Positions 1-41,063 of a stretch of 41,063 nucleotides of DNA are shown here, piece by piece. The position numbers were made by a program, and so were the translations under genes. The notes under the pieces were generated by a model that saw only the letters and a program-made list of their open reading frames with translations, was not told the origin of the DNA and made no database searches. Source of the DNA: Bacteroidales bacterium (GTDB lineage Bacteria; Bacteroidota; Bacteroidia; Bacteroidales; PXBB01); contig PXBB01000165.1 in assembly GCA_003565735.1 (NCBI GenBank), forward strand, positions 1 to 41,063, read 5' to 3'. Every line of letters begins with the position of its first letter. Within the stretch, counting starts at the first letter, position 1.

Positions 1-425
1 CGAAGGAAAAAACAAAATGAGTGTTCTAAATGCTGTTAGAAATAAAATAATTCATCGGGTTTATGCAGTTATAAAAAACCAAAAAAAATATCAAATAAAT
101 TTGGATTTATCATAGAAATCAAGAACCTCCTCTCACACCCTCTTCCAAACCCTCTTGCTCAAACTCAAACGCTCTCTTCCTGTTTCTCATTCCCCGGCGT
201 CGTCCTTATTTGCATCCATAAACTGTGTTTTCAATAAAAAGAATAGATTGTTTGTCCGATAAATTCGGAGGAGACATCTGCCAATACTGCTTTATTTTCT
301 TTTTTTCCAAACACTTCAAAAAAAGAAATGGCCAAACTACGGTCAATTCATTCTTATTAAGTGAAAAATAATTAATTTTGCATCGTATTAAATGTACATT
401 GAAAAAAAACAATAAAAGCATTAAA
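1..425. other. Gene-free left edge and leader of the lipid operon
   Basis: No convincing gene is seen. Around 77-120 lies an AT-rich stretch loosely resembling the upstream box found before several minus-strand genes of this window, so a minus-strand gene may lie beyond the left edge. At 255-269 a short hairpin (TCCGA, loop, TCGGA) is followed by GGAGACATCTG, which resembles repeats at the right end of the window. The last 50 bases carry the likely promoter of the ketosynthase gene. Confidence 0.5.
373..380 (+). promoter_or_regulatory. -7 box of the lipid operon
   Basis: TAATTTTG fits the Bacteroidota -7 consensus TAnnTTTG and lies 45 bases before the ketosynthase ATG. No good -33 TTTG is seen at the right distance, so this is a moderate call. 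Confidence 0.45.
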
Positions 426-1649
426 ATGAACAGAGTAGTCATAACAGGCATAGGCATATATTCAACTATAGGAAAAGGCATAGAAGAGGTTACGGACGCC
501 CTTTATAATGGGCGTTCCGGTATTATATTAGACAGTGATCGTAAAAAGTTTGGTTACCGTTCGGGCCTGACGGGTTTTGTGGAACGCCCAGACCTTAAAA
601 AACTTCTTGACCGCCGATCGCGGGTAAACATGCCGGAACATGGTGAATATGCTTATATGTCAACCATAGAAGCATTAAAAAATGCAGGTATCGATCAGGA
701 TTTTATTGACAATAATCCTATGGGAATTATATTTGGTAACGATAGTTCTACCCCGGCAGTTATAAAAACCGTAGATATAATCAGAGAAAAAAGAGACACC
801 ACATTTGCAGGTTCCGGAGCCGTCTTTCAATCGATGAACTCGTCCGTCTCAATGAATCTTTCGGTAATTTTAAAACTCAAAGGCGTCAACTTCACCTTAA
901 GTGGTGCATGTGCCAGTGGTTCTCATGCCATTGGCAACAGCTATTTATTAATAAAGCATGGGTACCAGGATCGTATCATTTGTGGGGGTTCTCAGGAGAT
1001 TAATTTATACTGCGTGGCCAGTTTTGATGCCTTAGCCGCCTTTTCGACCAGAGAGTCGGAGCCTCACAAGGCTTCACGCCCTTTTGATAAAAGCAGAGAT
1101 GGTCTTGTGCCGAGCGGAGGTGCAGCCACTTTAATTCTGGAAAGCTATGAGTCTGCTGTAAAAAGAGGCGCCCCAATTATTGCAGAAATATTTGGCTATG
1201 GTTTTTCTTCTGACGGCAACCATATATCTGTCCCCGACGTAGCAGGACCTACAAAAGCTATTAGCATGGCTTTACAGCAAGCAGAAACAGCACCGAAAGA
1301 CATTGATTATATTAATGCTCACGCTACATCAACTCCTTTGGGCGATGCTAACGAAGCAAAAGCAATAGATAATATTTTTGCTCAATCCAAACCTTATGTC
1401 GCCTCAACAAAATCGATGACAGGCCATGAAATGTGGATGGCAGGAGCCAGTGAAGTCATTTATTCGCTTATTATGATGCAAAATGGATTTATTGCCCCAA
1501 ACATCAATCTGGAAGAGCCGGATGAATTTTCGGCCAAATTGAATATCCCAAGAGAACGCGTTGACAAAAAATTTGGAAACTTTTTATCCAATTCCTTTGG
1601 TTTCGGTGGCACAAATTCTTCTTTGCTTATTGGTCCATTAAAAAAATAA
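426..1649 (+). CDS. Beta-ketoacyl-ACP synthase (FabF/KAS II-like ketosynthase)
   Basis: Condenses an acyl chain with malonyl-ACP. The 407-residue length is normal for FabF. The thiolase-fold catalytic triad is visible: Cys162 in GACASGS, His299 in NAHATSTP and His334 in TGHEMWMAG; the C-terminal SFGFGGTNSS loop is also present. I chose ATG 426 (MNRVVITGIG) over the upstream in-frame TTG at 378 because family members start there and the -7 box covers the TTG. It is the first gene of a five-gene cluster with its own ACP, acyltransferase, radical SAM enzyme and hotdog protein, so it probably builds a specialised acyl chain rather than serving as housekeeping FabF. Ketosynthases of flexirubin/aryl-polyene-type clusters are relatives; which product is made cannot be read from the sequence. 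Confidence 0.93.
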   Translation: MNRVVITGIGIYSTIGKGIEEVTDALYNGRSGIILDSDRKKFGYRSGLTGFVERPDLKKLLDRRSRVNMPEHGEYAYMSTIEALKNAGIDQDFIDNNPMGIIFGNDSSTPAVIKTVDIIREKRDTTFAGSGAVFQSMNSSVSMNLSVILKLKGVNFTLSGACASGSHAIGNSYLLIKHGYQDRIICGGSQEINLYCVASFDALAAFSTRESEPHKASRPFDKSRDGLVPSGGAATLILESYESAVKRGAPIIAEIFGYGFSSDGNHISVPDVAGPTKAISMALQQAETAPKDIDYINAHATSTPLGDANEAKAIDNIFAQSKPYVASTKSMTGHEMWMAGASEVIYSLIMMQNGFIAPNINLEEPDEFSAKLNIPRERVDKKFGNFLSNSFGFGGTNSSLLIGPLKK

Positions 1650-1661
1650 TTTGTACCTTTG
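1629..1661 (+). promoter_or_regulatory. Internal promoter for the ACP gene
   Basis: ATTG at 1629-1632, then 21 bases, then TACCTTTG at 1654-1661. This fits the Bacteroidota TTTG-N19-21-TAnnTTTG promoter. It sits over the stop of the ketosynthase gene and about 20 bases ahead of the ACP ATG, so the ACP can be made independently of the first gene. Confidence 0.6.
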
Positions 1662-1680
1662 CATTTTAAAAGACTTTCTG

Positions 1681-1932
1681 ATGCAAAAAGAAGAAATTAT
1701 AAAAATTATAGATAACTTTCTGATTGAGGAGTTTGAAATAGAAGCTTCCAAAGTAAAACCAGATGCTCATCTGCAAGACGATCTGGAACTTGAAAGTTTG
1801 GATTTTGTTGATATTGCTGTAATCGTTGAAGAGGAGTTTGGTTTTAAGCTGAAAGGCGAAGAGATGGGCAATGTAAGAACGCTGAACGACCTTTACGACT
1901 TCATTTACAACTATTTACAAAAGAATAAGTAA
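1681..1932 (+). CDS. Acyl carrier protein
   Basis: An 83-residue acidic carrier protein. The phosphopantetheine attachment serine is Ser39 in LELESLDFVD, a small variant of the usual DSLD motif. It should carry the growing chain for the adjacent ketosynthase. ATG 1681 is preferred over an in-frame TTG at 1651, because the region between holds the internal promoter and the protein then begins at the first ACP helix. Its location inside a lipid cluster marks it as a dedicated ACP rather than the housekeeping one, which normally sits beside fabF elsewhere. Confidence 0.93.
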   Translation: MQKEEIIKIIDNFLIEEFEIEASKVKPDAHLQDDLELESLDFVDIAVIVEEEFGFKLKGEEMGNVRTLNDLYDFIYNYLQKNK

Positions 1933-1944
1933 AAAGCCATATAC

Positions 1945-2853
1945 ATGTCTTCATGGAGTGGTAAAACAAGAGGTGGCATTGCCGGCTACAAGGTATTTGT
2001 TTTTTTAATCAAACATACGGGAATTGCTTTTGCCTACTTCCTGCTTTTTTTTGTTGTATTCTATTACCTCCTAACTTCGATAAAATCTGTCAAAGCATCA
2101 TACTGCTATTTTCGCAGCATTCAAAAGTTTAATTTTTTCAGGAGCTGTTTGAGTGTTTACAAAAATTTCTTCATTTTTGGACAAACACTCATTGACAAAA
2201 TTGCTGTAATGAGTGGCGTTGATAATAAACTTAATTTTTATTTCGACGGTGAAGAACATTTGGTAAAAATGGTAAACGAAAAAACAGGCGGTATGCTTGT
2301 AAGTGCTCATGTAGGCAGTTTCGAAATAGCCGGTTATCTTCTTAAAAGAATAAATACGAAAGTGCACATACTTATGTATGAAGCCGAACATCAAAACATA
2401 AAAAAATACCTGTCAGGCGTTTACAAAGATATTACAGCACATATTATTACTATTAAAGAAGACATGTCCCATATTTATGAAATAAAAAAGGTCTTTGAAA
2501 ACAAAGAGTTTTTATGCTTACATGGCGACAGGTTTGTTAGTGGCAGTAAAACTATCGCCATGACATTCATGGGAAACCAAGCAGCATTTCCGACAGGCCC
2601 TTTCTATCTGGCCCAAAAGTATAAAGTTCCTGTATCATATGTATTTGCTGTTAAAAAAAGCACTTTTGCTTATCGTTTTTTAGCTACACCTGCCAAGTAC
2701 TATTATACAGAAAAAATTAACCTGCGCACGAAAACTGCACATCAAGAGCAAATTATTAAGGATTACATTAAGGCGCTCGAAAATGTTATTATGAACTATC
2801 CACACCAGTGGTTTAATTTTTATTATTTTTGGGAAAAAAAATATCAGCGATGA
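1945..2853 (+). CDS. LpxL/HtrB-like lysophospholipid acyltransferase
   Basis: A 302-residue membrane-anchored acyltransferase. One long hydrophobic segment lies at about residues 17-48. The catalytic HX4E motif of the lauroyl/myristoyl transferase family is seen as His122 and Glu127 (AHVGSFE). The middle part (HGDRFVSGSKT, then FPTGPFYLA) matches the substrate-binding part of the family. In the family it moves an acyl chain from ACP onto a lipid acceptor; with the neighbouring dedicated ACP it probably transfers the product of this cluster to a lipid or amine acceptor. It follows the ACP by 12 bases and overlaps the next gene by ATGA. The acceptor is unknown. Confidence 0.85.
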   Translation: MSSWSGKTRGGIAGYKVFVFLIKHTGIAFAYFLLFFVVFYYLLTSIKSVKASYCYFRSIQKFNFFRSCLSVYKNFFIFGQTLIDKIAVMSGVDNKLNFYFDGEEHLVKMVNEKTGGMLVSAHVGSFEIAGYLLKRINTKVHILMYEAEHQNIKKYLSGVYKDITAHIITIKEDMSHIYEIKKVFENKEFLCLHGDRFVSGSKTIAMTFMGNQAAFPTGPFYLAQKYKVPVSYVFAVKKSTFAYRFLATPAKYYYTEKINLRTKTAHQEQIIKDYIKALENVIMNYPHQWFNFYYFWEKKYQR

Positions 2854-4202
2854 AGAAACTGCTCCTCGTATCAGCCAACCAGATGAAAAGCCCCTACCCT
2901 GTTTACCCACTAGGGGTCTCATATTTACACACTTATTTGGAAAAGCACTTGAAGGATATGGATGTGAAAATATTCGATTTCATCCTTCATGATTTTGCGG
3001 ATTATGAAAATATTCTCAAGACTTATCAACCGGACTATGTGGGCTTGTCAATAAGAAATGTTGATGATGTTAACATCACTGTTCAGCAAAGCTTTATAAA
3101 TCATTATAAAAAAATTGTTGAATACATCAGAAAATATTCAGATGCCGTTGTTATTGCAGGAGGCTCGGGGTATTCGATATACCCGAAGCAGATGTATGAG
3201 TTTATCAAGCCCGATTATGGCATATATGGCGAAGGGGAAGCCCGCTTCTGCGAGCTTCTGCAAGCTCTGGAAAGCAATAATGACTATAGCCAGATAAGTA
3301 ATTTGGTGTACCGCCATAACGGTCAACTGTTTTTTAACAAAAATGAACAAAGCCTCAAAAGTATTGATGTGTGCTTTGACGACAAAATATTGGATTACTA
3401 CTGGCAACATAGCGGCATGCTTAATGTGCAAACCAAAAGAGGTTGCCCGTTTAAATGTATATATTGCACCTACCCAATTATTGAGGGGCATAAAGTAAGA
3501 ACGCTTAATGCATCTGTAATTGCCGATACCTTAGAGGACTTATCGCGCAACAGGGGCATAAATTACATTTTCTTTACCGATTCCATTTTCAATATTGATA
3601 ATGCATTTAATTACGAATTGGCCGACATAATCATCAGAAAAAAACTTGACATACAATGGGGTGCTTATTTCAACTTCTGCAATATTGATGAAAAATTGTT
3701 AAGTTACATGCAAAAAGCCGGCTTAAAACATATTGAATTTGGCACAGATACGCTGTCTGAGTCTATGCTGAAAAACTACAATAAACCATTTAAGGTGTCA
3801 GATATTATGCATATTTCCGACATTTGTGCCCGCCTGGGTATCGATTATGCACACTTTTTGATTTTGGCAGGCTATGGTGAAACAGAAGCTACGATAAATG
3901 AAACTTTTAATAATGCACGTTTGTTAGAGAAAACTGTTTTTTTCCCTTTTATTGGATTGCGGATATATCCCGGCACCAAACTGCATGAAATTGCCCTGAA
4001 TGAAGGCAAAATAAACGCTGCCGATGATCTACTCCGTCCCACCTATTATATATCCGACAAGGTGGACACTTCATTATTTAAAGCCAAAGCAAAAGAAACA
4101 GGCAAAAGATGGATTTTTCCCGAAGACGATCTTACGGCCATCATGCAAAAAATGAGAGCACGCAATAAAAAAGGTCCGCTCTGGGAATTTTTAATACAAT
4201 AA
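2850..4202 (+). CDS. B12-binding-domain radical SAM enzyme of a lipid cluster
   Basis: A 450-residue protein with an N-terminal cobalamin-binding-like Rossmann region (about residues 1-140) and a radical SAM barrel. The 4Fe-4S ligands are Cys199, Cys203 and Cys206 in CPFKCIYC. No DxHxxG B12 motif is visible, as in many class B-like members. The start ATG 2850 overlaps the preceding TGA (ATGA), so translation is coupled to the acyltransferase; an in-frame TTG at 2829 is less likely. Related proteins in Bacteroidota sit beside ACP and ketosynthase genes and are thought to modify acyl lipids; methylation or another radical rearrangement are both possible. The substrate is not determined here. 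Confidence 0.87.
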   Translation: MKKLLLVSANQMKSPYPVYPLGVSYLHTYLEKHLKDMDVKIFDFILHDFADYENILKTYQPDYVGLSIRNVDDVNITVQQSFINHYKKIVEYIRKYSDAVVIAGGSGYSIYPKQMYEFIKPDYGIYGEGEARFCELLQALESNNDYSQISNLVYRHNGQLFFNKNEQSLKSIDVCFDDKILDYYWQHSGMLNVQTKRGCPFKCIYCTYPIIEGHKVRTLNASVIADTLEDLSRNRGINYIFFTDSIFNIDNAFNYELADIIIRKKLDIQWGAYFNFCNIDEKLLSYMQKAGLKHIEFGTDTLSESMLKNYNKPFKVSDIMHISDICARLGIDYAHFLILAGYGETEATINETFNNARLLEKTVFFPFIGLRIYPGTKLHEIALNEGKINAADDLLRPTYYISDKVDTSLFKAKAKETGKRWIFPEDDLTAIMQKMRARNKKGPLWEFLIQ

Positions 4203-4207
4203 GAAAC

Positions 4208-4636
4208 ATGGAACATTATAATATCCTTGACCTAATACCACAAAGACCACCGGTTGTCATGGTTGACAAACTAAAATATTGTGATAATGTTAAAACGGTA
4301 TCCGAATTTGTGATAAAAGCAGAAAATATTTTCTGCGAAAACAATCAATTTCAAGAGCCGGGACTCATAGAAAACATTGCACAAACAGCAGCTGCACGCA
4401 TGGGTTTTATGGTAAAAAGCGGTGGCCAAAAACCTCTTATTGGCTATATAGGTGCCATAAAAAATCTTCACATACACTACCTCCCTGCTGTTGATAACGT
4501 ATTAACTACAACCGTTGAAGTGGTAAGTGAAATTATGGGATTTACTGTTATCAAAGGTCAATCCTTTTGCAATGATAATATAGCAGCAGAATGCGAAATG
4601 CGGATTTTTTTGACAGATAAAAACGCTGTTGATTAA
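4208..4636 (+). CDS. Hotdog-fold beta-hydroxyacyl-ACP dehydratase-like protein
   Basis: A 142-residue single-hotdog protein of the FabZ/ApeP type. The N-terminus LIPQRPPVVMVD matches the family opening LPHRPPFLLVD, with the His changed to Gln. The segment EPGLIENIAQTAA keeps the catalytic-region Glu-x3-Gln pattern of FabZ (ExxAQ), but the FabZ HFP histidine that should precede it is absent (NNQFQEPG). It is therefore either a diverged dehydratase using other residues or a non-catalytic or thioesterase-like hotdog. It is the last gene of the lipid operon, 5 bases after the radical SAM gene, which supports a role in chain processing. Confidence 0.8.
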   Translation: MEHYNILDLIPQRPPVVMVDKLKYCDNVKTVSEFVIKAENIFCENNQFQEPGLIENIAQTAAARMGFMVKSGGQKPLIGYIGAIKNLHIHYLPAVDNVLTTTVEVVSEIMGFTVIKGQSFCNDNIAAECEMRIFLTDKNAVD

Positions 4637-4637
4637 A

Positions 4638-4719
4638 CTTAAATCCGTAAGGGTTTGCGTAACGAAGGGCTGAAGCGTATTTCATGCCGACTTGTTATCA
4701 AAATACTTGCGGATTTAAG
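4638..4719. repeat. Inverted repeat with 54-base spacer after the lipid operon
   Basis: CTTAAATCCGTAAG (4638-4651) pairs with CTTGCGGATTTAAG (4706-4719) with one mismatch, starting two bases after the stop of the last lipid gene. No T-run follows, so it is not a standard intrinsic terminator. It could be an RNA element, a processing site or a small mobile repeat. Confidence 0.55.
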
Positions 4720-4767
4720 GATTAAAATTTAAAAGTTGATTTTTTTTATTCATATTAAAAAAAATAT

Positions 4768-4775
4768 TACTTTTG
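4768..4775 (+). promoter_or_regulatory. -7 box of tRNA-His
   Basis: TACTTTTG matches TAnnTTTG exactly and ends 14 bases before the mature tRNA 5' end. No well-placed -33 TTTG was found. Confidence 0.6.
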
Positions 4776-4789
4776 CAAGACTTTAAAAT

Positions 4790-4867
4790 GGTGGTTGTAG
4801 CTCAGCAGGTTAGAGCACCAGATTGTGGTTCTGGGGGTCGTGGGTTCGAATCCCATCATCCACCCCA
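4790..4867 (+). tRNA. tRNA-His (GTG anticodon)
   Basis: A full cloverleaf: acceptor GTGGTTG/CATCCAC with one T-T mismatch, D-arm GCTC...GAGC, anticodon stem CCAGA/TCTGG with loop TTGTGGT (anticodon GTG), and T-arm GTGGG-TTCGAAT-CCCAT. An extra G at position -1 (4790) faces C73 (4864), the hallmark of tRNA-His. CCA is encoded at 4865-4867. A -7 box lies upstream and a strong terminator downstream, so it is a single-gene unit. Confidence 0.96.
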
Positions 4868-4871
4868 AAAG

Positions 4872-4895
4872 CCCTCCGGATGGAGGGTTTTTTTT
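4872..4895 (+). terminator. Intrinsic terminator of tRNA-His
   Basis: CCCTCC, loop GGAT, GGAGGG, followed by eight T. It is placed four bases after the encoded CCA. Confidence 0.9.
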
Positions 4896-4947
4896 GCAAA
4901 TGCATCTTATGCCTCCATTATGCATTAAGGAATTCGTTGCTGCTTTA

Positions 4948-6366
4948 TTATATGTATAGAAGAACCCAAAGCATAACAGACACGAATGCTGCCAGGGGAG
5001 CCACAATAATGAAAAATACGCCACCCATTCTAAAATCTTTTTGTTCCAGCATTCCCGTTGCATAGGCTATGGCATTCGGAGGTGTGGATACAGGCAGAAG
5101 TAAAGAACTCGAGCAAGTTATGGCCACAATAACAGGTACAGCAACTCCAAAAGGAGCAGATAAAGAAACAGCCAGCGGGATAAGAATAGAAGATGCTGCC
5201 GTGTTGCTCATCACATTTGACAAAAGGACACCAACCAAGCTAAAAAGAACAGCAACAACAACGACAGCCACCGGCAAGTTGTTTATTTGACTCATAATAA
5301 TTTTTGCCAAGCCTACATCTACCAGTGCTATACCCAAAGCCAAGCCACCGGCAACGAGCATAAGCGTATCCCATGGGAGTGCTCTGACCTGTTCGGCATT
5401 AATTACCTGTGTAAGCGTTAGCAGTAATATCGGGACGGCAGATGTGGCTGCCACAGGAATGCCATGCAATGGTTCTGTCATCCACAAGGAAATAGTAGCC
5501 ACTAATGTCGTTATAACAGCTTTTCTTTTAAAAGGCGATACTTTGATGTCGCTTTCAGGTATTTTTGACAAATCCACAGCGTCCTTGTCAAATTTTAATT
5601 TATAGGTCAGGTATCTGTAAAATACATAGACCAATAAAAGGCCTGTAGGAAAACCAACCACCATCCAATCAATAAAAGTAATGGTCAGCCCCATTTCATT
5701 AAGTGCGCCCACAGCAATGGCATTAGGCGTGCTGCCAATAATGGTACCTATACCCCCTACAGAAGCTGCTGCGGGGATACCAATAAGAAGTGCCTTTGAA
5801 TAATTTGCTTTTTTACCCATAACATGAATTAAGGGTAATATTGAAGAGATCATCATGGCTGTGGTTGCTGTATTGGACATGACCATACTTGCCAGGGCCG
5901 TAACAAACATGAGCCCCATAAGTAATTGTTTAGGTTCTGAGCCAAAACGTCTGATGGTAAACCTAAAAAGCCAGCGGTCCAGTTCGACCTCTTTCATCCC
6001 CTGCGCTAGAAAAAAGCCTCCCAAAAGCAACCAAATGACATTGCTTGTCCAGGTGTCAACATATATGTCAACCGGCGCTGTTTCGGGGACAACATAATCG
6101 GTGCCAAAGCCAAATATTAATAGCATTATAATCAATATACCTACAGCAAATGGGGGTATCGCTTCAGTTATCCATAAGCCTACAGCTAACACACCAACAA
6201 AAAACACATAATCAATGGCTATACCATAATTGAGTCTGCTAAAAAAATAGGTCAAAATTAATGCTATTACAAAATTGCCTATGAATGTAGAGGTGTTAAA
6301 AAGCCAGCGAATTTTCATTTTCTTATACCATTTGCTAGCAGCATACCTTGTGTCACTTGTTGCCAT
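4948..6366 (-). CDS. DASS/SLC13-family sodium:anion symporter
   Basis: A 472-residue polytopic inner-membrane protein with about 11 hydrophobic segments. It shows the paired SNT substrate/sodium motifs of the divalent anion:sodium symporter family: MSNTATTAM near residue 165 and MSNTAASSI near 387, each followed in its half by a STPNAIAVG-like hairpin (about 212 and 430). Both halves are intact, so the transporter should be functional. Family substrates include succinate, other dicarboxylates, citrate and sulfate; the sequence alone does not decide. The gene stands alone, with a -7 box about 40 bases upstream that shares an extended T-tract with other minus-strand promoters here. Confidence 0.92.
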   Translation of the reverse strand: MATSDTRYAASKWYKKMKIRWLFNTSTFIGNFVIALILTYFFSRLNYGIAIDYVFFVGVLAVGLWITEAIPPFAVGILIIMLLIFGFGTDYVVPETAPVDIYVDTWTSNVIWLLLGGFFLAQGMKEVELDRWLFRFTIRRFGSEPKQLLMGLMFVTALASMVMSNTATTAMMISSILPLIHVMGKKANYSKALLIGIPAAASVGGIGTIIGSTPNAIAVGALNEMGLTITFIDWMVVGFPTGLLLVYVFYRYLTYKLKFDKDAVDLSKIPESDIKVSPFKRKAVITTLVATISLWMTEPLHGIPVAATSAVPILLLTLTQVINAEQVRALPWDTLMLVAGGLALGIALVDVGLAKIIMSQINNLPVAVVVVAVLFSLVGVLLSNVMSNTAASSILIPLAVSLSAPFGVAVPVIVAITCSSSLLLPVSTPPNAIAYATGMLEQKDFRMGGVFFIIVAPLAAFVSVMLWVLLYI

Positions 6367-6407
6367 AATATGAGGTTTGTTTTATTTTTAGAATAATACG
6401 GTGGCAA

Positions 6408-6430
6408 CAAAAATAATCAAAAAAGATGTA
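6408..6430 (-). promoter_or_regulatory. Promoter region of the DASS transporter gene
   Basis: Read on the minus strand, TCTTTTTTGAT runs directly into TATTTTTG (6415-6408), a TAnnTTTG -7 box. Over about 25 bases this closely matches the promoter of the CotH/T9SS gene at 10741. Confidence 0.5.
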
Positions 6431-6508
6431 TAATCTATTAAACAATACTATTCATTAAACTCAATCTCTTTCAGGCGGTTTTTTAGTTTTATTGAATGGG
6501 AAGCCGTT

Positions 6509-9500
6509 TTACTGAACTGCAATTTTCCCTACAAAAGTTTTATTAATTCTTACAAAATAAATACCCTGGGGCAGTCCCGACACGTCAATGCTGTTTTTGT
6601 TATAGTCATTCAGTACCAGTTGCCCTAAGGTGTTGTAAACCTTAATTTTTTCTGCCTTTTGGCTTACATACAGCGTATTAGAAACGGGATTTGGGAAAAG
6701 AGATATGGTATTACCAGTGTCTGAGATATCTTCGGTGCTGCTGATTACATTAGAGGCACCCGGCGTTGGTATATTGAACAGTATTATATTAGGGCTGCCG
6801 TCGGGGTAGCGACCGAAGGAAATATCAGTGATTTGTTGCCCGAAAGTCAATGTGTCAATAACCGTAGTGCCATCCGGGGCAAAAAGCCCTATGGCTTCAC
6901 CCGAAGCAGATAATTTGAAGTTGGTGTGAAGCACGTCCTGTTCGGGAGTTCCATCAGCCCAAAGGAGCAAAAAGCCCTGAGGTGGTATTTTGGTGTCTTC
7001 GAAGCCTATGGGTATTAAGTGCCTTGTAGGATTATCTAATTTGTCTGTTATATAAAAGCCGCCAATGTCAACCGTATCAGCTGACGCATTATATATTTCT
7101 ATCCAGTCGTCATATTCCCCATAAGCATCAGCTATGATTGTGCTGTTAGAAGCCATAAATTCATTTATGTATAGCGACATATAGGAGGCCGCCGTATCTT
7201 CTTCAAATAAGGCTGTAAAAGTTGCCGCCTGGCTAAGGTTTAGTGTGATATAAGCTTGTGTATTGCCTGTCTCTAACCATTCAACAAATTTATAGCCGGG
7301 TTTAGGTATGGCTTGTAGGCTGACAGGGATATCATTAAAGTATTTTCCGGTCCATGGGTATGGCGAACCCATAATACCTTTGGTGTTATCATCAATAAGA
7401 ATAGAGTTGATTTTTACAGAGCCCTGTTGAGGGTTGTTCACATCCAGTGTGAGATTATAAGTGCCGCTTATCTGCCATTTGTCCATGATATGCTGAGAGA
7501 CAGAAGCAGAGCGGTTTAAAGCAAAATATTGTAAAATATTGATGTGCTGGTTCCAATGTCCTAAGTTAAGGGGCAAACGCCATCTGTCTATATGTTCTTG
7601 CATGCCCGGGGCATAGATATACTTCAACGAATCTATTACATCTAGCATTCGGTGTGGCAAAAAGCTGGTATTTATATGGTCGGCCATAGTATTTATAAAA
7701 CCATTGCGAAAGTTAATATTTTCAAGCAGGTTTCTGAATAAGAGCGTTGACCAGTCGGGGTTTGCCCATTCTGTATTGCCGGCCTCGCAGGCATACTCTA
7801 AGGTATTATGAAGGTGGGCATTTAGGCCTTCTATGAGTCCAAAGCCAAAGTCCAAATCATAAAAAAGCCAGCGCCACCTGCCGTCTTTACCATAAGGGGC
7901 ATGAGGGACAAAGTTGTCGGTTCTTTTGCACCAAAATTTAATGTTGTTTCCCGGCCAGTCGGTATTACGGTAGTATATTTGAACGGCCTGATAAAGCATA
8001 AAGTTTTCAACATCCATAAGCGTTTTAACATATTCATAATGTGTGTTTTGACTCATGTCATTGCTGTCAACGTAATGATGCAGCCCATAATAATGCATCT
8101 GGTCAGAGATGTAGCCGGTGTTGATGCTTCCATGACCTTCTAAAATGGCAACATCATCGGCATCTATGTTATAGTGGCGGCTGATATAATATTTATCCAT
8201 TCTTTCTCTGATATTGTGAAAACCCCAGTATTCACCGTTTAAGAACACAACGGCAGACTGAAATGCCATAACATCTAACTTGGTGTGTGCTATCAGGCTG
8301 TGCATCAAACCGTCTCTAAAGAAAGTATTGCCCCAGTCGTTGCCGGAAGCGCGAAGCATAAGCCTGTCGAATTTTTCCAGCGGTAAATCAGATACCCTTT
8401 TTGTATGCCCGTCAAAAACAGGGTAGCTAAAAGGCGCCGGACCGTATTTATCACGGGCGTACACGCGTAATGATTTTTGATTAAAAGTGCGCGAGGCACC
8501 GCCATGTATCCGCAGGCCTGCATCTTGCCTCAGTCCTGTTACGCCTGTGTTTTCAAAATACTCTAAGTGAACGGGGCGTTCCCATGCGCCTCCACGGCCT
8601 AAATAATTAGCCGGCTGCCATAATGTAAGAGAATCATTAGGGTTTTGCTGTTGCCACTCGTAGTATTTATCGCCCAATACATAAATGCCTATGGTGCTGT
8701 CAAATAAGTTGTCGTTGTCAGTAACCAGAGAAAGGACAGGGGTGTTGTATCTTGAAAAAATACCTGTGTCAACAAAGTAGGTATGCGTTTCGGTTTTTAC
8801 GGTTACGGAGTCGGGGATAAAAGCTTTGGCTCTGACCACATTCGATTTAAAAACTTCTCCGGCAGGAGGTAAAAAATTTAAGGATGTTTCCGAAATCATG
8901 GAAATGGTGTTGGTGTCGCCAATACGGCTGTCGATAAGTAACGGCTGAGAGAATACCGGATGTCCTGTGTTTGGCTCGGAGCCATCAAGGGAGTATCTGA
9001 CAACTGCCGTGGGGTGGTTAATATTTATATCAAGGTTGAAGGGAGCCTCAAAGAAGCCCCCGTGAACGGAAAACGCGGGCTTGGCATAGGAGATGCCATT
9101 GAAAGCTTGCGACGTGTTATTTGATTGGCCCGGTGTGGGCTCTGTAAAATACTTAAAAACGGTGCTCCCATCAGGGTATCTGCCATAAGAGATGTCACTT
9201 TCCAGTGCCACAGGCTGCAAAAAGTCACAAATATGACCGGTAGGTGAGCTTAGTATGAGTGGTTCGCCGGAGCTACTTATCCTGAAATTGGTATGTAGCT
9301 CAGGGTAAAACAAATCCTTTCCCGAAGCAAATACTGTCATAAAGCTATCCGGTTCTATTACTACAGGCGGAAAGCGCCACATATCCAGTTCAAGGCTATC
9401 GTCCGACAGTGTGAAGTTGTGCAGCAGCACCGGTGATGTACCTGCGTTATACAATTCAATCCAGTCTTCGGCATCTCCTGCAAAATCAAAAACAGTGAAG

Positions 9501-10639
9501 GAGTTTGAAGCCATAAATTCGTTGATAAGAATATTGTTGTTTTTCACCAATGTCACCTCATCAATATACAATACCGAATTACCCAAAGGTTTTGCACCAT
9601 AGGTGCTAATAAAAACTACGGCGCTGTCGGGTTGCCCCATAAAGCCTGGCAAGTAATATACAGGGATATCAAATTTGGTATATGCAGGCACGGGCTGATA
9701 GTTAGATTTGTGTGCAAAACCTACTACTGTATCGGCCTTATAAATGACAAGATACATTTGCATAGTATCTGCATTTTGCGGTACATATTTGTAGTAGCCT
9801 TTAAAGGATGTGTACCTTTCATCCATTGTGAGAGCACCCTCCCCCCATTTTAAAGTTTCGGAATATAACAGCAGGCCGAGTATGGTATCTGTAGCGCTTA
9901 AGCTGTTTTGTATTCTCGCAGCATAAGAGCCCCCGTAGGCGTCAGTAGTTCTCCTGACAGGATATTGCGGATGGTGATGGGCTGCAAAATTATATGAGAG
10001 CCAGTTTTGAGCCTGATCGTAGGAAGTGGTTTGCCAGTTTTCAAAATCACCGTTGGGGATGGGCAAAGCCGTATTCGTAAAGTGCAAGTCGTCAACTATT
10101 ACAAAGCCACCGTCAATAGTATCCTGAAATGGATTGGGGTGTGTCACAAGGATAATTAATGAGTCGGGTATTTCTGTGGGATGGTTGTATGTAATCCCGA
10201 AACTTAATCTGTGATAGTTAACCGTATCTGGTGTTTGAGGAATCAAGAAAAAATCACTGCATATGTGAACACCATTTTTCTTAAATATCAAATGAATCAA
10301 AGCCATATCGCCGGGGTTTGGGCTATAGCTTTTTAAAAAGCCTACCAGAGAATCGGGGCGGGCAGCAAAAGGCACACCCCCCGTAAAACCAATGCCATCC
10401 ACAAAGCTTCCATGCAAAATAAAAGAAGTAAGCATATTAATGGTGTCGTACTGTAAACGAACACCATAATCGCCCGCATTGCCGGGGCTGTACGGGCTCA
10501 CCCGCCCAAAGCTTTGCCACTCCTCTAATTGATATGTGTCAACAGTAAACCAATTCTCAAAATCTCCGTTATGTAACTGTGTATAAGCAACATTCAATAT
10601 TAAAAAGGATAATAAAAATAAAAGTATTTGCCTTTTCAT
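6509..10639 (-). CDS. Large T9SS-secreted protein with CotH, lamin-tail and chitobiase-like domains
   Basis: A 1376-residue extracellular protein. A signal peptide (about 1-20) is followed by two beta-rich modules; a lamin-tail domain (about 368-490, starting INEFMASNS); a chitobiase/hexosaminidase C-terminal-like segment (about 545, YSLDGSEP); a CotH kinase-like domain (about 700-1050, with RIHGGASRTFNQKSLR and the WLFYDLDFGFG active-site-like motif); an InlB-type repeat segment (about 1070-1150); a second lamin-tail domain (about 1155-1290); and a T9SS type A sorting domain (about 1311-1376, FPNPVSNTLYV to IYFVRI). CotH of Bacillus is a spore-coat protein kinase; the role of CotH domains on Bacteroidota surface proteins is not established. 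The gene is monocistronic with a 95-base leader. Confidence 0.9.
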   Translation of the reverse strand: MKRQILLFLLSFLILNVAYTQLHNGDFENWFTVDTYQLEEWQSFGRVSPYSPGNAGDYGVRLQYDTINMLTSFILHGSFVDGIGFTGGVPFAARPDSLVGFLKSYSPNPGDMALIHLIFKKNGVHICSDFFLIPQTPDTVNYHRLSFGITYNHPTEIPDSLIILVTHPNPFQDTIDGGFVIVDDLHFTNTALPIPNGDFENWQTTSYDQAQNWLSYNFAAHHHPQYPVRRTTDAYGGSYAARIQNSLSATDTILGLLLYSETLKWGEGALTMDERYTSFKGYYKYVPQNADTMQMYLVIYKADTVVGFAHKSNYQPVPAYTKFDIPVYYLPGFMGQPDSAVVFISTYGAKPLGNSVLYIDEVTLVKNNNILINEFMASNSFTVFDFAGDAEDWIELYNAGTSPVLLHNFTLSDDSLELDMWRFPPVVIEPDSFMTVFASGKDLFYPELHTNFRISSSGEPLILSSPTGHICDFLQPVALESDISYGRYPDGSTVFKYFTEPTPGQSNNTSQAFNGISYAKPAFSVHGGFFEAPFNLDININHPTAVVRYSLDGSEPNTGHPVFSQPLLIDSRIGDTNTISMISETSLNFLPPAGEVFKSNVVRAKAFIPDSVTVKTETHTYFVDTGIFSRYNTPVLSLVTDNDNLFDSTIGIYVLGDKYYEWQQQNPNDSLTLWQPANYLGRGGAWERPVHLEYFENTGVTGLRQDAGLRIHGGASRTFNQKSLRVYARDKYGPAPFSYPVFDGHTKRVSDLPLEKFDRLMLRASGNDWGNTFFRDGLMHSLIAHTKLDVMAFQSAVVFLNGEYWGFHNIRERMDKYYISRHYNIDADDVAILEGHGSINTGYISDQMHYYGLHHYVDSNDMSQNTHYEYVKTLMDVENFMLYQAVQIYYRNTDWPGNNIKFWCKRTDNFVPHAPYGKDGRWRWLFYDLDFGFGLIEGLNAHLHNTLEYACEAGNTEWANPDWSTLLFRNLLENINFRNGFINTMADHINTSFLPHRMLDVIDSLKYIYAPGMQEHIDRWRLPLNLGHWNQHINILQYFALNRSASVSQHIMDKWQISGTYNLTLDVNNPQQGSVKINSILIDDNTKGIMGSPYPWTGKYFNDIPVSLQAIPKPGYKFVEWLETGNTQAYITLNLSQAATFTALFEEDTAASYMSLYINEFMASNSTIIADAYGEYDDWIEIYNASADTVDIGGFYITDKLDNPTRHLIPIGFEDTKIPPQGFLLLWADGTPEQDVLHTNFKLSASGEAIGLFAPDGTTVIDTLTFGQQITDISFGRYPDGSPNIILFNIPTPGASNVISSTEDISDTGNTISLFPNPVSNTLYVSQKAEKIKVYNTLGQLVLNDYNKNSIDVSGLPQGIYFVRINKTFVGKIAVQ

Positions 10640-11020
10640 AAAGTCAAATTTTTAATAATAGCTTTAACCTCACATTTATTTATACAAACAAAGACCCTTT
10701 GCCCCTTATAATTGAGTCTGATTTTTTCACCTCCTATTCACAAAAGTAATCAAAAAAGATTTATCAATTTGATTATCAAGTTAAAAACAAAAAGCTTTAG
10801 AAAACATTTTTTTGTTTTCAAGTACTTATACATCAGCACATTGGCTGCTTTCGAAACTCCTGTGCCCGATTAGAATAAAAAACATGTTACTTCCGGTAAA
10901 GAAAACATCAGGCGAAAAACTGGATTTTTTGCATTTAACCATCAAAAAAAAACTACTTTTACAATGCAAAGCAAATAAAAAAAACATTTAATTTAAGCTG
11001 CATCATTCACAAAAACAATA
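10640..11020. other. Divergent promoter region
   Basis: This 381-base spacer separates the minus-strand T9SS gene from the plus-strand ATP-cone gene. It holds the minus-strand promoter at 10741-10748 and its conserved upstream box to about 10806. It also holds a probable plus-strand promoter: TTTTTTG at 10925-10931, 22 bases, then TACTTTTA at 10954-10961, about 60 bases before the ATP-cone ATG. No gene is seen. Confidence 0.5.
10741..10806 (-). promoter_or_regulatory. Promoter and conserved upstream box of the CotH/T9SS gene
   Basis: On the minus strand TACTTTTG (10748-10741) is a perfect -7 box. In place of a -33 TTTG lies TGATAATCAAA, followed after 10 bases by TTTTTTG. About 43 bases match the region before the gene at 39408-40409 with roughly 84 per cent identity by eye. 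Confidence 0.55.
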
Positions 11021-11866
11021 ATGTCAAATACAGATAATATCTTAATCAGAAAAGCATCCGGAGAGACAGAAGCTTTTAATGTCGAAAAGCTAATACAGTC
11101 GCTAAAAAATGCAGGTGCAGAAAGCAAGCTGATCAATGCTATTGTAAATGACATCAATGCGTGGATTTATGATGGCATCACGACCAAAAAAATATACACA
11201 CATGCATTTGGATTGCTTAAACAACAACAACAAAGGTTGGCCGCGCGCTACAAGCTCAAAAAAGCCATCATGGAGCTGGGCCCTACCGGATATCCTTTTG
11301 AATTTTTCATTGGGCAAATTTTTCAGGTTATGGGCTATGAGACAAAAATTGGTCAAACTATTCAAGGCCATTGTGTGACTCATGAAGTTGATGTTATTGC
11401 TGATTTTGATAAGACTCAAGTATTTGTTGAGTGTAAGTTTTTTCACAACCCGGGTAAAACGGCCAATGTAAAAGTTCCGCTTTATATTCGCTCACGGGTA
11501 GATGATATTATCAAAAAACGCAAAGCAGACCCCGCCAACAAGGACATAACTTATGAAGCTTATGTTGTAACCAATACCCGTTTTACTGATGATGCTATAA
11601 AATATGGCAAATGCAGCGGTCTTAAAATGCTTGCATGGAATTATCCCGAAGGTAAAGGGCTCAAACATATTATTGATAAAGAAAGAATATTCCCCGTTAC
11701 GGCTCTTACCAAGCTGACAAAGCCACAAAAAAAACTATTGCTGGAACAAGGCGTGGTTATCTGCAGGCAGATTCTCAGCAACCCCAAACACCTGGATGTG
11801 TTAGACTTAAGCGACAAAAGACACCAAATTATCATGAACGAAATACAAGCATTATGCACCTCATAA
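11021..11866 (+). CDS. ATP-cone domain fused to a PD-(D/E)XK (Mrr-like) nuclease domain
   Basis: A 281-residue cytoplasmic protein. Residues about 6-90 match the ATP-cone, the nucleotide-sensing module of ribonucleotide reductase and NrdR (IRKASGETEAFNVEKLIQSL). A restriction-endonuclease-like fold follows with the expected catalytic residues: Glu94 in FEFFIGQIF, Asp124 in EVDVIA, and Glu137 with Lys139 in VECKF. The C-terminal part (about 225-281) is helical and resembles a small helix-hairpin-helix-like module. The arrangement suggests a nuclease whose action depends on adenine nucleotide levels; this is inference. No methyltransferase is adjacent, so it is not an ordinary restriction system. 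The TspO-like gene follows after 11 bases, probably in one transcript. Confidence 0.82.
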   Translation: MSNTDNILIRKASGETEAFNVEKLIQSLKNAGAESKLINAIVNDINAWIYDGITTKKIYTHAFGLLKQQQQRLAARYKLKKAIMELGPTGYPFEFFIGQIFQVMGYETKIGQTIQGHCVTHEVDVIADFDKTQVFVECKFFHNPGKTANVKVPLYIRSRVDDIIKKRKADPANKDITYEAYVVTNTRFTDDAIKYGKCSGLKMLAWNYPEGKGLKHIIDKERIFPVTALTKLTKPQKKLLLEQGVVICRQILSNPKHLDVLDLSDKRHQIIMNEIQALCTS

Positions 11867-11877
11867 ATAAATAGAAA

Positions 11878-12720
11878 ATGACCAGACTTATTAATAATCA
11901 CAGCATAAAAACTGCGGCCATCACTAAACTCGTATTATTTGCCGCAATGATAGTGGTAAATGCTTTGGCTAACATGCTTCCCTTAAACGGCATGAGTACT
12001 GCTGAGGTTTCAACAAATTACCCCACACTATTTGCCCCCGCCGGCATAACTTTTGCCATATGGGGTGTGATATATTTGCTCCTCTTGTTGATGGTGATTT
12101 ACCAATTGCTTGCAGCATTTGCGGTAAAATACAGGCATGCTTCTTTTAGCACACACTTAAGCATAGCCCTTAGCCTGAACTTTATATTTAATACTTTGTG
12201 GATTTTTACCTGGCACTATGAAATGATTTTCATTTCTATGGTTTTGATTTTGCTGATTTTATTAACACTTTTATACATGTACCTGAAAATCCGAAACAGG
12301 TTTGTTTCAGGTGTTTTTGAGTACATTGTGGTAAAACTGCCCATCATTATTTACCTCGGCTGGATTTCTGTTGCTACCATTGCTAATGTAGCCGCTTTTT
12401 TAGTTGCTGTCAATTTCAGTGGATGGGGTATTTCAGAGTCTGCGTGGACATCATTGCTTATTGCTTTGGCAGCTACATTTGGCATAATTATGATTAAAAG
12501 ACAAAACAACTTTGGATTTTCGCTGGTTTTAATCTGGGCTTTTATTGGCATTATTATCAAAAGAAATGCAGCCCAAATTGTTTATTTTGATATTATTTAT
12601 ACCGTCTGGACTTTTATTGGCATACTCATTTTTATGATGCTTCATAAACTGTGGCATTTGAAAAAAAACAAAAAGCTGAAAAATGTATTGTTTAGTTTAA
12701 AAGAAGAGCGAGAAATTTAG
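11878..12720 (+). CDS. TspO/MBR-like tryptophan-rich membrane protein
   Basis: A 280-residue polytopic membrane protein with about eight hydrophobic segments. The stretch NYPTLFAPAGITFAIWGVIY matches the conserved opening of the long TspO-like proteins of bacteria, comparable to the FxPPxWxFGPVWTxLY region of classical TspO (about 160 residues). It is thus longer than true TspO, and the ligand is unknown. Classical TspO binds porphyrins and sterols. It probably shares a transcript with the ATP-cone nuclease gene 11 bases upstream. The family call is moderate. Confidence 0.65.
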   Translation: MTRLINNHSIKTAAITKLVLFAAMIVVNALANMLPLNGMSTAEVSTNYPTLFAPAGITFAIWGVIYLLLLLMVIYQLLAAFAVKYRHASFSTHLSIALSLNFIFNTLWIFTWHYEMIFISMVLILLILLTLLYMYLKIRNRFVSGVFEYIVVKLPIIIYLGWISVATIANVAAFLVAVNFSGWGISESAWTSLLIALAATFGIIMIKRQNNFGFSLVLIWAFIGIIIKRNAAQIVYFDIIYTVWTFIGILIFMMLHKLWHLKKNKKLKNVLFSLKEEREI

Positions 12721-12796
12721 AGGGCTTTGGACACATAAGCATTCTGACAGCGATAAATACCTGATTTAATTAAAACTTAAATTAACATAAGATATA

Positions 12797-14734
12797 GTGG
12801 CACTACCAATAAACATAGAAGATTTACTACACGGCAATACTATTGAATGGGATAGAATTGAGATAAAAAAAGGTTGGAACCCAGAAAGTATTATTCATTC
12901 TCTTTGTGCTTATGCAAACGATATAAATAATTGGGATGGCGGTTACATTATTATTGGCGTTGAAGAAGAAAATGGAAAAGCAAAGCTACCACCAATAGGT
13001 ATAGATTCAAATCTAATAGATGTGATTCAAAAAAAAATCATTGAACTGTCAAAAAGAATCTCACCTAACTATATTCCTGTGAGCCAGCCTTATATAAAAG
13101 ACGGGAAGAACATTCTAATTGTTTGGGCTCCAGCAGGCGATAATAAGCCATATCAAGCGCCTATAAGTTTAAGTCAAAAAAAATCCGAGAAGGCTTATTA
13201 TATTAAAAGAGGCTCAGAGACGATAAAAGTAAAATCGGGCTCTGATGAAGAAAGAAGACTACTTGAATTAACAGCACGTATCCCGTTTGATGATAGAATA
13301 AACCAATATGCCAAGTTAGATGATTTAAGTCTGCGATTAATACAGGAACATCTTAAGGAAGTGGGTAGTTCCTTGTATGATGAAAGTATAAAAATTCCTT
13401 TTGTTGATTTATGTATGCAAATGAAAATTGCAAAAGGCCCCGTTGAACTTGTTAGACCAACCAATGCAGGATTGCTTTTATTTAATGACAGCCCTGAGAA
13501 ATTTTTTCATGGAGAAAAAATTGAAATTGTTATCCATAAAGGCAAAGTAGGAAAAGAATATAATGAGAAAATTTTTACGGGTTCCATTCAAAAACAGATA
13601 AAAGATGCGCTAAGTTTTATTAGAACAAATATCATACAGGAGCATGTTTTTAAAGTTCCTCAAAAAGAAGAAGCCATTCGTTTTGTTAATTATCCTTTTG
13701 AGGCAATAGAAGAGGCATTGGTTAATGCAGTGTATCACAAAAGCTATGAAAGAGACAATCCTGTTGAAATTCAAGTTTTGCCCGATAGGATAGAGTTTTT
13801 GAGTTTCCCGGGCCCTATGCCGCCAATTGACAAAGAGGCACTTAAAAAAGAAAGAGTGGTTGCAAGAGAATATAGAAACAGAAAATTGGGTGGTTTTTTA
13901 AAGGAGCTAAAACTTACAGAAGGCAGAGCAACAGGGTTTCCGATAATATATGGAAGTCTTGAAGAAAACGGTTCGCCGCCGCCAATTTTTGAAACAGATG
14001 ATAATAATTCTTTTTTTCTGTGTACCTTATTCATTCACCCTCTTACAAACTCTATCTTAGGTCAGGAAAATGAACAAAGAAGAGACACAGATAAGAAACT
14101 GGATTTCAACTCTTTAAAGGATGCTGTTGTTTATCTTAGGTCATTGCCAAATCAGAAACCGACCAAAGATAACTCTCAAATAATAAGCATGTTAAAAAGA
14201 ATTGCTCATTATCTTAGGTCAGTTGATTTCCAAGAAATAACCAAAGAAAAAAAACAAAATATCAACAAAGAAGATTTGTTACTTGTTAAAGTCTTAATAT
14301 TCTGTGAAACTCCAAAAACCAGATATGAAATATTGAAGCATATTGATAAATATAACAATAGTCGTAATTTCAATAATTATATAAAACCTGTTACAGAAAT
14401 TGGGTGGTTGCAATATACAATTGTAAATAAACCAACCAGTAAAAATCAAAAATATAAAACTGCCGATTTTGTTACTAAATGGATTGAAGCATCTTCAAAA
14501 AATAATATTATTGAGAGAACTCCCATTGCGTCATCAAATATTGCCTCTGTGGGTTATGATGCAGCAAGCCAAACGCTTGAAATAGAATTTCATCATGGCG
14601 CCATTTTTCAGTATTTTGATGTTCCTAAAGAAATCTATGATGGGCTTATGAATGCATCCTCTCATGGGAAATATTTTAAACATGAAATCAAAAATAATTA
14701 TGGGCACAGACGACTTATCAATCCCAACTTATAA
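12797..14734 (+). CDS. Schlafen/AlbA_2-domain ATPase-like protein with C-terminal KTSC domain
   Basis: 645 residues starting with GTG at 12797; no in-frame ATG lies near. Residues about 1-150 form an AlbA_2 (Schlafen-type, COG2865) domain (IEIKKGW, then GGYIIIGVEE). A GHKL ATPase-like segment follows at about 290-400, with an N-box-like EALVNAVYHKSY near 305-316 and GRATGFPIIYGS. A linker with lysine-rich and low-complexity helices comes next. Residues about 575-640 form a KTSC domain (IASVGYD...LEIEFHHGAIFQYFDVP), which in other proteins caps nucleic-acid-related enzymes. COG2865 proteins are often labelled transcriptional regulators or helicases, and many sit in defence or accessory loci. 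The gene overlaps the next by 35 bases. It looks A+T-rich against its neighbours, consistent with transfer. The role is unproven. Confidence 0.85.
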   Translation: MALPINIEDLLHGNTIEWDRIEIKKGWNPESIIHSLCAYANDINNWDGGYIIIGVEEENGKAKLPPIGIDSNLIDVIQKKIIELSKRISPNYIPVSQPYIKDGKNILIVWAPAGDNKPYQAPISLSQKKSEKAYYIKRGSETIKVKSGSDEERRLLELTARIPFDDRINQYAKLDDLSLRLIQEHLKEVGSSLYDESIKIPFVDLCMQMKIAKGPVELVRPTNAGLLLFNDSPEKFFHGEKIEIVIHKGKVGKEYNEKIFTGSIQKQIKDALSFIRTNIIQEHVFKVPQKEEAIRFVNYPFEAIEEALVNAVYHKSYERDNPVEIQVLPDRIEFLSFPGPMPPIDKEALKKERVVAREYRNRKLGGFLKELKLTEGRATGFPIIYGSLEENGSPPPIFETDDNNSFFLCTLFIHPLTNSILGQENEQRRDTDKKLDFNSLKDAVVYLRSLPNQKPTKDNSQIISMLKRIAHYLRSVDFQEITKEKKQNINKEDLLLVKVLIFCETPKTRYEILKHIDKYNNSRNFNNYIKPVTEIGWLQYTIVNKPTSKNQKYKTADFVTKWIEASSKNNIIERTPIASSNIASVGYDAASQTLEIEFHHGAIFQYFDVPKEIYDGLMNASSHGKYFKHEIKNNYGHRRLINPNL

Positions 14735-15014
14735 TGGAATTTTAATAGAAGCGGAAAAATTCAATCATGATTTGACTTTGCAATTTGGCGTATTGGCTTC
14801 TGAATGCAAAGACGATGATGATTATTTAAGCAAAGCTGAAGCTCTGATAAAAGAATGGCTTATGGATGATGATTTTGATGAACTTACTTATAAGATTTTT
14901 TTCGGTGAGTATGTGGACCATGAAGAGTTCAAGGACACATTAAATAAAATTCTAACCAATATCAGTGAAATTAGAAAAACTCCCATGAATCAAAGAGAAT
15001 TTGAAGACTGGTAA
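14700..15014 (+). CDS. Small acidic protein overlapping the AlbA_2/KTSC gene
   Basis: I do not recognise this 104-residue protein. It is strongly acidic, with clusters such as CKDDDDYLSK and MDDDFDEL, mostly predicted helical, with no signal peptide or membrane segment. I chose the start ATG 14700 (MGTDDLSIP), which overlaps the upstream gene by 35 bases in another frame; ATG 14652 is possible but would make a longer overlap with an unconvincing N-terminus. The overlap implies translational coupling to the ATPase. It may be a partner, inhibitor or antitoxin-like protein of that ATPase; this is inference from size, charge and position only. Confidence 0.75.
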   Translation: MGTDDLSIPTYNGILIEAEKFNHDLTLQFGVLASECKDDDDYLSKAEALIKEWLMDDDFDELTYKIFFGEYVDHEEFKDTLNKILTNISEIRKTPMNQREFEDW

Positions 15015-15786
15015 AAAAATAACACATGGTATCTACTCCTGAAAACATACGGCTATTCCGTTCCATCTCCTGACTTCCGGATAATAAATTTTGACTGACC
15101 TGTAACACTTTGACAGATAGCCATATATGATCATGCTTGGTTGTAAATGGGTGTCCCGTCAAAATCGCAGTAACTCCGCAGTAAAAATTTGCATATAGTT
15201 TTAAGTTCTAAAACACTGTATATAAGTAAATTGATAAGCTCAATTCTTTTTATTATATGCTTTTTGATAAAAAAATATGTCTTTTGATAAAGCGGGTGTC
15301 CTATCCGGAAAACAGGAGATAATTTAGTGTTTAATAAAAGTCCAAGCACTTTGCTAAAACCCCACCTGCCAAGGCTTCATCCTAAGCTTTACCAAAGAGC
15401 TTGCAATTAAATTTAAACTTCTTTCCCATCCCGAAAGAAAAATTAAATAAAACACGCCAACTCACAGGCAACACTCAAAAACAAAGGATAATGCTATTTG
15501 AAAGTTTAGCAAGTTTAATATCCCAATCACAGTTTGAAAACCAAGTGGCATGACGACCGGCCTGTGCTAAAACCGCTGCCAGGTAGCTAAACCGATCTGA
15601 AATCAGATTCATACATCTTTTTTTTGTGAGCTATACAGGCTAAGCAAAGAATAGTTAACAACGAACACTGAATAAACACGAAATATGCAAATGCCTTTTT
15701 CTTATACGTGCCTTCAATTTGGGAAATATATTTCTTTTATTTATTCTAAATAAAATTGTTTTTTGTACTTTTGGGAAAAAAATATC
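15015..15786. other. 772-base gene-free region behind the accessory pair
   Basis: No convincing coding sequence is seen on either strand. It holds an 8-base direct repeat CGCAGTAA separated by three bases near 15165-15185, two copies of GGGTGTCC (near 15149 and 15294), a repeated CTTTTGATAAA-like motif near 15260-15290, and a small palindrome ATCTGA-AA-TCAGAT near 15595. The right end carries the hemerythrin promoter. The composition and the lack of genes suggest decayed accessory DNA. Confidence 0.45.
15766..15773 (+). promoter_or_regulatory. -7 box of the hemerythrin-LuxR operon
   Basis: TACTTTTG is a perfect -7 box, 13 bases before the ATG at 15787, giving a very short leader. TTTTTTG lies directly upstream, as in several other promoters of this window. 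No clear -33 TTTG is seen. Confidence 0.65.
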
Positions 15787-16503
15787 ATGTATTTAATCAG
15801 AAAAACTTATATAAAACCTGAGATGAAGCTATCATCTTTATTTTTCGAAAACCCTCATTTACTTGTGATGATGGAGCATTTCGGATTAGACTTTATTGTT
15901 TACGACAAAACAATAGCTCAGGTTTGTAAGGCGCATAATCTCAGCACAGAACTTTTTCTCACTTTTGCAAATCTTTACAATGGTTTTACAATTGATAAGA
16001 AATTAAACTTAAAAGCTCATGACGTAAAAACTATTGTCACTTTTTTGAAAAACAGCCACACTTACTACAAGGAAGAGAAGTATCCCGAAATACAAAAGCT
16101 TATTAACTTGCTTGCCGAAAATAATAAAAGTGTTTCTGTTAAGCTTATCGTAAATTTTTTTGAAGAATATTTTAAAGAGGTTCTCGAACACCTGGATTAT
16201 GAGGATAAAACAGCTTTCCCTTATTTTTTAGATTTGGCAGATAATCATTCCGGCTCCGGAAACAAGCATGAATATTCGGTTAAAACATACAGTATGCATC
16301 ATTCGGATATAGAAACAAAAATTAAAGAGCTTAAAAATCTTTTGCTGGTTCATATTCCTCTTGAAGATAATCGCAATTTAAGGCGTAAACTGATTTTAAA
16401 GCTTTTTGACCTGGAATATGATTTGCAAATACACTACCATATTGAAGAGGCCGTGCTGATTCCTATTATTTCCGAAATTGAAGACAACAATGCAAGATTG
16501 TAA
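15787..16503 (+). CDS. Hemerythrin-domain di-iron protein (RIC/YtfE/ScdA-like)
   Basis: A 238-residue cytoplasmic protein. The N-terminal 70 residues resemble the DUF542/ScdA_N domain. The rest is a four-helix hemerythrin domain with a plausible six-ligand di-iron site: His91, His135 with Glu139 (HLDYE), His171 or His172 (MHHSD), and His216 with Glu220 (HYHIE). In YtfE/RIC this fold helps repair iron-sulfur clusters after nitric oxide or oxidative damage; an oxygen or NO sensor is the alternative. ATG 15787 is preferred over an upstream in-frame start (15763), which lies before the -7 box. It overlaps the LuxR-type gene by 14 bases, so the two are translationally coupled. Confidence 0.88.
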   Translation: MYLIRKTYIKPEMKLSSLFFENPHLLVMMEHFGLDFIVYDKTIAQVCKAHNLSTELFLTFANLYNGFTIDKKLNLKAHDVKTIVTFLKNSHTYYKEEKYPEIQKLINLLAENNKSVSVKLIVNFFEEYFKEVLEHLDYEDKTAFPYFLDLADNHSGSGNKHEYSVKTYSMHHSDIETKIKELKNLLLVHIPLEDNRNLRRKLILKLFDLEYDLQIHYHIEEAVLIPIISEIEDNNARL

Positions 16504-17086
16504 TTTATATATTGGCATCCTAGAACCTTCGCCTATAATTTATGAAGGTCTATCAAATATTTTACTCAAAGAAGACATCCATTTAAACGTTTTAAAATTT
16601 GACTCTTTATATGAATTAAGCACCTACAAAAATAAATGCTGTTTTAAAATCATTATTTTAAACCCCGGCATCGTCATGGCCAATAAAAAAATGTTTAACG
16701 CATTGAAGAAAGAGATGCACGACACTGTGTGGGTAGGGATGGTTTACAGCCTTTACGACAGCAACCTTTTGAGCGCATTTGATAGTATTATTCAAATAAC
16801 AAATAATACCAAAGAAATAACCCATATCGTACAAAAAATAAAAACTGATGATTGTCAATGTGGCGGAAATGCACATAATGAAATGCTTAGCGAAAGGGAA
16901 AAAGACATTCTCGTTGAGCTTGTGAACGGCCTTTCTAATAAAGAAATAGCCGATAAGCTTAACATCAGCATACATACGGTTATCAGCCACCGCAAAAACA
17001 TCACTCAAAAAACATCTATAAAAAGTTTGGCAGGCCTTACCATTTATGCCATAACAAACGATATTGTTTCAATTGACAAATTATAG
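16490..17086 (+). CDS. LuxR-family regulator with degenerate receiver domain
   Basis: 198 residues. The N-terminal half has a receiver-like fold, but the acidic pocket is lost (LEPSP) and the phospho-acceptor aspartate position is Asn58 (IIILNPG), so phosphorylation is unlikely. The C-terminal half is a LuxR/GerE helix-turn-helix (about 132-187, LSEREKDILVELVNGLSNKEIA). A CQCGGN motif lies just before it, with cysteines that could bind metal or react with oxidants. ATG 16490 is chosen over the in-frame TTG 16478. The overlap with the hemerythrin gene suggests that the regulator responds through, or controls, that protein. Confidence 0.87.
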   Translation: MQDCNLYIGILEPSPIIYEGLSNILLKEDIHLNVLKFDSLYELSTYKNKCCFKIIILNPGIVMANKKMFNALKKEMHDTVWVGMVYSLYDSNLLSAFDSIIQITNNTKEITHIVQKIKTDDCQCGGNAHNEMLSEREKDILVELVNGLSNKEIADKLNISIHTVISHRKNITQKTSIKSLAGLTIYAITNDIVSIDKL

Positions 17087-17133
17087 CCCTTTTGCTTTAC
17101 CTGACAGTTCTGATTTGTTATGCTCATTCGGGT

Positions 17134-18768
17134 TTATTGCTGATGCTCATTTTTAGAGCGCCAACGTACATCATAGTATCCCGGTCTCTCTTCCACCGCT
17201 TCTCTTAAAAACTCTTCAGGATAACCTAAGGCCCGTGGCCATGCATCTATACGCATCTCATCCCTGATATACCTGTCGTTGTACTTAACAAGTAAATACC
17301 TGGCCAGTTCACGCCAGCTTTCTGTTGTTTTTTCAACATTGTTAACACTAAAAAGTGTAAGGTAGTCTGTCAGCATATCCTTATCCTTTTCATAAAGAGC
17401 CTGAGCCGCCTTGTCGATAGCCGGTATCAACGCTACAGCGCGTTGTTCTATGTCTTGCTGGACTTTTAAAATATCGGAAATTACCTGATCGTAAAGTCCA
17501 TAAGCAAAATTATTAACCAGCGAAAACACCCAGTAAGCTACATCCCAGTCAAATTCGACAGGAGAACCTTCTTTAAGTGCAGGGGGAACTTTATTGAGGT
17601 TTACGTAAATAGGCATCCACGCATTGGAATAGGTGTCGTCAACAGAATACCAACAAATAGGACCGATTTCATCAGGGAAGCGGTTTCGTGACTGGCTGAT
17701 GAAAGAAAAAGCCGTTTGTGGTTGTGAAATAGGGCGCTCCCACGCATATCTTATACTGTCGTCAGGGAGTTCAAAAAAAACGGGACGCCAACGGTAAGGG
17801 TTATTGTAAGGCCCGGCGGCAAAACCTGCACCGGTGTAATAAGGAGTGTCGTGAAAGTGATCGCGATGGAAAGCCATAACATCCGTTACACTGATTTTTT
17901 TATCAGGTTTTATAAACAACGGGTAAGGTTCGGCTCCTTCTACCGAACGCCAATAATCGGACGAAAAATTTTGAGAGGGAGCCGCTCTCCTGTATATACT
18001 CCACACACGACTTTCGCATAATAATAAGGAAGTTGGCCTTACAGGGGCATAAGCATCAACAAAGCTGAATGCCTCGCGGGGTCCGTCGAACCAACCCATA
18101 TAGCGGGCAAAGCCAACCACGTCCTCAGACCACATCCAATTATCTTTATCACTCCAATCCACCTCCCTAATACGTGCCTGGTTGGCATGGGCCGCAATAT
18201 AGCCGTCCGGCACACGTGCAGCAACCCACACAGCGCCCTCACCATGTATGCCTTTCCCGATAAAATCCATGACCCATACCTCATTTTTGTCAGCTATAGA
18301 AAAAGACTCCCCTGTATCAATATAGCCATAAATACGCACCAGTTCATCCATAATACGAATTGCTTCCCGTGCTGTTCTCGCTCTCTGCAAGGTAATGTAT
18401 ATTAGATTGCCATAATCTAAAACACCCTCACCATTGTGGAGCTCTTCACGTCCTGTAAAAGTTGTTTCGGCAATGCTCACCTGATGCTCGTTCATATTCC
18501 CTACCACCCGATAGGTTTGCTCTACCTGAGCAATGCGTCCTAAAAGCTTATACTCCCTGAAGCTGTATATATCCAATGAGTCGCCCGCCTGGTAAGTACC
18601 ACCGGGATAATAGTATAATGGCGCCATAAAACCCGCCACATCATATGTCCAACTGATCATGACGCTACCGTCAGCACTGGCACCCTTTGACACTAAAACA
18701 CTCGTGCACGTCAGTACATTTTTGCTTAAAAAAACCAAAACTAAAAAGAACAGAATTTTCTTTTTCAT
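17134..18768 (-). CDS. Secreted C69-family (PepD-like) dipeptidase
   Basis: A 544-residue Ntn-hydrolase of peptidase family C69/U34. A signal peptide of about 20 residues ends at Cys21, in LTCTSVLVSKGASADGS, which is the expected N-terminal nucleophile after cleavage. The family motif WVMDFIGKG is present near residue 160. It should hydrolyse dipeptides in the periplasm or at the surface, as part of peptide use. Somewhat longer than the Lactobacillus PepD type (about 470). It has a good promoter at 18853-18883 and a leader of about 75 bases with a small hairpin at 18819-18835. It converges on the LuxR gene with 47 bases between. Confidence 0.9.
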   Translation of the reverse strand: MKKKILFFLVLVFLSKNVLTCTSVLVSKGASADGSVMISWTYDVAGFMAPLYYYPGGTYQAGDSLDIYSFREYKLLGRIAQVEQTYRVVGNMNEHQVSIAETTFTGREELHNGEGVLDYGNLIYITLQRARTAREAIRIMDELVRIYGYIDTGESFSIADKNEVWVMDFIGKGIHGEGAVWVAARVPDGYIAAHANQARIREVDWSDKDNWMWSEDVVGFARYMGWFDGPREAFSFVDAYAPVRPTSLLLCESRVWSIYRRAAPSQNFSSDYWRSVEGAEPYPLFIKPDKKISVTDVMAFHRDHFHDTPYYTGAGFAAGPYNNPYRWRPVFFELPDDSIRYAWERPISQPQTAFSFISQSRNRFPDEIGPICWYSVDDTYSNAWMPIYVNLNKVPPALKEGSPVEFDWDVAYWVFSLVNNFAYGLYDQVISDILKVQQDIEQRAVALIPAIDKAAQALYEKDKDMLTDYLTLFSVNNVEKTTESWRELARYLLVKYNDRYIRDEMRIDAWPRALGYPEEFLREAVEERPGYYDVRWRSKNEHQQ

Positions 18769-18852
18769 AACTTCAATTCATTTTATTAAATATTTATTAG
18801 AGAATTCTCCTCGTAAAATGGTTTTTTGAAAACCACTATTGCCAAGGAGGTA

Positions 18853-18883
18853 CAAACTTAGAAAAAAGATTTTAAACCTCAAA
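18853..18883 (-). promoter_or_regulatory. Promoter of the C69 dipeptidase gene
   Basis: On the minus strand TTTG (18883-18880), 19 bases, then TAAGTTTG (18860-18853) fits the Bacteroidota consensus in both boxes and in spacing. Confidence 0.7.
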
Positions 18884-18923
18884 GACTCAAGGCTGCGATA
18901 AGTTTTTGAAAAACCTTTACCAA

Positions 18924-18960
18924 CAAAAAAACCGCTGTTAATGAATCATTAACAGCGGTT
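18924..18960 (-). terminator. Intrinsic terminator of tRNA-Ser
   Basis: A 15-base perfect inverted repeat (18930-18944 with 18946-18960, core AACCGCTGTTAATGA) is followed on the minus strand by a T-run (18930-18924). It lies just downstream of tRNA-Ser. The plus-strand side has only a weak T-run, so it works mainly on the minus strand. Confidence 0.9.
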
Positions 18961-18985
18961 CTCTTTATTAATCCCAGTGTCGTTG

Positions 18986-19070
18986 CGGAGAGAGAGGGAT
19001 TCGAACCCCCGGAGGTGTTACCCTCAACGGTTTTCAAGACCGCCGCAATCGACCACTCTGCCATCTCTCC
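18986..19070 (-). tRNA. tRNA-Ser (TGA anticodon)
   Basis: An 85-base cloverleaf with the long variable arm typical of tRNA-Ser. The acceptor GGAGAGA pairs with TCTCTCC, the discriminator is G, the anticodon loop CTTGAAA gives TGA, and the T-loop is GGTTCGAATCC-like. CCA is not encoded. A -7 box TACTTTTG (19082-19075 on the minus strand) lies five bases upstream. Confidence 0.95.
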
Positions 19071-19074
19071 GCTG

Positions 19075-19082
19075 CAAAAGTA
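19075..19082 (-). promoter_or_regulatory. -7 box of tRNA-Ser
   Basis: TACTTTTG on the minus strand, ending five bases before the tRNA 5' end. No -33 box is recognisable. Confidence 0.55.
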
Positions 19083-19113
19083 TAAAAAAATATCAGGGTA
19101 TGCGTAAAAAAAA

Positions 19114-19374
19114 TTATTTTTTTTCTTGATTATTATTGTATTCTGCCTCCAGTTCTTCAACGAGGTCAAAAAGGTCGAGCTGGTTTTCGCTTATTTCATA
19201 GTTAGCATCATCAGTAAAATCATAGTGGGTTACTATGTAATCTTTAATTGCTTTTTTGAACAATTTGTTGGGTGATATCTTTTTGATTTTACAAAAGCGC
19301 TCCACAATATTGAATTGTTTTTGCGACAATTTGAAAGTTATTTTTTTAAACTTGATTTTTTTCTTTTTACTCAT
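19114..19374 (-). CDS. Small basic protein, ribbon-helix-helix-like, coupled to the cysteine desulfurase
   Basis: An 86-residue protein of unknown function. The first third is very basic (MSKKKKIKFKKITFKL) and is followed by two predicted helices, QKQFNIVERFCKIKKI and PNKLFKKAIKDYI, in a strand-helix-helix order like ribbon-helix-helix DNA-binding proteins. The tail is acidic (LDLFDLVEELEAEYN). Its ATG overlaps the TGA of the cysteine desulfurase gene (ATGA), so the two are translated together. It could be a regulator or a nucleic-acid-binding accessory protein; the fold call is tentative. Confidence 0.7.
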   Translation of the reverse strand: MSKKKKIKFKKITFKLSQKQFNIVERFCKIKKISPNKLFKKAIKDYIVTHYDFTDDANYEISENQLDLFDLVEELEAEYNNNQEKK

Positions 19375-20489
19375 TTTAATAAAGCTAATAAAGTATCAAC
19401 CACTTTGTCAATTTCTGTTTTGGTATTGAATGTGCTAAAAGAAAAGCGGATGGCCTGCCTACTCAAATCGGTGCCCATAGCCTCAAGAACTGGAGAAGTA
19501 CTCTGGCTTCCTGAGGCGCAAGCACTACCACCGGAGGCTGCTATGCCTGCGATATCCAGATTTTGAATAATCATTTCCATACCACTTCTGGCTGGCAGCG
19601 CAATATTGACTATTGTATAGAGACCTTTAGAATCTAAAGGACTGTTGAAGTCTATTTCTTTAATTGCGTGCAGGCGTTCTAACATATAATTCTTAAGACT
19701 TTCCACATAAGCTATTTTCTGAGACATGTTCTGATGAGCCATTTCGAAGGCTTTAGCCATACCGGCAATACCGGCAATGTTTTCTGTGCCTGCACGTCTG
19801 TTGCGCTCTTGTCCTCCCCCAAGGATATAAGCATCCACAGGCCTATTGGAGTTGATATACAAGAAGCCGACACCTTTGGGACCATGAAATTTGTGAGCGG
19901 AAGCCGTTGCAAAATCCACCTTAGTACTAGACCAATCAATAGGATATTTCCCGAAAGTTTGCACCATATCGCTCATAAAAATGGCATTATAGCTTTCGCA
20001 TAATGCAGATACATTCTTTAATGGCAGCATAGCTCCGGTTTCGTTATTGGCATGCATCAAGCAAACTAAGGTATGAGGATCTTTATGCAGCAGGCTTTCA
20101 AGAGCTTCCATTTCAAAAAGGCCATCTTTTTTCAAAGGTAAGTAAGAAATTTTAATACCAAAAGTAAGGGCGGCTTGCCTAACGGGTTTCAAAACAGCCG
20201 GATGTTCTGCTGCCGTAGTGATGATATGCTTTACGTTGTATTTATGTATGCAGGCGTTAATAACCCAATTGCTGGCTTCGGTACCTCCGGAAGTGAAAAA
20301 AATTTCAGAAGGAGCCACGCGAATCAACTGTGCAATTTTTTTTCTTGAATTTTCTATGATTACACGCGTCCGGCGACCTTGTTCATGTAATGAAGCAGGA
20401 TTGCCATAGCAGTTTTGCAGCACATGTTGCATCTCAGATATTACTTCAGGGTATGGTTGTGTTGATGCCGCATTATCGAGATATATCAT
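19371..20489 (-). CDS. Cysteine desulfurase (NifS/IscS-type)
   Basis: 372 residues. This PLP enzyme takes sulfur from cysteine for iron-sulfur clusters or tRNA thiolation. Lys200 in SAHKFHGPKG binds PLP; Cys324 in GGSACASGSQS is the persulfide cysteine on a short loop, as in the NifS/IscS class. AAEHPAV carries the PLP-stacking His. The usual DAVQ motif reads DMVQ. ATG 20489 (MIYLDNAAS) is chosen over the in-frame TTG at 20498. No iscU or suf gene lies nearby. It may share a transcript with glmM, 41 bases upstream. Confidence 0.93.
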   Translation of the reverse strand: MIYLDNAASTQPYPEVISEMQHVLQNCYGNPASLHEQGRRTRVIIENSRKKIAQLIRVAPSEIFFTSGGTEASNWVINACIHKYNVKHIITTAAEHPAVLKPVRQAALTFGIKISYLPLKKDGLFEMEALESLLHKDPHTLVCLMHANNETGAMLPLKNVSALCESYNAIFMSDMVQTFGKYPIDWSSTKVDFATASAHKFHGPKGVGFLYINSNRPVDAYILGGGQERNRRAGTENIAGIAGMAKAFEMAHQNMSQKIAYVESLKNYMLERLHAIKEIDFNSPLDSKGLYTIVNIALPARSGMEMIIQNLDIAGIAASGGSACASGSQSTSPVLEAMGTDLSRQAIRFSFSTFNTKTEIDKVVDTLLALLK

Positions 20490-20530
20490 AATTTCCAAAA
20501 AGCTTATACAAGTATTTGATCCCGAAATTA

Positions 20531-21925
20531 CTAATTTTCTTTTATAATATGTTTAATGTCATCAATAATTTTTTTGGCCAATGTATCGGCAGCGGTCATA
20601 GTTTCACTTTCGGCATAAATTCTTATAATAGGCTCTGTATTGGAAGGACGCAGATGCACCCAGTCGTTGCGAAATTCAATTTTCACCCCGTCTGTTTTAT
20701 TTTGGGGTTTATCTTCATAGCGTTCGGATATGGTTTTCAAAATATTATTGACATCAATTTCAGGGCTGAGTTCAATTTTATTTTTAGAAATATAATATTC
20801 CGGGTACTCTTTTTTCAACACTGAGCATGATTTACCAAATGTCGCCAAATGAGATAAGAAAAGTGCAATACCTGTCAAAGCATCCCTGCCATAATGAAGT
20901 TCAGGATATATTACGCCACCATTTCCTTCGCCACCTATGACAGCCTGGTGTTTTTTCATCATTTCAACAACATTAACTTCTCCCACGGCAGCAGCATAAT
21001 GATTGCAGCCTGCCATTTCTGTTACATCTTTCAAAGCACGTGAGGATGAAAGATTAGAAACAGTATTGCCGGGTTGATGTTTGAGCACATAATCGGCTAC
21101 TGCAACTATGGTGTACTCTTCGCCAAACATATCGCCATTTTCGCAAATAATAGACAGGCGGTCAACATCAGGGTCAACAACAAAGCCCAGGTTTGCATCA
21201 GTTTTTTCAACTTTTGTTGCAATTTCTGTCAAATACTCCGGCAGTGGTTCGGGATTGTGTGGGAAATGGCCATTGGGCGTACAGTAGAGCTCTTCGACAT
21301 GCGCAACACCTAAAGCCCGCAACAACTTGGGAACGGCCATACCTCCTGTAGAATTAACACAGTCAACAACAATTTTAAATCCTGCACTTTTGATGGCACT
21401 CATATTCACAAGAGGTAAAGCCAATATTTTACCAATGTGGACATCAATAGCAGTATCATCATAAGCAACTTGCCCTAACCTTTCAACATCTGCATAAGCG
21501 TATGCGTCATTTTCGACAAGATTTATTAGCTGTGCACCCTCAGCAGCTGTAATAAATTCTCCGTGCGCATTTAAAAGTTTTAAAGCATTCCATTGTTTTG
21601 GATTGTGACTTGCTGTTATTATGATACCACCATCGGCCTGGTGCGTTTTTACGGCTATTTCAACAGTTGGTGTGGTAGATAATCCCAAGTCTATAACATC
21701 AATACCCATCCCTGTTAGCGCACCGATTACCAACTGGTTAACCATTGGGCCCGAAACACGCGCATCACGACCTATGACCACTGTGGTTTTTTCTTTATCG
21801 GATGTTGCTCTTAACATAGCACCGTAAGCTGAGGCAAAACGAACGATGTCAACGGGTGTTAGTGCCTGACCTACGCGACCCCCTATTGTTCCTCTTATTC
21901 CTGAAATTGATTTTATTAATGCCAT
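20531..21925 (-). CDS. glmM: Phosphoglucosamine mutase
   Basis: 464 residues, all four domains of the alpha-D-phosphohexomutase family. Ser106 in TASHNPKQ is the phosphoserine; the metal loop DPDVDRLS and the sugar loop GEGNGGVI are present, and RPSNTEPIIRIYAE binds phosphate. It converts glucosamine-6-phosphate to glucosamine-1-phosphate for UDP-GlcNAc and cell-wall synthesis. The GEGNGG sugar loop favours phosphoglucosamine over phosphomannomutase, though the Bacteroidota members are diverged. A -7 box TATTTTTG lies at 21956-21949. Confidence 0.9.
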   Translation of the reverse strand: MALIKSISGIRGTIGGRVGQALTPVDIVRFASAYGAMLRATSDKEKTTVVIGRDARVSGPMVNQLVIGALTGMGIDVIDLGLSTTPTVEIAVKTHQADGGIIITASHNPKQWNALKLLNAHGEFITAAEGAQLINLVENDAYAYADVERLGQVAYDDTAIDVHIGKILALPLVNMSAIKSAGFKIVVDCVNSTGGMAVPKLLRALGVAHVEELYCTPNGHFPHNPEPLPEYLTEIATKVEKTDANLGFVVDPDVDRLSIICENGDMFGEEYTIVAVADYVLKHQPGNTVSNLSSSRALKDVTEMAGCNHYAAAVGEVNVVEMMKKHQAVIGGEGNGGVIYPELHYGRDALTGIALFLSHLATFGKSCSVLKKEYPEYYISKNKIELSPEIDVNNILKTISERYEDKPQNKTDGVKIEFRNDWVHLRPSNTEPIIRIYAESETMTAADTLAKKIIDDIKHIIKEN

Positions 21926-22293
21926 ATTTTTTATTATTAATTTTTTTGCAAAAATATCATTTTATGCCAAACTATGTGTTAAAACTTCACAATGTGTCTT
22001 GAAACTCTGAACATATCAGGTTTTTATATGCAATAAGCATACCCGGCTAAAAGGCTATTAAGAAAAAACAATATAGTGACTGATTTAGAAAGATTTTAAT
22101 ACATTCTTGATTTTCTGATACATCACTCCGGCTTAACTCTTTTAGATGATAACACCATTGTTTTATTAATATTGTTTGACATCAAATTTTTCTGTAGAAA
22201 TTAGCCTGCATGATTCATGCTTTTAATTTAGCTCAGCTTAATGATGATGATAAGCTTAAGAATTTACAGATTCTGGTCGCACGGCATTATAAT
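21926..22293. other. Spacer between glmM and the beta-helix T9SS gene
   Basis: A 368-base spacer. It has a minus-strand -7 box (TATTTTTG, 21956-21949) about 25 bases ahead of glmM. The rest is AT-rich; no terminator with a T-run and no credible gene is seen, apart from a 59-codon plus-strand frame that I rejected. Confidence 0.45.
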
Positions 22294-25200
22294 TTATTCA
22301 ATAATCATTTTTCGGCTTTTACGCATCCCTTTGTAATAGAGGGTATAAAGGTATATACCTCTCGAAAAAGCTGCAGCTTCAATTATTAACATATGCCGGC
22401 CTGCTTTTTTATAACCGCTGTAAGAGTAAACCATTTCACCAAATGTGTTAAAAATTTGGAAGTGGATAAGACCCTCTTCAGGTATTTTATACACAATTTC
22501 GGTTGAATTTTTTGCAGGATTAGGCATATTTTGCGACAGATAAAAGAATGCTTTTTGATAATCAGAATAAGCAGTCACAGGCGAGCCAAAAAATGTTTTG
22601 CAGAAATAATTATTAGAGCTGTCCTGATCGTCAACCAAAAAAACATGTACACAAACAGTGTAATAACCATTGGGGACTGTATATTTCTGCGCAAACTTAA
22701 TGGTGTCTTCGACTCCGGGAAGAAGAGTTCCTGTCCATGTTTGGTTAGCAATGGTATCATTGTTAACCAGGTAAAGTATGTCAAAATGATTGATGTTTTG
22801 GGTACCAAAATTTTTAACAACAGCACTTACACTTTTTTGCGTACCGGCACCGATCAAGCTGTCGCTACCCATTATTGCAGTAACGCCAATATCCTTTTTA
22901 AAAGGCACAAGAGCCACTGAAAAGTCGTCTATATAGCACACATGCGGTGATGTTCCATGCCACGCAAAATAATAAACACCTGTATCAGCCGGCTGAAAGT
23001 AAACAGAGGCTTTTTGATATAGCGTATTATCAAAAAGATTTAAAAATATCAGCGTATCAGTAAAAGTATTGACATCCTGGGTTTTACTGCTCATAAAACT
23101 TATAAGATGCGGATACGAAGCATTATTTGCTCTGTACATAAACGAAATATCGTAGGTTGCTCCACCATTCAACATAAAACATTCTGTGATAAGCCAGTCG
23201 TCTCCTGCGCTATTTACGCCTTGATTGTACATAGCGCTATGCGTTCCTGTATAGGCAAAAGAGGCATTAGAATAGCCCGGAGTCCAGCCCCACTCATCGT
23301 TGTTAGCATCTACAACTTGCCATAGGGTATAGTCTTCGCCGGGTTCAAAACCCATTATATATGGCCCGTTTTCCAAGCGATGACCGGTATAAATCATTTC
23401 TGATATGGTATCGTTGAATGGCTCACCATCGCCGGCAGCATCAACAGAAATAAAAACATGATAATGCGCCTTCTGACTAAAATCTGCCGTCGCATTAAAA
23501 GTAAAAATATCGCTGTCGCCAAAGCCTAATGATTTGTTGAACAATTGTATAACCGCCGGTAAAGTGTCAATAGTATAGGATATATTGATTTGGTTCAGGG
23601 TATCCTTTCCTGTATTTAAAATCTCTACGCTTAAAGATTCGCTGTTCGTAAGTGAGCATGAAGACAAAGGTGCACTAATAGCAACAACCGCTGCATCAAT
23701 ATGGTGCAGTATTTGTTCGTATGCACCTATTGTTGGATAAAGCGTATCTCTGGCTGTGCCTTCGATATCATCAGCAATAAGTGCATGGAAGTTTGCCGCT
23801 CTATACAGGGTGGCACCCATAGGTTTAAGCCAATAATGAGTGTAAAAATTGGGGTTGCCCGAAACAGCATGGCTATCATTACCGTATGGTATGTTAACAG
23901 CTTTAAGGCTTGTCAGATTTGGCACAGGGGCACCGTAATAAACAAATTGTTTACTGCTCCCTGAAAAATAATTGTTATAGTCTATAGCCTTTATACTCAA
24001 CGGGTCTTCTATGCGTGCCGCAAAACCATTACCCTGGCCAGAGTAAACAAAACAGTTATTTTTAACAACAATATCTGATGAGGATGGCGTAACATGAAAA
24101 CCAACACCATGCACATCATCACAATTTATGCTGTTATGCAAGACTTTTATTCGCGAAGAATTATTGATATAAATGCCTGCTGCATTGCCTATTGTGCCGG
24201 AAAACCCTCCGCCTATAGCATTATTAGCAACAACAGAAAAGGTATCAACAGCTGTCTTTACAGAACTTAGGGAAATACCTAAATAGCTTGGGTTTTTAAT
24301 CTTATTGTGCGTGATAGTAAAAGGCCCTTTTGAAACCGATGCGTCAATGACTCTGGCGCCCATTATGCTGGTCTCTCGCATGACGGCATGATTATGAGAA
24401 ACGGTAAAATCTGAAACATTATTCAAAGAAACACTACTGCGGTATGCATCTTTAAACTTATTTTTAATCAAGCGCACATTTGATATATTGCTGCTATCTC
24501 CCTTGATACATACGCCATAATACCCTCCCTTAAAAACATTATGCGCGACCATGATATTTTGGATTTCCTGACCTCCTGCTGTGTAGGATGTCGGGTTACC
24601 TGACACCAAAATGCCATGAAAGCTATCGTTTGGCGAATTATTATGCACAAGAATACTGCAATTTGTAATTTTGATGTCTTTGCTATGGTTTCCAATATAG
24701 ATACCTGTTCCCCATAGGGCTGTATCAGGTATGCTTATGGTAAGGCTGTCGAAATAAAAATGACGCGCCCCGTTTAATTCAATAGCGGCACTTTTATTTG
24801 ACGCGGGCAGCGACGGCATAAGTACGACATTAGCTGAACCTCTGAAAGTAACAGTCGAGCTATCGTTGGTATTAATACCATTATTAATAATAATACGTTC
24901 GTTGTAAACACCCGGCTGAGGTTCGATAATGACGTGACCACCAAGGCCACATTTTTCCAAATCTTTGATAATAGATTTAAAATCCGGGTAATCGGCCCCG
25001 GAGCCTCCTACACTATAATAGCCCTGAAGTGGTTCGGCACAACCATAAAGCAAAAGATGCAAGGTGTCGTTAAAATTGTTTAAATCCGGTTGCATATTTG
25101 GTTGACTTGTCCATATCTTTAATGAATTGTAACCTTCCATAAAAGAAGCCTGTCCAACATAAAAAGGATCGCTCCACATATCTTCTTGCAATTGACCATT

Positions 25201-26910
25201 CCAGGAAGTGCTTTGGTATGAGGAATTATTAACACTATAGGAAACCTCTACACTATTAAGCATTTGCGTGCCATAATTTTTCACCTGCACAAAAAGAGAT
25301 TCCGGATAATGGGTGTTCACTACAGTCTTAGTCAGCAAAGCATCAACCACCCCTGCATCATAAGCATAAGTGACAGTATCTCTGATAATGGCAATAACCG
25401 GGCGTTGCTTTCGCAAACCGGAGGTTAGATTTAGTTCTGCATATTTGTGTAGCTGCACTGTTGACATGGTCCCAATGACATTATCGCTAAAACCCGGCGA
25501 ATATACCCAGTCGAAAGTTCCTTCTGAATAGGGAGGCGTACCGGCAATGCTTGATTTAACCGCAATTTCAAGGTGCCCTCCTGTGTATATAAAAGGTGTG
25601 TCAAGGGCTATCTTCATCCAACCGCTTTGAGAAGGGATAATGTGGTCAGAATTGCTGTAAACAAGCTTATGTGTATTTTGAATACCGTCAATGGTTGTTC
25701 TTAAACATAAAGGCGGATTTTGATGGCTTTGTCTTATGAATATTTGTAATTCAAGAGGGTTGGCGCTTAGCGTTCCCGAAGAACCATGCTTCTTGTAAGC
25801 AATGGCATCAATTTTTGAAAAAGGATGTATGCCGGCTTGTACCAATTCATCTGAAGTAAAAATTTTGTTCGAGGCTGTAAATCTGTTTGGCGACGTACTA
25901 CTTATTCTAGGGAAGGGGCTGTACAAGCTTTCGGTTGCAACGAGGGCGTTTTGACCGATAACAGCCTTATAAGGCGCTTTGGTATTGTAAAAAAAATGTG
26001 TGTGACCGATAGCCGTATTTGCCGCAGGTGTGCTATCAACCGCTTTTATGTAATAAGCAACCGAACTGTTTAAGGGGATTTGCGGTATCGTACCGGTATA
26101 TACATCTCCTCCTATGTTATTCATAGGTAGGGAGTCCTTATAACTGCTATTAATAGTATAATGCAGATGAGCTGACAATATTCCCGAACTGTCGGTAATA
26201 TGAGCAAAAACATCAAAGGGTCCGGTACCATAGATGGTATCTTTCAAAAAGGGGGCAATATGGTTAATCTGAGGGGGCATCAGCTCATGGTTGGCAGTTT
26301 CCACTTTAACTGCATCAATAAGCCAACCATAGTTGTTGTTCGGGCCGGAAGGGTTGCCACCGTCATAAATTACAAAACGCAATTTAACGTGAGGCTGGTT
26401 AGCCACCAATGAAGAAAGGTCAAACATCTCAAAAACCCACCAGTTGTTTTGAGGTAAGGCGCTATTGTTGTTAGCATACCATAATTGGGGATAAGAAGCA
26501 GCTGTAAAGCGGTTACCCATGCTGCCAAACTGTCCGCTGCCATAATATGTCTGTGCATCTAATCTGGTCCAGTTAACCCCATTGTCTTTTGAAACTTCCA
26601 GATAAGCACCATCAAAAACAGCAATCTTACATATATGCGCAAAGCTTAGTCTAACAAAATTATAACCAACCGTACTAAAGCTATGTGTTGTCAAAAAAGA
26701 GGTATCCTGAAACCCAACGGTGTTGTATAATGAGCGACTGCCCATAAAAAACAAAGAATCATTAACCTGCCATTGTTGATGTCCCGCACTCGTCACATTG
26801 AAGGGCTGCGTAACGAAGTTCTCTTCAAAAACAACAGTTTGGCCTTGCAATGCAAAAACACCGGCAAATGTCCACATTAAAAAAAAGCCATATGTTTTGC
26901 GCATATTCAT
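22294..26910 (-). CDS. Very large T9SS-secreted protein with right-handed beta-helix
   Basis: A 1538-residue extracellular protein. A signal peptide (about 1-24) is followed by beta-sandwich modules, including a MAM or choice-of-anchor-like region (about 30-210). A parallel beta-helix rich in NNxF/HN repeats spans about 670-1010 (GVYNERIIINNG, VAHNVFKGGYYG). Then come a CARDB-like segment, a choice-of-anchor J domain (about 1190-1340, WLITECFMLNGG), another CARDB-like segment, and a T9SS type A sorting domain (about 1455-1538, LSQNMPNPAKNSTEIVYKI). Beta-helices of this kind occur in polysaccharide-active and adhesin proteins; no catalytic residues can be assigned. A second in-frame ATG lies two codons downstream of the chosen start. 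Confidence 0.9.
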   Translation of the reverse strand: MNMRKTYGFFLMWTFAGVFALQGQTVVFEENFVTQPFNVTSAGHQQWQVNDSLFFMGSRSLYNTVGFQDTSFLTTHSFSTVGYNFVRLSFAHICKIAVFDGAYLEVSKDNGVNWTRLDAQTYYGSGQFGSMGNRFTAASYPQLWYANNNSALPQNNWWVFEMFDLSSLVANQPHVKLRFVIYDGGNPSGPNNNYGWLIDAVKVETANHELMPPQINHIAPFLKDTIYGTGPFDVFAHITDSSGILSAHLHYTINSSYKDSLPMNNIGGDVYTGTIPQIPLNSSVAYYIKAVDSTPAANTAIGHTHFFYNTKAPYKAVIGQNALVATESLYSPFPRISSTSPNRFTASNKIFTSDELVQAGIHPFSKIDAIAYKKHGSSGTLSANPLELQIFIRQSHQNPPLCLRTTIDGIQNTHKLVYSNSDHIIPSQSGWMKIALDTPFIYTGGHLEIAVKSSIAGTPPYSEGTFDWVYSPGFSDNVIGTMSTVQLHKYAELNLTSGLRKQRPVIAIIRDTVTYAYDAGVVDALLTKTVVNTHYPESLFVQVKNYGTQMLNSVEVSYSVNNSSYQSTSWNGQLQEDMWSDPFYVGQASFMEGYNSLKIWTSQPNMQPDLNNFNDTLHLLLYGCAEPLQGYYSVGGSGADYPDFKSIIKDLEKCGLGGHVIIEPQPGVYNERIIINNGINTNDSSTVTFRGSANVVLMPSLPASNKSAAIELNGARHFYFDSLTISIPDTALWGTGIYIGNHSKDIKITNCSILVHNNSPNDSFHGILVSGNPTSYTAGGQEIQNIMVAHNVFKGGYYGVCIKGDSSNISNVRLIKNKFKDAYRSSVSLNNVSDFTVSHNHAVMRETSIMGARVIDASVSKGPFTITHNKIKNPSYLGISLSSVKTAVDTFSVVANNAIGGGFSGTIGNAAGIYINNSSRIKVLHNSINCDDVHGVGFHVTPSSSDIVVKNNCFVYSGQGNGFAARIEDPLSIKAIDYNNYFSGSSKQFVYYGAPVPNLTSLKAVNIPYGNDSHAVSGNPNFYTHYWLKPMGATLYRAANFHALIADDIEGTARDTLYPTIGAYEQILHHIDAAVVAISAPLSSCSLTNSESLSVEILNTGKDTLNQINISYTIDTLPAVIQLFNKSLGFGDSDIFTFNATADFSQKAHYHVFISVDAAGDGEPFNDTISEMIYTGHRLENGPYIMGFEPGEDYTLWQVVDANNDEWGWTPGYSNASFAYTGTHSAMYNQGVNSAGDDWLITECFMLNGGATYDISFMYRANNASYPHLISFMSSKTQDVNTFTDTLIFLNLFDNTLYQKASVYFQPADTGVYYFAWHGTSPHVCYIDDFSVALVPFKKDIGVTAIMGSDSLIGAGTQKSVSAVVKNFGTQNINHFDILYLVNNDTIANQTWTGTLLPGVEDTIKFAQKYTVPNGYYTVCVHVFLVDDQDSSNNYFCKTFFGSPVTAYSDYQKAFFYLSQNMPNPAKNSTEIVYKIPEEGLIHFQIFNTFGEMVYSYSGYKKAGRHMLIIEAAAFSRGIYLYTLYYKGMRKSRKMIIE

Positions 26911-26972
26911 TCTGATTTATATTTTTTTCTAAAAACGCTATCCTAAAAGGCTTCCGTCAATTTCACAAATAT

Positions 26973-27683
26973 TTATTGCGCCAACATGTCCTCAAACATG
27001 GCCATAGTAATAGCATCTTTAAGGTAAAAATCTCCTATGCGGGTACGTTTTAAAGCATTAAGATAGGCACCGGAACCAAGTGCTGCTCCAAAATCATGGG
27101 CTACCGATCGTATGTAGGTACCTTTACTGCAAATAATCTTAAAATGTACCAACGGCATTTCGATATGTGTTATTTCGAAAAGCTTAATAAAAATACTATT
27201 GTTTCTCATTTTGACATCCTGCCCGCGGCGCGCATATTCGTAAGCCCTTTGCCCATCAATTTTTTTAGCCGAAAAAACCGGCGGCACCTGCAAACTGTCA
27301 CCTTCAAACTTTTGAGCAGCCTCCCTGATGCTCTCTTCAGTGATATGCGCTGTAGGAAAAATAGCATTTGGAGTTGTTTCTAAATCATAAGAGGGCGTTG
27401 TTGCTCCCAAATAAAAGCTACCGGTATATTCCTTGTCGAAAGCTTGAAAACTGTCTATTTTTTTAGTAAAAGCGCCTGTGCAAATTATCAGCAATCCCTC
27501 AGCCAGGGGGTCGAGCGTGCCGGCATGACCAATTTTTATTTTCTTAATCCCGAATTTATATTTTAAGAGTGTTCGCATTTTATTAACAATATCAAAAGAT
27601 GTCCATTCAGGAGCTTTGTTAATAAGCAACACCCTGCCTTCTTTAAATGTTTCAGGTAAAAACTTGTCAGTGGCTGTACACAT
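26973..27683 (-). CDS. truB: tRNA pseudouridine-55 synthase TruB
   Basis: 236 residues. It makes pseudouridine 55 in the T-loop of tRNAs. The catalytic aspartate is Asp58 in HAGTLDPLAEGLL, and the later family motifs SAKKIDGQRAYEYAR and CSKGTYIRSVAHDFG are intact. It is shorter than E. coli TruB (314 residues) because the C-terminal PUA domain is missing, which is usual in Bacteroidota. The ZIP transporter gene is 61 bases upstream on the same strand. Confidence 0.95.
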   Translation of the reverse strand: MCTATDKFLPETFKEGRVLLINKAPEWTSFDIVNKMRTLLKYKFGIKKIKIGHAGTLDPLAEGLLIICTGAFTKKIDSFQAFDKEYTGSFYLGATTPSYDLETTPNAIFPTAHITEESIREAAQKFEGDSLQVPPVFSAKKIDGQRAYEYARRGQDVKMRNNSIFIKLFEITHIEMPLVHFKIICSKGTYIRSVAHDFGAALGSGAYLNALKRTRIGDFYLKDAITMAMFEDMLAQ

Positions 27684-27744
27684 AGTTATCCGATTGCTTT
27701 TAAAAGCTTTGTTTTATCATGCAAATTTACACAAAAATTACGAA

Positions 27745-28569
27745 TTAAAGAAGCAGGTTGAGACTAACAGCCATTACCATCATGCCGAGTATTAGACCAT
27801 AAACGGCAAGATGGTTTTCTCCGTATTCACGTGCAGCCGGCAGTAAAGTATCAAAAGAAATGTACACCATAATACCGGCCACCATAGCAAAAAGAGCACC
27901 AAAAAGCATGGGACTTAAGAAAGGCATCAACAGTAAAAAACCTATGAGAGCACCCACAAGTTCAGACAAGCCGGAAAGCAAAGACCATAAAAAAGCTTTT
28001 TTACGGCTGCCCGTCCCATAGTACACCGGCACTGCTACTGCAATACCTTCGGGAATATTATGGATGGCTATAGCAACGGCAATAGCAATACCCATTGCCG
28101 GATCCTGTACTGCTGTTATAAAAATAGCCAAACCCTCCGGAACATTATGAATGGTAATGGCTAATGCTGTTACCAGACCGACTCGTTTGAGTTTTTTTAA
28201 ATCCTTGGGACGTGCTTCCTTGTTATCCTTGGCTTCAATATCCTCTACTTTTCTGATTTCATGAGGATTTTCAAAATTGGGTATCAACTTATCAATAAGG
28301 GCTATGATAAGCATTCCACTAAAAAAAAACAAAACAGTAAGCCATTTAGCGGCATCCACCCCTTTAGCATCGACAAAATACTCCAAAGATTCGTGGAATA
28401 ATTCTATCATAGAAATGTAAATCATAACACCTGCCGAGAACCCTAATGCCACAGATAAAAATTTGGTGTTTGTTTTTTTTGTGAAAAAGGCCAATAAGCT
28501 ACCAATGCCCGTTGAGATACCGGCAATAAAGGTCAAAAGAAAAGCAAAAAGATAATTTTCTAATTCCAC
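27745..28569 (-). CDS. ZIP-family divalent metal transporter (ZupT-like)
   Basis: 274 residues with eight hydrophobic segments and the ZIP metal motifs HNVPEGLAIF and HNIPEGIAVA in the paired central helices. A histidine-poor charged loop (about residues 100-145) separates helices 3 and 4. It imports zinc or other divalent metals. I start it at the GTG (28569), where ZupT homology begins (VELENYLFAFLLTFIAG); a longer frame begins at ATG 28653, but its extra 28 residues look unlike the family and a perfect -7 box TACTTTTG lies inside them at 28581-28574, which would make the message almost leaderless. Confidence 0.88.
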   Translation of the reverse strand: MELENYLFAFLLTFIAGISTGIGSLLAFFTKKTNTKFLSVALGFSAGVMIYISMIELFHESLEYFVDAKGVDAAKWLTVLFFFSGMLIIALIDKLIPNFENPHEIRKVEDIEAKDNKEARPKDLKKLKRVGLVTALAITIHNVPEGLAIFITAVQDPAMGIAIAVAIAIHNIPEGIAVAVPVYYGTGSRKKAFLWSLLSGLSELVGALIGFLLLMPFLSPMLFGALFAMVAGIMVYISFDTLLPAAREYGENHLAVYGLILGMMVMAVSLNLLL

Positions 28570-28573
28570 AAGC

Positions 28574-28581
28574 CAAAAGTA
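28574..28581 (-). promoter_or_regulatory. -7 box of the ZIP transporter gene
   Basis: TACTTTTG on the minus strand, five bases before the chosen GTG start. Transcription would begin at or next to the start codon. If the longer frame is used instead, the match is a chance one. Confidence 0.45.
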
Positions 28582-28721
28582 CACATAATATTTTTTATTT
28601 TTACAGAAAAAAACAACCGGATAGAATGGAAAGATTATTTCAGGTATCAGCATCTTTCAGCAGGCTCCAAGCCCTTTTCTCGGATGTTTTATGTAAGATT
28701 TAAGATGTTTTTTTAACACTT

Positions 28722-29447
28722 ATGAAAAAAGCCATGATTTTTGCCGCAGGCAAAGGAACGCGTTTAAAGCCATTAACGAATAATACCCCGAAAGCTTTGG
28801 TGAAAGTATGTGGCATAACGCTTTTGGAACGTGTGCTAATAAAGCTTAAGCAATTTGGCATTACCGATGTTATTATTAACATCCACTATTTGGGACGTGA
28901 CATACTGGCTTTTTTGAAAGAAAAAAAGAACTTCGGCATAAACATCAGCATTTCTGATGAAAGCTCAATGCTATTAGATACCGGCGGCGGGCTGGCCAAA
29001 GCATCCTCTTTTTTTGATGACACAGATGATTTTGTATTGTACAACGTTGATATACTTTCTGACATCAACCTCTTTGACATGTGGTGTAAACACATGCATG
29101 ATAAAAACCTGGCAACATTAGCTGTCAGGGAAAGGCAAACATCGCGCTACTTCCTTTTTGACAACAACACCATGCTTTGTGGTTGGGAAAACACCTTAAC
29201 AGGCGAAAAAATTATCAAGAGAAATTCTACTGAACCCTTAAAACCTTATGCCTTTAGCGGCATTCATATCGTCAGCAAAAAAATATTTCGCTATATGCCT
29301 GCAAGGGGCTCATTCTCAATCACTAAAACATACCTAGACTTGTGTTCTGATATGCCTATTGGAGGCTATGTTTGCAACAACTCATACTGGTTTGATGTCG
29401 GCAAACATGCATCCTTAACAGAAGCTTCTCAACATTTCAGTAAATAA
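28722..29447 (+). CDS. MurU/RmlA-type sugar-1-phosphate nucleotidyltransferase
   Basis: A 241-residue nucleotidyltransferase. The NTP-binding loop AAGKGTRLKPLTNNTPKAL opens the protein, VLYNVDILSD carries the metal-binding Asp, and LLDTGGGL binds the sugar phosphate. The size and the missing C-terminal domain match MurU (MurNAc-1-phosphate uridylyltransferase of wall recycling); a mannose-1-phosphate or glucose-1-phosphate enzyme cannot be excluded. The AmgK kinase that usually partners MurU is not in the window. It is divergent from the ZIP gene and converges on a small lipoprotein gene only 12 bases away. Confidence 0.87.
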   Translation: MKKAMIFAAGKGTRLKPLTNNTPKALVKVCGITLLERVLIKLKQFGITDVIINIHYLGRDILAFLKEKKNFGINISISDESSMLLDTGGGLAKASSFFDDTDDFVLYNVDILSDINLFDMWCKHMHDKNLATLAVRERQTSRYFLFDNNTMLCGWENTLTGEKIIKRNSTEPLKPYAFSGIHIVSKKIFRYMPARGSFSITKTYLDLCSDMPIGGYVCNNSYWFDVGKHASLTEASQHFSK

Positions 29448-29459
29448 TAATGCCTGTTT

Positions 29460-29609
29460 TCAGAAACTGAAATCATCGGCAACCACAGCATGCATTTGCG
29501 CTTCGGAAGCATCTCCGTAGGCAGGACAGGGCGGCTTATTCACATAACATGAAGAAAGCATAATAAAAAGGAAAAATATCAGCGAAAAAAAAATCCAAAA
29601 TCTTTTCAT
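29460..29609 (-). CDS. 49-residue predicted lipoprotein
   Basis: ATG 29609 to TGA 29460. The N-terminus is a basic signal peptide (MKRFW) with a hydrophobic core to residue 18 and a lipobox LSSC with Cys21; the mature part is only 29 residues and contains the motif CPAYG. It should be an outer-membrane or periplasmic lipopeptide. Function unknown. It converges on the nucleotidyltransferase gene. A conserved upstream box at 29722-29800 lies about 110 bases before it. Confidence 0.68.
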   Translation of the reverse strand: MKRFWIFFSLIFFLFIMLSSCYVNKPPCPAYGDASEAQMHAVVADDFSF

Positions 29610-29903
29610 AGGACGTCGTTTTTTTTCTTATTATTGACATTTAAAGAAAAACAAATGGAACCACATTAAAAAAATGATTAAATGTCTAAGCACAGTTTCA
29701 TTGTAATCCCTAACCCTGATTATTCATAAAAAGCAAAAAGATGTACAAATCTGATTATCATTCTAATAATATCCAATCTCTTGAAAGCTTTTTTTACTTA
29801 CTTTTTAGGATTAATACAGGCTTAAAAACGCTTACAAAATTAATGTTTTTTTTTAATGTTTCAAAACAGCAATAGAAAAAATATATAACCAGCATAATGT
29901 ATT
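29610..29903. other. Spacer before ung with a copy of the upstream box
   Basis: A 294-base AT-rich spacer between the minus-strand lipoprotein gene and plus-strand ung. 29722-29800 matches the boxes at 10736-10806 and 40445-40520. No clear -7 box is seen for ung, and no gene. Confidence 0.4.
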
Positions 29904-30620
29904 ATGAAACAACAAGATACCGAAAATATAAAACCTGCCATAGAAGAAAGTTGGTATCAGGTATTAAAGGACACATTTGACGCACCTTATTTTTATAAAC
30001 TAAAGCTTTTTTTGCTGGAGGAAAAGAAGCGTTACCGCATATATCCGCCCGGCAACAAAATATTTGAAGCATTCAACTTAACGCCTTTTGATAAGGTAAA
30101 AGTCGTCATACTTGGTCAAGACCCATACCATGGACATGGTCAGGCTCATGGTTTATGCTTTTCGGTACAGGAGGGCATAAAACCGCCACCATCTTTAGTT
30201 AACATATTCAAAGAGCTGTCTGACGACTTAGGAATTCCTCCGTCAGATAATGGTAATTTAAGCTCCTGGGCACGCCAGGGCGTACTTCTATTAAATGCTA
30301 CTTTAACAGTCAGAGCAGCGCAGGCAGGATCACATCAAAAGAAAGGATGGGAAATTTTTACCGATACCGTTATTAAAACTTTATCAAAGCAAAAAGAAGG
30401 TCTGATTTTTTTGCTTTGGGGCAATTATGCACAAGCCAAATCGGCGCTTATTGATAAAACCCATCACCATATATTGAAAGCGCCTCACCCCTCGCCGCTG
30501 TCTGCCTTTAATGGTTTTTTTGGTTGTAAACATTTTTCGAAAACCAATCTGTTGCTTGAGAAACAGAATAAAAAACCAATAAATTGGCGCCTGGAAAATA
30601 AACAAAGCCTTATTGAATAA
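29904..30620 (+). CDS. ung: Uracil-DNA glycosylase, family 1
   Basis: 238 residues. It removes uracil from DNA to start base-excision repair. Family 1 motifs are complete: the water-activating Asp73 in GQDPYHG, the uracil-binding GLCFSV and [10 protein letters not shown], and the HPSPLSA loop with the catalytic His. Normal length (225-240). Monocistronic; a weak hairpin (GACGG/CCGTC with four T) at 30650-30670 may end the transcript. Confidence 0.97.
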
Positions 30621-30649
30621 AACCGAATTCCCCGAAAGTGATAGACGAT

Positions 30650-30670
30650 GACGGATAATTGCCGTCTTTT
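30650..30670 (+). terminator. Weak possible terminator after ung
   Basis: GACGG, seven-base loop, CCGTC, then four T, 30 bases after the stop. The stem is short, so this is uncertain. Confidence 0.35.
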
Positions 30671-30906
30671 GCAAGTATGGTAAAAAATGCAATTATTTGA
30701 TTTATCATTATTTTGTTTTTTCATAACATTTTACCATTTTTGCAATTGCATATTTTATGTAGCAGCTCTTTTTTTGAAAAAACGTCTCAGAAAATTTTGA
30801 AATCAAGAGCTTTAACCTGCATTATTCGCAAAAGCTAATAAAAACCGTACATAAAAATGAGTGTTAAAAATTATTAATCTCATAATCTGAGCAAAAACTT
30901 GAAACC

Positions 30907-32535
30907 ATGAAAAGGATCATATTTGTCTTTGTTTTAGTATTTGGATCTTTCAGTTTTTTAATTGCAGAAGACACTTTACAAAGGCGTCAAACTATAAAAT
31001 ATAATCTGACGTCGCCATACCATAGTTTGGTAACATTTCTCAAGTTTCAGCAAGAGGACACTTATTTCCCACGTCTTTCTGCAAAAGCCTTTGAGCAAAA
31101 AACCATATCAGAAGAAGAAGCCATTGAATATGCAACAAAACTAAAGCAAGCACTGGACGGGAGAGGGATTTTTATTAGAATTGACGAAGTACCCAGAAAC
31201 TCAAGATATGTTGACACGCTGACGGGGAAACATACTTATGTCATTTCTTCGGAATACCCTGATATATATTTAGAGCGCATAGGAAACCGATGGCTTTTCC
31301 CTGAAGAAACACTGCCTGAAATACTCATTTTTCACAACCAAGTATTCCCGTTTGGCACCGACAGGCTCTTAGAAATATTACCTAAGCTGGGGTCGCGTAA
31401 ATATGCAGGTTTGTATTTGTGGCAATTGATAGCCATATTGTTGGTAATTATTTTTGCTATAGCAGCTCATAAAATATTAACATATGTGATTGAGAAGCTA
31501 ATTTTTAAGTCTGTAAAAAAAATGGGGTACGATGACATTGCTGAAAGTCATTTTATCCCCATAGCAAAACCGATAAGCATTTTAATTGTTTCAATAGTTA
31601 TTATTGCTTTTTTGCCTTTGCTGCAATTGCCTGTCCAGGCGACCTTTTATATTAATACCGTTATCAAGGCTTTGATGCCCCTTTTTGGGACTGTAGTTTT
31701 TTACAAACTGGTGGATGTGCTGTGTTTGTATTTTGAAAAGTTAGCCGGCAAGACAGAAACAACACTTGATGATCAGCTCGTGCCGCTGGTTCGCAAAGTT
31801 CTTAAAACTTTTGTTGTAGTTATTGGAGGCCTTTTTATACTTCAAAATTTAAACGTTAATGTTACGGCCCTGTTAGCAGGTCTTTCCATAGGCGGTCTGG
31901 CTTTTGCCCTTGCTGCACAAGACTCGTTGAAAAACTTTTTCGGTTCCCTGATGATTTTCATTGATAAACCTTTTAAAATAGGGCACTGGATAAGTTCAGG
32001 CGATATTGATGGCACTGTTGAGGAAGTAGGTTTCAGGTCCACTCGTGTACGCACATTCAGAAACTCACTCACATATGTTCCCAACGGGAAGCTCGCTGAC
32101 ATGACTATAGATAATCACGGTCTGAGAGAATACCGAAGATTTTCAACCACTATTAGCATTACTTACGATACACCCCCCGAGTTGATTGAACTTTTTGTAG
32201 AAGGGCTCAATAAAATTGTGGAAACACATCCCGAAACACGAAAAGACTTTTACATCATACGCCTCAACGATTTAGGGGCATCCTCTCTTAATATTCTCTT
32301 TTATATTTTTTTTGATGTCCCTACCTGGATTGATGAGCTCCGATGCCGTGAAGAAGTGCTGCTGAAAATTATCCACCTGGCTGAAACTCTTGAAGTGCGC
32401 TTTGCTTTCCCCACACAAACTTTGCACATGGAAACTTTCCCTGATAAGCTCTCGCTGACTCCAGTTTATGATGCTAAAATGAACAAGTACAGAAAACAAA
32501 TGCTTGACTTTTTTAATAAGCAGTCGCAAGGCTGA
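30907..32535 (+). CDS. MscS-family mechanosensitive channel
   Basis: A 542-residue inner-membrane channel. A signal peptide (about 1-20) precedes a periplasmic domain of about 140 residues. Membrane helices lie at about 170-197, 220-240, 247-277 and 300-350; the last is the pore helix with the glycine/alanine-rich motif GLSIGGLAFALAAQDSLKNFFGS-like pattern that packs the MscS pore. The cytoplasmic beta-barrel domain follows, with VEEVGFRSTRVRT and YVPNGKLAD. It is larger than E. coli MscS (286) and closer to YnaI or YbdG-size members. It is likely an osmotic safety valve. It precedes the sensor kinase gene by 98 bases. Confidence 0.93.
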   Translation: MKRIIFVFVLVFGSFSFLIAEDTLQRRQTIKYNLTSPYHSLVTFLKFQQEDTYFPRLSAKAFEQKTISEEEAIEYATKLKQALDGRGIFIRIDEVPRNSRYVDTLTGKHTYVISSEYPDIYLERIGNRWLFPEETLPEILIFHNQVFPFGTDRLLEILPKLGSRKYAGLYLWQLIAILLVIIFAIAAHKILTYVIEKLIFKSVKKMGYDDIAESHFIPIAKPISILIVSIVIIAFLPLLQLPVQATFYINTVIKALMPLFGTVVFYKLVDVLCLYFEKLAGKTETTLDDQLVPLVRKVLKTFVVVIGGLFILQNLNVNVTALLAGLSIGGLAFALAAQDSLKNFFGSLMIFIDKPFKIGHWISSGDIDGTVEEVGFRSTRVRTFRNSLTYVPNGKLADMTIDNHGLREYRRFSTTISITYDTPPELIELFVEGLNKIVETHPETRKDFYIIRLNDLGASSLNILFYIFFDVPTWIDELRCREEVLLKIIHLAETLEVRFAFPTQTLHMETFPDKLSLTPVYDAKMNKYRKQMLDFFNKQSQG

Positions 32536-32633
32536 AAAAGATAAAACAAGGATTTTCACAGCCACTTCCACTACCGCCAAACTCAATTATTAAAAAAATT
32601 GTAACTTTACTTCTTCATACAAAAAACTTATAA

Positions 32634-35600
32634 ATGAGTAAAGTCTTTGTTCTTAAATCAATTTTTTTAATATGTATTTTGCATTTTAGTGTGCTTATAC
32701 AAGCCTCTAATATAAGCGTTCGTCATTATACAACGGAATATACACGCTTAGAGAAAGGCTTGTCTCAAAACACCCCTTTTGCTGTTATGCAGGACAGCAA
32801 CGGATTTTTATGGATAGGCACATGGGACGGATTGAACAGGTTTGATGCCTATAATTTTACCGTTTTCCGCCCCGACAAAAAAGATCCCGAAGGCTCTATC
32901 AGCGGCGAAACCATACGCTGCCTTTACGAAGATGCAAAAGGCTACCTGTGGATTGGCACTGAAAGTGGTTTAAGTAGGCTGAACCGCTACACCTTTGAAT
33001 TTACAAATTTCAGCCGTCAAAGTTCCGTTAAAAACAATTTAAGCAGCGATACTATTTATGCTCTGGCAGGCACCGACCAAATGCTTTTAATAGCAACGCA
33101 TCGGGGGTTAAATATTTACGACTTCAACAGTAACAGTTTTCAAAAGGTAAATTTGTTTCTTGATGATCCGCAAAATGATTTATGCCAAATCGTTAATACA
33201 GTATATATGGGCGAAAAGGCTTACGCCTGGATTGGCACTAACTGTGGCATGATTCGTTATGACGTAATTACAGGGGAAACTGCTCATTTTAAAGCAACCG
33301 ACAAAAAACCGATAATTCTTTCAGATACCATTTTGGCCTTTGCCAAAGATCAAAGTGGTCATTTATGGATTGGAACAGCAGGCGGGCTGACAAAACTTCA
33401 CGAGGGGTACGAAAACCATACTTTTTTCAAGCATCACCCTGACAAAAAGAACGCCTTAAGTCACAACTATGTTACTGTTCTGCATTATTCTGCAAACAAC
33501 AAACTATGGGTTGGCACTTATGGTGGCGGCCTTAATAAATATATTGATTCGGAAAACGGTTTTAAAACCTTTAAAAATATCCCCGGTCAAAGACACAGTC
33601 TTAGCCATAACTACATTCAGGATATTACCGACGACGACTTCGGAAACATTTGGGTGGCCGCATGGAAAGGGCTCAATAAGATAAACCTGAACGCCAATCT
33701 GTTTAACCACTACCACCATATTTCGGGACAAAAAAACACCTTAAGCAGTAATACTGTTTGGGGGTTTTTTGAAGATGATGGAGGTGCTATCTGGATAGCA
33801 ACCGAATATGGCATTAACATTTTGGACAGAGAAAAAGACAACTTTTCATACATAAAAAAAGAACCCAATTCTCGTAATACTTTGCCAAGCAACAGGATAA
33901 GAGCTATTATTAAAGACCACGAGGGAATATATTGGATAGGTACCAGCGATCAAGGCTTGAGTAGTTTCAATAAAAAAACAGGGAAGTTTACCCACTATAC
34001 TACGGGGCAAGATGTTAACAAAGGCTTACCTAACAATCAAGTGTGGACAATAGCTAAAGACCATAATAACGATTTGTGGTTTGGCACTTTTGGGGGACTT
34101 GTGCATTACGATAGGGAAAAAGATAGTTTTACACACTATTTACACGACCCTGCCAATGATAACTCACTGGCCTATAATTTAATTCTGGATTTGAAAGTGG
34201 ACAGCAAAAACAAATTATGGATTTCTACATACAATGGGCTCTCTGTTTTAGATATCGCAACAAAGGATTTTACCAATTACAGGTACGACATACAAAATCC
34301 TGCATCTATTTCAAGCAGTCGGGTTTTTTCTGTAACTGAAGACTCGCGTGGCTATTACTGGGTTTCCACTATGGGTGGAGGGCTCAATCTTTTCGACCCT
34401 CATAAAAAAACTTTTAAAGCATATACCCGGGAAGATGGCTTGGCAAACAATATTGTTTACAAAGCTTTGGAAGATAACAACGGCGATTTATGGATCACCA
34501 CCAACAGCGGTATGTCTTTCTTGAACCTTAAGAATGATGTTTTTGTCAACTACGATATCAGAGATGGCATTCAAGGTAGTGAATTTAATGGGGGTGCTGC
34601 TTATAAAACAAGAAAAGGCGAAATCATAGCAGGCGGCATGAACGGATTTAATATTTTCTTCCCGGATGAGTTTACGAAAACCTATCAATCGCCGGCTGTG
34701 GTTGTTACTGCCTTTAAGGTTTTTAACAAAACCATACCCATACAATTTAAAAATAAGGACACGATAAAGCTGTCCTATAGAGAAAATTTTATCGCTTTTG
34801 AATTTGCTGCTTTAGACTTTACAAATCCCCCACGTAACAAATATGCTTACAAACTCAAAGGATTTGACAGGGATTGGACATACACCGATGCCACACGCCG
34901 CATAGCGGAATATACTAATATACCGCCTGGCAAGTATGTTTTTGGCGTACGTGGCACCAATAGCTACGGCGAATGGTCGGATCAAGAATTTACAATTACT
35001 TTATTGATAAAACCGGCCTGGTATATGAAATGGTGGTTTAAAGCCGCTGTGATTTTTACAATATTTTCTATTTTAACTCTTATCCTTTACGAGAGGTATC
35101 AAAAAGTACGTAAAAAGCACTTGTGGGAAAAACAAGTTTTGGCTTACGAAAAGCAAGTTTTTCAATTACGCCAAAAAGCTTTGAGCCTCCAAATGAACCC
35201 GCATTTCATTTTCAATACACTCAATTCTATTCAAAATTTTATTCTTAAAGATAATACTGACAATGCTATCCGCTACATGGGTAAGCTATCGCAACTCATG
35301 AGGCTTATTCTTTCCAGCACCCGCGACATGTATGTCCCTATTGTCAACGAAATAAAAGTGCTGACACACTATCTCGATTTAGAAAAAATTCGCTTTGATG
35401 ATACGTTTGATTACAAAATTGAATTAGACAATTCTATCGACGGAGATTTTGTCGCTATCCCTCCTATGGTTATTCAACCATTTGTAGAAAATGCCTTGCT
35501 TCATGGTATTTTACACAAAAGTGATAAAGGCTTTATCCATATCAGCCTTGTCCTTGAAAAAGACAGTGTCGTTTGCACCATTGAAGATGATGGTGTAGGC

Positions 35601-35801
35601 CGCAAAAAATCTGCCGAAATAAAAAAGAACAGCGGTCTCAAACACCGATCCAGAGGCATAGCTATAACAAAAAACAGACTGGACCTTTTTGAGAAAGCAG
35701 AAGCCTATAAAGAAAGAATCATTTTCATTGATAAACTTGATGATGATGGAAACGCCTTAGGCACAAAAGTTATTGTAGTGCTCCCATTTGTAGAGTATTA
35801 A
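32634..35801 (+). CDS. Beta-propeller sensor histidine kinase (LytS/His_kinase type)
   Basis: 1055 residues. A signal peptide (about 1-24) leads into a periplasmic sensor of 13 recognisable propeller blades with LWIGTxxGL-like motifs (to about 690), then a Y_Y_Y domain (about 720-790). One membrane helix lies at about 800-822. The cytoplasmic part is a coiled coil and a His_kinase domain with phospho-acceptor His857 in MNPHFIFNTLNSIQ, N-box QPFVENALLHGI, and G-box EDDGVGRKKS. Unlike the hybrid sensors of polysaccharide loci it has no receiver or AraC domain. A LytTR-type partner would be expected beside it but none is here, so its regulator is encoded elsewhere. Confidence 0.94.
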   Translation: MSKVFVLKSIFLICILHFSVLIQASNISVRHYTTEYTRLEKGLSQNTPFAVMQDSNGFLWIGTWDGLNRFDAYNFTVFRPDKKDPEGSISGETIRCLYEDAKGYLWIGTESGLSRLNRYTFEFTNFSRQSSVKNNLSSDTIYALAGTDQMLLIATHRGLNIYDFNSNSFQKVNLFLDDPQNDLCQIVNTVYMGEKAYAWIGTNCGMIRYDVITGETAHFKATDKKPIILSDTILAFAKDQSGHLWIGTAGGLTKLHEGYENHTFFKHHPDKKNALSHNYVTVLHYSANNKLWVGTYGGGLNKYIDSENGFKTFKNIPGQRHSLSHNYIQDITDDDFGNIWVAAWKGLNKINLNANLFNHYHHISGQKNTLSSNTVWGFFEDDGGAIWIATEYGINILDREKDNFSYIKKEPNSRNTLPSNRIRAIIKDHEGIYWIGTSDQGLSSFNKKTGKFTHYTTGQDVNKGLPNNQVWTIAKDHNNDLWFGTFGGLVHYDREKDSFTHYLHDPANDNSLAYNLILDLKVDSKNKLWISTYNGLSVLDIATKDFTNYRYDIQNPASISSSRVFSVTEDSRGYYWVSTMGGGLNLFDPHKKTFKAYTREDGLANNIVYKALEDNNGDLWITTNSGMSFLNLKNDVFVNYDIRDGIQGSEFNGGAAYKTRKGEIIAGGMNGFNIFFPDEFTKTYQSPAVVVTAFKVFNKTIPIQFKNKDTIKLSYRENFIAFEFAALDFTNPPRNKYAYKLKGFDRDWTYTDATRRIAEYTNIPPGKYVFGVRGTNSYGEWSDQEFTITLLIKPAWYMKWWFKAAVIFTIFSILTLILYERYQKVRKKHLWEKQVLAYEKQVFQLRQKALSLQMNPHFIFNTLNSIQNFILKDNTDNAIRYMGKLSQLMRLILSSTRDMYVPIVNEIKVLTHYLDLEKIRFDDTFDYKIELDNSIDGDFVAIPPMVIQPFVENALLHGILHKSDKGFIHISLVLEKDSVVCTIEDDGVGRKKSAEIKKNSGLKHRSRGIAITKNRLDLFEKAEAYKERIIFIDKLDDDGNALGTKVIVVLPFVEY

Positions 35802-35851
35802 TAACAATTGATGCTCAGCTTATTGGTTTTATAAAGGCATTACCTTTTTTA

Positions 35852-35883
35852 TTTGCCCCTTTTCACACGTTTTTATACTTTTG
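35852..35883 (+). promoter_or_regulatory. Promoter of the vitamin operon
   Basis: TTTG (35852-35855), exactly 20 bases, then TACTTTTG (35876-35883). This is a textbook Bacteroidota promoter. The leader of about 60 bases (to 35948) shows no thiamine (TPP) riboswitch motif. Confidence 0.8.
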
Positions 35884-35948
35884 CCCGTTAGTTTGTGTGC
35901 CATTAAGCTACGCTATAGTAAACAATACAAAATTTAAATTTTTATACC

Positions 35949-36200
35949 ATGAAAATATCAGTAGAAATCAGCATGTACCCTCTTTCAGAGACGTATAAAC
36001 CTTTAATTAAAGCTTTTATTGAACGCCTAAAAACTTATAAAGAAGTGGTTGTTGAAGTCAACAATATGAGTACTCAAATTTTTGGGGATTACAGTACTGT
36101 ATTCGATATTTTAAAAAAGGAAATTAAAGAAGAGTTTCACAAAGGCGATAAGATTATTTACGTTATGAAGCTCATTAATACGAATCTTCAAAAGAGCTAA
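35949..36200 (+). CDS. Small thiamine-binding-like protein (MTH1187/YkoF family)
   Basis: An 83-residue ferredoxin-like-fold protein. It opens with the family pattern MKISVEISMYPLSETYKPLI; NNMSTQIFGDY in the middle is also characteristic. Members bind thiamine or its breakdown products in the cytoplasm. It is the first gene of a three-gene operon, five bases before the PnuC-type transporter, which makes a vitamin-handling role likely. The family call is good; the ligand is inferred. Confidence 0.82.
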   Translation: MKISVEISMYPLSETYKPLIKAFIERLKTYKEVVVEVNNMSTQIFGDYSTVFDILKKEIKEEFHKGDKIIYVMKLINTNLQKS

Positions 36201-36205
36201 ACACT

Positions 36206-36799
36206 TTGGATGTAATATTCAACTGGTTATCAGCTAATATCATAGAAGTTGCGGCCACAGTTTTGGGAATATCATATGTGCTGCTTGCCATAAAGCAAAA
36301 CATATGGTGTTGGTTGCTCGGTATCGTAAGTGTGGCACTGTACATCATTATTTTTTTTACAGAGCGCTTGTACGGAGACGCTGCGCTGCAATTATTCTAT
36401 CTGTTTTTTGGCTTTTACGGATGGTACCATTGGTATTTTGGCAGTGCGAAACCCAACAGCTTACCGGTGACAAGCATACCTAAAAAAACAGCATGGGTTC
36501 TGGCAGTTGCTATAGCTTTATCAAGCTTTGTTTTTGGATACGTATTAAGTTTTACTGACAGTGATATTCCCTACTGGGATGGTTTTACCACAGCTTTGGG
36601 CTTAGCTGCAACCTGGATGACTGCACGCAAGTATCTTGAAAACTGGTTGCTTTGGATATTTGCTAATGCGGTTTGTGTGGGTGTTTATTATTACAAAGGG
36701 CTCTACCCTACAGTGTTTTATTACATTATTCTGGCATTATTGGCCTACAGAGGATATACTATTTGGAAAAAGGACATAAAAACAACAAAAGATGGCTAA
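36206..36799 (+). CDS. PnuC-family vitamin transporter (nicotinamide riboside or thiamine)
   Basis: 197 residues with about seven membrane helices, full length for the family. The motifs NIWCWLLGIVSVALY and GFYGWYHWYFG are those of PnuC, and WDGFTTALGLAATWMTARKYLENWL carries the substrate-site tryptophans. It probably starts at TTG 36206: homology reaches back to this point and no ATG is available in frame. Substrate is uncertain: PnuC takes nicotinamide riboside, PnuT takes thiamine. The downstream kinase favours the first, the upstream thiamine-binding-like gene the second. It overlaps the kinase by 8 bases. Confidence 0.87.
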   Translation: MDVIFNWLSANIIEVAATVLGISYVLLAIKQNIWCWLLGIVSVALYIIIFFTERLYGDAALQLFYLFFGFYGWYHWYFGSAKPNSLPVTSIPKKTAWVLAVAIALSSFVFGYVLSFTDSDIPYWDGFTTALGLAATWMTARKYLENWLLWIFANAVCVGVYYYKGLYPTVFYYIILALLAYRGYTIWKKDIKTTKDG

Positions 36800-37304
36800 A
36801 AAAATTGCTGTTACGGGACCTGAATCTACAGGAAAAACGGCTTTGGCACAACAAATGGCTAAAATGTTTAATGCCACATGGGTGCCGGAGTATGCGCGCG
36901 AATATTTAATAAATATCAACAGGCCTTATACTGCCGAAGACCTCGATATTATAGCAGAAAATCAAATAAAAACATTGGAAAAAGCTCAGAATAAAGAAAC
37001 CAATCTAATCATAGCAGATACTGAACTTCTTGTCATTAAAATATGGTATGAGCATGCTTTTAAAAAATGTCCGCAATGGATATTAGAAGCACTGGAAAAA
37101 CAAAAATTTGACTTGTACCTCTTATGCTATGTAGATATTCCCTGGAGCTATGACCCCTTACGCGAACATCCACATCTGAGATCATATTTTTACGGTCAAT
37201 ATAAAAAGGAGCTCAAGACGAGAGGGTGGCCATTTGCTGTGGTTGCCGGTAATGGCAGCGAAAGAATAAACAACGCCGCAGATTTGATTAAAAAAGCTCT
37301 TTAA
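36792..37304 (+). CDS. NadR-type nicotinamide riboside kinase-like ATPase (AAA_28)
   Basis: 170 residues, equal to the kinase half of NadR without the helix-turn-helix and adenylyltransferase parts. The Walker A motif is GPESTGKT (residues 9-16), followed by PEYAREYL, typical of the NadR kinase domain; DTELLVIKIW and LLCYVDIPWSYDPLREHP complete the family signature. It would phosphorylate a vitamin (nicotinamide riboside, or perhaps thiamine) as it enters through the PnuC-type protein, trapping it in the cell. It overlaps the transporter gene, which supports tight coupling. Confidence 0.88.
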   Translation: MAKKIAVTGPESTGKTALAQQMAKMFNATWVPEYAREYLININRPYTAEDLDIIAENQIKTLEKAQNKETNLIIADTELLVIKIWYEHAFKKCPQWILEALEKQKFDLYLLCYVDIPWSYDPLREHPHLRSYFYGQYKKELKTRGWPFAVVAGNGSERINNAADLIKKAL

Positions 37305-37654
37305 CCCGGATTACAGTTGGGAACTTTGAAGCAAAGCTCATACAGAAAACAGACTTAAGACCTTGATGCAAAGCAGATAAGAAGAGCCCATAGTATCCGC
37401 AAAATAAAACAGCTCATATCATTTTTATCAAATTATCATGTTTTTTTATTAAGTTTGCATAAATTTTTTAAAAATTTTTGGGAAAGTAGCTTATGGATAA
37501 GATTAAGTCAAGTTGCACAAACCATCATAAACTAAACAAGCCGGCGGTCTTAATGTTTGCCTTGGCATAAATTAGACACTGTTTGTAAAAGCAACAAAGC
37601 TTGGTATAGACATTAAAGACTTACCAAAAAATATAATAGAAGAAAGGGAAAAAG
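37305..37654. other. Spacer before the carboxyltransferase gene
   Basis: 350 bases without a gene. AT-rich around 37430-37480, with TTTG at 37454-37457 and a near -7 box AATTTTTG at 37473-37480, spaced too closely for a standard promoter. An AAAGGGAAAA stretch lies just before the start at 37655 and could act as a weak ribosome-binding site. Confidence 0.4.
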
Positions 37655-39367
37655 ATGAAGCAATTACTCATAAGAGATTTAACATTGAGAGACGGTCAAC
37701 AATCGGCCTTTGCAACACGTATGAATCAACAACAAGTTGACCGCGTATTACCTTTGTACAAAAGTGCCAATTTTTATGCTATGGAGGTTTGGGGTGGCGC
37801 TGTTCCCGACTCCGTGATGCGTTTTTTGAATGAAGACCCCTGGGAGCGTTTAGAGTCCATCAAAAAAGCTATTGGCGACACATCGTTACTAACGGCATTA
37901 TCACGTGGACGTAATCTTTTTGGATACAACCCCTATCCAGAAGAGGTTATAGAAGGCTTCAACAGAAATGCTGTTAAGTCTGGTATTGGCATCATGCGCA
38001 TTTTTGATGCACTAAATGATGTCAACAACATGAAGTCAACTATTAAATATGTAAAAGATAACGGTGGTATTGCCGACTGTGCCGTGTGCTTTACAGTAGA
38101 TCCGAAGTTTACCACCAAGCAAAAAATCAGCGCTCTTTTACGAGGCAAAAAGCTGCCCCGAAAAATCTTCACCGTTGATTACTTTGTTCAAAAAGCTAAA
38201 GAACTCGAAGGTTTAGGCGCAGACATGATTTCTATTAAAGATATGGCCGGCTTGATAAGCCCTGTGGTATCAGGTCAAATTATCAGCCGTATGAAAAAAG
38301 AAATAAGCATCCCTATTGACTTTCATACACATTGTACACCAGGCTACGGCTTAGCATCGGTACTCAATGCCATCATAAAAGGAGTTGATATTGTTGACAC
38401 CAATATTTTAAACTTTTCGGGTGGGCCCGCAGCACCTTCTTTTGAAATTATTCAACTGTTTTGCAATAAGCTTGGCATCGAAACCGGAGTCAATCTTGAT
38501 GCTGTTGTTAAAATTGACAAAGAACTAAAAGAAATTCGTAAAGAGCTTGCCGAGTTTGACAGCTACAAAATGTTCCCTCTCGAATTTGACATCACTAAAG
38601 ATACTTTACCGCCAAAAATTGACAAACTTTTTGACGACGCTATAGCCTATGCCAAAGCTGATAATGAAGAAAAATTGCTAGAGGCTGCCCATGCCATTGA
38701 AAAGTACTTTAATTTCCCTGCCCCCGACGAGCAGGTTAAGTTTGCTGAAATACCCGGTGGCATGTACACCAATATGCTTTCGCAATTAAAGCAGCTGAAA
38801 CTCGACCACCTGCTTCCAAAAGTTTTACAAACAGTCCCTATAGTACGTGTTGCTTCCGGCTGTCCGCCACTGGTAACACCCACCAGTCAAATTGTGGGCG
38901 TGCAAGCTGTCAACTATGTTATTGATGAAAATAAAGGCGTCCCTCCTTATACTTCTAAGTCTATACAATATGTTAATCTGGTAAAAGGACTTTACGGCGA
39001 AACGCCTATACCCGTTGACCCCTCTTTCAGGGAAAAAATATGTGGACACAGGGAAGAGGTGCCATACGACACTTCTGATTACAAAAAACAAGACAACCCT
39101 GTCATTCCTGAAGTGGGCGTTAAGCTTGCTGAAAATGAAAAAGAAGAACTCTTACTCGAACTTTTCCCAACAGTAGCGGCGCCATACCTACGTAAGAAAA
39201 AAGAAGAAGCCTACTTCCAAAAGATTGAAGCCGAAAAAGAGGCTGAAAGAAAAAAGTATGAAGAAGCTAAGAACGCATTTGAAAGACTCAGCCCTAAAGA
39301 AAAAGAAGAAAGACTGATGAACGGGCTTTACAATTATAAGTGGACCTCTTTTAACAATGAGGTGTAA
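37655..39367 (+). CDS. Carboxyltransferase subunit of pyruvate carboxylase or oxaloacetate decarboxylase (OadA/PycB-type)
   Basis: 570 residues. The TIM-barrel HMGL-like domain opens with RDLTLRDGQQS and holds the metal ligands in DFHTHCTPG, with DMISIKDMAG carrying the catalytic Lys region. The PYC_OADA domain follows (to about 465), including EIPGGMYTNMLSQL. The C-terminal biotinyl domain with the AMKM motif is absent; in its place is a highly charged helix (about 510-560). The biotin carrier must then be a separate protein. It moves CO2 between carboxybiotin and pyruvate or oxaloacetate. The downstream gene is convergent, so it is monocistronic here. Confidence 0.9.
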   Translation: MKQLLIRDLTLRDGQQSAFATRMNQQQVDRVLPLYKSANFYAMEVWGGAVPDSVMRFLNEDPWERLESIKKAIGDTSLLTALSRGRNLFGYNPYPEEVIEGFNRNAVKSGIGIMRIFDALNDVNNMKSTIKYVKDNGGIADCAVCFTVDPKFTTKQKISALLRGKKLPRKIFTVDYFVQKAKELEGLGADMISIKDMAGLISPVVSGQIISRMKKEISIPIDFHTHCTPGYGLASVLNAIIKGVDIVDTNILNFSGGPAAPSFEIIQLFCNKLGIETGVNLDAVVKIDKELKEIRKELAEFDSYKMFPLEFDITKDTLPPKIDKLFDDAIAYAKADNEEKLLEAAHAIEKYFNFPAPDEQVKFAEIPGGMYTNMLSQLKQLKLDHLLPKVLQTVPIVRVASGCPPLVTPTSQIVGVQAVNYVIDENKGVPPYTSKSIQYVNLVKGLYGETPIPVDPSFREKICGHREEVPYDTSDYKKQDNPVIPEVGVKLAENEKEELLLELFPTVAAPYLRKKKEEAYFQKIEAEKEAERKKYEEAKNAFERLSPKEKEERLMNGLYNYKWTSFNNEV

Positions 39368-39407
39368 AGTGATGCCATTTTCAGTATCCCGACCAAAAGC
39401 TGTTTGC

Positions 39408-40409
39408 TTAAAGCTTAAAGCCTAAAACACGAGGCAAAATATAGCACGCAGCTTTTACAGATTTCATACTTACAGAAGGAACTTTGCGCTCGTTTTTGGC
39501 AAGATACTCGTTAATACTATCAGAATCCAGTTCTTTGGGGTAATTTGACAACTTATACTTTATCCCTAAAAACATCAGAAAGAAGTAAAAACCAATAAAA
39601 AAAGCATCTCTTTGTTGCAATGGTTTAAGATGCCGAATCACACCCAGGCACTCTTGCCACTTTATATTCAAAAAATCAATAACACTTTCCGTTTTGTGAT
39701 GGTAGCTTACAAAAGTTGTAATACCTTCGCAACGGTCTTTAAATAAATCCTGCGCATCATTCATATATTGCACAAAAGCCCCTAAATGAAACAGCATATC
39801 TTCCTCACGGGAATCATAATTATCAAAAATGGAAGCAAATAATAAAAAAGAAATCCCCCCTTTTTGCGCTGTTATTTTATGAACAAGATTTTCCTCAGGG
39901 CTGCTTTCAAGCTGCTTGAGGCTTTCGGATTGCCAAAAAATACCATCTTCCGACAATTTTTGAAACAATGCCCTTTTTTGAGGCGTCAACAAATTCCACA
40001 ACTTGTCGTAAAAAAAACGCACCCATTTTTCAATACCATTGCGAGGTCTGTAAAAAGACCCGGTTAAGGCAATCATTTTATCATACGGCATCTTGTACGT
40101 ATCGACCAAAACATCGTTTAGTGCAATAAGAACGCCCAGGTAAACGCATGCCTTTTGTTTTTCTGCCGTTATTTTTTCTTTATAGAAAGCCGACAGCAAT
40201 TCACTCATAAAAAGTCCGGAAGCAATGTACCACTGCACTTTTTTTAAGGTTTTTTCGGAAATACTGCCATCATCATATTTGCGCACCTCTTCCCAAAAAT
40301 TGCCACACAGACAAGCGGCTCCTCTGTGGTATTTGCCATCAGCTGAATTCAAACTATACAGTGATGGCAACATGCGGCTTAACAAATAAACATTCTTGAA
40401 AATATACAC
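39408..40409 (-). CDS. Putative class I isoprenoid-synthase-like protein
   Basis: A 333-residue, mostly helical protein that I do not recognise as a characterised enzyme. Two aspartate-rich motifs are spaced as in class I isoprenoid synthases: Asp99-x3-Asp103 (LNDVLVD) and Asn217-Asp218-x2-Asp221-x3-Asp225 (MNDAQDLFKD), with a KITAQKGGISF segment about 35 residues before the second, where such enzymes carry a conserved turn. This suggests a prenyltransferase or squalene/phytoene-synthase-like fold, possibly inactive. No other isoprenoid gene is nearby. A conserved promoter region lies 35-110 bases upstream. The family call is inference. Confidence 0.6.
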   Translation of the reverse strand: MYIFKNVYLLSRMLPSLYSLNSADGKYHRGAACLCGNFWEEVRKYDDGSISEKTLKKVQWYIASGLFMSELLSAFYKEKITAEKQKACVYLGVLIALNDVLVDTYKMPYDKMIALTGSFYRPRNGIEKWVRFFYDKLWNLLTPQKRALFQKLSEDGIFWQSESLKQLESSPEENLVHKITAQKGGISFLLFASIFDNYDSREEDMLFHLGAFVQYMNDAQDLFKDRCEGITTFVSYHHKTESVIDFLNIKWQECLGVIRHLKPLQQRDAFFIGFYFFLMFLGIKYKLSNYPKELDSDSINEYLAKNERKVPSVSMKSVKAACYILPRVLGFKL

Positions 40410-40444
40410 TTTAGATTAATATTTATGCATTACCGGCCTGTATC

Positions 40445-40520
40445 ATTCACAAAAGTAAACAAAAAAGTGTATAGGTTTGATTCTCATATTAACAACAACC
40501 AATCTTTTGCAAACTATTTT
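40445..40520 (-). promoter_or_regulatory. Promoter and conserved upstream box of the isoprenoid-synthase-like gene
   Basis: On the minus strand TACTTTTG (40457-40450) is a perfect -7 box, 40 bases before the ATG. TGAGAATCAAA takes the place of the -33 box, and TTTTTTG lies between, as before the CotH/T9SS gene. Confidence 0.55.
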
Positions 40521-40642
40521 TAATTTTTGTGAATAATCCAACCTAACATGCTAATCCAAAAAGCTTATTATAATTTCTAATATACTACACATAGACAAAG
40601 AAAAAAAACACCCTTGAAAAGCAAAATAATAATACAATAGCA

Positions 40643-41008
40643 GATTTCTCCTCCGATACAATCGGAGGAGAAATCACAGTTTTTAGGAGCATAAAGGTTT
40701 TCGAGAGGGGCGGCTGCGCCGCCCCTCTCGCCCCCCCTCCCACACCCGTACCCGTGTCATTCCGATGCGTACCGTTGCAAACGGAACGAAGTGACATCTG
40801 TTATTTGTACACGGATATTATTTTATTCAACGTTCTTTTTGCTTAACCAAAAAATCAAGGCGATGCCGGGGGAATGCGCTTCGCCGGCGGTCTTATGTCA
40901 ATCTGAGGGGTCAGACTTTTTAAAAAAACTCAATAAAGCAGCAAAGACAGCGTTCCCCGTAGGGGAACAATATCAATAGCCACGGGTAAGCGGAGCGCCA
41001 CCCGTGGC
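40643..41008. repeat. Cluster of perfect hairpin repeats
   Basis: Five clear inverted repeats follow one another: 40643-40675 (15-base stem with core TTTCTCCTCCGAT, loop ACA), 40702-40730 (13-base stem with core GAGAGGGGCGGC, loop TGC), 40755-40796 (TGTCA/TGACA with an inner CCGTT/AACGG stem), 40952-40968 (GTTCCCC/GGGGAAC) and 40979-41008 (GCCACGGGT/ACCCGTGGC). Two weaker ones lie at 40865-40888 and 40902-40915. They are far more GC-rich than the surroundings and none overlaps a gene. Confidence 0.75.
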
Positions 41009-41063
41009 AAAAAGAATACAAGAATATGGTTTTGGCACATGAATTTGTTGCAACTTGAGCTAA

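Follow-up and report, generated by a model that had tools for sequence, protein, structure and literature searches.

A probable junction between an intact Schlafen-type effector gene and an orphaned accessory gene of a lost AEP-helicase in a Bacteroidales genome

Two overlapping genes on a contig of a Bacteroidales bacterium raise the question of whether they form one coupled system. An earlier sequence-only reading had taken them for a candidate accessory or defence module, in which a long AlbA_2/GHKL/KTSC protein would be partnered by a small, very acidic protein encoded by the next gene. We examined this locus in the window, by which we mean the whole stretch of 41,063 nucleotides that was analysed. 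The findings favour a different account, according to which the window is probably a junction between an intact Schlafen-type effector gene and an orphaned accessory gene whose AEP-helicase has been lost. A guessed two-gene system is thereby replaced by a testable history. The features concerned are as follows.

12797..14734, + strand: long Schlafen-type gene (open frame, Pfam domains, start in agreement with homologues)
12845..13231, + strand: AlbA_2/Schlafen domain, residues 17-145 of the long protein (Pfam SLFN_AlbA_2, PF04326, 2.2e-14, above cut-off)
13757..14017, + strand: GHKL-type ATPase domain HATPase_c_4, residues 321-407 (Pfam 6.4e-11, above cut-off)
14333..14458, + strand: weak winged-helix (Fic-like_C) match, residues 513-554 (Pfam 1.9e-5, below curated cut-off)
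14531..14701, + strand: KTSC domain, residues 579-635 (Pfam 3.5e-26; second search 1.9e-27)
14700..14734, + strand: overlap of the long and small frames, 35 bases (direct sequence reading)
14700..15014, + strand: small acidic gene, 104 amino acids, five-helix, of an undescribed family (homologues; model pLDDT 95.6)
15026..15073, + strand: 5' stump of an AEP-TOTE primase-helicase gene, MVSTPENIRLFRSIS plus stop (N-terminus score; DNA homology to genome G002)
15327..15425, + strand: imperfect hairpin repeat of about 100 bases (copies flank the restriction-modification (R-M)/small gene/helicase module in relatives)

The long gene begins with GTG and encodes 645 amino acids with zero internal stops, as read from the open reading frames of the window. 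The GTG start fits the N-termini of homologues in the alignment (MALPINIEDLL compared to MSLPINIADLL and MKLPVNIEDIL). The three domain calls made previously from the sequence were all borne out by Pfam, and a winged helix that had not been listed was found between the ATPase and KTSC domains. This winged helix was above cut-off in homologue L005. In an alignment of four homologues, residues E17, E22, K24 and E57 of the AlbA_2 domain and E305, E306 and N310 of the N-box region of the ATPase domain were invariant, and therefore nothing in the sequence suggests an inactive relic. By their spacing, E17, E22 and E57 are candidates for the Schlafen catalytic positions. The structure model of the long protein, built from four sequences, was poor and was left out of the argument. 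Matches to pAgo-related PADLOC profiles were also obtained at residues 30-378 and 157-361 (E about 1e-15); they reflect common AlbA_2-type N-terminal parts and no Argonaute.

Schlafen RNases carrying a minimal histidine-kinase-type ATPase and a wHTH have been reported as auxiliary defence effectors of BREX-type systems (PMC12839542). The AlbA_2 domain, the histidine-kinase-type (GHKL) ATPase and the winged helix, the last weak here and stronger in L005, are all present in the long protein, but it has an extra KTSC tail, and no BREX genes were seen around its gene. The long gene is thus an intact bacterial Schlafen-type gene, probably with an anti-phage role, and its product, as judged from domain content, most likely a known type of defence effector with a new KTSC tail. 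By analogy with bacterial Schlafens, such an effector, with its RNase-fold AlbA_2 domain, would stay inactive until infection is sensed by the ATPase/wHTH part; once activated it would cut RNA, probably tRNA, halting phage growth. The KTSC domain added at the C-terminus may serve assembly or substrate contact.

The three best-matching relatives of the long protein from the same order were 38-53% identical to it. All three contained AlbA_2 and the ATPase, two contained the winged helix, and KTSC was absent from each of them. In plasmid homologues the alignment ended at about residue 553, and one of these plasmid genes sits within a helicase/methylase operon. Downstream of a Parabacteroides distasonis homologue come an SNF2/PLD helicase and an Eco57I-type methylase. 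The best PDB match of the KTSC domain was the C-terminus of the HerA protein 8wiv, and KTSC is also C-terminal on HerA-type frames of other Bacteroidota (L098 460-1677 and L122 1270-2802). These KTSC-tailed HerA proteins resemble the long protein in bearing a C-terminal KTSC on an ATPase-type protein, but the long protein carries AlbA_2/GHKL and not HerA. KTSC-tailed Schlafens are uncommon, because the KTSC matches listed for 396 genomes of the phylum included only three frames of about 400 codons or more, namely the window's Schlafen-type gene and the HerA-type frames of L098 and L122.

The small gene encodes 104 residues, of which 26 are D or E and 10 are K or R (net charge -16), which agrees with its earlier description as very acidic. 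No Pfam family was above cut-off, and assignment to a known family was rejected, the matches to DUF6558 being weak. About 30 homologous loci were found in Bacteroidota. Scanning of public genomes turned up 15 loci; in searches of whole genomes, the protein was matched in 7 of 396 from the phylum and 13 of 393 from the order, the window's own genome being counted in both figures. The nearest relative, at 70% identity, was in G002, one of two same-family genomes searched for the small protein. Conserved residues are spread along the length of the family, and the family-invariant ones are kept in the window. A five-helix fold was predicted with confidence; the model had no significant fold match in the PDB or among viral folds, and searches of phages, plasmids and viral contigs, at the sensitivity used, gave no match to the protein. 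These findings show that the small frame represents a genuine, conserved protein family, as yet uncharacterised and helical, whose closest clade is associated with an AEP-TOTE helicase. Synonymous-site conservation was seen at codons 3, 4, 6 and 7 (ACA GAC GAY TTA TCA; window 14700-14720) in the first 22 loci. In loci found later ACA and TTA were kept in nearly all and GAC (codon 4) was not, and a hidden overlapping gene as the cause was rejected since no upstream frame was present and codon 4 was unsupported in the later loci.

The start codon of the small gene falls within the final codons of the KTSC frame, and the resulting overlap provides a translational linkage that speaks against regarding the small gene as an orphan. 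It was on this overlap that the proposal of coupled partners was based, in which the small acidic protein would bind and restrain (or activate) the Schlafen-type RNase. The distribution of the two genes does not agree with such a pairing. The long protein was matched in 34 of 60 related genomes compared to 2 of 60 for the small protein, so that the ATPase occurs widely without it, and the small gene recurs without the ATPase and, within the closest clade, in company with an AEP-TOTE helicase. No other locus examined held the pair, and a recurrent Schlafen-small gene system was therefore not upheld as a general rule; the window's genome is an 84%-complete assembly, and very near relatives may be missing from the searches. 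In G002 the Schlafen-type gene and the small gene lie on different contigs. KTSC as the partner of the small protein was likewise rejected, since no KTSC gene adjoins the small gene elsewhere. Directly upstream of the G002 small gene there is a short Schlafen-like trace (score 49; none of 500 shuffles scored as high). The trace peptide, LQKQRVVARDYRKLQI (L024 8777-8824), resembles the ATPase part of the Schlafen protein. Because of this trace, an older adjacency of Schlafen and small genes is possible. Owing to the overlap and the G002 trace, the coupled-pair explanation keeps some probability, and both genes are intact although the helicase has been lost; with the pair absent from every other locus and the closest small-gene clade associated with AEP-TOTE, we consider it unlikely.

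The gene neighbourhoods of the closest relatives point instead to the helicase. Six distinct closest small-gene loci were compared: L024 (the same locus as L030), L028, L029, L031, L032 and L033. In five of these an AEP-TOTE primase-helicase gene begins 9-87 bases 3' of the small-gene stop, the one without it being L028, and the AEP-TOTE domain PF22548 was matched in the adjoining helicase at 3.3e-87. The closest relatives also often adjoin R-M genes. In L029 the genes run XRE regulator, AccI endonuclease, methylase, small gene and AEP-helicase; in G002 they run XRE, methylase, a 243-aa frame, small gene and an AEP-helicase interrupted by a frame break. Members further removed are flanked by other genes, namely a YhcG nuclease or a C5 methylase upstream, or DUF3024, UPF0158, DUF6398 or shikimate-kinase-like genes downstream. 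Neither KTSC nor Schlafen genes were found to adjoin other small genes in the loci inspected, where gene contexts were read partly from short flanks. A general role as AEP-TOTE partner was rejected. None of 29 AEP-TOTE loci (in 28 of 396 phylum genomes) had a small gene nearby, and because of this the link between small gene and helicase is confined to one clade. Within that clade, the small acidic protein would be an accessory of the AEP-TOTE primase-helicase, often beside R-M genes. The defence-island character proposed for the locus is in keeping with these R-M neighbours and with the reported effector role of the Schlafen type.

The same neighbours, which include the AccI R-M genes, other methylases and the YhcG nuclease, together with the net charge of the window's small protein, could also indicate that these proteins have a general regulatory or protective role in R-M and nuclease islands, whatever gene lies beside them; as DNA mimics, for instance, they could keep host DNA shielded or hold neighbouring nucleases in check. 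However, family members differ in net charge (from -3 to -18), many of them lack a neighbouring nuclease, and the fold of the small protein matches no known mimic. The inhibitor or DNA-mimic idea thus gained no specific support, and a general regulatory function appears distinctly improbable.

That the small gene was once followed by a helicase in the window itself is suggested by the DNA downstream of it. The roughly 770 bases 3' of the small gene, described earlier as decayed, indeed hold no intact gene; they do, however, hold the helicase stump and the hairpin repeat. The stump begins 11 bases after the small gene, a spacing as in relatives, and about 14 codons resemble the helicase N-terminus. 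Its score against helicase N-termini was 23.2, a value reached by 1 of 100,000 shuffles; of the window's 2,363 start-codon peptides, the runner-up scored 11.0. DNA homology to G002 (14692-15047) sets in 8 bases ahead of the small ATG and ends 22 bases inside the helicase gene, and thus spans the small gene, the spacer and the helicase start. Neither the window nor the assembly yielded the rest of the helicase gene, and no further remnants were found in 15070-15760. Since the first 14 codons survive from 15026, the supposedly decayed DNA is in part, by sequence resemblance, the stump of the small gene's helicase partner. The AEP-TOTE (PF22548) primase-helicase belongs to the TOTE conflict systems (PMC12458937). 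The usual neighbour of the closest small-gene clade has AEP-TOTE and helicase domains, and its start survives in the window, but the helicase body is lost there. In the L024 and L029 modules, no annotated gene was recognised as a TPR, OB/cold-shock or TBP component.

In L033 (6309-7668) the AEP-helicase 3' of the small gene ends after 124 codons, and a DUF6602 gene comes next; this locus is thus a second case of helicase loss at the same point 3' of the small gene. Together with the frame break in G002, the L033 truncation means that related loci are decaying too. This, the loss of the AEP gene and the start of the G002 DNA homology only 8 bases before the small ATG are what would be expected if both frames were leftovers of a decaying island, their overlap a recombination accident with no selected function now. 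Such complete decay is very unlikely, since both frames are open over their full length and the small protein retains its family-invariant residues. Under the favoured junction account, the helicase body would have been lost at the window, leaving the first 14 codons and the flanking hairpin repeat, and the small gene would be an orphan, probably translated from the Schlafen transcript, and no dedicated partner of the Schlafen.

Copies of the hairpin repeat were located in the window (15327-15425), L024 (4300-4400 and 12160-12258), L187 (9385-9482 and 9960-10060) and L029 (1225-1321). In G002 one copy starts one base 3' of the helicase stop codon, a second immediately precedes the XRE gene, and two further copies are found upstream of a type I R-M operon. 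In L029 a copy precedes the XRE gene (E 5e-4); a second one, 4 bases 3' of the helicase stop, is doubtful (E about 1). The first L029 copy retains the stem though its sequence differs; the pair counts are suggestive, five to seven copies being too few to settle the nature of the repeat. No left-end copy was found within 10500-15800 of the window. Like integron attC sites, the repeat is an imperfect hairpin whose two stems are separated by a small internal loop, and in two cases it follows immediately on the end of a gene. Unlike attC sites, the handful of copies inspected lack the RYYYAAC/GTTRRRY core boxes, and no integrase was seen with the repeat, so that neither of the two attC hallmarks (boxes and integrase) was found. 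A more far-reaching reading, which we put forward tentatively and regard as rather doubtful, is that the small proteins form a new family of AEP-TOTE helicase accessories carried with R-M genes in cassettes bounded by attC-like hairpins, the window being such a cassette that has lost its helicase and now has a KTSC-tailed Schlafen effector as neighbour. If this were true, Bacteroidota would possess a structured-repeat system that shuffles defence modules, and hairpins that bound modules would reveal how this phylum exchanges its R-M and helicase modules.

The pair had also been described as A+T-rich, as expected for an island. The G+C content was indeed 0.31-0.35 over 12.5-15 kb compared to roughly 0.38-0.40 in much of the window, but the A+T-rich stretch is not confined to the pair. 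Because the DNA is likewise A+T-rich up to about 17 kb, composition alone fails to mark the pair as an island. An empty-site test with the flanking genes was abandoned, the relatives being too diverged. Two genes upstream of the pair, the gene at 11021-11866 had ATP-cone (below cut-off) and Mrr-type endonuclease matches, and on these it is possibly another defence or repair gene. Just downstream, at 15763-17086, a gene for a hemerythrin-like protein overlaps a gene for a LuxR-type regulator.
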